DNA of 64,000 nucleotides from a virus. Position numbers and translations under genes: made by a program. Location of the stretch: positions 21,419 to 85,418 of IMG/VR virus record IMGVR_UViG_3300031673_000012; one strand, given 5' to 3'. This document shows positions 1-64,000 of this stretch, piece by piece. The notes under the pieces are model-generated. The model was not told the origin of the DNA, searched no databases, and saw only the letters and a program-made list of their open reading frames with translations. The first letter of the stretch is position 1; every line of letters starts with the position of its first letter.

Positions 1-1422
1 TGCTTGATAAGCAAGAACTCTAAGTTCAGCCTGAGAATAATCTAGTTGTAATATAAGTTTTCCTTTAGGGGCTACAAACATACGTTTAATATCACTAGAA
101 GTAGTATCACGTGGGATATTTTGCAGATTAGGATTACGACTACTAAGTCTACCAGTAACTGTACCATGCAATAAAAAACTTGCATGTACCCTATTATCAG
201 AAGTTAATCTTTCCCACATACCTACAATATAGGTAGAATTTAATTTCGTTAAACCCCTTAGCTCGAGAAGATCATTAATAAAACCAGAGTCATCTAATTC
301 CTTTAATTCAATCAACACTGCTTCATCCGTAGATGCAGTTTCAGTTTTCTTTCTAGTCTCTTTATTTTCAGTAAATTTTACTACATCAAATTTAAACCCA
401 TCCGGACTATCAAATAATAAATCTATCATTTGTTTAGGACTACCAAAATTTGTAGGAGCTACCATTTTTTGCTCTTTTTTATTAATGTAATCCCCAGCTA
501 TATATCGCGAAATTTTTTCCTCTCTTCTTTTTATAACCCTCTCATCATCATAACCTTGATTCCTAATAGTCCTGATTTCTTTTTTTAAATCAGAAATCAT
601 TTTTCTTTTAACAGATTCCATTCTGGATTTTTCATATTGAATTATAATAGGATTATTTCTTAATCTTTTTTCGCAATCAATAATTTTAATTTCATATATT
701 TTTATTAATTCCCTTAAATAATCCCTATCAATATTATTCCCCCGCCATTCCACTTCAGCAAGAACTCTAGAAGCCATCATCATCATATTCCTAAACAAAG
801 TATAAAAACCACTATCTATTAAACGCCTTTCAAAAAAAATCCATAATCTTAAACAAAGATCAGCATCAAAAGCACAGTATAAAGATAAATCCTTGAGAGG
901 AACATTAGACCAAAATTCTATTAATTTATCAATCCCAGCTTTAGCTGAAGGTTGTCCTGGTAAATCATAACCCGAAAATTTTGGAATAAAACGAGTTACC
1001 ATTTCTTTCAAACCATGAGGACGTTCCTCATCTAATAAATATTTAGCAAGCATAGTATCAAATATTCTTCCAACCATAATTATACCATACTTATACCACC
1101 AATTTATTTCAAATTTAATATTTTGACCAACTTTTATTATATCTGGGTTCTCAATAACTTCACGGCCAAAATATCTTAACACCAATTTCCATTTTTCATT
1201 TTTTAAAAAAGGGGATTCCTTATGAGCTAAAGGTATTATCCAAGCACTACCTGGTTGAAATGATACACCTAATATAGTAGGTTTACTACCCGGATACATA
1301 GCACTAGTTCCAGTAGATTCATAATCAGTAGAAGCATACTTTGTTTGTTTACAGTATACCACTAACTGTTTAAGTTCCTCCCAGTTCGTAACGAGTTTAT
1401 ATTTATAATTTAATGTCTTCAA
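1..1422 (-). CDS. polA: DNA polymerase I-like (family A), 5' part of gene
   Basis: This is the phage replicative or repair DNA polymerase, cut by the window edge so that about 474 N-terminal residues are visible. Near residue 27 the motif DYEST carries the Asp-x-Glu of a 3'-5' proofreading exonuclease. Further exonuclease signatures follow (FDTMLAKYLLDEE, then a tyrosine/aspartate region CAFDADL). The polymerase domain begins with TGRLSSRNPNLQNIPR, and motif A (DYSQAELRVLA) lies at the window edge. There is no 5'-nuclease domain, as is usual for phage versions. The start is inferred: an in-frame stop lies just upstream and the first usable codon is a TTG at 1422, preceded by AAAAGG. It overlaps the 3' end of the upstream gene by 20 bases, so the two are probably co-transcribed. 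Family assignment is secure; the TTG start is less so. Confidence 0.93.
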   Translation of the reverse strand, partial: MKTLNYKYKLVTNWEELKQLVVYCKQTKYASTDYESTGTSAMYPGSKPTILGVSFQPGSAWIIPLAHKESPFLKNEKWKLVLRYFGREVIENPDIIKVGQNIKFEINWWYKYGIIMVGRIFDTMLAKYLLDEERPHGLKEMVTRFIPKFSGYDLPGQPSAKAGIDKLIEFWSNVPLKDLSLYCAFDADLCLRLWIFFERRLIDSGFYTLFRNMMMMASRVLAEVEWRGNNIDRDYLRELIKIYEIKIIDCEKRLRNNPIIIQYEKSRMESVKRKMISDLKKEIRTIRNQGYDDERVIKRREEKISRYIAGDYINKKEQKMVAPTNFGSPKQMIDLLFDSPDGFKFDVVKFTENKETRKKTETASTDEAVLIELKELDDSGFINDLLELRGLTKLNSTYIVGMWERLTSDNRVHASFLLHGTVTGRLSSRNPNLQNIPRDTTSSDIKRMFVAPKGKLILQLDYSQAELRVLAYQA

Positions 1423-2119
1423 TACACCTTTTCAATGTTGGCCAATCTTTTTTATAAGCATGAAGAGAACCTATATTGTGGAATAAATAACCGGGTCTCA
1501 TTTCTATTTCAGCTGCTATATATAACATTAATCTCCAAGCTAAATAAACATCATTACCGAAATGGGTTACCACATCTGCGCTACGTTGATTATATATAAG
1601 GTTAACTTTATTATCTCTAATAAGTACCTGATAATACATAGAACATGGGATTCTTTTTTTACCCCCCAAATTAAGGGAGTCTATTTGAGCATTCCATATT
1701 GAGATAATAGCCTGTCTAGAATCAGGATTACATCGTAATTCTTTTACAACAGCATTTATTGAGAACCGCATTCTATTATTATAGGAATAATCAAATCTAC
1801 CTTCTTCATTAAGAAATTCTTTCCAAATATATTCTCTTAATTTCCAAGCTAAACCAGGATTTATATAATTAGGATCAATCCTATCAGCAAATTCTGCATC
1901 TGCCCATGTTCTAGCTTTTGGATCAGCAAAAAATAAATAATCAACCTTATAAAGATTGGTTAAAGAATAAGAATAATTAGTTATTTCCCTTGTAGAATAG
2001 TTATCATCATCCTTTACTATCTTATTTTGCATAGAATAAGGATGTACAATATGCCCCATCTCCCATACCTCACGAAAGATTTCTGACATAAGTTCATAAC
2101 AATTAGAATAAATTCTCAT
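1403..2119 (-). CDS. Thymidylate synthase / dCMP hydroxymethylase-like enzyme
   Basis: The 238-residue protein belongs to the thymidylate synthase superfamily, whose members transfer a one-carbon unit from methylene-tetrahydrofolate to C5 of a pyrimidine nucleotide. Visible signatures are NPDSRQAIISIWN (phosphate-binding SR), the nucleophile Cys159 in RIPCSMYYQ, and QRSADV at 178-183. In thymidylate synthase, six residues after QRSADV comes the Asn that selects dUMP. Here that position is Asp190 (FGNDVYLAW). T4-type dCMP hydroxymethylase also has Asp at this place, so the substrate may be dCMP and the product 5-hydroxymethyl-dCMP. That is inference: family membership is clear, substrate is not. 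The gene follows groES directly, overlapping by one base, and is followed by the polymerase gene. A dUTPase/dCTPase-like gene lies upstream in the same operon. Confidence 0.85.
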   Translation of the reverse strand: MRIYSNCYELMSEIFREVWEMGHIVHPYSMQNKIVKDDDNYSTREITNYSYSLTNLYKVDYLFFADPKARTWADAEFADRIDPNYINPGLAWKLREYIWKEFLNEEGRFDYSYNNRMRFSINAVVKELRCNPDSRQAIISIWNAQIDSLNLGGKKRIPCSMYYQVLIRDNKVNLIYNQRSADVVTHFGNDVYLAWRLMLYIAAEIEMRPGYLFHNIGSLHAYKKDWPTLKRCIEDIKL

Positions 2120-2430
2120 TAGTCTATTAATCTTACAATAGCCATAATATCCAACTGGTTCATGATTTTATAAACCTGTTCTCCATAAGGATTAATATTA
2201 AGTTTAACTTCTACCCCAGCATACTGACTATATATTACTTTTTGACCCACAGAATATTCCATAGGGTTATCACTAGACCCAGTTCCAGTAACAATTACTT
2301 CAGCCACTTCAGGCTTATTATCTGCAACAGAAGGAGGAATAATAATCCCCGATTCTCGAAGAGTAGCTTTTTGTTTTTCCGGGAGTACTATTACCCTTTG
2401 TTCAGCAGGATAAATTAACATTTTCTTCAT
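2119..2430 (-). CDS. groES: GroES-type co-chaperonin
   Basis: The 103-residue protein matches the 10 kDa co-chaperonin family that caps the host GroEL ring. It shows the family layout: an N-terminal strand (RVIVLPEKQKATLRESGIIIP) leading to the mobile loop, a conserved VAEVIVTGTG strand, the Gly-rich VGQKVIYSQYAGVEV turn and the C-terminal MNQLDIMAIV strand. Its length is close to that of bacterial GroES. By analogy with T4 gp31 it may replace the host co-chaperonin to fold the large capsid protein encoded at 46773-47873. It sits in the replication/nucleotide operon, with its stop overlapping the start of the next gene. No GroEL gene is visible in the window. Confidence 0.9.
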   Translation of the reverse strand: MKKMLIYPAEQRVIVLPEKQKATLRESGIIIPPSVADNKPEVAEVIVTGTGSSDNPMEYSVGQKVIYSQYAGVEVKLNINPYGEQVYKIMNQLDIMAIVRLID

Positions 2431-2460
2431 AATCTTTTAATTTTAAATAGTATATAGGAT

Positions 2461-3213
2461 TCAAAGTAATAATTCTTTTGCCTTAAGAGAAGTAGTTTCT
2501 ACTTTCTGAATTCTTTTTACAGCTCGAAGATGAACTTTATAAGCTATTTTCATCGATTCTGGTTTTTGAAATTTTTCAAGTATATCCATAATCTTTTTTT
2601 CCATAATACTATGATCAGGATTAATAAATGTAATTAAAGATTTATGATTATGATACATTACAAAATTCTCTGCAGTAATATAAAGATTACTACAATATAA
2701 TTTAATACTTACACTAATTTGTGGCCCATAAATATACTCAGCAATTCTTTGTACTAAAAGGAAATCCATAAGTAATCTTTTAGTTACTTCTGATGATCTG
2801 ATATTAATTATAATAATAGGATTATCTTGTGTATACCTTCGTTGGAATACCAAAGAGATTAAACAACCATGTCCAGAACCATGAGTATTAGAAAATTTAA
2901 AAGCTAAATTATAATTTTGTGTTTTCTTTTTTTCCCTCTCTAATATTTCGCTTTTAACCAAATCAAGCATATTCATATCAATATAGTTACTCTTAAGAAT
3001 ACTCCACTTCTGTTTTTTATAACCAAACATTAATCCAAAATTAAATTCTGGATCAACCCAAGCTTTATTTATCTCCATAAAATGATCATAAGAAATCATT
3101 TGTGGTCCGTTACGAACACCACCCCTATTTTTAATCCGCCTTTCCTGTGTGGCTAGGAACTCATTAATCCATTCCCAGCATTCTTGACTAGTAGCATGTT
3201 TACTTTTAATCAC
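2461..3213 (-). CDS. Divergent thymidylate synthase-fold-like protein (putative)
   Basis: This 250-residue protein has no obvious standard annotation, but its C-terminal half resembles the neighbouring thymidylate synthase-like enzyme. A Cys (residue 117, GHGCLISLVF) is followed 22 residues later by Arg139-Ser140-Ser-Glu142-Val, and Asp150 lies 11 residues after that Arg. In the neighbour the spacing is Cys159, Arg179-Ser-Ala-Asp-Val and Asp190, so the Arg-to-Asp distance is identical. Both then continue with a helix ending in an Arg and a Tyr-Ile pair. The SRR-like phosphate motif was not found. It could be a second pyrimidine hydroxymethylase/methylase or a non-catalytic partner; these are inferences. 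Its 5' end overlaps the dUTPase-like gene by one base. Confidence 0.5.
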   Translation of the reverse strand: MIKSKHATSQECWEWINEFLATQERRIKNRGGVRNGPQMISYDHFMEINKAWVDPEFNFGLMFGYKKQKWSILKSNYIDMNMLDLVKSEILEREKKKTQNYNLAFKFSNTHGSGHGCLISLVFQRRYTQDNPIIIINIRSSEVTKRLLMDFLLVQRIAEYIYGPQISVSIKLYCSNLYITAENFVMYHNHKSLITFINPDHSIMEKKIMDILEKFQKPESMKIAYKVHLRAVKRIQKVETTSLKAKELLL

Positions 3214-4019
3214 TAATATTTTGATTTAATGCGGAATTGGTTCACCTTATTTTTTTTATAATAAATTTCATAAAGAGATTCTGGAGTAAACCCAGCAAAA
3301 TAAAAGAATTTAAATAAGGCTAAAGTAGTATCTCTTATAGCCACCTCATATTGTCTGGTATCAGTCATCATCTCAGTTTGTTTCCAGGGTTTATTTTTAA
3401 GAGTATTTCTAGCTATTTGAAGATGGTAAGTTATATCCCAAAGATACTGTTTCATTATATCCCTTCTATTACTCCCCAATTGTCTTCCACCCCTAAGAAA
3501 TTCGTCTTCAAGCATGTGATCCTTTATTACCCATCTACATGGAATTTTCTTTGCAGCAACTTCTGAGTTAACTACCAAGCCCCCAAAATCATACCATGAT
3601 TTAAATAAATCAGATACCACAACGTATTCATCCATAACATAGGATAACCAATTCTCAAGTATTTCTGTTTCATAACCAGAATAAAGCATTAATTCCAACC
3701 AAAAATGAATGGCATCTGAAATTTCTTCATTAAAATTTTGTAAATGAGGGATCATTTCTTTTTCATCTATTCCCTGATGAAACATGTCCATCATGATTAA
3801 ATAAGATTCAAAACCTTCACCGAGTTCCTCAATAATCCTACCAGTAAAATCTTTTATCAATACCTGAGATTCCCGAGTATTAATATCAACAGGATAAAAA
3901 GGTAAATGTCCTTCTATCCCAGCATAATGATCTATAAGTACTTTTTGTAGATCAAAGATATCCTTAAAGGCTGATGCTCCAGGATATTTTACATTTTCTC
4001 TAATGTCTCGTACATCCAT
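3213..4019 (-). CDS. All-alpha dUTPase/dCTPase-like NTP pyrophosphohydrolase
   Basis: The 268-residue protein fits the all-alpha NTP pyrophosphohydrolase superfamily (dimeric dUTPase/MazG type). The metal-binding signature is seen as EELGE (residues 64-68, ExxE-like EExxE) followed by EISD (99-102, ExxD) on the next helix. The C terminus (LYEIYYKKNKVNQFRI) resembles the Lys/Asn/Arg-rich C-terminal helix of dimeric dUTPases. Such enzymes hydrolyse dUTP, and in T4-like phages (gp56) also dCTP, giving the monophosphate plus pyrophosphate. In this operon the product would feed the thymidylate synthase/dCMP hydroxymethylase-like enzyme two genes downstream and would also remove unmodified dCTP or dUTP. 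Family confidence is good; dUTP versus dCTP preference cannot be read from the sequence. Confidence 0.75.
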   Translation of the reverse strand: MDVRDIRENVKYPGASAFKDIFDLQKVLIDHYAGIEGHLPFYPVDINTRESQVLIKDFTGRIIEELGEGFESYLIMMDMFHQGIDEKEMIPHLQNFNEEISDAIHFWLELMLYSGYETEILENWLSYVMDEYVVVSDLFKSWYDFGGLVVNSEVAAKKIPCRWVIKDHMLEDEFLRGGRQLGSNRRDIMKQYLWDITYHLQIARNTLKNKPWKQTEMMTDTRQYEVAIRDTTLALFKFFYFAGFTPESLYEIYYKKNKVNQFRIKSKY

Positions 4020-4024
4020 AATAA

Positions 4025-4423
4025 TTAATTTTGATCATAAATTTGTTTGATTATATTTTTGGGTAAATTTAACTCATGAGCAACAAGAATTATGGTTTTT
4101 AATCTTTTATACCCTTTTTTCTTATACTCCTCAATGATTCCTTTTACTCGTTCTTTTTTCTTTAATATTTCCTCATCTGCTTCTTCAATATCCTTAAATC
4201 TTTGTTTAGATTCTATTTCAATCCTTTCCTTATGTAATCCCTGAGCCTTAACTATTGCACAAAAATCTGCATCACCACACTCTTTACATTCTGCAGCAAG
4301 TAAATCATGATACTTTCCAAAACATGGATCATCATCAGACCCCAAAGATAATACATCTAATGGTTTTAAAAAATCATAATCATCTTTATTTATTTCTTCT
4401 CTTGGTGTTCTTTCTTTTGCCAT
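4025..4423 (-). CDS. Small protein with Cys cluster and coiled coil, unknown function
   Basis: The 132-residue protein is not recognised. Around residues 34-56 it has four cysteines (PCFGK, then ECKECGD, then FCAIV) that could bind zinc or an iron-sulphur cluster. After this comes a long charged helix rich in Lys and Glu, and then a C-terminal segment that could form a small helical domain (HELNLPKNIIKQIY). It lies between the helicase gene and the dUTPase-like gene with short spacers, so it is probably expressed with the replication genes. A role in DNA or RNA binding is possible but not shown. Confidence 0.6.
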   Translation of the reverse strand: MAKERTPREEINKDDYDFLKPLDVLSLGSDDDPCFGKYHDLLAAECKECGDADFCAIVKAQGLHKERIEIESKQRFKDIEEADEEILKKKERVKGIIEEYKKKGYKRLKTIILVAHELNLPKNIIKQIYDQN

Positions 4424-4449
4424 ATTAATTATTTATAATTAATAGTCTT

Positions 4450-5856
4450 TTAAGATTTCCAGAGTTCTATCACCTTAAACCTCTGGTGTTTATAATATTG
4501 CAATCTATGTTTACTATGTCTTTTAAGATAGTATCCATCATCCCAAAAATCCTCATAATAAACTTTTTTCTTAGATTTATGAATCCTGATAGCTCGACCA
4601 ATTAATTGTAAAGCATTGATTTGAGAATCTCCACCAGCTGCATTCTGCATATATTTTATCAATGGCATATTCTGACCAAGTTTTACTATTAAAGAAGAAA
4701 TAAGAATATCAATTTTACCATCTTTAAAACGATCCAAAATTTCCTTTCTATTTCTAATTTTATGATGAATGAATTCGATACTATATTTATTTCCAAATCT
4801 AATTTGGAAACTATGATAAAGTCTCTCAATATGTTCATGATATTTTCCAACAATAAGAATCGGATAGCATCCACGCTGTAAATAAAAATCTGCCCTTTGC
4901 ATTGACATCCGAGTTCGTTCACAGGATAAAGTAATTCCTTCTCTATATTCTGCATCATAATCACCTCCTATTATAACTTTAGTATTTCCTTTAACTATTT
5001 TAATTATAATAGGAGTAGAAAATCCCATATACATAAGTTTAATATTAGATATGGTATAAGTTATTTCCCCAAAAAAAGATCTAACATCCATATTCTTAGT
5101 TTGATCTTTATGCCCAAAAGCAGTACCTGATAACCCAACTCTGATAACTGTATTATATAAAGTTGTGACTACCTTTTTATTTGTTGCACTAGTTATCAAA
5201 TGGCATTCATCAAAGATAACCATATTATATCTAGCTAGTTTATGAGAAAATTCACTTAATCTATTTCGTAAAGTAGGAGTCATACATACCATAATATCCG
5301 CCCATTTAATATTTTGCCCTTGCATATACCCCCATTTATCCCCAAACATTTTAGGCATATCATCTAAAAACTGTTGATATAAATCTTTATTATTAACCAA
5401 TATCAAAGCTCTTGCTTCAGGAAATGATTTATAAATCATAGCAGCTATTAAAGTTTTTCCCGCATTAGTAGCTGCTCCGATAATACCCCTTTGAAATTGT
5501 ATTCCACCTACTTCATTATATATTATACTTTTTACTGCTTTTACCTGATAATCTCTAGCTTTAAACTCACCTACTTTTATAGGTATCTCATTAAATTCTA
5601 GTACATTACGTCTATCTATTATATCATATTCTTCTTTATATTTTTCTATTAAACTAATAACCATAGGAAAAAGTCCAGTCTTACTATACCCTTGATCGGT
5701 TAAATATTTGATCTTACCATCCCATCCAGGTTCCATATAAGGACGAAGATACCATTGATTTGGGTGTCTGACTTTCATATCTTCATACACTTTATTCAAT
5801 ACTTTCATATTCCCCGAAAGTTTAAATTTATTATTATTTAATTCTATCCGAATCAT
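4450..5856 (-). CDS. DEAD/DEAH-box helicase, UvsW-like
   Basis: The 468-residue protein is a superfamily 2 helicase, probably an ATP-driven enzyme that remodels branched DNA during replication and recombination, like T4 UvsW. Motif order is complete: a DYQ-type Q motif (RDYQVKAV, about 101-108), Walker A GAATNAGKT (127-135), motif II DECH (216-219), motif III SGTA (243-246) and motif VI QLIGRAIRIHKSKK near 431. The first 90 residues form a separate N-terminal domain with WDGKIKYL, like the substrate-binding domain of UvsW. The start ATG overlaps the end of the upstream 73-residue gene by 23 bases. Superfamily assignment is firm; UvsW equivalence is by layout. Confidence 0.88.
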   Translation of the reverse strand: MIRIELNNNKFKLSGNMKVLNKVYEDMKVRHPNQWYLRPYMEPGWDGKIKYLTDQGYSKTGLFPMVISLIEKYKEEYDIIDRRNVLEFNEIPIKVGEFKARDYQVKAVKSIIYNEVGGIQFQRGIIGAATNAGKTLIAAMIYKSFPEARALILVNNKDLYQQFLDDMPKMFGDKWGYMQGQNIKWADIMVCMTPTLRNRLSEFSHKLARYNMVIFDECHLITSATNKKVVTTLYNTVIRVGLSGTAFGHKDQTKNMDVRSFFGEITYTISNIKLMYMGFSTPIIIKIVKGNTKVIIGGDYDAEYREGITLSCERTRMSMQRADFYLQRGCYPILIVGKYHEHIERLYHSFQIRFGNKYSIEFIHHKIRNRKEILDRFKDGKIDILISSLIVKLGQNMPLIKYMQNAAGGDSQINALQLIGRAIRIHKSKKKVYYEDFWDDGYYLKRHSKHRLQYYKHQRFKVIELWKS

Positions 5857-6055
5857 TCCTTATTTTATATTCTTCAAGATTTTTTATCAATATTTTATTA
5901 TCTTTTAACCATTTCACTACTTCTTTTTCTGTCGTATCCGAATTTCTTGAAAGACAATAGATTAATATATTCCTACCTTCTTCATAATAAATAGCTGTAT
6001 TTTTTATACTACTCTGTAATCTATTAAAAGCCATTTCAATTGCAAACGATTTCAT
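5834..6055 (-). CDS. Small hypothetical protein
   Basis: The 73-residue protein is not recognised. It is mostly helical in appearance, with a Lys/Asp-rich second half (EKEVVKWLKDNKILIK). The gene is wedged between two larger ones and overlaps both: its ATG overlaps the stop of the gene upstream and its 3' end overlaps the helicase start by 23 bases. This tight packing supports it being real and translationally coupled to the helicase. Confidence 0.6.
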   Translation of the reverse strand: MKSFAIEMAFNRLQSSIKNTAIYYEEGRNILIYCLSRNSDTTEKEVVKWLKDNKILIKNLEEYKIRNDSDRIK

Positions 6056-6837
6056 TTTTTATTAACTTTAATACCATGTGTAAAGCAATACCTAATCACT
6101 CTTTCAATTGCTTTAGTCCCCACTAACTGTGTTGGGTGGGGTATTCCTTTAGAAAAATCAAACCCATCAAATTGAGCTTGCATATATATTTTAACTGACA
6201 CATTTAATTTTTCAGCCTGTTCTCTAGCCCTTACAAACCAAACATATCTTTCTGGTAATTGTTCTAAAACATCATGCATACCTGTATTTTCAATAACCCT
6301 CTGAGCATAAGCTCTATACATTAAGTTTGTCATTTCTGTATCCTTATCTTTTTCTATTTCCAACATAGCTTGATAAGTCTCATAAATTCCCTCATACATT
6401 ACAGGAAATTTATTTATATTAAATTTTTTCATCTTAGATAACCCTATCTGTATATATTTTAAAAAACCATATCTACGAGTAAGGTTAAATTCATTAGTAA
6501 AATTTAAGGCGTGAGCAGTTATTTCTTTAAGAACCCCCCAATCTCTACTACCAACTTTAATTGGAGTTATCCCTCGGTGTTTCATTCTCTTTCGAGTAGC
6601 ATAAATTAATTGGGCAAGAAGATCTGCATCACGCCTTGATGATTGAACTAATCTTTTAGCTTTCTTTTCCATGTGTTCTGTACTAATAGAAATAGTTCTT
6701 GTATGTAAAGAATAAGGTTTTGCTATAAAGAAAAATTTATTAGTTAATCCTTCGATATCTACTCCAATAGGCATTAACTCTTTCATAAGATTAAAAAAAT
6801 CTTTTTTGGTTATATGTATACTTGGTTCACGATGCAT
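6052..6837 (-). CDS. Hypothetical protein of the replication operon
   Basis: The 261-residue protein is not recognised. It is strongly basic in its first half (EKKAKRLVQSSRRD, TRKRMKHRG) and looks largely helical, which would suit nucleic-acid binding. No catalytic motif was seen. It overlaps the primase gene by 11 bases at its start and the 73-residue gene by four bases at its end. Its place between the primase and helicase genes suggests a replication accessory role, for example as loader or single-strand-binding partner, but this is only context. Confidence 0.6.
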   Translation of the reverse strand: MHREPSIHITKKDFFNLMKELMPIGVDIEGLTNKFFFIAKPYSLHTRTISISTEHMEKKAKRLVQSSRRDADLLAQLIYATRKRMKHRGITPIKVGSRDWGVLKEITAHALNFTNEFNLTRRYGFLKYIQIGLSKMKKFNINKFPVMYEGIYETYQAMLEIEKDKDTEMTNLMYRAYAQRVIENTGMHDVLEQLPERYVWFVRAREQAEKLNVSVKIYMQAQFDGFDFSKGIPHPTQLVGTKAIERVIRYCFTHGIKVNKK

Positions 6838-7765
6838 GTTTCATCTTTATTAAATCATTATAATTTAACCACCGAGATCTATTCACATATCGTAATGTTC
6901 TTTTTTGTCCTATATCATTTACATCCTTACCTTCTGGTAATTCAATAAGTTTCAAATTTTTATGATAAGTTAATTCTAATGATACTTTAATGGCATCCTC
7001 CATAGCATCTGGATCAAGTAATATAATAACATTCTCAACATCTGATTTGATCAACATAGAAATCTGATAATGTGATATCTTCTTACCACCTGTTGCTACT
7101 CCCTGATCTCCCATTGTCTGAGCATTAATGACCCCTTCTACTAAATATATAGTTTGGTATAAAGCAAGAGCATCTATATTATACATAATAAGAGATTTAC
7201 CTAATCCAAAATCCTCTATCTTAGGATTCATATACTTAGGACCCATACCTACAAATCTTCTACCATTAAAATATATTAATTTACCACCTGCATAAAATGG
7301 TATTATTATATAACCAAAATAATCCCCTCTAGTCCCATAACCCCAACCTTTATATGCCATCTCTTCTGGATCAAATCCCCTTCCACTTACATAATTTCTT
7401 GCAGTCTTTGCTAACCTACTATCTCCTAATACCAAACTCTTAAATCCATCTGGTAATACAGTATCTATTCTTTCAATCCTTTCAATTATAGGTTCTAAGT
7501 ATTCCCTTCCTTCATACGCTTCAAGATAATTCCAAGTCTCTTGAAAATTTGAAAATCCTTCCATATCCATTACTAATCTAACAGGTGAAGGATGAAATCC
7601 GCATACAAAACAATTAGTTCTATTCCGTGAAAGGTTCATTCCAAATTTATCTATTCTTCCACAGTCAGGACAATTACCCTTTAACCATCCTCTACGGTAT
7701 TCCCTTAACCCCAATCTTTTTAGAGCATACGAATAAAGCTTAGTTCTTATAATTTTATTCAGCAT
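6827..7765 (-). CDS. DnaG-like DNA primase with zinc finger and TOPRIM domain
   Basis: The 312-residue protein makes RNA primers at the replication fork. Residues 32-55 hold a four-Cys zinc finger (CPDC ... CFVC), as in CHC2-type primases, followed by a core region with YIIIPFYAGGKLIYFNGRR. The TOPRIM domain has the catalytic Glu210 (LVEGVINA) and the metal-binding pair Asp251-Pro-Asp253 (LLDPDA). At 312 residues it is shorter than bacterial DnaG and lacks an obvious DnaB-interaction domain, as in many phages. It overlaps the DnaB-like helicase gene by 11 bases, so primase and helicase are co-expressed. Confidence 0.88.
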   Translation of the reverse strand: MLNKIIRTKLYSYALKRLGLREYRRGWLKGNCPDCGRIDKFGMNLSRNRTNCFVCGFHPSPVRLVMDMEGFSNFQETWNYLEAYEGREYLEPIIERIERIDTVLPDGFKSLVLGDSRLAKTARNYVSGRGFDPEEMAYKGWGYGTRGDYFGYIIIPFYAGGKLIYFNGRRFVGMGPKYMNPKIEDFGLGKSLIMYNIDALALYQTIYLVEGVINAQTMGDQGVATGGKKISHYQISMLIKSDVENVIILLDPDAMEDAIKVSLELTYHKNLKLIELPEGKDVNDIGQKRTLRYVNRSRWLNYNDLIKMKHAS

Positions 7766-9191
7766 CTTCTAAATCTTTATTTCTTAATTTTCTTCTTGAA
7801 CCTTCATAACTATTATCTCTCGTATCTGAACCATCAGAAGGGTATGATTTATTATACTCTTCTAATTCTTTTTTCGATAACGGTCTTAATAATTGTATTA
7901 CTGGATCAATCTTAAAAATTACTTTACCATGTGGTGGTCCATCTCTTTGATCTATAATAGTTAATCTTTGATACCCATTTGTTTCTTCTCTTTCAGATCT
8001 ATTCAATCCATATAAAGCTTGAACATGTCTAGTGATATCAATAGCTCCAGCAACATCAGTAGATTCATAAATCTTTCCTTCCCTTTGTTTAGCAGCTTCT
8101 CTAGTAACATGTTGAGCAGTCCAAACTAAATCAATATTTTTTTCCAAAGCCAAATTCCCCATATCAATATAAGCTTCTGATATCCTTTCATGAAGAGAAT
8201 CTTTACCAGATATACAACCCATTTTAGAAACATAATCTATAACAAGAATATCAACTTGAAAACCATATTCCCGATACAAATAATCTATATAATTCCCAAT
8301 ATCTGTAGCTGTAGTTACAAGTGAAGGCATTCTTTTAACTATAATCTCACCACCATGCCTTTTACTTTTACGTAATGATTCCCTTACTACCTGATCTACA
8401 TCACCATCTTCATCTAATAACTCCTTTTTAGTTACACCGGCTACACATTGTTCAATCCTCATTAAAATTTCATCCTCCCCATTATCCAAATCTATAATCA
8501 GAACATTCTTTTTATACCTTTGCATATATCTTAAAGATATATTAATAAGTACCCCTGTTTTAAATTTCTTAGCTCGATCAAGAACAACCAATATACTCCC
8601 TTTAGAATATCCTCCAGCATTTGTTAACCTATTTAATTGTTCCCATGGCATAGTAATAATAGAACCTTTTTCTTTTCTTTTAACTTGCCTTAATCTTACA
8701 TCACGAACTAAAAATGTTCCCTTTTCTTCTATCTTCTGAATACGAGGGGCAATAGCTTTTTGAACCTTTCTAGAAAATATATCATATTGTTCATAATCCA
8801 ATAAATTAATATTTTCTATCTCATGTTTTAAATCTACGTATTGTGCAAATTTTTCTGTACTAGCTAAGATTTCGTCACCATCTTTAATTATACCTTTAAA
8901 TAAATCAGAAGCAATAGATAATATTTCTTTTCTATCATTATCAGTAAGATTATTAACAAATTCTCGATTATCAAATGTTTTATGTAATTCTTCAAATAAA
9001 ATAGTTTTTCCAGGAATTGTTTTTCGCCTTTTATAATAAGACTTTAAAGTAAAAGCTATTACAGCATGTTCAACTAAAGTAAAATAAGAATCATCATATA
9101 ATTCTATTACCTTATAACCGTTTTTATCCTGAACTGTATATTTTAATAAATCTAATTGAAAATCAGTAGTGAATTTGAATTTCATAATCAC
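7755..9191 (-). CDS. DnaB-like replicative helicase with unusual P-loop
   Basis: The 478-residue protein has the layout of a hexameric replicative helicase: an N-terminal helical domain, a linker, and a RecA-type ATPase domain from about residue 175. The strand and helix around the nucleotide site are recognisable (GGYSKGSILVVLDRAKKFKTG), but the expected GxxGxGKT loop is replaced by DRAKKFKTG, keeping only Lys211-Thr212. Walker B is ILVIDY (Asp319) and later AQHVTREAAK fits the arginine/sensor region. The C terminus is acidic and Ser/Arg-rich. It is the first gene of the leftward replication operon. Either the altered loop still binds ATP or the protein is a degenerate paralogue; the first seems likelier because the rest is conserved. 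Confidence 0.78.
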   Translation of the reverse strand: MIMKFKFTTDFQLDLLKYTVQDKNGYKVIELYDDSYFTLVEHAVIAFTLKSYYKRRKTIPGKTILFEELHKTFDNREFVNNLTDNDRKEILSIASDLFKGIIKDGDEILASTEKFAQYVDLKHEIENINLLDYEQYDIFSRKVQKAIAPRIQKIEEKGTFLVRDVRLRQVKRKEKGSIITMPWEQLNRLTNAGGYSKGSILVVLDRAKKFKTGVLINISLRYMQRYKKNVLIIDLDNGEDEILMRIEQCVAGVTKKELLDEDGDVDQVVRESLRKSKRHGGEIIVKRMPSLVTTATDIGNYIDYLYREYGFQVDILVIDYVSKMGCISGKDSLHERISEAYIDMGNLALEKNIDLVWTAQHVTREAAKQREGKIYESTDVAGAIDITRHVQALYGLNRSEREETNGYQRLTIIDQRDGPPHGKVIFKIDPVIQLLRPLSKKELEEYNKSYPSDGSDTRDNSYEGSRRKLRNKDLEDAE

Positions 9192-9278
9192 CCAATTAAC
9201 TTATGCAACATTATTATATAGTATATAGTATAATCCCAAAGAACTAGTAACCTTGTTAAAAGAATTTGCCTTAATGTA

Positions 9279-9310
9279 TTTGCATATTAAATAAATATAT
9301 ATTATATTTG
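9279..9310 (+). promoter_or_regulatory. Bacteroidota-type promoter upstream of the sigma-like gene
   Basis: The bases TTTG (9279-9282) and TATATTTG (9303-9310) are separated by 20 bases. This matches the known primary promoter pattern of Bacteroidota (-33 TTTG, 19-21 bases, -7 TAnnTTTG). The ATG of the downstream gene is at 9334, giving a short leader. The match is exact for both boxes. AT-rich DNA can yield such matches by chance, but the position is what one would expect for a host-recognised early promoter. Confidence 0.55.
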
Positions 9311-9333
9311 AATTACAATACTAATTATAAAAA

Positions 9334-9984
9334 ATGGAAATACATAGATTAGTACCCATGAAAGAAGGTTATGATCAAAACCTTTTCAACAAATTATACA
9401 AAGAAACTGAGGGCTTAAGGAATTTATTAACTTATCAAATCGATGCTAGAAGATATGGAGTAACTCCAGATATTATACACTCTTGGTTTGATGATAAATT
9501 TATCTGGGTATTTAATAAATATTATGGGGAATTATCAGAAGGCCAATTAAAAGGTAGATTAATTAATTCCCTTAAAACATTTAAATTTAGGATATTAAGA
9601 AAAGCATATTCTAAATATAATATCCATATTAACGAAGTCAGATTAGAAGGAGAAATGAATCTAATAAATATTATCCAAATAGAAGAAGAAATATCAAATC
9701 ATGATTTGTTTTTAGAAATGGCATTAAAATACCTTAAGAAAAATTTATGTGATGATGCTTATTTAATTTTAGAATTGGAATTAAATCCCCCACCATATAT
9801 ACTTAAAAGAATTAGTTCATCCAAAACGAAAATACCCAGCAAATTACTTGCTGAGTATTTAGATTTAGAACCTATTAAAAATAGTTCTTTATATATAAAT
9901 GAACTTAGATCTGAAATAGGTTCATGTATTGAATGCGCTAAAAATTATTTTTCTAAACAGTCGTTTGCCATGCAAGTACAGTAA
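9334..9984 (+). CDS. Putative phage sigma-like transcription factor
   Basis: The 216-residue protein is tentatively assigned. The middle segment (FDDKFIWVFNKYYG ... LKGRLINSLKTFKFRILRKAY) resembles a sigma region 2-like helix set. The C-terminal part (IPSKLLAEYLDLEPIKN followed by INELRSEIGSCIECAKNYF) could be a region 4-like helix-turn-helix. It is the only plus-strand gene between two minus-strand blocks, follows a host-type promoter, and faces the tail genes. That would suit a regulator that turns on the late block. No diagnostic catalytic residues exist for this family. Its 3' end overlaps the convergent fibre gene by 32 bases. Confidence 0.45.
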   Translation: MEIHRLVPMKEGYDQNLFNKLYKETEGLRNLLTYQIDARRYGVTPDIIHSWFDDKFIWVFNKYYGELSEGQLKGRLINSLKTFKFRILRKAYSKYNIHINEVRLEGEMNLINIIQIEEEISNHDLFLEMALKYLKKNLCDDAYLILELELNPPPYILKRISSSKTKIPSKLLAEYLDLEPIKNSSLYINELRSEIGSCIECAKNYFSKQSFAMQVQ

Positions 9985-11233
9985 CACTTATTGTAACTAA
10001 ATGTGTAGCCGGTGTTCCCGCAACTACAAACCAATAAAGGGTCTTATTAGTTTTAAGTCCTATTATACTACTTTCAAAAGCATTTGTACCTTCATTTACC
10101 CCAGATGCAGCTAATTCTATATTAACTGATCCCCCAACTGTAACATCCTTTTTAAATCCTAATATTACTTTATCAGTTGCGATTGTATATTGAGAAGCTA
10201 AAACTATTCTAAGCCAAGCTATCTCACAATCACTGGGTACTATAGCAGAAAGATCAAGATAACCAGTACTACTTGCAAAACTACCAAAATCAGACATATC
10301 AAAATCTGATATTATAGGTGTATCTCTCCAATATAATCTTTTACCTAAAGGAGTTGCCCAATCCCCCTCACCATTTAAAAACTCTGAAGCTATATTAGAA
10401 AGTTTTGGTAATAACCCATGTCTTGTATCAGTAGCATCAAGATCGGTATTATCATCAGGAACTCCCCAATCATCAAGTTTAGTTGCTTGAAGAATGATTA
10501 TATCATCTTCATTATCTTTTGCGATTTGATCCAGAGCATCTAATGAATCAGAAATAGATTGAAGATTAGTTATAAAATTTTGTTCAGAAAATTGACGATC
10601 CCCAATAGCTCCATCTGCAGGAATTGTTCCTACTGCACCATCTACAGTTTCATCCAAAAATTTAACAGCAGTACCACTACCCCAAAGTTTAGCAGCTATA
10701 TTCTGATCACCATAGTTTTGGGATACATTAGCCTTATAATAAATTAAATCAGCAAAGTCATTAGCCCCCGGAACTTCTTCAATATATCCTATTGGAACTT
10801 GTTTTGTAGGATAATCAAGGGTAGGTATTCCTCCACCATCACTTCCAGCTTTAACCCCATAAGTAGCATTATTAGCCCCAGGTACTGAAGGATAATAAGC
10901 ATGTTCAAAATAAAGTATATGCCATTTAATACCAGTAGGAGCAGATACAACAATTGTAAAATCTATATCACCATCTTCAGTAATAATCTGACCTTGAGTA
11001 CTAATAAGAATCCCGCGGTTAGCTTCAATAACAGGAGTAGGATAAGTTTTATCATATTTAGCTATACCCCCACCAGATACCCTACAATAAACATTATTAC
11101 CTGATTGAGCTTGATATTCAGTCATCGCATTAAATCCATAATACCTACCAGGGTTTAATATCCCTATCAAGGCATCTCTTAGCTCGAAAGAGAGAATATC
11201 TGCTTGATAAGTTGTGTATTGACGTTGACTCAT
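9953..11233 (-). CDS. Tail fibre/baseplate-associated structural protein
   Basis: The 426-residue protein is a probable virion surface protein. The first 100 residues look like a baseplate attachment domain (ALIGILNPGRYYGFNAM, SGGGIAKYD). The middle has a Gly/Asp-rich region and a short coiled stretch (SISDSLDALDQIAKDNEDD). The end has the fibre-type motif FLNGEGDWATPLG, also seen in variant form in the 1446- and 421-residue proteins of this window, followed by a beta-rich C-terminal domain. It is the last gene of the tail operon. The first 110 residues resemble the N terminus of tail-fibre-like proteins that dock to gp6/gpI-type baseplates. Receptor binding is inferred. Confidence 0.65.
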   Translation of the reverse strand: MSQRQYTTYQADILSFELRDALIGILNPGRYYGFNAMTEYQAQSGNNVYCRVSGGGIAKYDKTYPTPVIEANRGILISTQGQIITEDGDIDFTIVVSAPTGIKWHILYFEHAYYPSVPGANNATYGVKAGSDGGGIPTLDYPTKQVPIGYIEEVPGANDFADLIYYKANVSQNYGDQNIAAKLWGSGTAVKFLDETVDGAVGTIPADGAIGDRQFSEQNFITNLQSISDSLDALDQIAKDNEDDIIILQATKLDDWGVPDDNTDLDATDTRHGLLPKLSNIASEFLNGEGDWATPLGKRLYWRDTPIISDFDMSDFGSFASSTGYLDLSAIVPSDCEIAWLRIVLASQYTIATDKVILGFKKDVTVGGSVNIELAASGVNEGTNAFESSIIGLKTNKTLYWFVVAGTPATHLVTISVTVLAWQTTV

Positions 11234-11367
11234 GACTTTAAATTATTATCTAGTTTATAAATTTTATTAATTATATAGAATATAGTTAAATAAGTAATTA
11301 GGTTGCTAGAAAGTATATAAAATTAATTAAGAAGTATACCTTTTAACTAATCTAGTAGATAGTTTAA

Positions 11368-12033
11368 TTAAGTTGTGTAAGTTAATGACTCTAACTGAGC
11401 CCATATAGGATTAATGAAATTTTGAATAGTTGGTTTTAAATAATTATCAAGCCAAGCTTGAGGAGGGTTCTTAGACCCTGTTCCCGGTAAATCAGTTATG
11501 ACTAAATCATAACCAGAATAAAATGTAAAACCTATGTCATAAAGAGGACCATCATCATAAAGCAAAGGATCAGGATATTCATCATAACTTGTTAATGTTA
11601 CCTCATTTTCTGTAAAGGTATCTATCATATATCCATATATTGCTAAAAAATATTCTAATGATTTCTTAGTACCTTTAGTTCTTAATATATGAGTTATATA
11701 TCTTATTAAAATAATATACTCATCTTCACCACCACTATAAGATTGACCTATTCCTACATCTGGAGGGTTACCAAATAATGCTGAAATATAAATAAGAAGT
11801 TCTGTAGGGTTATCCCGAGTTAAACCAGATAAAGCTTCGGCATTTGTAATATCCAAAACCTCATCTATAGAAGGGCTAAATTTATTATCTATTTCAAGAC
11901 AAAAAATTTCCAAATACCTTTCCAATAAACCTTCCCCATTCACATCTTTATAAGAATCATTTTCTTTAAAATAATTTGGAAATTTCCCAAATAAGAAATT
12001 GGGTTTAGTAACTGTCTTTGCTAATGTGATCAT
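11368..12033 (-). CDS. Baseplate protein, tail protein I-like
   Basis: The 221-residue protein follows the baseplate J-like gene with a four-base overlap, the position held by gpI in P2-type baseplates. It has an N-terminal stretch with NFLFGKFPNYFKEND and LLERYLEIFCLEIDNKFSP, and a conserved-looking block RYITHILRTKGTKKSLEYFLAIYG, which matches the helical core seen in tail protein I and T4-like wedge proteins. It should link the wedge to the fibres. Assignment rests on motif impression plus gene order. Confidence 0.65.
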   Translation of the reverse strand: MITLAKTVTKPNFLFGKFPNYFKENDSYKDVNGEGLLERYLEIFCLEIDNKFSPSIDEVLDITNAEALSGLTRDNPTELLIYISALFGNPPDVGIGQSYSGGEDEYIILIRYITHILRTKGTKKSLEYFLAIYGYMIDTFTENEVTLTSYDEYPDPLLYDDGPLYDIGFTFYSGYDLVITDLPGTGSKNPPQAWLDNYLKPTIQNFINPIWAQLESLTYTT

Positions 12034-13763
12034 ACCCCTATTTGTTCATTAACAACTAATGTTAATTCATCAACATCATATACTGGAATAGTATAATCTT
12101 CAAATTCCATATCTTGATTATAAGGATAAGTTATAAATCTCCATTCATCTGCTACACTAAACGATCCCCACATTCCGATCTTTAAACTTCCGTCATTAGA
12201 AGTATAATCTGTATCTCCAGGATCAGTAACATGAATAGTAATTTGACCATCAAATGATTCTACCCCAGATGGACCAGTTCTATATACCCTTGCAATAGTA
12301 CTACTAATAACAACTAATCTCCAACTTGCAATTTGAACAGAACTAGATGTAATTTCTACATACCAATTATCTTCTAAAGGATTAGAACCATTAAATATTC
12401 GAGGATATGGTTTACTAGAAACTAGATCTAATTTAAGATAATCTATTTTATCTAGGTTATCTATTAAAGCAATTATATCTGACCTTCTTACCGATCTATT
12501 AATATCTGAATTATTAAACCCAAATTCATTTTGAAGAGCTGCTTTTATATCAGATTCTGCTTGGCTTGTATTTCTTCTAAACTTAACAGTTGCAGTTATA
12601 CCTAATCTTAATTTTGTTTCCCCAGCAGCATAAGCCTCAACTGAAGTAGAAATCATTTTTTTATCAGCAAAATAATCTTTTACATCTAACAGCAATTGTG
12701 ACGGAGCAGTTCCCCCTTCATTTGGAGCAACATAAAAAATAATTTTCTTTAGATTAGCCTTAAATTCTACAGCTGCTTTTCCTACACCAGGAACTAATAA
12801 ACACATATCCTTATGATCCTGAAGAGTAACTGCCCTGTTTAAAGTTCGTAAACTTAAAGCAGCATGTTTCCTGATATCTTCTAAACCCTCTTCATCTAAA
12901 CCTCCAACAGCGGGTAATTCATTGGTTATATCGTAATGATCAATAGTTGGAGTTTGAACTGGTGGTGTTGGAGCCGAATCCCATATTATTAATGTATTGG
13001 CTTCTACATTACCAGCTACTCCCTCACATATATAAAAGGTCCCATAAACTGTTTGTCCACTTGGAGGTATAGCGCCATGAACATTATCCCCGAATACTAC
13101 CCAGGCCTGTTTATTCTGATCTACTTCTACAATAAAATGGGTATCTTGTGGACCAGAAAAAGTAAAAGTATCCCTTAACTCCCAGGTTATAGAATTGATT
13201 TCAATCTGCAATGTCCCATCTTGATAATCATCAGGTAGTTCAAAAGATTGATCTGGAGATGAACTAGTCATGCCTAAATTTTCATCTATAACTTCTACCC
13301 GTTGTCTAGCTCCTACTACTGCATAAGATGCCCCCAAAAAAATAGTAATACTAGATTGTGTAATGAATTCTACCCCAGCTGCATTCTTAACTATATACCC
13401 TTCACTAATAGTTTCATTAGCCTGTAATGGAACTGGATCCCCACTTGTATCTACTGCAGTTATTTTAAGATCAACTACTGATCCAATTTTAGCTTTAATT
13501 CGATAATCAATTAACCTTGTTAACTTAACCAGAGAACTATATTTTCTAGCAGTAGTAACAAAAGATTCTCTAGCTACACTATCTACATAATAATTTAATT
13601 GTTCTACCAAACCAGCAAAGGCATTGATAATTATTACAAAGATATTACTCTCACTATGATCGGTTATCTCTGGAACTTCAGTCTGCATCCTGGTCAGAAT
13701 AGAAGCCTTAATACTTTTATAACTACGATGTAAGTATGTTACCCATGTATTTTCTAAAGCCAT
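12030..13763 (-). CDS. Baseplate wedge protein, J/gp6-like
   Basis: The 577-residue protein resembles the baseplate J family (P2 gpJ, T4 gp6), which forms the inner ring of the baseplate and transmits the contraction signal. Signatures include HSESNIFVIIINAFAGLVEQLNYYVDS near residue 38, a long beta-rich middle, GGLDEEGLEDIRKHAALSLRTLNRAVTLQDH (about residues 288-318), typical of the family, and the C-terminal ferredoxin-like SDIIALIDNLDKIDYL. It lies between gp25-like and gpI-like genes, as expected. The sequence EVDQNKQAWVVFGDNVHG is also family-like. Confidence 0.85.
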   Translation of the reverse strand: MALENTWVTYLHRSYKSIKASILTRMQTEVPEITDHSESNIFVIIINAFAGLVEQLNYYVDSVARESFVTTARKYSSLVKLTRLIDYRIKAKIGSVVDLKITAVDTSGDPVPLQANETISEGYIVKNAAGVEFITQSSITIFLGASYAVVGARQRVEVIDENLGMTSSSPDQSFELPDDYQDGTLQIEINSITWELRDTFTFSGPQDTHFIVEVDQNKQAWVVFGDNVHGAIPPSGQTVYGTFYICEGVAGNVEANTLIIWDSAPTPPVQTPTIDHYDITNELPAVGGLDEEGLEDIRKHAALSLRTLNRAVTLQDHKDMCLLVPGVGKAAVEFKANLKKIIFYVAPNEGGTAPSQLLLDVKDYFADKKMISTSVEAYAAGETKLRLGITATVKFRRNTSQAESDIKAALQNEFGFNNSDINRSVRRSDIIALIDNLDKIDYLKLDLVSSKPYPRIFNGSNPLEDNWYVEITSSSVQIASWRLVVISSTIARVYRTGPSGVESFDGQITIHVTDPGDTDYTSNDGSLKIGMWGSFSVADEWRFITYPYNQDMEFEDYTIPVYDVDELTLVVNEQIGV

Positions 13764-13775
13764 GATATGGGATTA

Positions 13776-14150
13776 TTAATTAGTATAGAATGTATAGTTA
13801 AGGGTATCCTCAATATTAATATCCTTAATAAGATATAGGAGATCAACAATTAGTCTTTCATTATTTGGTCTTTCAAAAACCATTTTCTTTAGCTCAACTC
13901 GTTTCTCCCATTTAGTAATTGAATCTATAATAAACTTCTTAATCAAAGTAATTAAAACTTCATCATTCTGATCTTCTAATGCCTCATGGATACGTGATCC
14001 AAAATCATCTTGATATTCACGAGTATATAGTGGCCATGAAAGAATTATTCTTATAGAAGATTTTATAAGATCATCTCCTTCAGATATCACATGTTTACCA
14101 GATGATAATAAGAGAGGGAAAATTAACCCCTGAGTTCTTATTTGAGCCAT
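13776..14150 (-). CDS. Baseplate wedge protein, gpW/gp25-like
   Basis: The 124-residue protein matches the gpW/gp25 family of small wedge proteins that start sheath assembly. Its length is typical. The family core is visible: IKSSIRIILSWPLYTREYQDDFGSRIHEALED, followed by a helix and a beta hairpin ending LNYTFYTN. It precedes the J-like gene by 12 bases. Confidence is high because sequence and gene order agree. Confidence 0.85.
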   Translation of the reverse strand: MAQIRTQGLIFPLLLSSGKHVISEGDDLIKSSIRIILSWPLYTREYQDDFGSRIHEALEDQNDEVLITLIKKFIIDSITKWEKRVELKKMVFERPNNERLIVDLLYLIKDINIEDTLNYTFYTN

Positions 14151-14479
14151 TATTCTTTTTCAATAAAAATTTCAAGAAATTTTTGAAGATCAGCATGTCG
14201 TATCATCCATCTTGATAAATTAACTATGCGCTTTAAATTTTTCCAATCGGCATCTTCAAAATGAATTATTTTATCTTTAGATTTTCGATCCTTATCAATC
14301 GCAGTTTGTATTCTATTTCTATCCCTTATTTCTGAAGGACTAAATCCTCCTTGTGGAACTATATCTAAGGATACTTCTAAAAGGTCAACATAATCCATAA
14401 TAGAATCTTCAGCTTCTTTAATCCCAAATTTAACTTGAGAAACTTTAATATTAGTCTTTTCGATTTTTAATTCTTGCAT
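14150..14479 (-). CDS. Small protein of the baseplate cluster, unknown
   Basis: The 109-residue protein is not recognised. It is charged, with a predicted helical second half (DWKNLKRIVNLSRWMIRHADLQKFLEIFIEKE) that ends one base into the gp25-like gene. Its place between the large fibre gene and the gp25-like gene suggests a structural or assembly role in the baseplate. No motif supports a specific function. Confidence 0.55.
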   Translation of the reverse strand: MQELKIEKTNIKVSQVKFGIKEAEDSIMDYVDLLEVSLDIVPQGGFSPSEIRDRNRIQTAIDKDRKSKDKIIHFEDADWKNLKRIVNLSRWMIRHADLQKFLEIFIEKE

Positions 14480-14545
14480 AATTATCTCTATTATATATAA
14501 CTAGTGTTGTTAAATAATAGTACTAGGGAATACTAGTCATTAAAA

Positions 14546-17500
14546 CTATGGTGTTCCATAACTTAATTTCCCAGTACTAGGATTATAATAAACTATATAT
14601 GTTTCAGTAGTTTTAGCAGGTAGATATCCAGCACTACCATTACCAAAATATATATTACCTCTTATCCCAGAACCATTAGGAGACCCACCATATAAATAAA
14701 GATTACCACCATCATTATTACCTATACCATAACCTGTACCTCCCCTAACAGTAAGATTATATCCTATAGGATGCCCACTATATCCCATAGACCCATAAAC
14801 TTGTCCATTTATTGCAGCCCATGATATCCAACCATCACTAAGTAAATTTACAGGATTTAAAATACCTGCTATGATAACTGAAGCATTAGCATTACCTAAA
14901 TAAATTCCTTGATTCCCTGATATTGTACCCAATACAATAGACCCATCAGCCCCTGACATAATAGTCATATCTGGACTTGCTACAGGTGTATATATGTTAT
15001 TAGTATATAACCTTGACGCATAAAAATATCCATTATAATTTAATCTTGTTGTAGCTGTTGTATCTGTTGTACCTGTATAAAATTCTCCACCTGATTGTTT
15101 TGACCCATAAGCCTGATACCTATCAGTAACCCAATCGAGTAAAGTAGAATCAACTGGAGTAGTACCTCCTCCACCTGCAGGTACAGCCCAATTACCATCA
15201 GCTCGAAGAAAATAAGTAACACCTAAATTACTTGACCCGGGAACTAACCCTTTCAGATTACTGGTAGTTGAAAATAGATTAAGTAATGAAGTAGCTTGAG
15301 TAGCATTTAAAGCTTCTACATCACCAAAACCTACAGTAATACGGCCTAGAAATGAAGCTGTGGCTACCTGAGCCATTTTAACAAGGGTTACTTTATTTGT
15401 TCCTATTGCAACAACTCCAGAACCATTAATTGTTATATCACCTGAAACTGTAGTGAAACCATAAGTTGTAGCAGCCGTAGCTAATAAAATTTGTCCTGCT
15501 GTTTTACCCGAAATAGTATGAAATGAGCTATCCAATACATGAGGTAATGCAGTTTGAGCATCTCCTAATAATCCTCCCAAACCCACTACTGATATTTCAT
15601 CTGAACCACCATCTTGGTGAGAAGTAGCATGTGCATCCGGGGTTCCTGCTGTAGGTATATCATACCATCCTTTTATTCCAGAACTATTAGTACCATATAA
15701 TTTACTATTACCTGGAGCATCAGCATCATTTACAAAATTAACATAATTACTGGATTCTACTAAAGAATATCTAAAAGTATAAACAGTTCCACCTCCAACA
15801 CCTAAATCAATAGTAGATCCATTTATCCTTGCATACGCACTTGTAGTAGTAGTCCATATATCACCATTAACTGGAGATGCCGGAGCAGCTCCATGTGGTA
15901 ATCTTAATCCAGCATAAGACGTAGTAGATGCTGGTGTTATTACTCTATGACCAAAAGTTATACCATCTCCTACAGTAAATTCATTAATTAGATTCGTTTT
16001 AAAAATATAATCTGTTCCTACCCACTCTGAATAAAGTTCCATATTACCCTCTAAAAGATACCTATCATTAATACCTAATCTAAATTGATAATTTACATTA
16101 GCAGAATATAAAGTTACATAATTTCCTATTAAAAGATTAAAAGAACCCGTAGTAAAATTATGCCCTGCAGTATAACCTATAAATAAATTATATGATCCTG
16201 TTGATTGTCCATCTATTCCAAAACCTGCTTGAGCTCCTAAAAATGTATTAATTTCTCCAGTAGCATAATATCCACTACAATAACCAATTGCTGTTAAACT
16301 AACAGATGTAGTTATTTTATGTCCTGCTTGATAACCTACTGCTACATTAGAATGACCTGTAGATATATTATATAAGGATTGAAATCCTATTCCTACATTA
16401 CTAAGTGCATTATTAGATAAATTTGTACCTTTACCTGCCCCACCCCCTATATATACATTATAATAACCACTTGAATTATACCGTCCTGCCTCTGATCCTA
16501 TTGCTACATTACCTGCTCCAGTAATTGTATATGAATCAGAACCAGCCATAGAAAATGCACCCACTACTGTATTACTTGTTCCCGTAGAATGATACCAACC
16601 TGCAGAATACCCTATTAAAACATTAAGATCACCCGTAATAGAAGCTGATACTATTCCTGTTCCTGCACCATATCCTACAAATACATTATATTCACCAATT
16701 GAATAATAACCAGCATCAACACCTATAGCTACAGAATATTCCCCATCAATTAAACTTCTTAAAGAATTATTCCCTATGGCTATATTACCCTCTCCACTAT
16801 TCAAACTTACTAAACTATTGACTCCTATACCTAAATTATTATTACCTGTAGTTATAGCATATAAAGCACTAGTACCTATTCCTATATTAGCTGCTCCCGT
16901 ACTTGTTGTCTCAACACCAAACCCAGCTGCATAACCTATAAACACATTATTAGCTCCTACAATATGATGTCCAGCTGCATAACCTATATAAACTATAGTT
17001 CCATAATTAGCATCCATACCTGCAGCATACCCTATTATTACACTATCTGATACATTATTAGAGCTTCTAAGGGTATTATACCCTATCACTACATTACGAC
17101 TCCCCTCAGAAATATTAATAAATGATTCTGCCCCTATTATTATATTTGATGATCCACTTGTTATATTATTTCCAGCTAAATACCCAATTAAAATATTATC
17201 CAATCCTGTTATAGAATCATTACCTGCAGATTCAGCTATTCTTATTACCCTATTAATAGAACTATAAAATATTATTTTAGTTGAATCTTCTCTTATATCA
17301 AGAGCATCAGGGAAACTAATATAATTATCCTTATGAAATATACCTTCTATTTCAACTCCATAATCAAGAGTATATTCTTCAATAATATCAACCAATATTT
17401 TACCACTAGTAGCTATATTATCACCTAAAGTAAATGGACTTAAAACTATACCATTTTTTTGCCAATACTGAGTAGTAGTAAATGCCAATTCAGCTAAAGT

Positions 17501-18886
17501 TTTGGTACCAGTAACTTCATCAGTAAAAGATAAATTACCCCCAAGGTCTTTCCATATTTGAACTGTTGATAAAATTTGTCCTAACCCTACTGTTTCCCCT
17601 ACATAACTAAATATAATATCATTAGCAGAAGAATTATCAACATTCATATTAAGTCTTAAATCATTACCTAAAATATCCCCAGTAACTGTTAATCCTATAT
17701 CATCAGCATCCCAGATATGTGATATCTCAATAGCTGACATTTTATTTAGTAAAATTATTTCCCCCTGTTGATATAAAGAACCTCTTTTTGCTGTATAATT
17801 AATAATTACCGTTGCATCATCTATTCTACCCCCGACCACTAAATTAGTAATAGAATTATATGGCAATGTTTCATGGTAAGTAATAATACCATATTGAGTA
17901 CCACCACCAGAAACTATTCTTGCCCCAAAACCAATAGACTCATCTCTAAGAAGCATACCTTCTATTTCAACCCCATAATCAAGGGTATACTCATTAATAG
18001 TATCAACATTAATCGTAGAAGGTAATTCATAAGGAGGTACCCAAGATCTAATCCCCGCAATAGTAGAAGATAATAATCTACCATCAACAGTTGGATTACC
18101 CAAAGCTTCCTCTGCCCCAACATCAAGATAACCCAAACCATGAAATGCAAACCCAAAAGTAGTAGTACTTAATGATTTTAAAAAATACCCCACAGTAAGT
18201 CCCGAAACAGTATGATAAGTTGAGCTATCTAATTGATGACTTAAAGGTTCGTAAGCAGATGGTTTCCCAGTAATATTATCCCATACTAAATAATAATTTG
18301 GTAACTGACTACCTAATCTCTCTGAATCATCTACTACCCCATTTTCATCAGTATCGTAAGTAGACTTTAACATATTACCTACACCACCCCCTGAAACTGC
18401 CTGAATAGCCGAGTCAACATATACTTTTACTGCTCTAGATGTAGGAGCCATATTATTTCCCCCGACCAATAAAGGACTTGTTTCAGCATTAAACATTAAA
18501 TCATTTCCTTGCATATAAAGGAAAGGTTGGGCTCCCACTTGAACTCCCCCTACTTTAATATTAGTGGCTAAAGGAATAATATCAACATAAAGTTTATAAT
18601 TATTAAGGTTTAATTTTATAGTTTCATCATCAATTTTATCCGCCAAATATCCCGGTAAAATATCATCAAAATCCCCCCTTACTTGATATGAGGGTTCTAA
18701 CATTGTGGGATCTAAAACATAAGATTCTAATAAAGTATATATAGGATTAGCTAATCTCTCCATAGAATCTTTCATCTCATTATACATAGACATAGGCATA
18801 GGCTGACCAGCTAAGATTGGGTAACGTGAGTTAACCACCATAGCTTGAAAAATAGCCTCTAAAAATTCTAACCTAGTCTGTGCCAT
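14546..18886 (-). CDS. Giant tail fibre with YadA-head-like repeats
   Basis: The 1446-residue protein is the largest of the tail cluster. The first 200 residues look like a baseplate-attachment part. Residues about 555-925 are a long row of about 14-residue repeats of the type NVAIGxxSLxxxxxG (NLGIGVNSL, NIAIGNNSL, SVAIGVDAG). This is the hallmark of left-handed beta-roll heads of trimeric adhesins such as YadA. A second half carries fibre motifs (FLRADGNWAVPAG, LDSSFHTISGKTAGQ) and a Gly-rich C-terminal tip. A segment near residues 330-430 is clearly related to the small protein at 45405-45731. It probably forms a trimeric host-binding fibre. No chaperone domain was seen. Confidence 0.8.
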   Translation of the reverse strand: MAQTRLEFLEAIFQAMVVNSRYPILAGQPMPMSMYNEMKDSMERLANPIYTLLESYVLDPTMLEPSYQVRGDFDDILPGYLADKIDDETIKLNLNNYKLYVDIIPLATNIKVGGVQVGAQPFLYMQGNDLMFNAETSPLLVGGNNMAPTSRAVKVYVDSAIQAVSGGGVGNMLKSTYDTDENGVVDDSERLGSQLPNYYLVWDNITGKPSAYEPLSHQLDSSTYHTVSGLTVGYFLKSLSTTTFGFAFHGLGYLDVGAEEALGNPTVDGRLLSSTIAGIRSWVPPYELPSTINVDTINEYTLDYGVEIEGMLLRDESIGFGARIVSGGGTQYGIITYHETLPYNSITNLVVGGRIDDATVIINYTAKRGSLYQQGEIILLNKMSAIEISHIWDADDIGLTVTGDILGNDLRLNMNVDNSSANDIIFSYVGETVGLGQILSTVQIWKDLGGNLSFTDEVTGTKTLAELAFTTTQYWQKNGIVLSPFTLGDNIATSGKILVDIIEEYTLDYGVEIEGIFHKDNYISFPDALDIREDSTKIIFYSSINRVIRIAESAGNDSITGLDNILIGYLAGNNITSGSSNIIIGAESFINISEGSRNVVIGYNTLRSSNNVSDSVIIGYAAGMDANYGTIVYIGYAAGHHIVGANNVFIGYAAGFGVETTSTGAANIGIGTSALYAITTGNNNLGIGVNSLVSLNSGEGNIAIGNNSLRSLIDGEYSVAIGVDAGYYSIGEYNVFVGYGAGTGIVSASITGDLNVLIGYSAGWYHSTGTSNTVVGAFSMAGSDSYTITGAGNVAIGSEAGRYNSSGYYNVYIGGGAGKGTNLSNNALSNVGIGFQSLYNISTGHSNVAVGYQAGHKITTSVSLTAIGYCSGYYATGEINTFLGAQAGFGIDGQSTGSYNLFIGYTAGHNFTTGSFNLLIGNYVTLYSANVNYQFRLGINDRYLLEGNMELYSEWVGTDYIFKTNLINEFTVGDGITFGHRVITPASTTSYAGLRLPHGAAPASPVNGDIWTTTTSAYARINGSTIDLGVGGGTVYTFRYSLVESSNYVNFVNDADAPGNSKLYGTNSSGIKGWYDIPTAGTPDAHATSHQDGGSDEISVVGLGGLLGDAQTALPHVLDSSFHTISGKTAGQILLATAATTYGFTTVSGDITINGSGVVAIGTNKVTLVKMAQVATASFLGRITVGFGDVEALNATQATSLLNLFSTTSNLKGLVPGSSNLGVTYFLRADGNWAVPAGGGGTTPVDSTLLDWVTDRYQAYGSKQSGGEFYTGTTDTTATTRLNYNGYFYASRLYTNNIYTPVASPDMTIMSGADGSIVLGTISGNQGIYLGNANASVIIAGILNPVNLLSDGWISWAAINGQVYGSMGYSGHPIGYNLTVRGGTGYGIGNNDGGNLYLYGGSPNGSGIRGNIYFGNGSAGYLPAKTTETYIVYYNPSTGKLSYGTP

Positions 18887-19515
18887 TAATGTAATACTCT
18901 TTCATTTTCAATATAAGGTTGATCTGTTTCTGATACATCTTCTGGTGCAGGATTACTCGGATCTAATGGACCAGCAAAACCAGAAATTGGGTCTATCAAA
19001 TTATGTAACCTATAATGAGCTAAAAAATCATTTAACTTTTGTTCTATCTTATTTAACATTTCTGTTAGCTCGATCACTTTTACTAACCCCACATTCTCCC
19101 CATGATTTATTATGATCTGATTATTTATATCATCAACAACAATTGTTTGACCTTTAGGAGATCTAAAACCATAAATTTTAGTTGAAGTAAATTCTTCAGG
19201 CTTCTCCCCCTTAGCTCGATGCCCAAAATTCCAAATAGGAAACCTTGTATCGCCATGCTCAAATTCAATCCATACTATTTCTCCCTTAAGAGGTAATAAT
19301 TGAATCCCATAATTATTCCCACCCCATTGAGTTTTAGGATAAGCCCATGATGGGTGTAATTTATTTTTTGTAACAGATGGAATTTTAACTTGAATTCTTC
19401 CTAAACCTATTGGATCATCATTATCAATCACATAACCCCGATAAGAAGAATAGTATTTTCCTATTGATTCAAAACCATAATAAAGTATATTATCAAAAAC
19501 TTCTCGTAAGGTCAT
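18886..19515 (-). CDS. Baseplate spike protein, gpV/gp5-like
   Basis: The 209-residue protein resembles the baseplate assembly protein V/VgrG-gp5 spike family that tips the tail tube. The OB-fold motif is plain (RGYVIDNDDPIGLGRIQVKIPSV, residues about 26-48), followed by WAYPKTQWGGNNYG and LKGEIVWIEFEHGD, both typical. The C-terminal half has a short beta-prism-like stretch and a helix, then a Pro-rich end. No lysozyme domain is present, unlike T4 gp5. The gene lies directly downstream of the hub gene, overlapping it by four bases. Confidence 0.82.
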   Translation of the reverse strand: MTLREVFDNILYYGFESIGKYYSSYRGYVIDNDDPIGLGRIQVKIPSVTKNKLHPSWAYPKTQWGGNNYGIQLLPLKGEIVWIEFEHGDTRFPIWNFGHRAKGEKPEEFTSTKIYGFRSPKGQTIVVDDINNQIIINHGENVGLVKVIELTEMLNKIEQKLNDFLAHYRLHNLIDPISGFAGPLDPSNPAPEDVSETDQPYIENERVLH

Positions 19516-21386
19516 TTGTTTTCTGGTTTAAAATCCACGATTGATTTTGGGTCACTAGCCAATCTAATTAACCTATCAATAGCCTCATCGGGTTCATATT
19601 TATCAAATAAATCTCGAAGAGTAATAGTTTTATATTGTGATTGTAATATTGGGGATTTTAATTCCACTCCAGGTATAGCTACAAAATCTCTTTCCTCCAT
19701 CCAATAAGTAACACTAATATTGGATCCAAATATATACTGTTCTCTTTTATACTGTTCTTTAATAAGTTCTTTAACCTCTTCAGACATTGCTTCATACTCT
19801 TCTTTTGAAAAATTAGTTATAATAGTCATCATAGCTTCAGGAACAACCTTAATACAATCCAATTCTACTTTATATCCCTGATTAGTGATTATATGTTCAC
19901 ATACTTTTACATAATAATGGCCCTCATGTTGTTTATGTACATTTGTTATCCTAAGAGTTAATTCACTTTTCATCCAAGGATCACCCTCGAGAATAACATT
20001 CCCTTCTTCTTTATCCATAGCTAATTCCCTTTGACGATTATTAGTTACATTAACTGCTTCTTCATAAGTCATCATAGGTAATGTATACCACAAAGCCCTT
20101 AATATTACATCATGTATATATGGATCAAATTGTGGACCTTCACTACTTCTTACAAAAGGATCTGGATTTACTACTCTTGTATTATCTGGAACTGCTAACC
20201 CAGGATACCCATCTTTTAATTTAAAAGGTTTATCAAAATGTCCTGGCCAGAATCTTTGTTCTGGAGTACCAGGATTAAAATAAGCCCCTTCTATTTCTGT
20301 AACCCCAAACTTTCCATAAGGAACATTTCTTAAATTTAAATATTTTTCGATCTCGTATTTTTTCATTTCATCCGAAATCTTCCTATCTTTTAATACTTCT
20401 TTTGGTGTTCTTAATTCATATAAAGCTTTTCTATAATCATCTATAAAAAAGTTTTTACGATCTTGAGGATCCATACCAGCATAAGATATAACTTCTTTAT
20501 CAAAATTTTCAAATTTTGTTTTAGCTGTAAAGTCAATTAATCCTATTTCTTCTGATTTATATTTATATTGTTTATAAACCCCTTTCCCCAAATTTCTATT
20601 ATGAATTAATAATGTATCACCTCGACCTGTTATAAACCAAGGACCTCTAGGACATTTTTTAAATATATCTTGCATTACTATAAAAGTAGATCTATTAGAA
20701 GTTGGTATACTTTGTTTCTCTTCTAAAAATACTCTTACAGGATGATCAACATCAACAAACCAAGTCCCAGCTTGAGTAGGTTTTTGGTTTATTAAAATAC
20801 TTTTTGATCCCTCTGGTGCTTCATCAATAGGGTCAAAAAATATTCCTTCATATGGCGGTCCGTAATCTGGAACATTAACTGGAACTAATCTATCCTCACT
20901 TTGATATTCTTTTCTTCTAACTTGAGCATAAATCCTTTCCCCCCTATCCTTAATTACAATATTATATCTCCCATAAACTTGAGCCCTAATATAATCGATA
21001 AAAGCCCCCTCACCAATATCATCTGACCTAGTAACTTTAAGATATGCTAAATAATCTGTACATATCAATTCTGTATAAATTACTTCCCTACCATATTTAC
21101 TTGTTAAATCCCTAACTACTACTGTTGTAACAGGACTTATAGGATTACCAATATACCCCCAAACACATTGTAATTTTGTTCCACGTTCCACCCTAAATTT
21201 ATTTAAAGCTTTTGGATTTCTCATTTGTAACTTTATCGTACAAATATCTTCATCCTCATCATCATATTTATATCTAAAAGACACAACTGACACATCATCT
21301 TGATCTTCAGTTGTGGCTAATTGATTACCCAACATATCAAAAATAGATACAAAAATAGTTTTTATTGGTCTATCTAGCTCCGCCAT
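19512..21386 (-). CDS. Baseplate hub protein, gp27/gpD-like
   Basis: The 624-residue protein looks like the baseplate hub (T4 gp27, P2 gpD/late control protein), which forms a trimeric platform for the spike and joins it to the tube. Beta-rich N-terminal tube-like domains (SVVSFRYKYDDEDEDICTIKL, GTKLQCVWGYIG) and the paired C-terminal domain (HYYVKVCEHIITNQGYKVELD) fit this fold. It is large for the family, with a 200-residue insertion around residues 140-380 rich in Pro and charged residues. Its position between the LysM-like gene and the spike gene supports the assignment. Confidence 0.72.
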   Translation of the reverse strand: MAELDRPIKTIFVSIFDMLGNQLATTEDQDDVSVVSFRYKYDDEDEDICTIKLQMRNPKALNKFRVERGTKLQCVWGYIGNPISPVTTVVVRDLTSKYGREVIYTELICTDYLAYLKVTRSDDIGEGAFIDYIRAQVYGRYNIVIKDRGERIYAQVRRKEYQSEDRLVPVNVPDYGPPYEGIFFDPIDEAPEGSKSILINQKPTQAGTWFVDVDHPVRVFLEEKQSIPTSNRSTFIVMQDIFKKCPRGPWFITGRGDTLLIHNRNLGKGVYKQYKYKSEEIGLIDFTAKTKFENFDKEVISYAGMDPQDRKNFFIDDYRKALYELRTPKEVLKDRKISDEMKKYEIEKYLNLRNVPYGKFGVTEIEGAYFNPGTPEQRFWPGHFDKPFKLKDGYPGLAVPDNTRVVNPDPFVRSSEGPQFDPYIHDVILRALWYTLPMMTYEEAVNVTNNRQRELAMDKEEGNVILEGDPWMKSELTLRITNVHKQHEGHYYVKVCEHIITNQGYKVELDCIKVVPEAMMTIITNFSKEEYEAMSEEVKELIKEQYKREQYIFGSNISVTYWMEERDFVAIPGVELKSPILQSQYKTITLRDLFDKYEPDEAIDRLIRLASDPKSIVDFKPENK

Positions 21387-21669
21387 ATAAAGACTGGATT
21401 AATGGAATACTTGGAATTAGAATAATTTCCCCTACAGGTAAATCAAATATATCTTCTATATTATCATTAACATCAGCTATCATAAACCATAAAGAAGAAT
21501 AACCATAATATTTTCTAGCAATAAAATGAAGTGTATCACTATATGAGATAGTATGATAAATATCTGATACTGATTGTTTATAAAAAATATTATTTCTAAA
21601 TAAGGTCAATTCCCCAGAACCAAAATCCACCAAATATCCCCTATCATATAACCCTTCTGAAATTACCAT
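21370..21669 (-). CDS. LysM-containing tail protein (gpX/gp53-like)
   Basis: The 99-residue protein has a LysM-like fold signature: YHTISYSDTLHFIARKYYGYSSLWFMIADVND (about residues 37-68) followed by PVGEIILIPSIP. Short LysM tail proteins (P2 gpX, the LysM part of T4 gp53) sit in the baseplate, and this one overlaps the hub gene by 17 bases. It probably stabilises the hub. Binding to peptidoglycan is possible from the domain but not proven. Confidence 0.7.
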   Translation of the reverse strand: MVISEGLYDRGYLVDFGSGELTLFRNNIFYKQSVSDIYHTISYSDTLHFIARKYYGYSSLWFMIADVNDNIEDIFDLPVGEIILIPSIPLIQSLYGGAR

Positions 21670-21678
21670 AGCTTTATA

Positions 21679-22524
21679 TTATTTACTAGTAGGTGAAGCA
21701 TTCCCAACATATTCTATTTCAACTTTAGTTAAATTATTTCTAGTAATTCTTCCTAATGTTATCGTTTGATATGCCTGTATTGGTAACATATATGTAGATT
21801 CTAATTGACCTTGTAAATTAATATTACCCTTATTAAAATTAGACAATCTATAAGGTGCAGATAATACTATAAATTCATGATCAGAGAATAATACATTTTC
21901 TTTTCCCCACATAAGTTTTACTCTATGTGGATCACCTGTATAACCGTCTGCCTTAGTAAGAGATTCTATTCTTCTACAATTTTCAATAACTTGTCTCCTC
22001 CCCCAATCAAAAGCATACCAATCTATTTCGAATTCCAGTTTATCTTGACTCCCAGTATAATGATATATAGGATTATTTCTACCCATAGGTTGGATAGTAG
22101 CAAAAGCAGACTCACAATTATATTCTAATTCCTTAGGAATAAAAGGTAACCTAATAACTTCATATTGATTATCTTTTCCTTTAGCATCCAAATCAATAAT
22201 AGATATATAATCCCTTAATTCTAAACCCTTATTAGGAACAAATTTACTATGACCAGAAACATCTGGTGAATTTTCACCTAATACTGGGATTTTTCTTTTT
22301 TCCTCGAGTTCTTTAGAATATGGGGTAATTATACTATGATCCCTAGTATCTGGAGAAAAAGTTCCAAATATTTTTATATCTGGATCTTCACCTACATTTT
22401 TAACCCTACGAAAAAATACTATAGCTCTACGAGCATCCATACTCCATTGTATTACCTGACTAACTGGTTTAGGAGGAATAAAAGTATGGTAATTTGTAAA
22501 TAAAGGATTAGTAATTATAGCCAT
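21679..22524 (-). CDS. Baseplate/tail tube initiator-like protein
   Basis: The 281-residue protein lies between the tape measure and the LysM protein, the place of tube-initiation or hub-connecting proteins. The second half has the pattern LPFIPKELEYNCES ... MGRNNPIYHYTGSQDKLEFEIDWYA, which recalls XkdP/gp48-type baseplate proteins, followed by KLMWGKENVLFSDHEFIV. The N-terminal 100 residues are Pro/Asp-rich. Its stop overlaps no gene; its start overlaps the tape measure stop by one base. Assignment is moderate and relies on context. Confidence 0.55.
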   Translation of the reverse strand: MAIITNPLFTNYHTFIPPKPVSQVIQWSMDARRAIVFFRRVKNVGEDPDIKIFGTFSPDTRDHSIITPYSKELEEKRKIPVLGENSPDVSGHSKFVPNKGLELRDYISIIDLDAKGKDNQYEVIRLPFIPKELEYNCESAFATIQPMGRNNPIYHYTGSQDKLEFEIDWYAFDWGRRQVIENCRRIESLTKADGYTGDPHRVKLMWGKENVLFSDHEFIVLSAPYRLSNFNKGNINLQGQLESTYMLPIQAYQTITLGRITRNNLTKVEIEYVGNASPTSK

Positions 22525-24605
22525 TATTGTAATCTACTTAATGAATCCATCATATTACGTTCAATCATTTTCTGAACAGTAAGTTCATTATCAATATAAA
22601 TATTTATTGGTTGAGTCTGTTTAATTGTTAACATTTTTTCCAATTGATTAGCTAACTGGGATAAAACTTCTGTACTAACCCCCCTATTAGTTTCACCAAC
22701 CCTTGTTTGTCCCACCATAGTTACCGGAGGAGCATTCAAATCTTGGAATTGAATCATGTGACCAATCTGTGAATATTTTGTTTCTGACCTTATCTGGGCT
22801 CTATTAGCTTCTTCTAATTTTTTTGTGTTTTGGTTAGTGGCTTCTTTATTACTTCTAATGGCATTTGTTAAAGCCCCAATTAATCCAGGTAATACAAATG
22901 CTAAAGTCATACCTAAAGGTCCACCCAAGACTCCTAAAAATTTTCCTAATACCCCCCCAACCATAGCTCGAGTTCCAGTTCCAGTAGCCATTTTAGATAA
23001 CCCAAACATAGTAGCACTTGCTCCAGCTCCTCTAGCATATCCAGCCCCTCTAGCTGCTTGAGCTGCAGCACTTGCTCCTTTATAAGCTTTATACCCACCA
23101 CCAGGAGCCCTAACATAATATCCTCCAGTTCCCCTAAATAATCTTTGATTAAACCCAAACATACCCCCAGCTCCTGCTACTGAAGCCACCCCAGCTCCTC
23201 TAGCCGCAACTGTATATCTCATAGCTGCAGCCGTCATAGAATTATATGCAGTATTTGCAGCTGCAGCCATTGTAGTTGCAGAAGTCCCAGTTTGTAAGTG
23301 CATTACTCTTAACCCCAAAACTACTGCTCGATATGCAAATGTTGCCGTTTTTAAAACCAAAAATCCTGTTATCCCTGCAGCTAAAAATCCCCCTAAAAGT
23401 TTACTATCAAAAATCTTTTCTAATATCGCAAAAGTTTTTGTTAACATTTTTAATAATACCGTAAATACAGGAGTCATTTTTTCAGTAAATGAAACCCACA
23501 TAGCTTGCCATGCAGACCCAGTTTTATATATCCATCCTTGAAGTGTACTCATCATATCTCCCATAATCCTAGCAGAATGGCCAGCAGACTTAGTAGTGAT
23601 CTCCCCAGAAAATCTTTCAAATTCTTGTAAATTTCTTAAAAATAAAGAACCTGCCCTTTTTCCCCTAACTCCAAATACTGATTGTAAAATTGCTTGTTTT
23701 TCAACATTCATCCCTTCTCCAAAATGTTCATCTATAGCTACACCCATTTTCTTCATGACTTCAGTCATGGTTAATAAATTCCCAGTTTGATCTGTAACAT
23801 CTGTTACATTCATTCCTAATTCTGCAAGAGCTTTTCTACTAGGTCCAGAAGCAAATGAAGAAAATGCTCTAGCCAAATATCTCATAGAGTTTTCCATAGC
23901 AACCCCTGCCATAGAACCTTGCATCCCTGCATTACCTAATGCCATTACCATAGCAGTAGATTCAGCAAGTGTAATATTAAGGTCCATCGCAGTAGCACCC
24001 CCATATTTAAGAGCCTCCCCTAAGTCAAATAAATTAGTATTAGCTCGAGTTACTGCATAAGATAATAAGTCAGCAACATCATTAGTATATTGAAACCCGA
24101 TTCTAAACTGCTTCATAACATTAGTCATGATATCAGCAGCTCCACCTTTTCCTCCTAATAATGATTTAGTAGCACCAGCAAGATTAACAGCACCTTCAAT
24201 ATTCTTTTCAGTTTCCGTAGCTGACATCCCAGCCATTGCCATAAATCTCATACCCTCAGCAATATCCTGAGGATAAAACATTGTCTCTCTACCTAACCTT
24301 TTAGATATATTTGTTAATCTTTTTTGTTCTTCTGAAGTAGCATCAGTGATTGATTTAACAAACTCCATTTCATAACTAAATTCGGCAGCTTTTTTAACCA
24401 TCCTACCCATACCACGTAAAGCCATGGCTCCTGCAAAAGCTAACCCAGCATACATATTACGTTGTTGCTTAAGCTGAGCTTCTTGCATTCTTATAAACTC
24501 CTGTTCTGTTTGAACAGCAGAAGTCCTAATTCTAGCCGCAGGACCTGAAAATTGATCTCTAAGGAACATGGTTACACCAATTCCCAGAGTACTTCCACCC
24601 ATCAT
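22524..24605 (-). CDS. Tail tape measure protein
   Basis: The 693-residue protein is the tape measure that sets tail length. An N-terminal coiled coil is followed by the conserved TP901-type core: FVKSITDATSEEQ, LGRETMFYPQDIAEGMRFMAMAG, LSYAVTRANTNLFDLGEALKYGG (about residues 85-240). Two hydrophobic stretches, around residues 390-415 and 555-580, may help in membrane passage, followed by an Ala/Gly-rich region. The C-terminal 60 residues are polar. At roughly 0.15 nm per residue this suggests a tail near 100 nm. It lies just downstream of the frameshifted chaperone gene, the standard order. Confidence 0.88.
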   Translation of the reverse strand: MMGGSTLGIGVTMFLRDQFSGPAARIRTSAVQTEQEFIRMQEAQLKQQRNMYAGLAFAGAMALRGMGRMVKKAAEFSYEMEFVKSITDATSEEQKRLTNISKRLGRETMFYPQDIAEGMRFMAMAGMSATETEKNIEGAVNLAGATKSLLGGKGGAADIMTNVMKQFRIGFQYTNDVADLLSYAVTRANTNLFDLGEALKYGGATAMDLNITLAESTAMVMALGNAGMQGSMAGVAMENSMRYLARAFSSFASGPSRKALAELGMNVTDVTDQTGNLLTMTEVMKKMGVAIDEHFGEGMNVEKQAILQSVFGVRGKRAGSLFLRNLQEFERFSGEITTKSAGHSARIMGDMMSTLQGWIYKTGSAWQAMWVSFTEKMTPVFTVLLKMLTKTFAILEKIFDSKLLGGFLAAGITGFLVLKTATFAYRAVVLGLRVMHLQTGTSATTMAAAANTAYNSMTAAAMRYTVAARGAGVASVAGAGGMFGFNQRLFRGTGGYYVRAPGGGYKAYKGASAAAQAARGAGYARGAGASATMFGLSKMATGTGTRAMVGGVLGKFLGVLGGPLGMTLAFVLPGLIGALTNAIRSNKEATNQNTKKLEEANRAQIRSETKYSQIGHMIQFQDLNAPPVTMVGQTRVGETNRGVSTEVLSQLANQLEKMLTIKQTQPINIYIDNELTVQKMIERNMMDSLSRLQ

Positions 24606-24607
24606 AG

Positions 24608-24763
24608 TTATTTAAGTTTATTTAGTTCTTCATCAAATTCTTTGGATAATTCAACAAATCTTTTTCTTCGCTTAACATTTAATTTTATAAACTCAGAAAA
24701 AGGGATATGAATATGGTGTTGAGAAACATAGAAGTATTCCCCTTCTATATCCCCCGTGGATAA
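24608..24763 (-). CDS. -1 frameshift extension (T part) of the tail-assembly chaperone
   Basis: After the slippery run at 24763-24769 the -1 frame stays open for 51 codons, to a TAA at 24608-24610, two bases before the tape measure ATG at 24605. The encoded tail is charged and helical (KLNVKRRKRFVELSKEF, then DEELNKLK) and has no start codon of its own in a useful place. This is the arrangement of lambda gpG-gpT and most long-tailed phages. The predicted fusion is about 310 residues (259 from the upstream frame plus 51). Frameshifting itself is inferred. Confidence 0.72.
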   Translation of the reverse strand, partial: LSTGDIEGEYFYVSQHHIHIPFSEFIKLNVKRRKRFVELSKEFDEELNKLK

Positions 24764-25539
24764 AAAAAATCCGCGGTACCAATTATAGGATATTCAAATT
24801 TTTCTTTAGTTTCAGGATGTTCTAGTATAGTTATTAGATTAATTATTCGATCATTTTCAGTAACATCTTTTCTAATCTCCATCATATCAATTGAAGAAAA
24901 TGTTTTAAAATTCTGAATTTTAACCCAATTATTATTAACATTTAATTCGATTCCCCTAGCTTTAAGTTCAGCATTTATACTTTGTTGATCCATTGGTAAA
25001 TTCATCAAATATCTTTCTCCATGACCATTCATAAAATAATAACGTATCAATTTACCAGAACTTAATTTTATTTCTTTAGATTTATCTTTTCCAAATTTAT
25101 GGGGTTTAATACGAAATTCATAATAATCTGGACTACCTTTTTCCGGAAATGGTTTATCTGGATTACCATATTCCCAAATAAGTAATCCAAGATCCTCTTC
25201 ATAATCAACTTCCAAATTATCAGGCCATTTATATGAAAATTTAATATATTGCCCTATAGAAAATATCCTACTGGCAACCATAATAAAATATTTATCACAT
25301 AACTTTAAATCTCTTGCATCATCCAGATTAAATTTTTTATTTTCTGTTATATTAGTAGATACTACAATCTCTTTAACAAATTTATTTGAAGATGTCCCAT
25401 CAGCTACATTTCCCGCATTAGAAAGTATATCATCATCTTCCCCATTTTGTTGTCTAATAACAACTTCATAACCAGAAGGAGTAATAAGAGATAATAAGCT
25501 CCCATGAATTTCTTCAAGTTTACTTAAGTCTGATTTCAT
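24745..25539 (-). CDS. Tail-assembly chaperone (G part), frameshift source gene
   Basis: The 264-residue protein lies directly upstream of the tape measure gene and so takes the place of the tail-assembly chaperone. The stretch FNLDDARDLKLCDKYFIMVASRIFSIGQ (about residues 90-117) resembles the conserved core of myovirus chaperone/hub-assembly proteins, followed by YKWPDNLEVDYEEDLG. It ends in-frame ten codons after a run of eight T residues. At that run a -1 shift leads into the 51-codon extension. The two products probably coat the tape measure during tube assembly. Family call is moderate; the frameshift layout strengthens it. Confidence 0.68.
   Translation of the reverse strand: MKSDLSKLEEIHGSLLSLITPSGYEVVIRQQNGEDDDILSNAGNVADGTSSNKFVKEIVVSTNITENKKFNLDDARDLKLCDKYFIMVASRIFSIGQYIKFSYKWPDNLEVDYEEDLGLLIWEYGNPDKPFPEKGSPDYYEFRIKPHKFGKDKSKEIKLSSGKLIRYYFMNGHGERYLMNLPMDQQSINAELKARGIELNVNNNWVKIQNFKTFSSIDMMEIRKDVTENDRIINLITILEHPETKEKFEYPIIGTADFFYPRGI
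24763..24769 (-). promoter_or_regulatory. Slippery heptamer T TTT TTT for -1 frameshifting
   Basis: Read on the minus strand, the chaperone frame is GAT TTT TTT TAT, so the heptamer T TTT TTT fits the X XXY YYZ rule in the correct phase. The run lies 18 bases before the 0-frame stop. Downstream G-rich bases (CACGGGGGATA) could add a pause, though no strong stem was seen. Confidence 0.65.
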
Positions 25540-25580
25540 AATTTTATTTTTAATAGTATTTCCCGAATCTAGTAAACTAT

Positions 25581-25616
25581 AAAAAAGGGTACAACCTATT
25601 AGTTTGTACCCCCTTT
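25581..25616 (-). terminator. Rho-independent terminator after the tail tube gene
   Basis: On the minus strand the arms GGGTACAA and TTGTACCC (25604-25611 and 25587-25594) form an 8-base-pair stem with a 9-base loop and are followed by six T residues. It sits downstream of the tail tube gene and upstream of the chaperone. It may lower expression of the chaperone and tape measure relative to tube and sheath. Confidence 0.8.
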
Positions 25617-25645
25617 ATTAACTATGGACCAAAAATCGAGAGAAG

Positions 25646-26107
25646 CTATATCTTTGTTAATTTATCAATCGAAAATTCAACATGTTCAATTGTATTATCA
25701 GATGATTGACGATCCTGTTCTTGACCAGATACTGAAGCAGGCCATACCCCCAATGCAATCCATGTATTAAGAACAGTAACACCATCCTCAGCAAATTCCA
25801 CAACGGTTATAACCTTTTTATAAACATCTGGAGGAGCTCCTCCACCGAGCATTGAACTTTGACAAGTATCATGCCATGACCATATATAAGCATCACCCTG
25901 GCTCGAAGATAAAAGTTTATCACAGGCAATCTCACCATAAGTAACCCTTCCCGCTGTTTTAATATCATGATTGGTATCCCCATGAGCTACCTTCTCAATA
26001 TCTGAATCTGGTAATGTTACCTTTTGAAATAAAAAAGGATTAATGGGGTCTGGGCTAATCTGAATAGACCAGTTAAATTTTTTTCTTGGATTAGCAAATT
26101 TTGCCAT
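25646..26107 (-). CDS. Tail tube protein
   Basis: The 153-residue protein matches the T4 gp19-like tube family: N-terminal NPRKKFNWSIQISP, the central ITLPD-type motif (KVTLPDSDIEKVAHGDTN), GEIACDKLLSS and a C-terminal strand pair ending IEHVEFSIDKL. Its length is typical. It lies just downstream of the sheath gene and is followed by a strong terminator. It polymerises into the inner tail tube through which DNA passes. Confidence 0.85.
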   Translation of the reverse strand: MAKFANPRKKFNWSIQISPDPINPFLFQKVTLPDSDIEKVAHGDTNHDIKTAGRVTYGEIACDKLLSSSQGDAYIWSWHDTCQSSMLGGGAPPDVYKKVITVVEFAEDGVTVLNTWIALGVWPASVSGQEQDRQSSDNTIEHVEFSIDKLTKI

Positions 26108-26128
26108 GTTATTAAATTTAATATGTTA

Positions 26129-27655
26129 TTAATCGATATATACACCTTCACCCTGAACAAGCATCAGATTAAATATTAATTCCTGAAGAGATGGGATTGG
26201 CCATATTTTCAAGTTAATTTTATATTTCCCATTCTGAACATCAACAGGATCATTAACTTGAAGATCATCTATAGTATTTGCAAACTGGTCTCCATAATAT
26301 TCGTATTTATAGATTGCCCTATAAGCCGGAGAAGATAATTTATCCAGATAAGGTTTTAGATGATAATAGATTTTATTAAAAGTAATGGGATCTGTCGGTT
26401 CTTCCAAATAGGATTCCAGAATTGGTTTTAAAGTTTTTTTCATCCAGAGAACCAACATAACTACACTTAAAAATTTCTCTTGATTATTTGCAAACTGAGC
26501 TGAAAAATTACCAGAAAGTTGAACTATCCCATTTTTCTGAACCATCATATTAATTTGAGAATTTGCTAATAAATTAAGATCAGCAAAAGAAGCAGGAGTA
26601 CCAAAATTATTCACAACCCCAATAGCATCCTGAACAGCCCCTTTAGTTTGACCGGCAAGAGAATACCATTCACCAAAATTATTATGAACATAAGCAGCTA
26701 TTCCAAGAATATCCCCCATTTCTGACATAGCTTTTTCCTGAAGAGTTTTTTCTTCTCTAATCCTAATTCCCCCACCATAGATAGCTCCATATTTAGAATC
26801 ACTAGCAATAACTACTCTTTCTGCTACTAAGGTAGTTGCAGTAACAAGAGAATTTGGTAAATGAGCAAAGAATACCAGATCTTTTCTAGCAGTAGCATAA
26901 GTAATTCCCGCAGCATTCACACCATCATCATCCTGTTCAGGAGCAGCTAAAATAAGACCATCATCAACCCCATCAAATGTAACCATAGCATTTGTATAAT
27001 CCCCAGCTACATGCCCAGTAGGATCAACTCCACCCGTAAATGCAGAAGCAGCAGCTACAGCTGGAATAAGTAATACAGCAGCAGAAGCATCAGCATAAGT
27101 AAAATCAAAATTTTGAGACATTGCCTTAACCTCATCCAAACAGGTCTGATTATTCGCAGTAGATGCAATAAAAGAACCAATATTTACATATACCTCATTA
27201 AGTTCAGGTTCAACATCATGGATAATTTCCATATTCCAATAATCAGATGACCCATTAGAAGCAGCTTTAATTTCAATCTTAAAGCTATTATAATTAACTC
27301 CTTTGTATTTTGGTTGAACAGAGAAAAGAGTAACTGGAGTACCATCACCGTTTGCTATATTCTTTGAAGAAGCTTTAACAGCTGGAGTTGCAGCTGCATC
27401 TACTCTACATACTCTCAATCTAGCACCCCGTACTAATGACCTTTTACAAAGATATGGAAAATCAGAAGTTTCCATGAAACCACCAAAAACTCTCTCAAAT
27501 TGAGGCCAACTATTTATTAGTGAAACGTTCAAAACTGGTTGTTCTACAGGACCCCTCTTAGTTATCCCTAATACGTAAAAAATACCCGGAGCAGGTGTAG
27601 ATACACCAGGTGTAAAATTCTTCACGTTAAATTGAACTTTAGCTGCGTCTGGCAT
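26129..27655 (-). CDS. Tail sheath protein
   Basis: The 508-residue protein is the contractile sheath. The N terminus has FTPGVSTPAPGIFYVLGITKRGPVEQPVLNVSLINSWPQFERVFGGF, typical of sheath proteins (PGVY, G.a.rGP.n.P..v.s..eF...FG). The C-terminal domain (about residues 370-508) has the conserved insertion and end seen in the family, including VNDPVDVQNGKYKINLKIWPIPSLQELIF. It precedes the tube gene by 21 bases. Its presence shows a contractile tail. Confidence 0.92.
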   Translation of the reverse strand: MPDAAKVQFNVKNFTPGVSTPAPGIFYVLGITKRGPVEQPVLNVSLINSWPQFERVFGGFMETSDFPYLCKRSLVRGARLRVCRVDAAATPAVKASSKNIANGDGTPVTLFSVQPKYKGVNYNSFKIEIKAASNGSSDYWNMEIIHDVEPELNEVYVNIGSFIASTANNQTCLDEVKAMSQNFDFTYADASAAVLLIPAVAAASAFTGGVDPTGHVAGDYTNAMVTFDGVDDGLILAAPEQDDDGVNAAGITYATARKDLVFFAHLPNSLVTATTLVAERVVIASDSKYGAIYGGGIRIREEKTLQEKAMSEMGDILGIAAYVHNNFGEWYSLAGQTKGAVQDAIGVVNNFGTPASFADLNLLANSQINMMVQKNGIVQLSGNFSAQFANNQEKFLSVVMLVLWMKKTLKPILESYLEEPTDPITFNKIYYHLKPYLDKLSSPAYRAIYKYEYYGDQFANTIDDLQVNDPVDVQNGKYKINLKIWPIPSLQELIFNLMLVQGEGVYID

Positions 27656-27716
27656 AATTATTAAATTTTATGATTTTAAATCTTTTTATTTAATATATAA
27701 AACTATGGTATTGTAC

Positions 27717-28433
27717 TCAAGTAATAACCATGGGGTCAGAATCATAACCCCAACTTCCATCCATATATTTCTGTAAATTAATATTTAATGTTATTTCACT
27801 TATCTTAGCAATAGTACCAGCCAATTCTATATCCTCTCTATCCCAAGCATCCGGTATTTCATAAGCATAAACATGTTCAATTATACCTTGTTGTATATCG
27901 CTTTGATCAAAATAGTTTAAATATCTTATAAAAAATAAATTAGACAAACTATTATACCATGGTAAATAACCTCTTCTTGGAATAGCCAAAGCTAATAAAG
28001 AATTTAATATTCTAGACTGAGCTATAGTATTTGATATAAGATGAAAATTAATATAAAAATCTACAGTTTGAGGGGGAGTGACCAAGGCTTTATATGGTTC
28101 CCCAATACCTTGATCCAAGAAGTACTTACGAGGGTCTCCCCCTAAAGCCCCGGATAAAAAATTACCAGAATCCATAACAATTCTTGGTATCTTTTCTATA
28201 CCCCTAGACTCACTGCTACCCCCGCTAAAAATTTCTATAGCAAACCCCTTAGCTCCATCTGCTATTGTTTTAATATCTGCCTTCCATTTATCCCAACCTA
28301 TTTGTGTATTTGGATAAGTAACATTATCAGCAATATCTGGTAAATATAATTTATCAACCAATTCTACACGAATAGCCTCAAATAAACTTCTTTCAATTAT
28401 TTCTTGAACGGTTGCTAAAGCTGTATCAGACAT
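27717..28433 (-). CDS. Tail/neck completion-like protein
   Basis: The 238-residue protein lies just upstream of the sheath gene, where tail completion (T4 gp15-like) proteins are often encoded. It has a hydrophobic strand-rich middle (VDFYINFHLISNTIAQSRILNSLLALAIPRRGYLPWY) and ends with WGYDSDPMVIT. No diagnostic motif was recognised. Its start overlaps the neck-like gene by one base. A role in capping the tail is inferred from position only. Confidence 0.5.
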   Translation of the reverse strand: MSDTALATVQEIIERSLFEAIRVELVDKLYLPDIADNVTYPNTQIGWDKWKADIKTIADGAKGFAIEIFSGGSSESRGIEKIPRIVMDSGNFLSGALGGDPRKYFLDQGIGEPYKALVTPPQTVDFYINFHLISNTIAQSRILNSLLALAIPRRGYLPWYNSLSNLFFIRYLNYFDQSDIQQGIIEHVYAYEIPDAWDREDIELAGTIAKISEITLNINLQKYMDGSWGYDSDPMVIT

Positions 28434-29011
28434 TATATAATAGGAGTTATATTAATCCCTTTTCTTTTTAAATTCCTAATTAAATGAAATTGCAAAAAAC
28501 TTTTTAAACCAGCCATCCCTTTCATATCACGTTTAAAAGTATCAGCAAAAATTGGCCTAGCTGGTATCCCCATACTCCAAGCTCCATGTTCAAGTATATT
28601 TGCATATTCACTAATAGTTAAAAGTTCACCCTCATGGGAATGATAAGGTACTCTCATTAACCCTCTAGGTATTCCAATTCCAAGTCTCCCACCCGGTAAA
28701 CCCATTATCCCAACTGCATTGTGCATAGCTCCACTCCAATAAAATAATCGAGCAGGACCACCGTACCTGGTTTTATATTGTTTATATTTAACTGAATGTC
28801 CAGGGTACCCAAATCTTTTACCACCAGTTCTTATATTTGTTTTTACACGATCTCGATATTCTTCAGCAAATTTTCTTTGAGCTGATTTAGCTGCCAACAT
28901 TAAATTAAGATCAATAGAACCCACCATCTGATTAAATCTTAACCAGTCTCCCTCCAATCTAATCCCTACATCAAATGCCCCTCTGGTTCTTACACCATGT
29001 CGTACAGCCAT
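28433..29011 (-). CDS. Neck/tail protein, HK97 gp10-like
   Basis: The 192-residue protein resembles small neck/tail completion proteins of the HK97 gp10 type. The middle has LFYWSGAMHNAVG and PGGRLGIGIPRG, and the C-terminal part has ISEYANILEHGAWSMGIPARPIFADTF, the usual 'E.G....iPaRPF' motif. The N terminus is Arg/Lys-rich. Such proteins join head and tail. It lies between two other putative connector genes. Confidence 0.65.
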   Translation of the reverse strand: MAVRHGVRTRGAFDVGIRLEGDWLRFNQMVGSIDLNLMLAAKSAQRKFAEEYRDRVKTNIRTGGKRFGYPGHSVKYKQYKTRYGGPARLFYWSGAMHNAVGIMGLPGGRLGIGIPRGLMRVPYHSHEGELLTISEYANILEHGAWSMGIPARPIFADTFKRDMKGMAGLKSFLQFHLIRNLKRKGINITPII

Positions 29012-29023
29012 AATAATTATAAA

Positions 29024-29482
29024 TTAATATTTAGCATCCCCAGTTTTAGTTTCTTCTCTTTTAAGAATTATATAAAATAATAATGATTCATCACCTGCCT
29101 GAGCTACTGGAGTTTCTCCTGCTGAACGGTATTTGATACCCATGTGAAAAAATTCATCTTGACCAGGGTCTAGAGCAAAAAATCCATCGGCATTCAAATA
29201 ACCATTATCAGCAAGATATTTTTTATTTAATATTATTACTGTGTTTTCCTTATCAATAGCTCCACCTATATTTTCATCTGTCATTGGCCGAGTAAAGAAA
29301 AAGTTATAAGCCATTAAACATTTTAATGGGATATCAACATAAACTTCATTAGATTGTATATCTTCCCCATACCTTTGAAAACCACGGGTATACCTACGCC
29401 ATGTAACAGTAGCCTGATTAAAAGAGTCATGAACACCATTAATGATATCTTTATATTGTTGCCATTGAGCTGTAGTTAACAT
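29024..29482 (-). CDS. Head-tail connector-like protein, unassigned
   Basis: The 152-residue protein is not firmly recognised. It looks beta-rich, with VYVDIPLKCLMAYNFFFTRPM and a C-terminal FHMGIKYRSAGETP ... LLFYIILKRE. The size and place fit a head-closure or adaptor protein. It is separated from the gp10-like gene by 12 bases and overlaps the membrane protein gene by one base. Confidence 0.5.
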   Translation of the reverse strand: MLTTAQWQQYKDIINGVHDSFNQATVTWRRYTRGFQRYGEDIQSNEVYVDIPLKCLMAYNFFFTRPMTDENIGGAIDKENTVIILNKKYLADNGYLNADGFFALDPGQDEFFHMGIKYRSAGETPVAQAGDESLLFYIILKREETKTGDAKY

Positions 29483-29898
29483 TAACTGTTACCCTTTCTT
29501 AAGATTAAACTTAATCCCACACATAATGCAAGAAATTGAAACATAGCCAGAAATTGAACGTGATCAATTCCCGACCAGTTAAAAAACCACTGCCATACCT
29601 GATCATATAATTTTGTTTTGCCAATATAAAATAGATCGAGTCTGGCACATTTATTTAATATCAAATTAAATAACGCAAATCGTAAAAGCACGTAACCAAT
29701 AATAACCCTTACAAAAATAGGTTTATATTCATACATTCTCAATCCAGTTTTCCAAGCAAATAAACCCAGAGTGGTACCCGACAGATAAATAAAATAAAAT
29801 ACTCCTGCAAGTGTCTTATGCCCCGCTAGCGCAAGTCCATCAGGGACAGCCTTAAAAACTATCAAAAAAAGAGCAAGAATAAAAATCTGCCAATTCAT
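29482..29898 (-). CDS. Small multi-pass membrane protein
   Basis: The 138-residue protein is strongly hydrophobic, with about four likely membrane segments (near residues 3-20, 30-50, 63-84 and 112-133). A basic stretch (LNKCARLDLFYIGKTKLYDQ) lies in the third loop. No known family was recognised. It is unusual in a run of virion genes. It could be a holin, a membrane anchor or a superinfection-exclusion protein; none of these can be told apart here. Confidence 0.6.
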   Translation of the reverse strand: MNWQIFILALFLIVFKAVPDGLALAGHKTLAGVFYFIYLSGTTLGLFAWKTGLRMYEYKPIFVRVIIGYVLLRFALFNLILNKCARLDLFYIGKTKLYDQVWQWFFNWSGIDHVQFLAMFQFLALCVGLSLILRKGNS

Positions 29899-30299
29899 TA
29901 TCTTTTTTTAATAATTAAAAACTTATATTTTTCAATTACACTTGGATCAATAACTCCAAGTGTATCAAAAGCAACTAATATAATGGTATTCATTGAATAA
30001 CTAAACATCACATACGCTGCATAACCTTCTGTATCTGCAAAAATAAATGGTAAAGGATACCATGCCTCATCTATAAAAAAAAATCCTAAAACAGTTCCAT
30101 TATTAACAACATCTTCATCTATCGCTGTATTTACAAGAGCATAAACATTAGCTACCCTCCCCATAAATTCACCTTCAATCCATGAAATAGAAGTTGCTAA
30201 TAAAATAAAAGTTGTAATTCCAGGTATACCGAGAACCGTCTTGAGTGCGGAATTTGTAGCACCATCCAATTCAGATGGTTTCTTTCCAATTAAAGTCAT
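29898..30299 (-). CDS. Hypothetical virion-cluster protein
   Basis: The 133-residue protein is not recognised. It begins with a polar segment (GKKPSELDGATNSALKTVLGIPG), then a hydrophobic strand (TTFILLATSISWIEGEF) and several further strands, ending in KYKFLIIKKR. It overlaps the membrane protein gene by one base and may be co-expressed with it. Confidence 0.5.
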   Translation of the reverse strand: MTLIGKKPSELDGATNSALKTVLGIPGITTFILLATSISWIEGEFMGRVANVYALVNTAIDEDVVNNGTVLGFFFIDEAWYPLPFIFADTEGYAAYVMFSYSMNTIILVAFDTLGVIDPSVIEKYKFLIIKKR

Positions 30300-30311
30300 A
30301 ATATTAATTTA

Positions 30312-30425
30312 TTAAATTAATAATTTTATATAAAACTGACCATCTTCAGTACTGATATAAAACTGACCATCCTCAGTTAATAAAGCTATACCAATAAATT
30401 GAAAATTAGTTATAATGAATTTCAT
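30312..30425 (-). CDS. Micro-protein with internal TEDGQFYI duplication
   Basis: A 37-codon frame starts at ATG 30425 and stops at 30312. It encodes a short hydrophobic start (MKFIITNFQFIGIALL) followed by two almost adjacent copies of TEDGQFYI. The DNA shows this as a direct repeat of about 22 bases near 30325-30375. Short proteins with repeated 'EDG' strands are common near phage virion genes. It fits neatly between two genes with small spacers, which supports it being real. Confidence 0.55.
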   Translation of the reverse strand: MKFIITNFQFIGIALLTEDGQFYISTEDGQFYIKLLI

Positions 30426-30430
30426 ATCTT

Positions 30431-31297
30431 TTATCCTTGTGATGGTTCAAACTCTGAAGTTGAATCAGAGAGAGTAGGGTAAACCCAATCTGGATTTTGA
30501 AAATACTTTGGAGTAATTATCATATTTCTCTCTGCACACATTGGTAATTTAACCTGAAGAAATTCTGAGAGCCCACAAATATCTTCTTTAAAAGTATCAA
30601 GAGCACTTACTCCTTGAGCATTTCGTTTAAACATAGTTTCAATAGTATCCCCAACTGGAAAATATTCCACTCTAGTTGGACCAGTTTCTATACTCTTAAC
30701 TCCTCCCTGACCAGTAGATTCTGAAGAAGTGAATGAACCACCAAAGAACCCAATTAAATTTCCCTTAGCTGCTAAAATTAAGGCATCATAAACAACCAAT
30801 TTAGCTAATAAAGCATTTACTAATATAGGCCATTTTTCTTCAATATTCAAATCCTGGTCAGCAATATTAAAAGCTGATTGTAATATCTTTCTCCAAAAGA
30901 AAATTCTTTGATTACGATAATCCTCGGATAATACTATGTTAGCGGGTAATTCTGCATTTAAATAAGCCTGAATAGTTTCAGAGAAAGGAACATAATCCAA
31001 TACAGTTATGTTTCCTTTTACTAAAGGTATAACTTCTGTCGATACTTTTGTTTCTTCTATAATATATTCAAAAGTCCCATTAATAGCAGAATGAGTAATA
31101 GTAAATGGTACTGTAATTTTACCGTTTATTTCATCTACATTACAAACTATTTCAATTGGAGTTAGGGTTAGATAGAGTAAACACTTAGCTGTACTATCAA
31201 CCATATTATAAATAGTCCCATCAAAATTAGTAAACTTAAATACTTTACTCTCTGCTTTACCTTTTATTAATTTAAAATCAATTTCCTTTACAGTCAT
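30431..31297 (-). CDS. Virion-cluster protein with Ig-like N-terminal half
   Basis: The 288-residue protein has an N-terminal beta-rich part (KVFKFTNFDGTIYNMVDSTAKCLLYL ... FEYIIEE) resembling the upper-baseplate/BppU-type immunoglobulin-like domain. The helical C-terminal half (EKWPILVNALLAKLVVYDALILAAKG) is followed by the polar stretch GGVKSIETGPTRVEYFPVGD. The C-terminal half is reminiscent of small connector proteins. Function is uncertain. It lies among unassigned structural genes between the neck and the fibre-type genes. Confidence 0.5.
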   Translation of the reverse strand: MTVKEIDFKLIKGKAESKVFKFTNFDGTIYNMVDSTAKCLLYLTLTPIEIVCNVDEINGKITVPFTITHSAINGTFEYIIEETKVSTEVIPLVKGNITVLDYVPFSETIQAYLNAELPANIVLSEDYRNQRIFFWRKILQSAFNIADQDLNIEEKWPILVNALLAKLVVYDALILAAKGNLIGFFGGSFTSSESTGQGGVKSIETGPTRVEYFPVGDTIETMFKRNAQGVSALDTFKEDICGLSEFLQVKLPMCAERNMIITPKYFQNPDWVYPTLSDSTSEFEPSQG

Positions 31298-31330
31298 AAT
31301 TATATATTTATTATATAAACTATAGTGTTG

Positions 31331-31606
31331 TTATTGTGTTTCGGTCTCTAAAATAACAATAGTTATAAATTCTGATTCCTTAGTTACAGGAGTTTCTTTC
31401 TGAACCATTTCAACATTAAGATCTGAATCCCCTACTTGAACCTCCATTGGCTCGAGTTCATCAACCATGATAGCTTCTAATTCTAATACTTCAACATCGA
31501 ATTCCTGCCCATAAATAATACTCCCAGTTGAAATATTTAAGAAATGTTCTAAAGCTGTTCCTGTAGTTAAAGTTGATATTTCGACTAACCTTTCTCCTGT
31601 TGTCAT
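31331..31606 (-). CDS. Acidic hypothetical protein
   Basis: The 91-residue protein is very acidic in its second half (EVLELEAIMVDELEPMEVQVGD) and begins with MTTGERLVEISTLTTGTALEHFLNI. No family was recognised. It overlaps the next virion gene by one base, so it is probably expressed with the structural genes. Confidence 0.5.
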   Translation of the reverse strand: MTTGERLVEISTLTTGTALEHFLNISTGSIIYGQEFDVEVLELEAIMVDELEPMEVQVGDSDLNVEMVQKETPVTKESEFITIVILETETQ

Positions 31607-32076
31607 TATGGTAATACTTTATCCCAAACAGCATCGGCATTTCCAGAAGCATCAGGTATACCCATTAATTGATCATGTTCTTCAATAGATAATCCACTTC
31701 CAATAGTTTTAACAATTAACCCGGCTGAATTTGTTGGAATAACCTGTACTTGATTCTGAACTAATATACCACCTACCGCATCAAAGATATTATTATTACT
31801 TCCTATTAATATTACAGTATATTGACCATCCTCATATTCAACAGAGTATGGTGGTAATATTGATATTGCTCTTGCGTATGTAATTCCTGCTACTGTAACT
31901 TCTGTATTATGATTATGTGTTTTTTGTTGAACAATTCCCTCTTCACTATCTTCCCATGATTTAAGTTGTAATCTAAAAGTATTTGTATCATGATTATATA
32001 ATGTTCCAGATATAAAAATTAAATCTACTTTTGGTACGAAAATCACATGGGTTAAAGGATTAACAGAAATTGCCAT
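31606..32076 (-). CDS. Hypothetical virion protein with strand-rich core
   Basis: The 156-residue protein begins with a beta-rich domain (HVIFVPKVDLIFISGTLYNHDTNTFRLQL). It then has an EDGQYTVILIGSNNNIFDAV segment and QVIPTNSAGLIVKTIGSG, which recalls widespread phage surface-protein modules. The end, IEEHDQLMGIP, leads to WDKVLP. It probably belongs to a surface or fibre-anchor protein. Function is not known. Confidence 0.5.
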   Translation of the reverse strand: MAISVNPLTHVIFVPKVDLIFISGTLYNHDTNTFRLQLKSWEDSEEGIVQQKTHNHNTEVTVAGITYARAISILPPYSVEYEDGQYTVILIGSNNNIFDAVGGILVQNQVQVIPTNSAGLIVKTIGSGLSIEEHDQLMGIPDASGNADAVWDKVLP

Positions 32077-32321
32077 TATTCAGTTCCTCCACTAAATAAT
32101 TTTGTTTGAACTCCAGCTAATTGAATTTTAAATTGTTCTATTTGTGCTTTTTGTGCTCTTAATTCTGCTTCTAATGAAAAAATTTTTTCCCGCATCTCTC
32201 TCAATTCTCTTCGAGTTTCTTTTGAATAAGCAATTACTGTCATTACATTTCTCGTAGTAACTTCTTCAAAAGCTTTTTTTAATTCTTTTTCTCCTGATTG
32301 GAATATTTCATCTTTACTCAT
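32076..32321 (-). CDS. Coiled-coil protein
   Basis: The 81-residue protein is almost entirely a predicted coiled coil: from about residue 30 the sequence is a heptad-rich run (ETRRELREMREKIFSLEAEL, then RAQKAQIEQFKIQL). It overlaps the upstream 606-residue gene by eight bases. It may form a trimeric or dimeric stalk or an oligomerisation partner for the neighbouring surface proteins. Confidence 0.6.
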   Translation of the reverse strand: MSKDEIFQSGEKELKKAFEEVTTRNVMTVIAYSKETRRELREMREKIFSLEAELRAQKAQIEQFKIQLAGVQTKLFSGGTE

Positions 32322-34134
32322 CTGGTATCATTTGAATTATTTGATTAAGTCCTGTAACACTATCTACGGTTCCTACTATTGGACTTTGCTGATATAAAAT
32401 ACCTGAAGTAGCCCTTCTAACTCTTCCTATTACTGGTTGATCTATACCTACAATTCTCACATCTTCAATTTCTCCAATAGAATCAGTTATCCCATTAATA
32501 AAAGCAAAAGTTGCTAATATTGTTCCAGTAGCAGGAGAACTTGCAGACTCAACCATTGTATATGAATATGAATTATCACTTATATAGGTAATTTCATATG
32601 CTCCATTATATGCTTCTTCATTAGCTCCAAGTATAATTATATTATCTCCTGAACTTAAACCATGATCTGTATGAGTTACAGTTGCAGTTGTTCCCGAGCT
32701 TACTATTGTAACTAAATCTTGATAAGGAAAATTAGTATCATCAGTAACCCATAAAAGAACTCTTGCTCCTATAACTTCATCTCCTGAAAGAATATCTTTT
32801 ACTATTATCTTTGTTGTAACAGATGCTCCAAGAAATGTAACTGTACTACCAGTATAAGTACTTGGATCGGATCCATCATTTTTATAAATCCCAATAGCAC
32901 TACCTGATGTATTATTTACAGCATAAGTATTACCTGAAAAAGTTAAATTATAATATGCAAATGGACTTCCAGTTGCACTTGGGTGTTGGACTCCTGCTCC
33001 AGTTGTATTAGCAATAAATTTAGAGTTTTTAATATTAGTACTACTACTCCAAAGTAATGCTCCAAGTGTACTTGTAGTTTCAGAAAAAGTAATATTTCTT
33101 GCTACTACCGCTCCAATATCTATTTGTCCACACGCTTGAAATACTACACCTGCAAGTATATGAGATGTATCAGAACCAAAATCTATTCCTTGATCAACTA
33201 ACTGAAACTTAGTATTATATAATTCTAATACATCTAAATTAGAATCAGTAAAATCAACATATAATTCTGGACCAGCACTAAGATAAGTTGATCCTGATCG
33301 ACCATTTATTGTATCTCCACTACCTACAACAACTCCATCAATAAATGTATTAGTTCCTGTAGAATTTCCTACTGCTGATATATTATAAGTTAAGGCACCA
33401 CTATCAAGAAATACTACTGTAGCATTTTGATCTTTAAAATATGTTGTAGTAGTACCACTATTATCTCCAAATGTTATATCTCCTTGTACTCCATAAACAC
33501 CAGGTTGATATTCCATTACTATTCCATAAGCCTTACCTGCTGATGTACTTGCATCATCAGCTGCTATTTCTGCCCATATACCAGGATCACCTGATGTTCC
33601 TCCTTTTATATTAAGTCCTGTTCCATGACGAGCTATATCAATAAAACAGTTTTCTGTACCCCCTAGAGATTTAGCAAGTGTTTTAAATCCAACTCCAACT
33701 TGAGTAATAGAACCCCATACCATTGAACCCTCACTACCTGCTAATGTTGACTTATAAGTAGGCAAATTATTAGCATCAAGCATATAACAAGTCCAACCAC
33801 CAACGTTAAATGCTGGATAATAATTACTACCTCCTACATGATATGCCATCCTATTTGTCCCATCTCCTACAACAATTCTTACCCCACCATTTTCAATAGT
33901 ATCCATCTGTCCTCTTGGAGACATCCAAATATATATCTTTCTATTTAAAGCATTAAATGAAGAAACAGTTTGATATCCCTGTACGGTGGAATTAGAAACA
34001 ACAACACCTAAACAGTTCGTACCTTCCCTCTGAAATCCTGCAAAAGTATCAAATGTTATACCTACCCAAGTGCCAATGGTATCAGCATCCCAAAGTTCTG
34101 TCATTGTTTCTGTTATGGTTATACTTACTGCCAT
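32314..34134 (-). CDS. Large beta-helix-like virion surface protein
   Basis: The 606-residue protein is rich in Gly, Thr, Ser and Asn and looks like a beta-helix or beta-sandwich surface protein. The first 200 residues have a lectin-like pattern (ELWDADTIGTWVG, YIWMSPRGQMD). Residues about 210-430 have repeated short strands with Asn/Thr turns typical of parallel beta-helices. The last 150 residues form a smaller domain with VTHTDHGLSSGDNIIILGA, seen in many phage structural proteins. Carbohydrate binding on the capsid or fibre is possible. Cysteines are few. Confidence 0.6.
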   Translation of the reverse strand: MAVSITITETMTELWDADTIGTWVGITFDTFAGFQREGTNCLGVVVSNSTVQGYQTVSSFNALNRKIYIWMSPRGQMDTIENGGVRIVVGDGTNRMAYHVGGSNYYPAFNVGGWTCYMLDANNLPTYKSTLAGSEGSMVWGSITQVGVGFKTLAKSLGGTENCFIDIARHGTGLNIKGGTSGDPGIWAEIAADDASTSAGKAYGIVMEYQPGVYGVQGDITFGDNSGTTTTYFKDQNATVVFLDSGALTYNISAVGNSTGTNTFIDGVVVGSGDTINGRSGSTYLSAGPELYVDFTDSNLDVLELYNTKFQLVDQGIDFGSDTSHILAGVVFQACGQIDIGAVVARNITFSETTSTLGALLWSSSTNIKNSKFIANTTGAGVQHPSATGSPFAYYNLTFSGNTYAVNNTSGSAIGIYKNDGSDPSTYTGSTVTFLGASVTTKIIVKDILSGDEVIGARVLLWVTDDTNFPYQDLVTIVSSGTTATVTHTDHGLSSGDNIIILGANEEAYNGAYEITYISDNSYSYTMVESASSPATGTILATFAFINGITDSIGEIEDVRIVGIDQPVIGRVRRATSGILYQQSPIVGTVDSVTGLNQIIQMIPDE

Positions 34135-34541
34135 GACTTTTTAAACCTATCATATAAAATTATTGATGCCGTATGTATCCCCTGCATAAGACCAGAATCT
34201 CTTGGAGTTTCAACCTTTAAAGAAATATCAATTCCTCTCTTTAAAAGTGGAGTTAAATTTACTCCACTTTTACCAAAAATATATAAAACATTTTCTGGGT
34301 GTATAAAATCTTTTAATCTAACACTTCCTTTTTCATGCAAAAATATAATATTTAAATCCCTATTTTCTTCAAGAACTTCTTGCATTGTCTGACGTTCTGT
34401 AAGATATTGATTTAATATTCCAGAAACAGGAACCATATAAAATTGATCAACAAGAAATTCCCTTACTAACAATTCCCACACATTTATTTCCATAAGAGGA
34501 GCATTCCAAGTCCTCTCCCACATTCCTGCAATCTTAATCAT
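34125..34541 (-). CDS. Hypothetical protein with faint SPOUT methyltransferase pattern
   Basis: The 138-residue protein is not firmly recognised. The second half (IHPENVLYIFGKSGVNLTPL ... DISLKVETPRD ... GIHTASIILYDRF) has the order of a SpoU/TrmD-type RNA methyltransferase knot: a strand plus glycine-rich loop, a strand ending in a Pro, then a helix of small residues ending ILYDRF. Key residues of that family are not all visible. It lies between two virion genes, overlapping the downstream one by ten bases and the upstream one by a base, so a structural role is equally possible. Confidence 0.45.
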   Translation of the reverse strand: MIKIAGMWERTWNAPLMEINVWELLVREFLVDQFYMVPVSGILNQYLTERQTMQEVLEENRDLNIIFLHEKGSVRLKDFIHPENVLYIFGKSGVNLTPLLKRGIDISLKVETPRDSGLMQGIHTASIILYDRFKKSWQ

Positions 34542-36313
34542 TAAGCATCTGTTGTTCTAATTACTGATATACTTTGACCTGATGATAAAAAAGTCCAAGC
34601 AGAAATAAACTGCTTAATTGGACTTCCACCACCATCTCTTACAATTACTACAAGATTTCTATCTGAAACATAAGTACCTTGATAAGATAATGAACCTGAA
34701 TCTGCCAACTTATCTATATATGCTATATAAACATCATTACCAATAGAAGCATTAACAGAAAGAAAATCTTCATTACCATCAGTAGTATCAATAGTAAAAT
34801 AATTAGGAGTACCATTCTCCCAACCTGAATAATGAAGCCTACGTTCAAAACCATTATTATCAATTACTCTAATATATCCTGTTGAAGGAGTATCTAATGG
34901 GATTGATTCTGTAACTTCTACCTGAGTAATATCATTAATAGTAAGAGCAAGATCAAGTGAAAGTTGATCTTTTTTAATCGCTGGATCACCATTAGTATCA
35001 TAACTTGTACCATCCCAAGGAGCAACAAGAACATAATCTTCTCCTGATACAAGACCAGTGACAGAGTTTGTTACAAGATTAGGTGGACTCCATTGAACAT
35101 TAGCAAGATCAAATAATTTATCTCCTGAATTTATATCTGATGGTTGAATACCTATACCATAGGCACCAATTATTTGTGTACCTGTAGAAACACCAATAAA
35201 TGGTTTAGATATAAGAGCAGAACGATCTGTTACAGTTCCTTGTACTGCTGTTGCAGAAGCTCCATTTATAGTTACTCCACCAGAAGGAGCTTGTCCTGTA
35301 AGTATTTGTATCCACATTTTTGTTCCTGCTGTTGTACTATCAATAGCAAGTAACTGTCCTGTTCCAGGTGTTGCTCCTGCCCAATCTAATTCTTCTGGTT
35401 CAACAAAAGTTCCAGTTGGAGATGATATAGCAATTTCATGAGTAATTCCTCTAAATAATTCTCCATTTAACCCATAAAGAGTTGAACTTGACCCATCTCT
35501 TGTTAACCACTTCATTCTTTCATAGAAATTATTAATAGTCCTACTTGGATAATTAGTATTCCATTCAGAATAAAAATACTCAAGAGTAGAATCATCATTA
35601 ATATCTAAACCTTTATATCCCTCAGTTACAAGAGTAATTCCCGTCCATCCTGAAACAGTAGCTTCTATTGTTTGATTATTCAAATCTGTAGCATCCGCAA
35701 GAGCTAATACGTTATTACCTCTAGATGAGCCATTAATCTTAAATTCCTGATAAGTATAATTAAATCTACGAGCAGTACCAATTATTCTTCTACCATCAAT
35801 ATCTCCACCATCAACTGCATAATCATGAACTTTAAGCATAAATCTATGAGAAATACCTGAATTATCATTATAGTTAAGACCACCATCCCCTTGAACTTTA
35901 TCCCTACAATTCCACCAATCATCTGCTAATACTTCACCATTCTGAATAATTTGGATCTGCACATCAGAATTACCAAAGTTTACTATACCATCCCATATTA
36001 TCTGATCTACACCTATCGTTCCTTGTATAACAGAACCATCATACAAATGTTCGGGAGCATTCACATCAAGCTTATAACTATTTATTAGAGTTATAATATT
36101 ATCAGTAGATCTTCTTGAAGGATCAACATTGGTAATATCAAGTTCATCACTACTAGAGGGTACAGCCACAGCATCGTCTGCCAAAGATTGTAACCATCTA
36201 TGGAACTCAATAACTGTTGCATAAGAAGGAGCTGAACCTGTATGGTCATCTCCTATATATGAGATAACCTTAGTATCCCTATCAATTGTCCAATCAGCTG
36301 CTACTATAGCCAT
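34541..36313 (-). CDS. Large virion structural protein
   Basis: The 590-residue protein starts with a motif seen in many phage virion proteins (DWTIDRDTKVISYIGDDHTGSAPSYATVIEFHRWLQSLADDA). It continues with alternating beta-rich stretches, Asp/Asn turns and no catalytic signature. C-terminal segments (VEVTESIPLDTPSTGYIRV, SLSYQGTYVSDRNLVVIVRD) suggest a beta-sandwich. It is the last gene of this structural block before the GC-rich cassette. Function is inferred as capsid or fibre surface protein. Confidence 0.6.
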   Translation of the reverse strand: MAIVAADWTIDRDTKVISYIGDDHTGSAPSYATVIEFHRWLQSLADDAVAVPSSSDELDITNVDPSRRSTDNIITLINSYKLDVNAPEHLYDGSVIQGTIGVDQIIWDGIVNFGNSDVQIQIIQNGEVLADDWWNCRDKVQGDGGLNYNDNSGISHRFMLKVHDYAVDGGDIDGRRIIGTARRFNYTYQEFKINGSSRGNNVLALADATDLNNQTIEATVSGWTGITLVTEGYKGLDINDDSTLEYFYSEWNTNYPSRTINNFYERMKWLTRDGSSSTLYGLNGELFRGITHEIAISSPTGTFVEPEELDWAGATPGTGQLLAIDSTTAGTKMWIQILTGQAPSGGVTINGASATAVQGTVTDRSALISKPFIGVSTGTQIIGAYGIGIQPSDINSGDKLFDLANVQWSPPNLVTNSVTGLVSGEDYVLVAPWDGTSYDTNGDPAIKKDQLSLDLALTINDITQVEVTESIPLDTPSTGYIRVIDNNGFERRLHYSGWENGTPNYFTIDTTDGNEDFLSVNASIGNDVYIAYIDKLADSGSLSYQGTYVSDRNLVVIVRDGGGSPIKQFISAWTFLSSGQSISVIRTTDA

Positions 36314-36332
36314 AATTTTATAATTTTATATA

Positions 36333-36452
36333 TTAATTAAAGTTAAAAGTTATACCGGAAAGAATAAAAAATTTACGAATATAAAAATCATAACCCACAC
36401 CAAAATTTAAATGTTGAAAAACTGTAACCACTCCGACATTCTCAAACCTAAC
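36333..36452 (-). pseudogene. Remnant of a beta-barrel gene 3' end, homologous to the adjacent gene
   Basis: This 164-base stretch between two genes still encodes an open fragment on the minus strand ending NFGVGYDFYIRKFF, ILSGITFNFN, then TAA. It aligns with the end of the 281-residue protein just upstream (NIGGGYNFTVKQFF, ILTGAVYNF). An in-frame TAG closes the fragment on its 5' side and no start codon is usable. Its base composition is AT-rich like the phage backbone, unlike its GC-richer intact relative. It looks like the leftover 3' end of a replaced or duplicated gene. Confidence 0.7.
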
Positions 36453-36477
36453 CTAAAACCCATGAAAAAAAGTTTCC

Positions 36478-37323
36478 TTAGAAATTATAAACTGCTCCTG
36501 TTAAAATAAAGAATTGCTTTACTGTGAAGTTATACCCGCCTCCAATATTCACAAATTGAAGCGCATTAATGGTCACTGCTGCAGCAAAACCCGAATCTTC
36601 TTCAGAAGCATCAAGCATTACAAGCGCATTAAAGCCATAATTATTAACCAAAGTTCCGCTATGTTCAACATAATGCTGATAGCCCAAGCCGATCCCTGCA
36701 GAGCTGAATGTCGATGATTTGAATGTTTTAAGCTCTTTGTCAAAGTTAAACTGGACTGCTGTTAATGTTGCTGAAGGACGGAAAAACCATTGAGCAGATT
36801 GATCCCCTTCGGCCCTGATTGACATTGTATGACCTTTGGGTTTAAGAAACCCGTCCCAGGGACCTTGTGCAGAAGCTATCAGGGGAAAGGAAAAAAGAAT
36901 AAAAATAGCTGCTGCCTTTACTAATTTACTGATATATCTCTTGCTTGCAAATACCCGTTTTTTCTCAGTGCTATAAGGCGGTGCAAAGAATGTGGTTACA
37001 AGATAAGTACCGGTTGTGTAAGCAACTACTTTTAAAACGATAGGCCATAAAATTTGCCCGGCTACAATAAATGTACCTACGGCTTCAAGAATTCCCGCAC
37101 CTAAAGCAATAAGTAATCCTGAAAAAACATTGATAATACTCAGTGATCCTGCCGGTGAATCAGAATGCAACAAAGAGATAAGGTTCTTTCCCGCATAATT
37201 AAGTGCAATGCAAATGGCTGTAACAGCCATAAGCACATAATCAATAGGTGTAGTGGTGAAAAAAGTCACCACTACTCCAATAATCGCCATTAAAAGTCCT
37301 TTAAAAAATTGTTGTGTTGTCAT
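36478..37323 (-). CDS. Fusion of a small multi-TM domain and a beta-barrel-like domain
   Basis: The 281-residue protein has four likely membrane segments in its first 113 residues (about 8-22, 28-44, 62-90, 91-113), like a holin. A basic loop then leads to a signal-peptide-like segment at 133-152 (VKAAAIFILFSFPLIASAQ, with ASA before Gln153). From there to the end it is strand-rich with aromatic ends, like an outer-membrane beta-barrel (NYGFNALVMLDA, FVNIGGGYNFTVKQFF). Its start is 11 bases after the caspase-like gene stop, so they form one unit. GC is visibly higher than in the neighbours. A fragment of a related gene follows it. Function is unknown; lysis or membrane disruption is a guess. 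Confidence 0.6.
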   Translation of the reverse strand: MTTQQFFKGLLMAIIGVVVTFFTTTPIDYVLMAVTAICIALNYAGKNLISLLHSDSPAGSLSIINVFSGLLIALGAGILEAVGTFIVAGQILWPIVLKVVAYTTGTYLVTTFFAPPYSTEKKRVFASKRYISKLVKAAAIFILFSFPLIASAQGPWDGFLKPKGHTMSIRAEGDQSAQWFFRPSATLTAVQFNFDKELKTFKSSTFSSAGIGLGYQHYVEHSGTLVNNYGFNALVMLDASEEDSGFAAAVTINALQFVNIGGGYNFTVKQFFILTGAVYNF

Positions 37324-37334
37324 TGTTTTAATTT

Positions 37335-38144
37335 TTAAATTAATACTGGTAAATCTTTTAAAATATCTGCAATCTTATCATCATTTATCATCCCGTCATA
37401 AAGATATGGTCCCTCATCCTGCTGGTCCGGCTCGTCTCCGCTTTCATCATAAGTATGACTACCATGAGAAGAAATCTCAAAACAATAGACAGTACCTTCA
37501 AATATCTGCCTGTCAATAAGTTTATCCGGCCCCTCAATAGTACAAGCCTGAGAGAATCCCAGTCTCCTTAATTCTCTGGCAGCTAAATCATCCCATTGCC
37601 TGTAAGTAAGTCCCTTCTTCTTAGTTTCTATCAATGCGTAATGATAGGCTCCATTTGCCCTACCATTAAATACTGCATCTGCAGCCGTTTCGTAATCCCG
37701 GCAAGCTGACATTGCTATATAGTTAAGCCCTTCAGTCGGAGACAATACCTTATTCACTATCTCTTTATGTATAGGGAATTGTGGGTTATGATAAACCCTT
37801 GCCTGCAATAAATTATCAGGTTGTATGGCCCGTGTATTTGATTCTGAGAAACAAGTATCCATGATAAACAAAAGAAGATCACCGGGCTTCATTCTCGAAA
37901 CAACCGCTTTTAATTCAGACAGGAATCTGGCACAAGTTGATTGGGAGTCTTTGAATTTCCTAAATGTGTAATAAGGCCAGATTTTAAGAACCGCCTTTTC
38001 AAAGTCAACCTGGTCATTGGGAGGCCCGGCAAGATCATTCGCCGTTCCGGGATAATTGCCACAGACAATACTAACAACTGTGTTATCGGTAAAGTCAGGC
38101 AATTCCACTACATCATTATTCCCAAACCATTTCTTAAAGCACAT
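37335..38144 (-). CDS. Caspase-like (metacaspase) peptidase with permuted catalytic segments
   Basis: The 269-residue protein is a caspase/metacaspase-fold Cys peptidase, by family normally cleaving after Arg or Lys. The N-terminal core is typical: GNYPGTANDLAGPPND (29-44) and a helix to MKPGD (85-89). The nucleophile is Cys98 in IMDTCFSES. The p10-like part is also typical: MSACRDYETAADAVFNGRANGAYHYAL (145-171) and a GFSQ ... IEGP element (196-206). The His segment that should lie between GDLLLF and the Cys is absent there. Instead a segment very like it sits at the C terminus: FEISSHGSH (His227) followed by DESGDEPD and LYDG (233-251). The gene is GC-richer than its surroundings and has a GAAAGG-like ribosome site. 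Confidence 0.75.
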   Translation of the reverse strand: MCFKKWFGNNDVVELPDFTDNTVVSIVCGNYPGTANDLAGPPNDQVDFEKAVLKIWPYYTFRKFKDSQSTCARFLSELKAVVSRMKPGDLLLFIMDTCFSESNTRAIQPDNLLQARVYHNPQFPIHKEIVNKVLSPTEGLNYIAMSACRDYETAADAVFNGRANGAYHYALIETKKKGLTYRQWDDLAARELRRLGFSQACTIEGPDKLIDRQIFEGTVYCFEISSHGSHTYDESGDEPDQQDEGPYLYDGMINDDKIADILKDLPVLI

Positions 38145-38146
38145 AT

Positions 38147-38356
38147 TTAATCCCTTTCTTTTAACATTATTTTATTTTCCCTTTTTGCTTTATTAACTAT
38201 CATTACAAGATCCACAAGTTCTTGGTATAATTTCGGATATTCAGTTTGACTAAGACAATAACTATCCCACCATCCTGCTCCGTTATATTCACACCTAAGT
38301 TTATAACATAATTTTTCAAGTTGATGGATTCGTTCTTCCGCTTTTTCTATTGTCAT
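38147..38356 (-). CDS. Small hypothetical protein
   Basis: The 69-residue protein is helical and charged (IEKAEERIHQLEKLCYKLR, then VMIVNKAKRENKIM) with a Trp/Tyr-rich centre (GAGWWDSYCLSQTEY). It is not recognised. Its stop lies two bases before the caspase-like start and its start overlaps the holin-like gene by 41 bases, so all three are probably co-translated. Base composition is AT-rich like the phage backbone. Confidence 0.55.
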   Translation of the reverse strand: MTIEKAEERIHQLEKLCYKLRCEYNGAGWWDSYCLSQTEYPKLYQELVDLVMIVNKAKRENKIMLKERD

Positions 38357-38564
38357 TTATTTTTTTTATTTTTTTAAAAATCCAATCTAATAACAATTTC
38401 ATAAGATAACCAACAATTGTTCCAACAATAGTTAAGATTATTAATGAAAATATTGCTCCCCAAGTTGGCATGAATTTATTTATTTGAGATACAGCACCAG
38501 ATACAGCACCAAGAATTGGTAAACTATCAGTATTAAATAAAGAAGAAATTATTTTATTTATCAT
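38316..38564 (-). CDS. Holin-like small membrane protein
   Basis: The 82-residue protein has one clear membrane segment (WGAIFSLIILTIVGTIVGYL, about residues 35-54) and a lysine-rich tail (FKKIKKINDNRKSG), the layout of many class III or small holin-like proteins. A second weakly hydrophobic segment may precede it. It is the first gene of a short group that includes the caspase-like gene. Lysis function is plausible but not shown; the endolysin is encoded far away at 54137. Confidence 0.5.
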   Translation of the reverse strand: MINKIISSLFNTDSLPILGAVSGAVSQINKFMPTWGAIFSLIILTIVGTIVGYLMKLLLDWIFKKIKKINDNRKSGRTNPST

Positions 38565-38580
38565 AAGACATATTTTTATT

Positions 38581-41500
38581 TTATGGTATTATTATTGTAG
38601 CTCTTTTCCCATTATATGTACCTACTGTTCCCCCAAATGTACCTACTGTATTTACAGGTGGTGGTTCTTCTTCTTCTTCACCTTCATAAACTCCCATGGC
38701 CGGAGGATCTTCCCATTCTTCTAAATCAAAATCATATATTACCCCACTAACAGTAAGCCCTTCCCCAATTACAGGAGAAGTTTCTTGCAAATGAAAATCA
38801 CTTCCTGAAACAAATTCTGGGTCTTCACCAATAGCATTAGCCTCTTGGGATATTGCCGCCTGCCACGTTGATAATGAACTATAATTGGTACTACCTATTC
38901 TCCCTATATAACCAGTTGTTGTATAATAACAATTATAATCCAATGTAATATTAGTAAGATCACTTAATGAACCTATTGAAAATAATCTTTCCGTTGCATT
39001 ATAAAATATATTATTTCTTATATTAACATTTGATCTTGTTGCAGTAAAATTATATATTCTTATCGCTTGTCCTGTTACCCCATCTGTTCTTTGATAATGA
39101 CCAAATCCCCCTCCAGAATTAACTATTGTATTATGTTCAAAATAAATATTTTGAGCAGTTGCTGTTTCAGGTCTAAAATAAAATTCAAAACCATATTCGC
39201 AATTTGAAATAATATTATTTCTTAAGACAAGGTTTTGTGCTGTATATGTTCCAGTATATCCCTGTGCAGATAAACCAGCATCATAAATATTATCTACCTT
39301 ACATCTCTCAATAGTTATATCACGAATCCCTTCCCACATTTGCAACCCATTCCCAAAACGTACAGAATAATCACTATTCTGATCTACACCCCCGATATAA
39401 CTAATATCAAGATCATAAAAATTAATATAATTACCTCCATAAGCCCATAAACAAGCACCCCAATATCTAAAATCAAGATTCTGAAATGTTACATATTGTT
39501 TTCCTGACATTGATGTTAACCCATATTTATATAATGCACATTCAATATCAGTATAATAAGTAGCAGGATTACTTGTAGAATAAAGTCTTATCCTATTATT
39601 AACATGATCATACCAAAATTCTCCCTGAGCATCAAGTGTAGGTGTTGCCGACATTATCTTAACCCCACAACTTGCTTCTCCATTAAAAATAAGATTTCCT
39701 ACATCAACTGTAAATGTAGCATCTGAGTTTTGCCAAATATTTGTTAAAACTTCAGACCAATCACCTGTACTATTTTCTTCCTTTGAACCTAAGAATAATG
39801 GTTTATTACCTGTATCATAAGCACCATAATACATATAATAAGATGATGTTCCAGAATTTGGAATTAAAGCCTCTCTCCATATACTACCCCTTTTAAAGAA
39901 TACAGAATCTGATTCCAAAAATGTAAAATTATTTACCTTACCCACCGTTTCCCATGCCAAAGCATCAGAAGTTCCTGTATAACTATCATTACCCCCATTC
40001 TTTACATAATATTTAATCCCCCCACTTGGTTCACCTATAAATTCATAAGCCCCAATAGCTGGAGGATCATCCCATGGCTCGTAATCATAATCGTAATCTG
40101 ATACTGGAGTATAACCTTCTCCTATAGCTGGAGAAGTTTCTAATAAATGCCAATCAGAAGAACTTACAAAATTTGGATTATAACCTTCCCAATTATCAGA
40201 ATATGTATATCCGGTACCTGGAACATAATCTCCATGATCACCTGTATCTTCAGTGTAAAGTGGCACATTAGAATTACCATTACCATAAAAAAGATTATTT
40301 GTAATACGAACATTAGTATTATCCGTTTCTCCCCATCCAATAATAGGTGCTTGATAAGAACCATAATCAAATCCAACTATAATATTATTTCGAATATTAT
40401 AATTATCCGTTGTAACTCCACTCGGGAGAAACATACCAGTACCAACATAAACACCCGATTTCGTAACATCAATAGATGTTATAGTATTATTATATATATA
40501 AACATCCTCTATAGTATTAATATCATATTGTGACCAACTTGTAGAACCAATTCCATATATTGATCCGCGAGTATACCCAGACCCATTCTCACCAAGATTA
40601 ACAATCAGATTATCATAAATCCAAATATCCCGATAATAACTTGGGTAATCATGACCATAAGCATATTGTGGCCATATAAAAGAATATATTATTCCCTGAG
40701 ATACATATTTAATTAAGTTGTTATTTATTATTATCCCATTAATATAAGCCTCAAGATTAATACCTCTTTCAAAATGATCCTGAGTAGAACTGAAGCCCGT
40801 TGTATTATCATGTATCCATGTACCATAATTTGTTGCTCTCTTATGAGTACCAGTTACATCTATTTCTCCAACAATAGTATTATCATGTATCTCACATTCA
40901 TCCATATTATACCAACATTCTATAGCAAAATTATAACTACCCGTTGGTCGTTCATCAACTGTTATATCACAATCATAAATTTTGAATCCCCTGTTAAAGC
41001 CAGTTACCATCTTAATACCATAACCATTTGATCCCCAAGCTCTGGCTGTTTGTGTTATTATAACATCATGACATAAGAATCCGTTCTGTGTATTAAATTC
41101 CAAATTACCATGCCCTGATGTACCAGATAATAATCCACAATTAGTAAATACACAACTATAAATCTGGTTACCATTAGACCAATATGAGGGCATTACCTCA
41201 TCTGGTTCAAATATATTTGTAGCAGTCCAAGAACTTGAATGTTGCCCATTAAAATATACTCCCTTATAATAAAAGTTATTAAAATCACAATCATGTATAA
41301 TAACATTATGCCTATAGTTAATTGATATACACATATAGGTACTTGATCCATTACCATTAAATGTTATTCCACTTATAGATTGATTTCCCTCACCATATAA
41401 CCATCCTTCATCTGTTTCAGCCTCAATCATTGCCTCACTACTACTCCCAGTAAAAGTTGATGTTATAGTAACTACACTCTTCCCTGCTCCTTCAATAATA

Positions 41501-43341
41501 ACTCCATTCTCTAAAATACATTGAGTAGCTTGACTATAAGCCCCTGCATTAATATGAATTTTATCTCCAACAGTAGTTGCTCTAGTACAAGCATAACCTA
41601 ATGTTGCCCAAGGTTCACTAGCTGAACCATCTCTCCCTGGATCATCAACACCATCTTCATCAACATAATAAATATTTTCTTCACCAACAAACTCATAAGC
41701 TCCCATAGTAGCAGTAGATGGAGTATCCCATGGAACTCCATCATAATCATAATTTGAATATGCTACAGTACCTTCACTTATAACTGGTGAACCTTCCTGT
41801 AAATGAAGATTAGTGGTACTTACAAATAAAGGATTACTGGTAATATTACCTGTAGATAAATCAACCCTTACTTGAGTAATTGACCCACTAATATATACTA
41901 TATTATATCCATTATTATAAAAATCATTATAAGTAACATCTATATCTGTAAATGATGCTGATTCCCCCACCTGAATACCAAAATAAATAGGATAATTATC
42001 CCAACTGTGAAATATATTATTTTGAATTGTAGAATTAGTAAAAGTCCCATTAGCTGTCCATCTTATACCATTATAATTATATCCAGATCCACCATAAAAT
42101 GTATTATTTCGAATATGAAAATTATCAAGAGTTACACTATATCCACCATTAGCAGCTAAATCAACAAGCATCCCCCAAGTAGAAGTATAATCAGTATAAC
42201 CTATATTATCCAATACATTATTATAAATATAGAAATATGTAAAACTTTGATTATAAGTACCAGCAGTGGTAAAAGCTATACCACGTGGATTTGATTTAAT
42301 ATAATTATTATAAATATAAACATAATTATATGTTCCCTTTTCAACCTCAATAGCTGCATTAGTATGACCAACTTGAGTTGGACTATAATAAGAAATTTGA
42401 TTTCCAGTAGTAGTTGTAAAAGTATTATCATGTACTGATATTGTAAAAGGATAAGATCCTTTTGTTGATGAACCATTATCCGCATTACTAAAATCTAATT
42501 TTGCAGCTCCTATAAATGTATTATCATAAAATTCAACTCCACCTTGTAAATGAAATATTTCTGAAAAGAAATTCCATCTTCCGTAACTATCAGATGGTAG
42601 ACCTTCTCTATCATTTCTTGTAAAATCACAATCATGCATTGTAATTCCACGACAATTAGTAATATTAAGTGAGTTACCATTATATCCAGGAGATCTTTCA
42701 TTATTAGTAAAAATACAATTATAAATCTCCATTTCTTCTTGACCATCGATACGAAGATTACCTGGATCAAGAGAAGAATAGTGTCTGTCGGAACAGTTTG
42801 TTACAGTATTATTATAAAAATCATTACCAGAAGCATAAGTTACTGGAGGCTGTGTCCAACCAATTTGGTTGCGGTAATGAACACCAGTTGCAGCAAAATT
42901 GCTTATGGTACAATGATGTATTATTACATTATACCTATACCCTACCCATATACCACGAGTGGCAGTTAAATTATTTCCATTAATATTTATATAAGATATC
43001 GTCTGATCACCATTAGTCAATGAGCTTGAATATAAATATATGTAAGCATTACTATTACTTGACGATACATAACTAGTAGTTATATTAGGTATATTAGAAC
43101 TATTTCCTAATATATTAACTCTTATAGCTAATACTACTCTATTATTATCAGTATATGATCCTGAATTAACATATATAGTATTATCAGACCCTACTTGAGA
43201 AGCGGCATACGATAAACGATACCAAGGTTTACCAGAAGAACCATCACCTGTATCATCATTACCTCCAGGGTCAATATAATAAGTTGCTCCTTTTAATAAA
43301 AATGGAATAAATAATAATAATAGAAATATTAATTTCCTCAT
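38581..43341 (-). CDS. Giant three-unit beta-helix protein with signal peptide
   Basis: The 1586-residue protein begins with a signal-peptide-like stretch (MRKLIFLLLLFIPFLLKG). Three related units follow. Each starts with a strand and Asp-Gly turn of the type YYIDPGGNDDTGDGSSGKPW (unit 1 at about residue 21, unit 2 near 560, unit 3 near 1109) and continues as long rows of Asn-rich short strands (NNTFYGG, NNIFHSW, NNYIKSN). Units 1 and 2 end with HLQEGSPVISEG or a similar HLLETSPAIGEG motif. This is the pattern of right-handed parallel beta-helices such as pectate lyases and tailspikes. It may be a surface depolymerase or adhesin. No catalytic residue set was identified. Confidence 0.75.
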   Translation of the reverse strand: MRKLIFLLLLFIPFLLKGATYYIDPGGNDDTGDGSSGKPWYRLSYAASQVGSDNTIYVNSGSYTDNNRVVLAIRVNILGNSSNIPNITTSYVSSSNSNAYIYLYSSSLTNGDQTISYININGNNLTATRGIWVGYRYNVIIHHCTISNFAATGVHYRNQIGWTQPPVTYASGNDFYNNTVTNCSDRHYSSLDPGNLRIDGQEEMEIYNCIFTNNERSPGYNGNSLNITNCRGITMHDCDFTRNDREGLPSDSYGRWNFFSEIFHLQGGVEFYDNTFIGAAKLDFSNADNGSSTKGSYPFTISVHDNTFTTTTGNQISYYSPTQVGHTNAAIEVEKGTYNYVYIYNNYIKSNPRGIAFTTAGTYNQSFTYFYIYNNVLDNIGYTDYTSTWGMLVDLAANGGYSVTLDNFHIRNNTFYGGSGYNYNGIRWTANGTFTNSTIQNNIFHSWDNYPIYFGIQVGESASFTDIDVTYNDFYNNGYNIVYISGSITQVRVDLSTGNITSNPLFVSTTNLHLQEGSPVISEGTVAYSNYDYDGVPWDTPSTATMGAYEFVGEENIYYVDEDGVDDPGRDGSASEPWATLGYACTRATTVGDKIHINAGAYSQATQCILENGVIIEGAGKSVVTITSTFTGSSSEAMIEAETDEGWLYGEGNQSISGITFNGNGSSTYMCISINYRHNVIIHDCDFNNFYYKGVYFNGQHSSSWTATNIFEPDEVMPSYWSNGNQIYSCVFTNCGLLSGTSGHGNLEFNTQNGFLCHDVIITQTARAWGSNGYGIKMVTGFNRGFKIYDCDITVDERPTGSYNFAIECWYNMDECEIHDNTIVGEIDVTGTHKRATNYGTWIHDNTTGFSSTQDHFERGINLEAYINGIIINNNLIKYVSQGIIYSFIWPQYAYGHDYPSYYRDIWIYDNLIVNLGENGSGYTRGSIYGIGSTSWSQYDINTIEDVYIYNNTITSIDVTKSGVYVGTGMFLPSGVTTDNYNIRNNIIVGFDYGSYQAPIIGWGETDNTNVRITNNLFYGNGNSNVPLYTEDTGDHGDYVPGTGYTYSDNWEGYNPNFVSSSDWHLLETSPAIGEGYTPVSDYDYDYEPWDDPPAIGAYEFIGEPSGGIKYYVKNGGNDSYTGTSDALAWETVGKVNNFTFLESDSVFFKRGSIWREALIPNSGTSSYYMYYGAYDTGNKPLFLGSKEENSTGDWSEVLTNIWQNSDATFTVDVGNLIFNGEASCGVKIMSATPTLDAQGEFWYDHVNNRIRLYSTSNPATYYTDIECALYKYGLTSMSGKQYVTFQNLDFRYWGACLWAYGGNYINFYDLDISYIGGVDQNSDYSVRFGNGLQMWEGIRDITIERCKVDNIYDAGLSAQGYTGTYTAQNLVLRNNIISNCEYGFEFYFRPETATAQNIYFEHNTIVNSGGGFGHYQRTDGVTGQAIRIYNFTATRSNVNIRNNIFYNATERLFSIGSLSDLTNITLDYNCYYTTTGYIGRIGSTNYSSLSTWQAAISQEANAIGEDPEFVSGSDFHLQETSPVIGEGLTVSGVIYDFDLEEWEDPPAMGVYEGEEEEEPPPVNTVGTFGGTVGTYNGKRATIIIP

Positions 43342-43351
43342 AATTTAATAA

Positions 43352-44128
43352 TTAAAATGGGTGAGTAATTCCGTCTCCACCGTTCCAAGATTCTGCAACT
43401 TCATCTGATGTTAAATCTCTGTTATAAATTGAGAATTCATCTAAATCACCATAATAAAAACTGCCAGTCTCAGCTTCATTAGTACCAAAATGTAAATCAC
43501 AATTAGCATGATAAACTAAATTCACTGCAAACTCTCCCTGGGTAGGAGTACCATTATCAACATATATATAAACTACATTAGAAGTATTATCCCAGGTACA
43601 TACAATATGATGCCACGTTGTTCCTGTTAAACCCGTTGTTGTTGTCAGTTGGTACATAGTACCAGCACCATTAGCTAATTGAAATCTTATATATCCTGCT
43701 GTAGTAAAAAATACAGCCCAACCATACCAATTAGTTGAATATGTGTAGTTAGAAGCAATAAGTCTGGTTGATCCTATGCCTGCAGATTTTATCCAAAATG
43801 CAAGACTTAAGCCATCAGTCGGTTGACAAATACCAGTTCCTAAAGCTACATTACTTGAAGTCCCATTAAATGTATAACAACGACCAATTTTTCCTCCTGC
43901 TGTATATGTGATATCCGTATTATCTCCATCTAAATTATTCTCAGTTGCATCATAACAAGTAGGTCCAGTAGTTTCATCCAATTTCCAATACCCCATAAGA
44001 CCATCTAATAAAGTAGATTCTTCAGCTTCTTCCCTACTAATAGATGAAGCAATGACACCAGGAAACATTATCTGACCACTAACATTAATGGTTAAAAGTA
44101 ATAATAGATATATTAATAATTTCTTCAT
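43352..44128 (-). CDS. Secreted LamG/concanavalin A-like protein
   Basis: The 258-residue protein starts with a signal peptide (MKKLLIYLLLLLTINVSGQ) and continues as a LamG-like jelly roll from about residue 42: LMGYWKLDETTGPTCYDATENNLDG, AFWIKSAGIGS, WHHIVCTWDNTSNVVYIYVDNGTP and LDEFSIYNRDLTSDEV. These are standard for the concanavalin A-like glucanase/LamG family that binds sugars. It probably binds a host or environmental glycan. It shares the direction and spacing of the flanking fibre genes, 10 bases after the beta-helix gene's start. Confidence 0.75.
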   Translation of the reverse strand: MKKLLIYLLLLLTINVSGQIMFPGVIASSISREEAEESTLLDGLMGYWKLDETTGPTCYDATENNLDGDNTDITYTAGGKIGRCYTFNGTSSNVALGTGICQPTDGLSLAFWIKSAGIGSTRLIASNYTYSTNWYGWAVFFTTAGYIRFQLANGAGTMYQLTTTTGLTGTTWHHIVCTWDNTSNVVYIYVDNGTPTQGEFAVNLVYHANCDLHFGTNEAETGSFYYGDLDEFSIYNRDLTSDEVAESWNGGDGITHPF

Positions 44129-44136
44129 AATATATA

Positions 44137-45402
44137 TTATAAAACAGGTGTAACATCACCCATTAATATCCATGTATTAGTATCGATTTTAAATAAAGTA
44201 CCTGAACTATACTGACCGCTTAATTGAAGTGCATCATCAGGAGCATTAACTGTAACTCCTGAATATTCCACTATAGTAGTAGCTCCAGTCCCCATACTAA
44301 TCACTGTTATTTGAGTATGTAATGGAAATGCTACACTACTATTAAGAGGTACAGTTAATGTATTGGCTGATGAATTACTCATAGTCACTACTTTACCATC
44401 ATCTGTTAATACTAATGTATAAGAAATACCTGTTTGAGCATTTATTTCAGGATGTTTTAGTAAAAATACATCCTCTAAAGGAGTTGTATCATCAAGTTGA
44501 TCTTGTATATTACCATCTAATCCCTGTGAATATTCTAATTCTGCCGGAGTTACTGTTAAAGATGAAGTCCATGCACTACCAGTAGAAACAGGTACACCTG
44601 CTGCAGGGTATGTCATACCACCAGCAGGTGTTGCCCAAGTCCCATCTGCTCTTAAATAATTAGTTGTACCACCTCCAAGTTTTAATAAATAACCATGTTG
44701 TCCTGTGGTAGCATCACCTGTAGTTATATCTGTAAATGTAATTGAAGACTCCGGTTGAGTATGCCCAGCCCAATCTCCCCAACTATAAGCAGTATTCCAG
44801 TTTGCAGAATAATCAGTAATAGAAGTTCCCCATGCACTACCAGTAGATAAAGCTATACCAGCACCAGGATATACCATACCACTTCCACCTGGAGGCTCTG
44901 CCCAAGTCCCATCTGCTCTTAAATAATTAGTAGTCCCTCCACCTAATTTCATTAAATATCCATGCTGTCCAGTACTAGCATCACCTGTAGTTATATCTGT
45001 AAATGTAATTGTAGATTCTGCTTGGGTATGTCCTGCCCAGTCACCCCAACTATAAGCAGTATTCCAATTAGAAATAGCCATAGGTGTTCCATTAATTGAA
45101 GGTATATTAGTTATTTCTAAATCAATAAGCCACCCTTTTGAAAATCTTGATCCAGTTGCTCCTAAAGTACCAGTACCAAAAATATTATTAGTCCCAACAC
45201 TAAAATCACCCCCTGCTAAAGTTAATAGATCAGAACTTTGAGAAAGAGTGATATCATTATTATAAAAATTTATAATCCCATTAGTCCCACTAAGGTGAAA
45301 AATAGGATTTGCTTTCCTTATCTCGATATTCCGGGTTGTAACTTGGGGGAAACAACTAACCATGCAAAACATTAAAAAAAGAATCCCAACTAATTTTTTC
45401 AT
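44137..45402 (-). CDS. Fibre-like protein with lipoprotein-type leader and internal repeats
   Basis: The 421-residue protein begins with a lipoprotein-like leader (KLVGILFLMFCMVSCFPQ). The middle has two near-identical copies of about 60 residues, each starting NWNTAYSWGDWAGHTQ and ending NYLRADGTWA, seen in the DNA as two close direct repeats around 44630-45070. The C-terminal part has a coiled GNIQDQLDD and beta strands. The G.TNYLRADGTW module is shared with the 1446-residue fibre. If the leader works, the protein would be lipid-anchored, which is unusual for a tail fibre. Confidence 0.6.
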   Translation of the reverse strand: MKKLVGILFLMFCMVSCFPQVTTRNIEIRKANPIFHLSGTNGIINFYNNDITLSQSSDLLTLAGGDFSVGTNNIFGTGTLGATGSRFSKGWLIDLEITNIPSINGTPMAISNWNTAYSWGDWAGHTQAESTITFTDITTGDASTGQHGYLMKLGGGTTNYLRADGTWAEPPGGSGMVYPGAGIALSTGSAWGTSITDYSANWNTAYSWGDWAGHTQPESSITFTDITTGDATTGQHGYLLKLGGGTTNYLRADGTWATPAGGMTYPAAGVPVSTGSAWTSSLTVTPAELEYSQGLDGNIQDQLDDTTPLEDVFLLKHPEINAQTGISYTLVLTDDGKVVTMSNSSANTLTVPLNSSVAFPLHTQITVISMGTGATTIVEYSGVTVNAPDDALQLSGQYSSGTLFKIDTNTWILMGDVTPVL

Positions 45403-45404
45403 AT

Positions 45405-45731
45405 CTATGGTAAATTAATAAGTACTAAATTATAATTAAATAAAACATTATTACCAGAAGAATCATCAACAGTAATATTTAACCTTAAATCATCTCCAGA
45501 TATATCCGCAGTTAAAGGTGTAGCTAAATTATCTAATCCTACATCATCCCCAAAAAATTGGTGTAATACTTCTGCAGTAGTAATTTTACTTATTACTTTA
45601 ATTCTCCCAGATTGAAATAATGATCCACGAGAACAAGAATAATCCACAATAACACCTTCGTCAACTGTTATATCTCCAATAATAACATTGGAAACTGTAT
45701 CATATGGTAATGTGGTATGAAGAGTAGCCAT
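45405..45731 (-). CDS. Small fibre-module protein, relative of the giant fibre
   Basis: The 108-residue protein resembles residues about 330-430 of the 1446-residue fibre. Shared elements are HTTLPYDTVSNVIIGD / HETLPYNSITNLVVGG, SRGSLFQSGRIKVISK / KRGSLYQQGEIILLNK and ISGDDLRLNITVDDSS / ILGNDLRLNMNVDNSS. It therefore looks like a stand-alone copy of one fibre module. It probably folds as a beta sandwich and could attach to the fibre or capsid. Confidence 0.6.
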   Translation of the reverse strand: MATLHTTLPYDTVSNVIIGDITVDEGVIVDYSCSRGSLFQSGRIKVISKITTAEVLHQFFGDDVGLDNLATPLTADISGDDLRLNITVDDSSGNNVLFNYNLVLINLP

Positions 45732-45756
45732 AGATTATATTTGAATATTAACAGGA

Positions 45757-45793
45757 AAGGGGTATACTTACGTCGGTGGTAAGCATACCCCTT
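45757..45793. terminator. Stem-loop between two virion genes
   Basis: A 15-base-pair stem with one mismatch (arms 45757-45771 and 45779-45793, loop of seven bases) lies between the genes ending at 45817 and starting at 45731 on the minus strand. Only a short run of T (TTTCC) follows on that strand, so it is a weak or rho-assisted terminator, or an RNA-processing site. Confidence 0.5.
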
Positions 45794-45816
45794 AGGTATA
45801 TGGATTTCAGCAGGTA

Positions 45817-46212
45817 TTAAGCGACGTTTTGAGCCAAAGCTCCCAAAATAATATTGACCCCATCAAATACTCCCATGAACATATCAATATCATCTGTACT
45901 TGAACTAACTGTAGCATCTGTTAAAATATTTGATCCCCAAGTTACAGTTCTAGCTCCAGTACCATCCTGGATTATTTTTAAATAAACTCTTTCACCTACT
46001 TTTAATCCTAAAACTGTAGCATTTAAAGTAATATTTGCTGAACCCAAATTTAGGATAAAGAATTTATTTAAAGTAAAATCAAGAGTTATCTCAGTTTCAG
46101 CAGCTAAAATAATTTCAGAAGATTCAGCTCCAATCATATCCTTAACCATACCCTGATTAACTGTTGGGGGAAATATACTTTGAAGAAGATTGATTAAAGT
46201 TCTACGGCTCAT
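45817..46212 (-). CDS. Small structural protein, fibre- or capsid-associated
   Basis: The 131-residue protein begins with a helical stretch (RRTLINLLQSIFPPTVNQGM) and continues as beta strands (EIILAAETEITLDFTLNKFFILNLG, VYLKIIQDGTGARTVTWGSNI). This pattern, with a G-rich GARTVTWG turn, is common in tail-fibre-attached or capsid decoration domains. It lies between two terminator-like stem-loops, so it may be a single-gene transcript. Its role is unproven. Confidence 0.55.
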   Translation of the reverse strand: MSRRTLINLLQSIFPPTVNQGMVKDMIGAESSEIILAAETEITLDFTLNKFFILNLGSANITLNATVLGLKVGERVYLKIIQDGTGARTVTWGSNILTDATVSSSTDDIDMFMGVFDGVNIILGALAQNVA

Positions 46213-46225
46213 AATAATTTAATTT

Positions 46226-46248
46226 AAAAAAAGGGACTTTTGTCCCTT
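46226..46248 (-). terminator. Rho-independent terminator downstream of the 139-residue gene
   Basis: On the minus strand AAGGGAC (46248-46242) pairs with GTCCCTT (46237-46231) around a four-base loop, followed by a T-rich run. It lies after the stop of the gene at 46273-46692, and would end the capsid-side transcript. Confidence 0.75.
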
Positions 46249-46272
46249 ATTATACCTATGATTATGATAAAA

Positions 46273-46692
46273 TTATTCTTCTTCGTTTTCCAAGTCAAGA
46301 AGTTCAGCTACCATTGCATCATGTTTTAACTTTTTGAAAGCTTCAATATCTTCAGGCCCAACTTCATATTTTTCCTCATAATAGAGTACCAATTCAGCCT
46401 TAGTTTTATCTTCCAAAATTTCCTGGAAAGTAGGTTCTTTACCATCAGGATTAACATCTTCTTTTTTATTAAGAGTTCCTTCAGAAAGATTTTGCTGAAA
46501 CTTTAAAAATTCCTCTTCTGTAGCTAATTCAAGATGCCCACCCCTTAAAGCATTTTTCATTTTAACAGATCTTTTCTGTTTAAAAGATTTAAGCTCTTTA
46601 ACTTCTCCCTTTGCTATATCGAATTTTGAAAATGGATCAGCAAAACAACGAGCATTTTTTCCACACTTAACAAATGTTCTTTTTTTAGCCAT
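46273..46692 (-). CDS. Hypothetical capsid-associated protein
   Basis: The 139-residue protein is not recognised. It begins with Lys/Cys-rich sequence (KKRTFVKCGKNARCFADPFSKFD). A charged central part is followed by an acidic C-terminal helix pair (ILEDKTKAELVLYYEEKY, AMVAELLDLENEEE) that recalls small SAP/HeH-like domains seen in head-cluster proteins. It lies just downstream of the major capsid gene and is followed by a strong terminator. It may be a head assembly or decoration protein. Confidence 0.5.
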   Translation of the reverse strand: MAKKRTFVKCGKNARCFADPFSKFDIAKGEVKELKSFKQKRSVKMKNALRGGHLELATEEEFLKFQQNLSEGTLNKKEDVNPDGKEPTFQEILEDKTKAELVLYYEEKYEVGPEDIEAFKKLKHDAMVAELLDLENEEE

Positions 46693-46720
46693 GATAATAT
46701 TTTTTAATTTAAATAAAATA

Positions 46721-46764
46721 GTCTAAACTCACAATTAACTTGTTATATTAACTAGAGTTTAGAC
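46721..46764. terminator. Stem-loop downstream of the major capsid gene
   Basis: The arms GTCTAAACTC (46721-46730) and GAGTTTAGAC (46755-46764) form a perfect 10-base-pair stem with a 24-base loop. On the minus strand it is followed by TATTTTATTT. It lies just after the capsid stop and fits a terminator or mRNA-stabilising hairpin. Confidence 0.65.
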
Positions 46765-46772
46765 CAGATTAT

Positions 46773-47873
46773 TTAATCAATAGTTACATTCTGATATGGA
46801 TCAACATCCATTTCAGTAGGTAATGGATAACCGGAAATAGCTTTCGAACGATCGATAATTAAAGCTGCATCAGTAAAGAGTTTTGCAAAACCGGTTTGTA
46901 AAGTAACATAAAAAGCTTCTGTTTGATTTGATACTATCCTTTCAGATTCAACTTTCATCGGCCATCCATTAAATTTAATAATTGCAGATGTAGGATCAAG
47001 AATAATTGCCTGATTATCAGGAACATTACCATGGATATAGAAATTAGTAGCCTTTGGAACTGGGGATTTAAAAATAAGGGTTTCTTGAGGAGCTCCCATA
47101 ACCGGAGTTTTAAATTCTGTCAAATCCAAAACATCAACAGCAATATCTTCTCCCCCGATAAGAGTGTTAGGTACACGACCCATACGACCCATCCTTACCC
47201 AGATTACGAGCAAATCTTTATATACAAGAGTAGTCCCAGTAGCAGTTCCTACAACAGGAGCAGATTCTGAACCATCTACCTGTTCTCCATTTATAAGACA
47301 ATCAATAGACAAAACATCTGTTGCATGACCCAACTTAATTCCAAAATCCCTCATGAAAATAGAAACAAGGTTTAAAGAAGCATAATAAACTACTTCATCT
47401 GTAAGTTTAATACCTCTACCAACTTTCCAGATACGGAATTCTTTCGATCCGTAAGAAACTGTTCCCAGAGGGATAGTTTCCCCTTCTCCAACATAACGAG
47501 GAGCAGCATCAGACATATTGATATGCGGCATAACTTGTTTCAATCCTCTCATTTGTTCTTCCCCGGCAATAATGTTTGGATAAATAGGTGCAGCTCGATA
47601 ACCCAATAGAAGAGCAGTTCTGAAAATTTCCGGAATAATCCAACGAACATCTACTTCAGGTACTGTTACAAGATTCTGTATAGTATCTGTAGCCGGATCA
47701 ATTCCCAAATCTGCTAAAAATTGTTCCAAGGATACGTTATGTTTTTCTTTAAGAACTTTTTCAAAAGAAATATCCTTTGGATTATCTTTATGAGACCTGA
47801 TAGCTTCAGCTGTCTTTACTATGTCCTGTACTTGACCCTTAAATTGACTAACTTCATATTTTTTAAGATCCAT
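46773..47873 (-). CDS. Major capsid protein
   Basis: The 366-residue protein is a probable HK97-fold major capsid protein. It lies between the head-protein genes and fibre genes and downstream of protease, portal and terminase genes. Seen in it are an N-terminal helical arm (about 1-60), an E-loop-like segment (GLKQVMPHINMSDAAPRYVGEGETIPLG), a long spine-helix-type stretch (EVVYYASLNLVSIFMRDFGIKLGHATDVLSID) and a beta-rich A-domain with the end of the molecule. Phage-specific divergence leaves no diagnostic residue, but order, size and layout are strong. It forms the icosahedral shell. Confidence 0.8.
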   Translation of the reverse strand: MDLKKYEVSQFKGQVQDIVKTAEAIRSHKDNPKDISFEKVLKEKHNVSLEQFLADLGIDPATDTIQNLVTVPEVDVRWIIPEIFRTALLLGYRAAPIYPNIIAGEEQMRGLKQVMPHINMSDAAPRYVGEGETIPLGTVSYGSKEFRIWKVGRGIKLTDEVVYYASLNLVSIFMRDFGIKLGHATDVLSIDCLINGEQVDGSESAPVVGTATGTTLVYKDLLVIWVRMGRMGRVPNTLIGGEDIAVDVLDLTEFKTPVMGAPQETLIFKSPVPKATNFYIHGNVPDNQAIILDPTSAIIKFNGWPMKVESERIVSNQTEAFYVTLQTGFAKLFTDAALIIDRSKAISGYPLPTEMDVDPYQNVTID

Positions 47874-47926
47874 GATATAAGGTATTTATAGATTATTTTT
47901 AATTTAAAAAGGTACTGGTCTGGTAA

Positions 47927-48358
47927 TTACAGGAGTGCAACCCTTATAATATCCCCATCATCACCCCCTTCAAGAGCCCATCCGATTTGGGTTGCATAAG
48001 TAACAGTATCATCATCAATAAGAATATATCCTGTAGTAGCATTATATACAGCAGAAGAACCAAGTCTTACAGGACCTGCAGCTAGTGCATTAGTTTCGCA
48101 TTCTGCAAAGACAATTGCATAAGCTTTCATCATTACAGTAATAAGTTCTCCTGCTACTCCATCATGCATTGAAAACCCAATTATCTGTTGAGTAGTACTA
48201 GATATACCAGCAGCCTGAACTATTCCATCATCAGCTATTACAACTGGCTGACCTTTATAAACAGTTTGTCCGGTATTAACCTCAAATTCCTGAAAAAGTT
48301 TATGACTTTCTGATTTGAGAATAATTGTTTTTGTGTCAGTTCCAAAAAGATATGGCAT
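47927..48358 (-). CDS. Putative capsid decoration protein (short paralogue)
   Basis: The 143-residue protein starts with MPYLFGTDTKTIILKSESHKLFQEF and ends with IGWALEGGDDGDIIRVALL, with YNATTGYILIDDD between. The same start, middle and end are seen in the next gene upstream, so the two are paralogues. Between capsid and protease-side genes, such beta-rich proteins usually decorate the capsid (lambda gpD-like position). Function is inferred from place and duplication. Confidence 0.6.
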   Translation of the reverse strand: MPYLFGTDTKTIILKSESHKLFQEFEVNTGQTVYKGQPVVIADDGIVQAAGISSTTQQIIGFSMHDGVAGELITVMMKAYAIVFAECETNALAAGPVRLGSSAVYNATTGYILIDDDTVTYATQIGWALEGGDDGDIIRVALL

Positions 48359-48415
48359 AATATTCCGATTTTAAATTATCAAATATTTTTACTTATAATA
48401 ATACAAGTCTAGTTT

Positions 48416-49138
48416 TTATAATAAGGCCACCCTTATAATATCCCCAATACCCCCAATATCCAAAGCCCACCCGATTTGATCTGTATGATCTACAGATAAA
48501 TCATCTACCAAGACATATCCTGTAGTAGCATTATAAACTGAAGAACTTCCGAGTCTTACTGGACCGGCGACTAATAAAGCTGTCTCACATTCTGCAAAGA
48601 TAATAGCAAAGGCTTTCATAACTACTGTTGCTTCTTCCCCTTCAATAGCCTTATTAATAATAGTACCTATAATCTGTTGAGTAGTACTTTCGGGTTGAGC
48701 AGGGGCAATTTTACCATCTGGATTTAAAATTACCGGTTTTCCAATACTCAAATGATTTTGATTATAAGTAGGAGTAATAGTAGCTTGACTAGCACCTAAA
48801 GTTACTACTCCGGTTATAGCTACAAAAGGATTTTCATTACTGGCAACTACTAATTTTATTTTTCTACTGTTAGCTCCAAATGTTACTGCACTTTCTACAC
48901 TAACAAGAGCTTCAAGAGCAGTCTCTATTAACCCCATAGTAGTGGCATGATCTGAAGTAAAAGTTACCTGAGATATAGCAACACCGTCAACAGTTATATT
49001 TATAACGTTATCAGTTACCAAATCAGCAGAAAATGTAAGAATAGCTACATTATCTTCTACTGTGAAAGTCTGATGTAATTTATGACTCTCATGCTTTAGT
49101 AGAATAGTTTTTGGAGAAGACCCAAATATATAAGGCAT
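48416..49138 (-). CDS. Putative capsid decoration protein with inserted domain (long paralogue)
   Basis: The 240-residue protein shares its first 27 and last about 110 residues with its neighbour (MPYIFGSSPKTILLKHESHK; VRLGSSSVYNATTGYVLVDD; GDIIRVALL). About 95 residues are inserted after residue 28, with a beta-rich sequence (NVAILTFSADLVTDNVINITVDGV ... ESAVTFGANSRKIKLVVA) that looks like an immunoglobulin-like domain. Such inserted domains often protrude from the capsid. The paralogues lie 58 bases apart. Confidence 0.6.
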   Translation of the reverse strand: MPYIFGSSPKTILLKHESHKLHQTFTVEDNVAILTFSADLVTDNVINITVDGVAISQVTFTSDHATTMGLIETALEALVSVESAVTFGANSRKIKLVVASNENPFVAITGVVTLGASQATITPTYNQNHLSIGKPVILNPDGKIAPAQPESTTQQIIGTIINKAIEGEEATVVMKAFAIIFAECETALLVAGPVRLGSSSVYNATTGYVLVDDLSVDHTDQIGWALDIGGIGDIIRVALL

Positions 49139-49158
49139 AATTTAAAAGTTTTTAATTA

Positions 49159-50799
49159 TTATTTATCCTGCTTTTCTTTCATCCAACTCGGAAGAATTAC
49201 TTCACCAACCCCAGAAAACTTATCAATAACTTCTTGGTTAGTCTTTTTAAGAACATCTTTTTCACCATCCTCAACTGTTCTTGCACTAGCTCTGGTTACA
49301 TTAGTTGAACCACAATCGACACATTTAAAATTAAACCTCCCCTCAGTAGCCTTATCATATTGCTTATAAAGAGACTGAAGAGTTTTGTAATCAGCACTTT
49401 GAATAAGGGTGAGAATATTTACATCCTCTTTTCCTTCTTCAATAGTAAGACCATAAAGTCTTTTGGTTTCAGCTTTAAGACTATCAATAGCAGCTTGACC
49501 AGTTTTAGCCAATTCAAGTTGTGCAACCAAGTCTTCTGGAACTCCTTTTTTAAAAGTTCTTAAACTATTAATCTCAATCTCAATAGCTTCAACCCCTTCA
49601 AGATCAAGAATTTTAACTGGTTCAGGAACTTTTTCAGCTTTTGCTTTTAAAACTTTATAATCAATAGCACCAAGCTTTTCCTCATAATTTTCTTCTGTAA
49701 GACTATCTTTCTCCAAGCCAAAGAAAGTTTCAAGAAATCTTAATACATCTTCCATGTTTTCAAAATTTTTATTATCATTATTAATAGTTTCAAGTATTGT
49801 AGTTCCATTTGTGTTAATTATAACTTCCTCAAAATCCCCAGCTTCAAGATTTTTCCAATCCCAACTATAATTTTTAGCTTCATTTTCCTTAGCTTGATTA
49901 TCTGATAAACCATATTGACCCCCAGCATATTGAGGATTAATTATTTTACCATCTTTAATCTTTTGAGCAAATGGATCAGCCCCATGAGATACTAAAGAAG
50001 TTTCATGATAAGCTTTAACATCAGTAACGATTTTTTGAATTAATTTTCCTTCTTTGTCAAAAGTTCCCAACCTATTAAAAAAATCCCCATCTTCCATTGT
50101 AGGATGGGATTTTTTCCAAGCAAAATTAACTGTTACTGAATTAGAATGTATAGATGGAGGATCCATCATTATCCCTCGAGCTATTCGAGGATTAGATTTA
50201 CCATCAATTTTTAATGTAGCATTTATACCAGCTGGTACCTTAATTCCATTAGCAGTATAAGCATTCTGCCATTCTACATTTTTAATAGAACCAATTGCAT
50301 TACCCACAGCAGTTTCATGATCTATATGAATTGTTTGACCAATTAACTTATACATACTCTTTTTAAGAACATCAGTCGGAAAATAAATAGGATTAGATGC
50401 AGCATGAACTGTTACATTAGAAAGCATCCTAAAAATAGGTTCAATAAATTCAGCATCTTGTGGATTTAAATCTTCAGCTTTTACATCTGGATAATATGTA
50501 GAATAATTTGGAGTTGCTCTATCGAATAAACCAAATTGTTGAATATCCTGAGGTTCGTCTTCGAGTTTTTGATTTACCTGAGACATTTGAACAGATTCGG
50601 GTTTATGTTTCATAATAAGAGCATGCCCTGAGTTAAAAGTTGCTTCTTCTAAATAAACTAGGTGTTTCATATCATAATTTGCATTTGACTTTTTAGCTAT
50701 ATATGCCCGATAAGCTCGATCAGCAGCTGCTTTAGATGTATACATGCATGGCCCAGTTCCAATTCTCCACTTCCCATTTGAACATTTATATACTGGCAT
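49159..50799 (-). CDS. Prohead protease fused to a scaffold-like region
   Basis: The 546-residue protein resembles prohead proteases of the HK97/T4 (S78/S77) type. A short N-terminal module (CSNGKWRIGTGPCMYTSKAAADRAYRAY) is common in phage head proteins. The protease region has a His in TIHIDHETAVGNAIGSI (near residue 156) and a Ser in SIHSNSVTVNFAW (near 215-220), which fit the catalytic pair. From about residue 340 onward the sequence is charged and helical, like a scaffold/core. A CxxC (CVDCGST) occurs near the end. So protease and core seem joined in one gene. Cleavage would release the scaffold. Confidence 0.65.
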   Translation of the reverse strand: MPVYKCSNGKWRIGTGPCMYTSKAAADRAYRAYIAKKSNANYDMKHLVYLEEATFNSGHALIMKHKPESVQMSQVNQKLEDEPQDIQQFGLFDRATPNYSTYYPDVKAEDLNPQDAEFIEPIFRMLSNVTVHAASNPIYFPTDVLKKSMYKLIGQTIHIDHETAVGNAIGSIKNVEWQNAYTANGIKVPAGINATLKIDGKSNPRIARGIMMDPPSIHSNSVTVNFAWKKSHPTMEDGDFFNRLGTFDKEGKLIQKIVTDVKAYHETSLVSHGADPFAQKIKDGKIINPQYAGGQYGLSDNQAKENEAKNYSWDWKNLEAGDFEEVIINTNGTTILETINNDNKNFENMEDVLRFLETFFGLEKDSLTEENYEEKLGAIDYKVLKAKAEKVPEPVKILDLEGVEAIEIEINSLRTFKKGVPEDLVAQLELAKTGQAAIDSLKAETKRLYGLTIEEGKEDVNILTLIQSADYKTLQSLYKQYDKATEGRFNFKCVDCGSTNVTRASARTVEDGEKDVLKKTNQEVIDKFSGVGEVILPSWMKEKQDK

Positions 50800-50834
50800 A
50801 ATAAATAAGTATAATATAAGAAAAAATAGTATTG

Positions 50835-52322
50835 TTATCTATTCATAAGATCTATTATGAAATTTACTAATTCATCAGCTGTAGCTTTTTGTTCCCCTTT
50901 TTTAGGTTGGGATTTGGCTTTATCTCGAATCTTCTTATCAGACTTATCATTTTGATCTTGACGTTTTTCTTGATCAGACCCTTTATCATTTAAAGGACCT
51001 CGAGGTTCTTCTGCATCAGGTTTATCATAACCAAGTTCATCAGCCATTTGTTGCATACCAATAGCTCCAGCCATATATTTATTATAAACATTTCTAATCT
51101 TATATTCTTGAGCTTGTTGAAATTTAAGTTCATCAGTAATAGTAGATGGATTAAATTCCACTTGTAAATTCTTAAAATCAAACCCAGCTAATTTTAATTC
51201 AAGAGTATAACCAAGTTTTAAATTAGCTGCTACTAATTTTTGTACATTTTGTAATTGAGATAACATTTTTGTAAAAATAATATTAATCCCAGTTTCACTT
51301 CCCTTACGCCCTGCCCCTATAAATTCAGATGCCATTTTTAATCCATTAGCAACCTGAATTTCATTAAGTTCATAAATATCACCAACCCCATTAAGATTTT
51401 TAGTAGTAGAATTAAATTCAAACTCATGATCTTCTTGATATCCTACTACTACCCCTTCTTTAATACCATCAAGAACATTATCTTTAGCTTCAGTAAGAAC
51501 CCTTATTAATCTTAACCTATATTGATCATCACTTTCACCAGTTTTTTGCCCAGGTTTTGCCATTAATAATTGAGTAAATCCTAATAACCCGATTTGTTTC
51601 ATAATAAATCTAATATTTTTATCCATATCACCTTGAGTAGTTAAAGCATTCATAGCCGTTAAATAAGGTGGTATACCATAAGGAATATCAGTATCTCCAT
51701 TAAGTCCAAAATATTTAAATGTAATAGGATTTAACTTTACATATTTTTCACCAATTGTTTCTCCTGTATTTGAATCTTGTTTTTGATACGGGAAAAATCT
51801 TAATTTCTTTTTATTCCATTGAAAAACAATAGTTTCTGGGTTAACTAAAGCAATATGATTTATTCCAGTTTTATCATTATTAACAACCCACTCATTAGCT
51901 AATGCCCCAGCTATCCAAATTTGGGAAATCATTTTATTAACTAACCCATTCATCCCAGCTACACCATCACCCCATTGAAATTGTTTAGTATCAAGATGAA
52001 GTCTCATTTTTTCCTGTTCTTCTGAAGATTCACCTTTATCAAACTTAACTCTATGACCAGTATTAGTTAACTGAACCATATCGTTTACTGCTACCCCAAC
52101 ATCAGGATTAATCCAAGAGAGTTTTCTTATAACAGGAATATAAGCTGAAATATAACCTGGAGTGATAAATGTAACTTGATTTTTAACATCAACAAAGGCA
52201 TCGGTCCCAAAAGTAGGTCTACTTGATCTACCAGGAGGAACTATTGCCTTATTTTTTGATATTGGCTCCGACTTTGGAGCCATACTTTTTTTCTTTCTTC
52301 TTAACAAATCAAATATAGCCAT
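50835..52322 (-). CDS. Portal protein
   Basis: The 495-residue protein lies between terminase and protease genes, the standard place of the portal. The N terminus is basic (FDLLRRKKKSMAPKSEP). The core has family-like stretches (INPDVGVAVNDMVQLTNTGHRVKFD, WIAGALANEWVVNN, IALVNPETIVFQW) and a long helical part including ANLKLGYTLELKLAGFDF. The last 60 residues are charged and Gln/Lys-rich, like portal crown tails. It forms the dodecameric ring at one capsid vertex. Confidence 0.8.
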   Translation of the reverse strand: MAIFDLLRRKKKSMAPKSEPISKNKAIVPPGRSSRPTFGTDAFVDVKNQVTFITPGYISAYIPVIRKLSWINPDVGVAVNDMVQLTNTGHRVKFDKGESSEEQEKMRLHLDTKQFQWGDGVAGMNGLVNKMISQIWIAGALANEWVVNNDKTGINHIALVNPETIVFQWNKKKLRFFPYQKQDSNTGETIGEKYVKLNPITFKYFGLNGDTDIPYGIPPYLTAMNALTTQGDMDKNIRFIMKQIGLLGFTQLLMAKPGQKTGESDDQYRLRLIRVLTEAKDNVLDGIKEGVVVGYQEDHEFEFNSTTKNLNGVGDIYELNEIQVANGLKMASEFIGAGRKGSETGINIIFTKMLSQLQNVQKLVAANLKLGYTLELKLAGFDFKNLQVEFNPSTITDELKFQQAQEYKIRNVYNKYMAGAIGMQQMADELGYDKPDAEEPRGPLNDKGSDQEKRQDQNDKSDKKIRDKAKSQPKKGEQKATADELVNFIIDLMNR

Positions 52323-52355
52323 GTTATATATAATTTCTAGTATTGAATATTAAAA

Positions 52356-53861
52356 TTATTGTGGGGCTACGACAGTTGTGGTTATTTTCCCCTTTCGAAT
52401 AAAATTAGTAATTGCTTCACCTAATATACTATCATCAGTGTAAGTATTCTCATCTTCTAAAATATCCCCCTCTTCAGTACCTCTAGAATGTTTTCCCATA
52501 GCCATAGGTCTATTTCTCTCATCATAAATAAAAGTATAAGCTTCTTGTACAAAAAATTTATTAGTAATCATAACTTGATCATTTCTGATATCTTCTTCTA
52601 ACTCATCAATTATAATAGGCCTATTCCTTCTATCTGTATACCATCCTGGTAATTTACTTTTCTTTGGTTTTGATTCTCCTTTTTCTTTTAAAAATTTGGT
52701 TGTATAAAATAAATTAGGATATCCAGCTTCTTGTATTTTTGTAGTTACTGATAACCCTATATCATTACTTTCAGGAGCTACTACTGCTTGATTATATTTA
52801 GTACCATAATCCATTAATAAATTTGCAAACTGACCTACTGCTATTTTACCTTTAAAATAAGCTACTTCATCTCCCCCACGTGTCATAATAGAAAAGGCAG
52901 AATAATCTTTACTCCTACCAGTTGCAATATCAGCACCTAAGTAATATTTTTCTTTTGGGTCTGGTAACTTAACCTCAACAAGGTTTCCCCCTAATCTAAT
53001 TCTATGAATTTCTAACTCAGTAAGAAAATCCTCAATAGCTTTGATATCTGTAAGATCAAAAACTGAATTACCAGAAGTAAGAAAGTCTCCATCAATTTCT
53101 TGAGCTGTTCTTCTTGGACCCAAAGCACTTGACATAATCCTATACCATTCATCATCTCTTTCAGGGTGCATTCTCCAAAATAACCTGATTGGAAAAAATT
53201 CATTTCCACCAGCTACGGCATCTACCCATTGTTTATGATAAAAATTACCAACTCCGTAAGGTGTAGAATTTAAAATTGCTGATCCCCCAGTTGAAAGGGT
53301 TGGAAAAGCTGCTGCCCAAATTTGAGTAGACCATCTAACAATTGCTGCTTCATCAATAACAAGAAGTGAAACTGCTTCCGATCTACCAGCATCTTCTGTT
53401 GTAGGGATACTAGAAATAGTTGATCCATTTGAAAATTCAATTTCTGTACTAGTCCCAATCTCTCCAGGTCTCCCGTTAATAATCCTAATTTTCAAAAAAT
53501 CAGGAATATTACGATACATATACTTTATTCTCCTAAGTACCTTTTTAGCAACCCTGTCTTTGATCGATATTATTTGGATATTTTTATTGAAATGAAACAT
53601 TGCCAACCAAAGGCAATACATTGAAATTAATTCTGTTAATCCAGCTTGTCTAAATTTTAATACTATATTGAATCTATTTCTAAGGAAATAATATAAAACA
53701 GATTTTTGATACTCATAAAGGTCAAAGTTAACTTTTCCTCTTACAGGATGGATTACATAAACAAATTGAGAAAAATAAAAAGGGTCTCTGGAGACCTTTT
53801 CTATAATTTTAAATTGTTCTATTGTAATACCATTACCTGATTCAATCTCGACTTTTGCCAT
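52356..53861 (-). CDS. terL: Large terminase subunit, ATPase and nuclease
   Basis: The 501-residue protein is the DNA-packaging motor. The ATPase domain has an altered Walker A (KFRQAGLTE, residues 69-77; the RQxGxT type of many T4-like motors), Walker B LLVIDEAA (Asp170-Glu171) and the coupling motif STPYGVGNFYHK. The RNase H-like nuclease follows, with YYLGADIATGRSKDYSAF (Asp near 312) and later acidic residues (ESNDIG, DDSILGEAI). Length is typical. No small terminase gene was recognised nearby; the intergenic stretch upstream holds two large palindromes instead. Confidence 0.9.
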   Translation of the reverse strand: MAKVEIESGNGITIEQFKIIEKVSRDPFYFSQFVYVIHPVRGKVNFDLYEYQKSVLYYFLRNRFNIVLKFRQAGLTELISMYCLWLAMFHFNKNIQIISIKDRVAKKVLRRIKYMYRNIPDFLKIRIINGRPGEIGTSTEIEFSNGSTISSIPTTEDAGRSEAVSLLVIDEAAIVRWSTQIWAAAFPTLSTGGSAILNSTPYGVGNFYHKQWVDAVAGGNEFFPIRLFWRMHPERDDEWYRIMSSALGPRRTAQEIDGDFLTSGNSVFDLTDIKAIEDFLTELEIHRIRLGGNLVEVKLPDPKEKYYLGADIATGRSKDYSAFSIMTRGGDEVAYFKGKIAVGQFANLLMDYGTKYNQAVVAPESNDIGLSVTTKIQEAGYPNLFYTTKFLKEKGESKPKKSKLPGWYTDRRNRPIIIDELEEDIRNDQVMITNKFFVQEAYTFIYDERNRPMAMGKHSRGTEEGDILEDENTYTDDSILGEAITNFIRKGKITTTVVAPQ

Positions 53862-53910
53862 ATAATATGAAAGGGATAAAAAAAAGGAGGATTTAAATTT
53901 CTGATAAGAA

Positions 53911-53945
53911 ATAGGATAATATAAGAATATCTTATATTATCCTAT
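53911..53945. repeat. Perfect 16-base-pair inverted repeat with 3-base loop
   Basis: Arms 53911-53926 and 53930-53945 are exact reverse complements (ATAGGATAATATAAGA type) around a three-base loop. The element lies 50 bases upstream of the terminase start, in a 275-base stretch without genes. It has no T run next to it on either side. It may be an operator, a packaging signal or an mRNA-stabilising stem. Confidence 0.75.
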
Positions 53946-54000
53946 TAATTATGAAGAGATTAGAAGGTTTATTAGATACTTATTATATCAATATTTATAT

Positions 54001-54085
54001 GGATGCCTGAGAGGGCGGATATTAAAAATAAATATATTATTATTTTATTTAATAATATATTATTTTTATATCGCCCGAGGCACCC
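54001..54085. repeat. Long 85-base stem-loop near the terminase gene
   Basis: The outer arm GCCT pairs with AGGC, then GGGCG (54013-54017) with CGCCC (54072-54076). A nearly continuous AT stem of about 20 base pairs (54019-54039 with 54053-54071) follows, with one bulge and a 13-base loop. The GC-rich base on an AT-rich stem stands out in this AT-rich DNA. It lies between the endolysin and terminase genes and is not followed by a T run, so a classical terminator is unlikely. It could be a structured RNA or packaging/recognition site. Confidence 0.65.
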
Positions 54086-54136
54086 TAAAATTTGAAAAAT
54101 TGGATTTTTTAAAGAAAGGAAAAAGGAAATCAGAAA

Positions 54137-54877
54137 TTAAGCCTTTTTCTTTGATTTCTCAGTCTTTATTCCTTTCTTTATAGGTTTAATTTCTGATTTA
54201 TCTGGGGATTTATCTGAGGTCCTAATATTAATCAGTTCTTCCTGAACTTCTTTAAGTGCTCGGATCAGGGGCGGATAAGGAAATGGGTCAGATTTATCTT
54301 CTCGGACTGTACAATGGGTCCATATTCCAGGAAGGTGGTCCTTAATTACTTTAGGATTAAATTCGAAAATGGTTTTAATCTCATTTTCAAAACCTAATTT
54401 AGGAAAATCTATAGTATTTTTACCTATTAACCATTTAAGAGATTCAAGTTGGTTCTCACTATAAGCATGCCAGTATTTAAACCCTTTCCATGGTTTATCA
54501 AATATATATACTTCTTCATCCGGTATAATTGTGTATCTCATTTTATTTGGCCATAAAGGATAAAATCTGAACTCACCTTTTTCAGAATAAATTGGACCAG
54601 CAGATACCAATTCTATATTGATACTGTGCATTTCATGCCAATTATCATCCTTCTTAATCCCTAAATGATATGCCCACATTTTAGGATCAAAACATTCTAT
54701 AATGGACCCATCTCTATCAATTATAAATGGAGTTCCTACTCTTTCAGGAGTAGAATTCCACCATCTCCAAGCACTCATAGCATTAGTACTAACAGTATGA
54801 TGAAGAAATTGGGAAAACTTTTCATACTCTTGGGTAAGGTATTGCCCATTAGTTAAATGTTTTTTTATAGTATCCAT
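54137..54877 (-). CDS. Endolysin: N-acetylmuramoyl-L-alanine amidase
   Basis: The 246-residue protein is a zinc amidase (amidase_2/PGRP type) that cuts the link between sugar and peptide in peptidoglycan. The zinc and catalytic residues are in FLHHTVS (His26/27), WAYHLG (His71), NIELVSAG (Glu89) and THCTVREDKSDP (His188, Lys195, Asp197). The domain ends near residue 215. A Lys-rich tail follows (ending KKGIKTEKSKKKA). There is no signal peptide, so a holin is needed. It overlaps the downstream end of the methyltransferase gene by 13 bases. Confidence 0.85.
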   Translation of the reverse strand: MDTIKKHLTNGQYLTQEYEKFSQFLHHTVSTNAMSAWRWWNSTPERVGTPFIIDRDGSIIECFDPKMWAYHLGIKKDDNWHEMHSINIELVSAGPIYSEKGEFRFYPLWPNKMRYTIIPDEEVYIFDKPWKGFKYWHAYSENQLESLKWLIGKNTIDFPKLGFENEIKTIFEFNPKVIKDHLPGIWTHCTVREDKSDPFPYPPLIRALKEVQEELINIRTSDKSPDKSEIKPIKKGIKTEKSKKKA

Positions 54878-55878
54878 TTTTCGGATTTTTTAAGTTGTTT
54901 ATAAAACCAACGACCTATTTCGTATGGGGGTGTTTTAGTAACTGTTGTTCTACCTTTATTAATACAAAAACCTTTCTTATCTTTATCCATCCAAATTTTA
55001 AAAGTATCCGGAATCCCTTGAATCCTTGCTAATTCTCTTGGAGACATTTGTAAGCCTTGATCATTAAATTGACGGTTAGCTTTACGAGCAACAGCTGGAT
55101 AACCTTTATCAAGATTTCTATAAACTCCGGGGGCTGTAGTAAATTTCTTATTATTAACTTGCCACCTTTTTTGTTCTGGATTATTTAACCAATATTCTTG
55201 GATTTTTCTTAAGGTTATTCTAAATCCTGCATACATAGTAATAATATCTGAAATATCTTCTCTTATATGCCCAATCTCTAAAATTTCACCTTCTCTTAAT
55301 CCAATTAGTAATTCCTTACATGTTTTAAGTTTATTTATCTTATATACATTAAAAAATTGGTATTGTACTTTCGATAAATTATTACCAAAAATTTCTTTCC
55401 TTAATCCAATGATAACTAATCTTATTCGAGTTTTTTGTGAATTACCCCACTCAGTTACTGATAATGAATGAAAGATTAATTCATAATTAGGAAAAGATTT
55501 CTCCCAGACTTCTTTTGGCACCATTTCTAAAGTCTTTGGTAGATTCTCCATCATAAAAACTTTCGGTTTATAATATTTTAGTCCTATTAAAAATAATTCA
55601 AAACTCTCATCTTTCATAGGATCTGAAGTTTTTTTAGCTCTACTATAAGCTAACATAGAACTATGACCGCAGTTAGGAGCCCCAACTATAACATCGCATG
55701 ATATAGCTCGAGTCATATCTACTGGGTTTGTATAAAGTGGTATATTTGGAAAATTAAGTTTCCACTGTATATCTTCAGGGGTTTTAAAATTAGAACGAAT
55801 TTCTATATTCCCAATTAGATATTTTCTCATGGGATAGAGTATGACCCCATTTCCTCCACAAATTCCTAATATTCTCAT
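54865..55878 (-). CDS. DNA (cytosine-5) methyltransferase
   Basis: The 337-residue protein has the ordered motifs of C5 cytosine methyltransferases. These are motif I GICGGNGVILYP (residues 5-16), motif IV with catalytic Cys70 in VGAPNCGHSS (an unusual APNC instead of PPC), motif VI MENLP (110-114), motif VIII QKTRIRLVIIGLR (148-160) and C-terminal motifs with ARIQGIPDTF. About 130 residues lie between motif VIII and the last motifs as target recognition region. No restriction partner is adjacent, so it is probably an orphan, for example to hide phage DNA from host restriction. The family is certain; the recognised sequence is not readable. Confidence 0.85.
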   Translation of the reverse strand: MRILGICGGNGVILYPMRKYLIGNIEIRSNFKTPEDIQWKLNFPNIPLYTNPVDMTRAISCDVIVGAPNCGHSSMLAYSRAKKTSDPMKDESFELFLIGLKYYKPKVFMMENLPKTLEMVPKEVWEKSFPNYELIFHSLSVTEWGNSQKTRIRLVIIGLRKEIFGNNLSKVQYQFFNVYKINKLKTCKELLIGLREGEILEIGHIREDISDIITMYAGFRITLRKIQEYWLNNPEQKRWQVNNKKFTTAPGVYRNLDKGYPAVARKANRQFNDQGLQMSPRELARIQGIPDTFKIWMDKDKKGFCINKGRTTVTKTPPYEIGRWFYKQLKKSEKWIL

Positions 55879-55935
55879 GTTTTTAAGAATTTTAGTCTTG
55901 CGAATTAGATAATATACTATTTTAAATAAAATATC

Positions 55936-56178
55936 ATGGAGGAAGAAATTAATACTTATTTTTCAGATATATCAAAATTATTAAATGGTCAATTAAGGGG
56001 ACCTATTAATAAAAAGGCTAGAGAAGAAAATTTAGAATTAATACAATTAACTATTAGTGATGTTTTTGAAAAAGGTTATAATTTAGGGAAATCTGTTAGG
56101 GAAAATGAAAATAATGTGGATAAATTAAAATCAGAATTAGGTATAAAACCAGAAAAAGATGACGATAAAGGATCTTGA
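55936..56178 (+). CDS. Small hypothetical protein, first gene of the early plus-strand block
   Basis: The 80-residue protein is acidic and helical (MEEEINTYFSDISKLLNGQL, KKAREENLELIQLTISDVF) with a Lys/Asp-rich end (GIKPEKDDDKGS). It is not recognised. It is the first plus-strand gene after the divergent gap at 55879-55935, so a promoter for the early block probably lies in that AT-rich gap, although no clear consensus was found there. Confidence 0.55.
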   Translation: MEEEINTYFSDISKLLNGQLRGPINKKAREENLELIQLTISDVFEKGYNLGKSVRENENNVDKLKSELGIKPEKDDDKGS

Positions 56179-56332
56179 AATTCTTTTTAGAAAAGAAACT
56201 GGTATGTATCCACCATTCAGTAGATTTATAAATAATGGTGATATAAAACGAAAAAAAATAGCTTCAGAAAAATCCTATATAGAATGGCTTAAAGAAAAAT
56301 TCTTTAGTAATGGTTCAATCAAAAGTAAATAG
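56159..56332 (+). CDS. Small basic hypothetical protein
   Basis: A 57-codon frame begins at ATG 56159, overlapping the end of the previous gene by 20 bases, and ends at TAG 56330-56332. The product (MTIKDLEILFRKETGMYPPF, then a KRKKIASEKSYIEWLKEKFF helix) is basic and could bind nucleic acids. It overlaps the next gene by 23 bases. Such nested overlaps are typical of the early block. Confidence 0.55.
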   Translation: MTIKDLEILFRKETGMYPPFSRFINNGDIKRKKIASEKSYIEWLKEKFFSNGSIKSK

Positions 56333-56621
56333 ATATCTAATTGCAGGTTCAATCTTATTAGACCAAGAACTTATTAAGCTCGGTTATACTCATGTTAGTA
56401 CTAAGGGTGGTGGAACTAATGAAGTTAAAGAATTTAGGAATAAGGATAAAATTGTATTAACAGGTTATTGGAAAATAACCATTACCCATATTGAACCAAC
56501 GAAAGAAATTCAATTATATTCGGGGTTTTCTATTGAAGATCAAGTTTTAAAATTCCTTACAGAAAGAAACCTTTTTGAAATAAAAACAGAAAAAGATGAC
56601 AAACCTATTTCTGGGAAATGA
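56310..56621 (+). CDS. Small hypothetical protein
   Basis: The 103-residue protein is not recognised. It has a helical start (VNRYLIAGSILLDQELIKLG), strand-rich middle (GYWKITITHIEPTKEIQLYSGF) and a charged end (KTEKDDKPISGK) that overlaps the next gene by 26 bases. It lies between short early genes and is probably co-expressed with them. Confidence 0.5.
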   Translation: MVQSKVNRYLIAGSILLDQELIKLGYTHVSTKGGGTNEVKEFRNKDKIVLTGYWKITITHIEPTKEIQLYSGFSIEDQVLKFLTERNLFEIKTEKDDKPISGK

Positions 56622-57075
56622 GGGAGCAATTATAAGTGATGATAAGAATTATCGTTATGCTCTTTGGCGTATTTGGGATCATAGATTAAAACTTATTATG
56701 TTTATCATGTTGAATCCTTCAACAGCAGATGAAAAGAAAAATGATCCAACTATTCATAAATGTATTACTTATGCTAAACGTTGGGGATATGGTGGTATTT
56801 TGATTGGTAACCTTTATGCCTTTAGAAGTACTAATCCTTTAGCTCTAAATTTTGAATCTAATCCAGTTGGTCCAGATTGTGATTTTTATTTATCTGAAAT
56901 GATAAAACATGTTGATTTAAAGATAGCTGCTTGGGGTAATAATGGAATTACAAAGGGGAGAACTGATAAAGTTAAATCACTTATGGGTAAATTGCATTAT
57001 TTAGAATTATCAAAATCAGGTAATCCAAAACACCCATTATATCTTAGAAAAACTCTAAAACCTCAGAGTTTCTAG
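56596..57075 (+). CDS. DUF1643-like protein
   Basis: The 159-residue protein shows the pattern of the DUF1643 family found in phages: RYALWRIWD, FIMLNPSTADEKKNDPTIHKCI, GYGGILIGNLYAFRSTNPLAL and KIAAWGNNGI. Function of that family is unknown, with the conserved Asn-Pro-Ser-Thr-Ala-Asp suggesting an enzyme or nucleotide-binding fold. It sits in the early gene block. Confidence 0.75.
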   Translation: MTNLFLGNEGAIISDDKNYRYALWRIWDHRLKLIMFIMLNPSTADEKKNDPTIHKCITYAKRWGYGGILIGNLYAFRSTNPLALNFESNPVGPDCDFYLSEMIKHVDLKIAAWGNNGITKGRTDKVKSLMGKLHYLELSKSGNPKHPLYLRKTLKPQSF

Positions 57076-57132
57076 TATTTGGAAAATATTACACCAAAAG
57101 ACTATTATTATATATAACATTATTAACTAGAT

Positions 57133-57345
57133 ATGAGCAAAGCTTTAATAGATACTGATCCTATGCCTTTCGGAAGATTCAAAGGAACTGCTTTGGCTAA
57201 TGTCCCAGCTTCGTATTTACGATGGGTTAAAGAAAATGTATATAAAAATCCATCTAATGAAGGTTTATTTAAATATATCTATGAAAATTGGGATGCAATT
57301 TCTAAAGAATTGGAAAATGAAGAAAAGGGTAAATCTGGGTCCTAG
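57133..57345 (+). CDS. DUF3820-like small protein
   Basis: The 70-residue protein matches DUF3820: DTDPMPFGRFKGTALANVPASYLRW is the family core (DTDxMPFGKxKG, then the VPxxYLxW motif). Proteins with this domain occur next to exonucleases and in phages. No catalytic role can be read. It overlaps the following gene by 29 bases. Confidence 0.7.
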   Translation: MSKALIDTDPMPFGRFKGTALANVPASYLRWVKENVYKNPSNEGLFKYIYENWDAISKELENEEKGKSGS

Positions 57346-57505
57346 TTTAGGTAAAAAATATGTTAAAATTAATCAAAAGACTTGGATTGAAGTAAATGAA
57401 AATATTCCTGATGAACAAGCTATTGAAGAATATTTAAAAAAATTAGAGAATAGAGAAAAAAGACCAATAGGTAGACTTATTTATAAAGAAAAAAAGAATG
57501 GCTGA
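57317..57505 (+). CDS. Small basic hypothetical protein
   Basis: Starting at ATG 57317 inside the end of the DUF3820 gene, a 62-residue basic protein is encoded (MKKRVNLGPSLGKKYVKINQ, then LKKLENREKRPIGRLIYKEK). The alternative start at 57200 would overlap nearly all of the previous gene and is less likely. It overlaps the HTH gene by 8 bases. It may bind nucleic acids or serve as a small regulator. Confidence 0.5.
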   Translation: MKKRVNLGPSLGKKYVKINQKTWIEVNENIPDEQAIEEYLKKLENREKRPIGRLIYKEKKNG

Positions 57506-57842
57506 TGACTTTTATAAATTTAAAGAAATCTGTGATAAACTTATAGAGCATGGGTGGAGTACTCCTAATATTGCTCGTGAAACTGGTTTATCTACACCAA
57601 CTATACATGGTATTATTCATGGTAGGACAACAAATATTCGAACTTCTACTATGAATAATATTAAACGTTTTGTAAAGATCCATGATGAAGATCAACTACA
57701 TAATGGGGAATCTAAATTTTCAGTACAGAAAAAAACCATGTTAGAAGAAGTAAAGGAACATAAATTTTATTCTAATATTGCTAAATTATTGAGATCAGTT
57801 CCAGAAGGATTAACTGTTAATGTAATAATAAAAAAATTATGA
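57498..57842 (+). CDS. HTH-domain transcription regulator (XRE-like)
   Basis: The 114-residue protein has a helix-turn-helix in its first half: LIEHGWSTPNIARETGLSTPTIHGIIHGRTTNI (about residues 15-47), the pattern of XRE/Cro-type repressors (helix, turn, recognition helix with TGLSTPTIHGI). The second half is basic and helical. It probably regulates the early genes or a lysis/lysogeny-type switch. No operator was identified. Confidence 0.7.
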   Translation: MADDFYKFKEICDKLIEHGWSTPNIARETGLSTPTIHGIIHGRTTNIRTSTMNNIKRFVKIHDEDQLHNGESKFSVQKKTMLEEVKEHKFYSNIAKLLRSVPEGLTVNVIIKKL

Positions 57843-58195
57843 AATTTACCATGAGACTAATCCGTTATTTAACCCAAGATTTAGTAGATTTAACTTTATT
57901 CACCTTTTTCGTTATAGTTCTTATCAAAAACTTTATTGAAAAATGGTATGAGATTAATATAGCTATTCTCGCAGCTAATATTTTCATTATCCTTTATATT
58001 CTCGGAACAACTTGGAGAATAGGAAATTTACGGGATATTGCAAATGAAATAATAAGAGATAATGCTGTAAGAAAACGTCTAAAATTAAATGTATTTTCTC
58101 TTAGGTATAGACGTAAGAAAAAATATATAATGGGTTGGGTATGGTATATTTTAGTTACTGCTGTTTTTGTTTATGTATTATTAATTAATAAATAA
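57839..58195 (+). CDS. Small membrane protein
   Basis: The 118-residue protein has three likely membrane segments, near residues 17-28 (LVDLTLFTFFVIVLI), 38-57 and 96-113 (MGWVWYILVTAVFVYVLL). Between them are basic stretches (RKRLKLNVFSLRYRRKKKY). No family was recognised. It overlaps the HTH gene by four bases. A role in the host membrane is inferred. Confidence 0.6.
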   Translation: MKFTMRLIRYLTQDLVDLTLFTFFVIVLIKNFIEKWYEINIAILAANIFIILYILGTTWRIGNLRDIANEIIRDNAVRKRLKLNVFSLRYRRKKKYIMGWVWYILVTAVFVYVLLINK

Positions 58196-58198
58196 CTA

Positions 58199-58540
58199 AT
58201 GAAAAAATTATTGATCTCGTTATTAATCCTTATGGGTATAAGTTGTTCTAAATCAAAAGAGGAATCAAAAGAAAGACCTATAGAATATTCACCAAAATAT
58301 AATTATGGTGTTATTACTGTTGAACAGGGTTTAGCAGAAATACGAATCTATAATAATGAACCGTTTGCCATTAATTATCCCTGTTCTTATGTTTATGATT
58401 ATATCCTATTAAGAGCTGATAGTTTTGTTGTAGGAGAAATATATTCTGCAATACCATATCAGATTCCAGCAGAAGATAAATTTTTTAAAGTTAAGATTGA
58501 TGAAAATGATGTTTATTTAAAGTTCAAAAGGATTAACTAA
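58199..58540 (+). CDS. Small lipoprotein
   Basis: The 113-residue protein starts with a lipoprotein leader (MKKLLISLLILMGISCSKSK): a hydrophobic stretch and lipobox MGISC with the Cys to be lipidated. The mature part is strand-rich (YNYGVITVEQGLAEIRIYNNE, SFVVGEIYSAIPYQ). It resembles small surface lipoproteins found in Bacteroidota. Its function may be superinfection exclusion or surface change. Confidence 0.65.
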   Translation: MKKLLISLLILMGISCSKSKEESKERPIEYSPKYNYGVITVEQGLAEIRIYNNEPFAINYPCSYVYDYILLRADSFVVGEIYSAIPYQIPAEDKFFKVKIDENDVYLKFKRIN

Positions 58541-58547
58541 TAGGATA

Positions 58548-58721
58548 ATGGAACCTACGAAATACGAGATAATAGTAAATGATCCAAAATCCGTTCGAAA
58601 GATACAAAGAGTAGTTATCATTCTCGATCGGATAGCTGGAATGCTTGATAAACATAAACATATTCAAATCGATATAACGGTTATTCCAATTAAAAAACGA
58701 TGGTATTATTTTTGGAGATAA
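58548..58721 (+). CDS. Small basic hypothetical protein
   Basis: A 57-codon frame from ATG 58548 to TAA 58719-58721 encodes a basic protein with a helical centre (KSVRKIQRVVIILDRIAGML) and a basic, aromatic end (IKKRWYYFWR). It follows the lipoprotein gene by 7 bases and precedes the FISUMP-type gene by 8, so it is packed as a real gene. Confidence 0.55.
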   Translation: MEPTKYEIIVNDPKSVRKIQRVVIILDRIAGMLDKHKHIQIDITVIPIKKRWYYFWR

Positions 58722-58729
58722 TAAAATCA

Positions 58730-59533
58730 ATGAAAAGGCTATTATTTGTTTTAACAATTATATTTTTACATGGGTGTATTAAGATATATCAAGACCCAGT
58801 AATTATCAAGGAAAAGGATACAATAGTAGTTGTTTTGCCATCCGATACAATTACCTTACTATCTGATACAATTGTGATTCATGATACAGTATTCCCTCCC
58901 CAAATTGTTTATGCAGTAAAAGATTTGGATGGTAATGGCTATACTGCTGATACAATAGGTGATCAGATATGGCTTGGTGAAAATTTAAGAACTACTACAT
59001 ATAATGATGGTACCTTAATTCCTTATGTAACTATTGGGGACTGGTTTTATGCTTGGGATGCGTATTGCTGGTATAGTCAAAACCCTAATTTAGGATATGG
59101 GGCATTATATAATTGGTATGTCGTTAATACTGGTAAGTTGTGTCCTATTGGGTGGCGTGTGCCAAGTGATGATGATTGGAAAACTCTTTTTGTTTATTTA
59201 GGAGGAACTGCAACTATGGTCAAAGGGGATACGAATTTTTATTATTTAGGGATTGGAGGAAAACTTAAAGAGACAGGAGAAGAACATTGGCAAAGTCCAA
59301 ATACTGGAGCAACTAATAAAAGTGGGTTTACAGCTTTACCAGGAGGGGGTATTTTTTTACTTTCTTTTAGCGAACTTAGTCAAACGGCAATCTGGTGGAC
59401 TTCTTCTCCGCCAACTGGTAGGTATTTTAGTTTAACATGGGTTTATGTAAACTTTAATTCAGATAATGTTTATATGGATAAACATGGGTATAGTTGGGAT
59501 AAGGGATTTTCGGTAAGGTGTATTAAAAACTAA
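58730..59533 (+). CDS. FISUMP-domain lipoprotein
   Basis: The start is ATG 58730, because MKRLLFVLTIIFLHGC forms a lipoprotein leader with lipobox LHGC; the upstream alternative would add a short unlikely extension. The 267-residue protein has the FISUMP domain of Fibrobacter/Bacteroidota: YTADTIGDQIWLGENLRTTTYNDG, WYAWD-like aromatic strands, GALYNWYVV and CPIGWRVPSDDDWKTL. Its mature part is secreted to the outer surface. It is typical of the host phylum and unusual in a phage, so it may be a host-derived surface protein. Confidence 0.8.
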   Translation: MKRLLFVLTIIFLHGCIKIYQDPVIIKEKDTIVVVLPSDTITLLSDTIVIHDTVFPPQIVYAVKDLDGNGYTADTIGDQIWLGENLRTTTYNDGTLIPYVTIGDWFYAWDAYCWYSQNPNLGYGALYNWYVVNTGKLCPIGWRVPSDDDWKTLFVYLGGTATMVKGDTNFYYLGIGGKLKETGEEHWQSPNTGATNKSGFTALPGGGIFLLSFSELSQTAIWWTSSPPTGRYFSLTWVYVNFNSDNVYMDKHGYSWDKGFSVRCIKN

Positions 59534-59537
59534 AATT

Positions 59538-59726
59538 ATGGGACAAAGAAAGATTTTTGTAAGTAGAACAGGAGTTGAATTGGCAATAAGAATGCTGCCT
59601 AAAACTACCGAGATGTTTTTTGAGATAAAAGACGATGATACAATTACTTTTGTTTATTTTGATGAAAAAGATACTGCAGATTTGATTCGGGAATTGCAGA
59701 AGATTAAAAAACAGATTGCAAAATGA
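59538..59726 (+). CDS. Small hypothetical protein
   Basis: The 62-residue protein (strand-rich start KIFVSRTGVELAIRML, helix DTADLIRELQKIKKQIAK at the end) is not recognised. It begins four bases after the FISUMP-type gene and overlaps the start of the next small gene by four bases, a common phage overlap. Confidence 0.55.
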   Translation: MGQRKIFVSRTGVELAIRMLPKTTEMFFEIKDDDTITFVYFDEKDTADLIRELQKIKKQIAK

Positions 59727-59821
59727 AAAAGCTCTTTGAATTTATTGCGAGCCTTGTGTTGTTTGTGCTGGTCTATTGCTTGGCCGGGATTGTGAAAGTA
59801 ATATTCATAATCAAAAAGTGA
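59723..59821 (+). CDS. Micro-protein with one membrane segment
   Basis: A 32-residue frame from ATG 59723 to TGA 59819-59821 encodes MKKLFEFIASLVLFVLVYCL and then AGIVKVIFIIKK. It is a single hydrophobic helix with a basic tail. It overlaps the gene before it by four bases (ATGA), which supports translation. It may sit in the inner membrane. Confidence 0.5.
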   Translation: MKKLFEFIASLVLFVLVYCLAGIVKVIFIIKK

Positions 59822-59827
59822 TAAGCA

Positions 59828-60142
59828 ATGAAAGAGATTGATATTCCAGTAAAAGAAAGGAGAATACAATGTGAATATTGTGGGCATACTATGCCATTAA
59901 TGAATACTCCTTATGCTTCAAATCATTATAGATTTGGTTTTAAATGTTGTGTTTGTAAAAAAGAAGGCTGCGAAGAATGTACGACATGGTTTACATATAA
60001 CGAAGTTAAATATTTATATCATGGAAAGTGTGAAAAAAAATTACCTGAAAGAGTTTTAAAAGCAATAAAAGCATATAGGAAGAAAAAAGATAGGAAAGAT
60101 CTACAGCATTATTCAGATTATCCTTTAAATCATATTTGTTAA
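59828..60142 (+). CDS. Cysteine-rich protein, probable zinc binder
   Basis: The 104-residue protein has an ordered set of cysteines: CEYCGH (residues 15-20), CCVC (38-41) and CEEC (46-49). A further CEKK follows near 68 and then a basic tail (KAIKAYRKKKDRKDLQ). Two zinc sites are likely. No family was recognised. It lies in the early block and could bind DNA, RNA or a host protein. Confidence 0.6.
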   Translation: MKEIDIPVKERRIQCEYCGHTMPLMNTPYASNHYRFGFKCCVCKKEGCEECTTWFTYNEVKYLYHGKCEKKLPERVLKAIKAYRKKKDRKDLQHYSDYPLNHIC

Positions 60143-60170
60143 TAATTAAACCAATAACACAAATAAAGAC

Positions 60171-60356
60171 ATGACAGCAGAAGATAAAAATTGGTATAAA
60201 AAAAAGTTCTTTAAAGAATTTAAAGAAATGGATATTAAAAATAAGGATATAATTAAGCTTTGGGACGCTTTTGATATTATTGACAATGTTGCGTTTGATT
60301 ATAATACAGATGCTAAGAATATATTAGCTGTTTATTATATTATACACTTTCCATAA
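60171..60356 (+). CDS. Small hypothetical protein
   Basis: The 61-residue protein (MTAEDKNWYKKKFFKEFKEM, then IKLWDAFDIIDNVAFDYNTD) is helical and charged. It is not recognised. Its first residues resemble those of the 18-codon frame that follows, suggesting a small duplicated element. Confidence 0.5.
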   Translation: MTAEDKNWYKKKFFKEFKEMDIKNKDIIKLWDAFDIIDNVAFDYNTDAKNILAVYYIIHFP

Positions 60357-60372
60357 AATTAAAAATAAAACA

Positions 60373-60429
60373 ATGACAACAAAAGATAAAAAACTGGCAG
60401 AAGAAATTTATTGCGAGTCGGGATTATGA
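60373..60429 (+). pseudogene. Very short frame resembling the start of the preceding gene
   Basis: An 18-codon frame (MTTKDKKLAEEIYCESGL) begins 16 bases after the preceding gene and resembles its N terminus (MTAEDKNWYKKK). It may be a decayed copy, a leader peptide or chance. The stretch 60357-60461 holds no other candidate. Confidence 0.3.
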
Positions 60430-60461
60430 AAGTAATATGTAAACTTAAAGAATAAATTGTT

Positions 60462-60929
60462 ATGGGAAGAGAATTAAGAAGAGTTCCCGCAAATTGGGAA
60501 CATCCAAAAAATGACAAAGGTTTTTATCAACCAATGTATGATGAGTTTTATGGTGATGCAATTAATGAATGGATTAAAAACCATAAAAAATGGTTAAATG
60601 GCACTCATCCAGATTTATTAGAAAATCCAAAATTAAAAGAAGAATATCCCTTCTATGCAATGTATGATGGTGGACCTCCTGATATTGAATATTACCAAAC
60701 AACAAAATACTCAGAAAAAGAATTGACACATATTCAGCTTTATGAAACAACAAGTGAAGGTACACCTAAAAGTCCCCTATTTAAAGTTGATGAATTTGAA
60801 AAATTATGTGAATGGGCTGCTAATCATTGTACAACATTTGCTTCTTTTACAGCCACTAAAGAAGAATGGATGGTTATGCTTAAAAATGATTTTGTACACC
60901 ATAAAGAAGGAAATGTTATTTTTATGTAG
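60462..60929 (+). CDS. Conserved phage protein, unknown function
   Basis: The 155-residue protein starts with GRELRRVPANWEHPK, a motif common in phage hypothetical proteins, and has an aromatic, Pro-rich middle (EYPFYAMYDGGPPDIEYY). The second half (LFKVDEFEKLCEWAANHCTTFASFTATKEEWM) looks helical. No catalytic motif is visible. Its conserved start supports it being a real family. Confidence 0.6.
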   Translation: MGRELRRVPANWEHPKNDKGFYQPMYDEFYGDAINEWIKNHKKWLNGTHPDLLENPKLKEEYPFYAMYDGGPPDIEYYQTTKYSEKELTHIQLYETTSEGTPKSPLFKVDEFEKLCEWAANHCTTFASFTATKEEWMVMLKNDFVHHKEGNVIFM

Positions 60930-60937
60930 GATAAAAA

Positions 60938-61120
60938 ATGAATGAGATGAAAAAAAGAATGATTTTAGTAATTATTACGATAGTAATATTACTTTCCAGT
61001 TGTGCTTATCAGCAGTATCGTGCTCAACAGTTCCATCCTAATAAGAGGGATAACCAGATCAGGAAATGTCAGGTTCATAAGAATTCTAATTCGATGCGAG
61101 ATTATTACAAACTCAGGTAA
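60938..61120 (+). CDS. Small lipoprotein
   Basis: The 60-residue protein has a lipoprotein leader (MILVIITIVILLSSCAYQQ, lipobox LSSC) after a short start; a second ATG three codons later would give a neater leader. The mature part is basic and short. It resembles tiny phage spanin-like or exclusion lipoproteins. The end overlaps the next gene by one base. Confidence 0.55.
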   Translation: MNEMKKRMILVIITIVILLSSCAYQQYRAQQFHPNKRDNQIRKCQVHKNSNSMRDYYKLR

Positions 61121-61404
61121 TGGAAGTGTTAACTAAAGAACAATTCGATCTTCTTCCTGCAGGAAAAGTTTTCGCTTCTGGTGTCCTACCCAATTCTCCA
61201 GAAGGATTATTTATGACAGATTCAGGAGGAGAACTCCGGTGGGTAGCCAAAAAGGGACATGGAGACGATTGGGCAATTTATTGCCATTGGTCTTCATACA
61301 CAGTGGAGTATATTACTAAGTATGGAGATAAAGTAGTAACTAGAAAAAATATCCTTAAATGTATTGATTGTGATCAAGAAGTTTTCAAAGCTTATAGATA
61401 CTGA
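61120..61404 (+). CDS. Conserved small phage protein
   Basis: The 94-residue protein (MEVLTKEQFDLLPAGKVFASGV, ELRWVAKKGHGDDWAIYCHW, CIDCDQEVF) belongs to a type of short phage protein often seen in early regions. Its function is unknown. Two cysteines near the end (CIDC) could bind metal. It overlaps both neighbours by one base. Confidence 0.55.
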   Translation: MEVLTKEQFDLLPAGKVFASGVLPNSPEGLFMTDSGGELRWVAKKGHGDDWAIYCHWSSYTVEYITKYGDKVVTRKNILKCIDCDQEVFKAYRY

Positions 61405-61577
61405 TGTCAAGATTTAGGAATCACATACTTTTTTTACCTTATCGTCAAAAGTCTATGATAGAAGTACGGATAGAGTTTTGGGAATGGTTAAGTTTAATTT
61501 TTGTACGTACGAGAGAAACCACAGAGGGTCGATCTCAAACGTACAAAATCTCAAAAGGTTCCAAAGATTATGGTTAA
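61404..61577 (+). CDS. Small hypothetical protein
   Basis: A 57-codon frame begins at ATG 61404, overlapping the previous stop (TGATG), and ends with TAA at 61575-61577. The product is Arg/Lys-rich (MSRFRNHILFLPYRQKS, IEFWEWLSLIF, then a polar tail). The coupling overlap supports expression. Function is unknown. Confidence 0.5.
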   Translation: MSRFRNHILFLPYRQKSMIEVRIEFWEWLSLIFVRTRETTEGRSQTYKISKGSKDYG

Positions 61578-61637
61578 CCCCCTTTGGGGGGTTGCATACT
61601 TATAAGCAAGGGAGTTAAGATGGTTAGCTCCCTTGCT
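61578..61637 (+). terminator. Two consecutive stem-loops after the early block
   Basis: The first stem-loop is CCCCC-TTT-GGGGG (61578-61590). The second has 10-base-pair arms AGCAAGGGAG (61605-61614) and CTCCCTTGCT (61628-61637), with a few more pairs inside. Neither is followed by a long T run. Together they may act as a weak terminator or processing site between the small early genes and the 167-residue gene. Confidence 0.5.
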
Positions 61638-61739
61638 AGTAGAATATTTAGTAGTAGTTCATAAATACTATTAATTAATAATTCTAGATTGCTAGTTTTT
61701 AAACCAATGTTCTTCACAGAGCACCTAATATCAGTTATT

Positions 61740-62243
61740 ATGGAAAATTATAATGAAAATGAAATGGTTGAGTTCGCCAAATTTGCAAAGAACTTCACTT
61801 CACCTAAGAATCCTAAAGAAGCCCTTAATAAATGGAAAATCGTAAGGTTATTCGTTAAGAGGGGTTATGTATGTAAAACCGGAGATCGGTTTGCTAGAGT
61901 AAAGCCTGATGGTAAAATTTATTCTGTTTATGAAATGGCTTGGTGTTATCGTAGTGCTGAGCGTATTGGAGTAAGTGGAAAATATTTTCCTAGTGCTTAT
62001 AATGTTAAAACTCATTATATGAGGACTCCTATGAAAGGGGCTACTCCTTATGAGACTCCTATTCATATCTGGACTATAGAGATGTTTCTTCAAGCATTAA
62101 GGTACATTCCAACAGATCAGCAAACTGAAGAAGGGGATTGGAGAGATAATTTGTATCGGGTAACTGGGTATTCAGATGATTTAGTTGAAATCCTATCCGA
62201 GTTTCCGATACCTATATCCTTATTTAAAGGGCAATCTGATTGA
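61740..62243 (+). CDS. Hypothetical protein, last plus-strand gene
   Basis: Starting at ATG 61740 (MENYNENEMVEFAKFAKNF), the 167-residue protein is not recognised. It has a basic region (WKIVRLFVKRGYVCKTGDRF), aromatic strands and an acidic helix near the end. An upstream TTG at 61689 would give 184 residues and is less likely because no ribosome site precedes it. It is set apart from the early cluster by two stem-loops and a 160-base gap. Confidence 0.55.
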   Translation: MENYNENEMVEFAKFAKNFTSPKNPKEALNKWKIVRLFVKRGYVCKTGDRFARVKPDGKIYSVYEMAWCYRSAERIGVSGKYFPSAYNVKTHYMRTPMKGATPYETPIHIWTIEMFLQALRYIPTDQQTEEGDWRDNLYRVTGYSDDLVEILSEFPIPISLFKGQSD

Positions 62244-62313
62244 GAATAAGGATTAGAATTAAACACGTATATAGGCCCAAATTTTTGTATTTTTAGGCAA
62301 TCTAGGATTTTGG

Positions 62314-62346
62314 GGGCCCCAAACAGGATTAGAGGGCTCTTTTTTT
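62314..62346 (+). terminator. Rho-independent terminator of the plus-strand block
   Basis: GGGCCC (62314-62319) pairs with GGGCTC (62334-62339; one G-U pair) around a 14-base loop and is followed directly by seven T residues. It lies about 70 bases after the last plus-strand gene. The stem is short but the T run is convincing. Confidence 0.55.
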
Positions 62347-62415
62347 GTGAGGTAGAAGAGCTTTTAGTAGTTTTGGTTGCGAGCAGAAGAGCTTTTGGAG
62401 GTTATTTAGGGCCTT

Positions 62416-62445
62416 ATTAGGATTAGGATTAGGATTAGGATTAGG
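62416..62445. repeat. Tandem hexamer array (ATTAGG)x5
   Basis: Five perfect copies of ATTAGG (equivalently GGATTA) run in tandem. Similar words occur at about 62250, 62303 and 62327. The array lies in the gene-free region between convergent genes. Such arrays can be protein-binding iterons, slippage products or telomere-like repeats. Confidence 0.9.
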
Positions 62446-62523
62446 ATTTGATGATCTCTTAATTACGCGTAGGGTTGTGGTTTTGGAAATGGCATACGGT
62501 ATCAGTATAATTAAATTTGATTA

Positions 62524-62556
62524 AATAAAAAATGGGATACAGATTGTATCCCATTT
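62524..62556 (-). terminator. Rho-independent terminator downstream of the 133-residue gene
   Basis: On the minus strand, ATGGGATAC and GTATCCCAT form a stem with a 5-base loop (arms around 62532-62540 and 62546-62554), followed by TTTTTT. It lies just past the stop of the gene at 62578-62979. Confidence 0.8.
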
Positions 62557-62577
62557 ATAATTAAGGGGTTAAAAGAT

Positions 62578-62979
62578 TTATTCCTGGGTTAACCTTGCAA
62601 GGGCATTGTATCCCTTGTCCAAAATTCCCCGTTTCTCGGGTGATTCTTTAATCGAAACCCTGGTATAATTTTTGCTATCCCTGAGGTTAGCTTGATTAAA
62701 TACCGTAAGGGCCTGAGCATGAGCAGATATGGTCTTAGCATTCTGCTTAGTTAAGATACTGTGCAACAGGGATTTGCAGAGGGATAATTGCTCCCCTCTT
62801 AATTTTCTTCTTGCTTTCTTAGCATTGTCCCCCAACGCATTGGCATTCCAGATTTCCCTTGACTCCATCCCTTTGGCTATCAGGGAGTTAATGTTAAGGT
62901 TTTTAAGGTCATTTGCAATTTCCTCGATTGCAATTCCCTGACTATCAGGGAGTTTGGGTGATTTTTCTGTTGTTTTCAT
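62578..62979 (-). CDS. Hypothetical protein, repeat-region gene
   Basis: From ATG 62979 (MKTTEKSPKLPDSQG) the 133-residue protein is helical and basic (KKARRKLRGEQLSLCKSLLHSIL), with a Gln/Asn/Ala-rich later part (KTISAHAQALTVFNQANL). The upstream ATG at 63015 would add 12 hydrophobic residues and is less likely. No family was recognised. It is visibly GC-richer than most genes here and is followed by a clear terminator, so it seems a separate transcription unit. Confidence 0.6.
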   Translation of the reverse strand: MKTTEKSPKLPDSQGIAIEEIANDLKNLNINSLIAKGMESREIWNANALGDNAKKARRKLRGEQLSLCKSLLHSILTKQNAKTISAHAQALTVFNQANLRDSKNYTRVSIKESPEKRGILDKGYNALARLTQE

Positions 62980-63337
62980 GATTGCATTTATTAAATGGTT
63001 AAAATTAAAATACAATATAAATTTAATAAATCCAAATCACTTTTGCAAGGAAACCGCATTATTTTTTCATTGTTTCGAATTAATCTAAATAAGGCCTTTA
63101 TGCGGCCAGACTGGCTTCAAAGGCTTAAAACGAGGCCAGACGGGCCTATTGGCTCGAAGCTTAGCTCGCAATGTGGCTCGAGGGCTTTATAGCTTGAAGT
63201 CCTTGAGGCCTTATCTTATCTTTTAATGATATCTTTACTTTCCGAGTTACCAGCCGAAAAGGCCCTATAGCTCTTTAGCTCGAGGACACAACGAGGCCCC
63301 GGAGCTGGATAGCTTCAGGGCCCTAAAGCTTAATGGT
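62980..63337. other. Gene-free region with dense short repeats and small hairpins
   Basis: The stretch of 358 bases has no convincing gene. From about 63090 to 63310 it becomes GC-rich and repetitive, with several GGCC-centred small hairpins (for example GCCAGACTGGC near 63106 and AGGCCAGACGGGCCT near 63134) and three GGCTCGA/AGCTCGA words. It may hold a structured RNA leader or a replication element. Promoter boxes for the 133-residue gene probably lie near 63000-63060. Confidence 0.55.
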
Positions 63338-63973
63338 TTAAGGTAATTCGTCTACGTCTACTATGTCTATTTTTCGTCTTTTAAAGGAGTCTCTATCAGG
63401 GCCTTGTGGCTTCTTAACTGATTGGTTATCAAGCTCTAAGGCGGATGAGCCTTCTTGGTCAGGAGGCGATAAAGCCTCGGTGCCAGATCTCCTTTCTCGG
63501 ATGTCGGAAAAGTCCCCTATTCCGTATTCCTCATACAGCTGATCCGCTGCTTGAGAGAATTCTGATTCTGATACAGGAGTTTGGTTAGCTGGTAGACTTT
63601 TGTGATCTTTGACTGGTAATTGTTTATTTTGTATTATTTCGAGTGCCTGATCAGGAGAAATAAATTGATTATCCTTAGAAGGAGAATTATTTATTAGTTG
63701 AAGCACGTTAGTTGTATTAGTATTAGATGTGAAGAAGGTTTTGTAAGAATCTATTAAATTCTTGTTGGAGTCGAGTAGGATTTTTAGGGCCTTAGTGACT
63801 TCGGCTGATATAAATGGTTTGTAAGCATCGCCTTGGGATTTAATGAGTTTGTCTACCTGGTTAGAAATTAAACCTCTATCTTGTATTGCCCAAGAAGTAG
63901 ATAAAGTAATAATAGATTCTAAAGTATTTTTTATGTTTTCGGGGCTGGCTAGGCTACCCATGTTGGTACCCAA
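63338..63973 (-). CDS. Hypothetical protein at the edge palindrome
   Basis: The 211-residue protein is not recognised. It has a Ser/Thr/Asn-rich N-terminal half (IKNTLESIITLSTSW, FFTSNTNTTNVLQLI), a central acidic stretch (QAADQLYEEYGIGDFSD) and a basic, nuclear-type-looking end (FKRRKIDIVDVDELP). Two ATGs compete: at 63973, inside the palindrome centre, and at 63961. Its first codons are therefore part of an inverted repeat that may continue outside the window. If that repeat is an artefact, the start is uncertain. Confidence 0.45.
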   Translation of the reverse strand: MGTNMGSLASPENIKNTLESIITLSTSWAIQDRGLISNQVDKLIKSQGDAYKPFISAEVTKALKILLDSNKNLIDSYKTFFTSNTNTTNVLQLINNSPSKDNQFISPDQALEIIQNKQLPVKDHKSLPANQTPVSESEFSQAADQLYEEYGIGDFSDIRERRSGTEALSPPDQEGSSALELDNQSVKKPQGPDRDSFKRRKIDIVDVDELP

Positions 63974-64000
63974 TATGGGTAGCCTAGCCAGCCCCGAAAA
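63936..64000. repeat. Long palindrome reaching the window edge
   Basis: The arms 63936-63966 and 63970-64000 are complementary over 31 positions, with the outer 25 perfect and a single G-T mismatch inside, around a three-base centre (TAC). The right arm ends only because the window ends, so the true length is unknown. This is either a real inverted terminal or telomere-like structure or a read-through artefact of an assembly end. Confidence 0.9.

What the first reader, a model, noticed from the sequence alone, without database searches (positions are those of the whole stretch)
63936..64000. Perfect long palindrome at the window edge
The last 65 bases fold onto themselves over 31 positions, with only the centre and one mismatch breaking it, and the arm is cut by the window end. 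Possible meanings are a hairpin telomere site (as in protelomerase phages such as N15), the junction of a large inverted repeat, or a folded-back assembly artefact. The start codon of the 211-residue gene lies inside.
Basis: seen in the sequence. Interest (0 to 1): 0.6.

Follow-up and report, generated by a model that had tools for sequence, protein, structure and literature searches.

The report
Fold-back artefact at a contig end
The long palindrome is where a phage assembly stops in the middle of a conserved gene and briefly reads back along its own opposite strand, most likely a library or assembly artefact and not a hairpin genome end.

Summary
The palindrome is real in the letters: arms 63936-63966 and 63970-64000, 31 nt, one G/T mismatch, 3-nt loop TAC. 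It is far beyond chance and by far the longest in the record. But base 64000 is the end of the contig (an 85,418-bp IMG/VR phage record), so nothing follows it. The ORF said to start inside it is a 5'-truncated gene. Sixteen of 26 related records and Phage DP carry homologues, nearly all 264-317 residues, and our MGSLASPE... aligns near residue 80 of them. So the left arm is ordinary mid-gene coding sequence, and the right arm is its reverse complement. Near-complete relatives (74-88 kb) mostly have short terminal overlaps as of closed circles, with cuts at varied sites. None has terminal inverted repeats or a detectable telomere resolvase. Gene order puts our contig start just upstream of the truncated gene, so the true neighbour of the contig end is probably the contig's own start. 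The tip (TTGG-TAC-CCAA plus a G.T) is the geometry of self-primed snap-back. Best explanation: a fold-back read or assembly artefact (confidence 0.88). A real inverted junction in the population cannot be excluded without the reads. Interest is low.

The parts
63936..63966 (+). Left arm of the palindrome: native coding sequence, read on the minus strand as the middle of a conserved phage gene
   Evidence: in frame with the ORF and aligned with homologues (MGSLASPE with LGALLSPE of record G013)
63967..63969 (.). 3-nt loop TAC between the arms; the flanking TTGG/CCAA, extended by G63962.T63974, is the proposed snap-back seed
   Evidence: 4-bp stem also in the DNA fold
63970..64000 (+). Right arm: reverse complement of the left arm; bases 63975-64000 (26 nt) are the proposed artificial copy; 64000 is the last base of the contig
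63338..63974 (-). 5'-truncated gene (the '211-residue ORF'); homologues have about 80 more residues at the N-terminus
62244..63337 (.). GGCC-rich stretch downstream of the truncated gene, with one small minus-strand ORF (62578-62979); probably native, as Phage DP has a GGCC-rich noncoding region at the corresponding place

Best explanation
The palindrome is a fold-back artefact at the end of a phage contig. A DNA end inside a protein-coding gene folded on itself through a tiny self-complementary seed (TTGG-TAC-CCAA, extended by a G.T pair). A polymerase, during end repair or amplification, then copied the strand back, giving 26 bases of exact reverse complement. The assembler appended such a read, or a path made of such reads, to the contig and could go no further. 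The true continuation is the missing 5' part of the same gene and, some way on, the contig's own start, because genomes of this phage group map as circles. Shown: mid-gene position, homologues intact across the site, circular mapping of relatives, no recognisable telomere resolvase, exact contig-end position. Inferred: the snap-back chemistry and the step at which it happened.
For: The palindrome ends on the last base of the contig. The ORF has homologues in 16 of 26 related records and in Phage DP, 264-317 residues long except for one record that itself begins inside the gene; ours begins near residue 80. Relatives have short terminal overlaps as of closed circles and no terminal inverted repeats. 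In record G017 and in Phage DP the homologues of our contig-start genes lie just upstream of this gene in the same order. None of the other fetched sequence ends has a comparable fold-back (best 13 of 16). The tip has the seed-and-extension geometry described for library artefacts by PMC3946424; palindromic chimeric reads with mismatched bases are reported in PMC10908179.
Against: No reads are available, so artefact and real junction cannot be told apart directly. The seed is only 4 bp plus a G.T, and the native stretch folds no better than shuffles. For a fold-back read to reach a contig, several reads or a low-coverage end are needed; coverage is unknown.
Confidence: 0.88

Rival explanations
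1. A real inverted junction exists in part of the phage population (head-to-head dimer, inverted duplication, or a broken replication end that folded and was copied in vivo), and the contig ends where the assembler met its own reverse complement.
For: The letters would look the same: perfect complementarity outside a small tip, contig stopping within the second arm.
Against: It would cut a gene that is intact in relatives. No relative has terminal inverted repeats, and within the record nothing beyond the 65 bases matches in reverse.
Confidence: 0.07
2. Hairpin telomere: the phage has a linear form with covalently closed ends made by a telomere resolvase (N15 type), and the palindrome is the telomere read around its tip.
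For: Long palindrome exactly at the contig end.
Against: No ResT/TelK-type resolvase in the record or in 12 near-complete relatives; the site is in the middle of a conserved gene; relatives map as circles; the contig's other end has no comparable palindrome.
Confidence: 0.02
3. A genuine short palindrome in the genome, for example a protein-binding site, a terminator or a hairpin within the gene, at which the assembly happened to stop.
For: The structure is a strong hairpin; Rfam scores it weakly against microRNA hairpins, below their gathering cut-offs.
Against: The T run precedes the stem and the A run follows it on either strand, the reverse of an intrinsic terminator. The exact 21-mer of the arm is in no other held viral contig. 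Homologues continue as coding sequence at this point, with no sign of a mirrored MGSLASPE.
Confidence: 0.03

Closest known systems
Palindromic (fold-back) sequencing-library artefacts (Star et al. 2014, PMC3946424; BMC Genomics 2024, PMC10908179)
   Same: Short natural self-complementary seed, one native arm and one copied arm at a sequence end, mismatch near the tip.
   Different: Those were shown on single reads against a reference; here only an assembled contig end is available.
telRL palindromes of telomere phages (N15, PY54, vB_YenS_P840; PMC10612081)
   Same: A long palindrome.
   Different: No resolvase gene found, site inside a conserved gene, imperfect palindrome, relatives map as circles.
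Phage DP SC_6_H4_2017 (MT121964.1) and related IMG/VR phages
   Same: Collinear genome, terminase 60% identical, homologue of the truncated gene at the expected map position.
   Different: Their copies of the gene are complete (one record starts inside it), and their fetched ends show no comparable fold-back.

Membership tests
Fold-back (snap-back) artefact | One arm is native sequence, the other is absent from intact relatives | tested here: met
   left arm aligns in frame with homologues that continue as coding sequence upstream; comparison is with relatives of about 30% protein identity, not with the same phage
Fold-back (snap-back) artefact | Short self-complementary seed at the tip | tested here: met
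   TTGG-TAC-CCAA with a G.T next to it
Fold-back (snap-back) artefact | Lies at the end of a read or contig | tested here: met
   last base of the arm is the last base of the record
Fold-back (snap-back) artefact | Supported by few reads while others continue normally | not testable with these tools
   no reads available
Telomere phage (N15 type) | Telomere resolvase gene, next to the palindrome | tested here: not met
   PF16684 has no match in the record or in 12 relatives; a resolvase outside that family, or in the unsequenced gap, would be missed
Telomere phage (N15 type) | Palindrome outside essential coding sequence | tested here: not met
   inside a gene conserved in 16 of 26 related records and Phage DP
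Telomere phage (N15 type) | Linear form with covalently closed ends | not testable with these tools
   relatives map as circles, but virion and intracellular forms cannot be seen from assemblies
Junction of a large inverted repeat | Sequence beyond is the reverse complement over a long stretch | tested here: inconclusive
   within the record only the 65 bases themselves match in reverse; no terminal inverted repeats in relatives; no sequence exists beyond 64000

The most novel reading that the evidence does not exclude
A real inverted junction (hairpin-capped or head-to-head genome form) arises at this gene in part of the phage population, as a product of replication or packaging.
Probability: 0.05. 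Interest if true: 0.4.

Novelty: not a real feature. Interest (0 to 1): 0.06.

Why it matters
It matters mainly as a caution: a contig end that folds back can pass for a telomere or an inverted repeat, and an apparent start codon in it can hide a truncated gene. Checking the interrupted gene against relatives settled most of the question without reads. The practical result would be to trim the last 26-31 bases of this record and not to annotate the ORF at 63338 as a complete 211-residue gene.

Tried and rejected
Chimera with another genome: the last 1.7 kb differ in codon usage and GGCC/CpG content, but the gene lies where the Phage DP map predicts and Phage DP has a similar GGCC-rich noncoding region there, so a foreign tail is not needed; a join with a close relative is not excluded. 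Hairpin telomere: rejected. Terminator: wrong T/A polarity. RNA families: only sub-threshold hits, microRNA hairpins at the palindrome. Searches that led nowhere: the arm 21-mer and the truncated protein, alone or as a two-row alignment, in viral contigs, the protein in genome contigs and plasmids, solved structures. An apparent crowding of relatives' contig ends near this gene was considered as a sign of a physical end; most of those ends overlap each other as circle cuts, so it was not used as evidence.

Full report
Observation. The inverted repeat is present as described: arms 63936-63966 and 63970-64000, 31 nt, one mismatch, 3-nt spacer. It is the longest near-palindrome of the whole record, the next having 18-nt arms, and about 7e-10 such structures would be expected by chance at this base composition. 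The window is bases 21419-85418 of an 85,418-base IMG/VR virus record on the + strand.

What the record is. It is a tailed phage, collinear over some forty genes with Phage DP SC_6_H4_2017 (MT121964.1, 75.5 kb, human faeces), in reverse orientation and with a different cut of the map; the terminases are 60% identical. Further relatives with terminases mostly 57-86% identical were found in viral contigs, twelve of them 74-88 kb long. Of these twelve, eight have an exact terminal direct repeat of 21-127 nt (21, 21, 44, 59, 79, 99, 123, 127, with a further 123), as assemblers leave on closed circles, counting nine in all; in two more an overlap is visible in the printed ends but inexact or short of the tip; one (G004) shows none. 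None has a terminal inverted repeat. The group thus maps as a circle, physically circular or circularly permuted.

What the palindrome interrupts. The ORF 63338-63973 on the minus strand, taken as a 211-residue gene starting in the palindrome, matches a 282-residue protein of Phage DP (E 2e-4 in the collection; 6e-11 alone). A two-row profile finds it in 16 of 26 related records. Apart from one record that itself begins inside the gene (G024, 203 codons), the homologous frames are 264-317 residues long. Our MGSLASPENIKNTLESI aligns with, for example, LGALLSPEKIEDTLRTA in record G013, about 80 residues into the protein. The left arm is therefore ordinary coding sequence in the middle of a gene, and the ATG in it is an internal methionine codon. 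The right arm repeats the same codons on the other strand (MGSLASPE).

Where the true neighbour lies. In record G017 the homologues of our contig-start genes (record bases 8792-9421, 3895-4191, 2001-2285) precede the homologue of the truncated gene in that order. The Phage DP map agrees: 66.7 kb, 71.3 kb, then 73.2-74.1 kb. So the contig end and the contig start face each other across a gap that holds the missing 5' part of this gene. The tail of the contig (62.3-64.0 kb) has unusual codon usage and is GGCC-rich, but Phage DP has a GGCC-rich noncoding region at the corresponding place, so the tail is probably native.

Mechanism. At the tip, GTTGG and CCAAT face each other across the loop TAC: four Watson-Crick pairs and one G.T, which is the single mismatch of the palindrome. 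Beyond it the copy is exact for 26 bases to the contig end. This is the form expected if a 3' end ...CCAAT folded onto GTTGG and was extended with its own strand as template. Star et al. propose that process for Illumina libraries: hairpin formation by short natural reverse-complement sequences, exonuclease trimming, polymerase fill-in (PMC3946424). Palindromic chimeric reads with mismatched bases are reported in PMC10908179. The DNA fold of the native stretch contains the 4-bp stem but is not more stable than shuffles, so the seed is weak and the event need only be rare. None of the other fetched sequence ends shows a comparable fold-back; many of those loci are whole contigs or contig ends, but some are cut from longer contigs, so the count of true contig ends tested is smaller than the number of loci. 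The chemistry, and the step at which it occurred, are inferred.

Alternatives. A hairpin telomere is unlikely: no ResT/TelK-type resolvase in the record or in 12 relatives, the site is in a reading frame, and relatives map as circles. In telomere phages the resolvase gene lies next to the palindrome (PMC10612081). A terminator would have the opposite T/A polarity. A real inverted junction in part of the population would give the same letters and cannot be excluded without reads; nothing in the relatives suggests one.

Verdict. An ordinary artefact at a contig end, with a truncated gene that should not be annotated as complete.

Noticed in passing
L011:5390-7930: The terminase large subunit of this close relative is one open frame of 846 residues with an in-frame insert of roughly 340 residues that begins with Cys, ends in His-Asn before Thr, and contains an HNH-like stretch: it looks like an intein with a homing endonuclease. 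No RNA intron family matched. A gut phage fragment (MT835790.1) also matches the terminase in two pieces with a larger span.
   Followed up: partly
63338-63961 and homologues L163-L178: The truncated gene belongs to a family found in 16 of 26 related records, with no convincing Pfam or PHROG match; the missing N-terminal part looks helix-turn-helix-like by eye.
   Followed up: partly
62250-63337: GGCC-rich, unusually composed region at a strand switch, with an (ATTAGG)5.5 repeat at 62416-62448; Phage DP has a GGCC-rich noncoding region at the matching place, so it may be a control or origin region.
   Followed up: partly
L086:7923-8008 (end of MT121964.1): The last 85 bases of the Phage DP record are an exact copy of bases 74066-74150, next to a promoter-like stretch; possibly an assembly end at a repeat.
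   Followed up: no
L179:1-610 (record G024): Another relative's contig also begins inside the same gene, about 60 residues in, without a palindrome.
   Followed up: no
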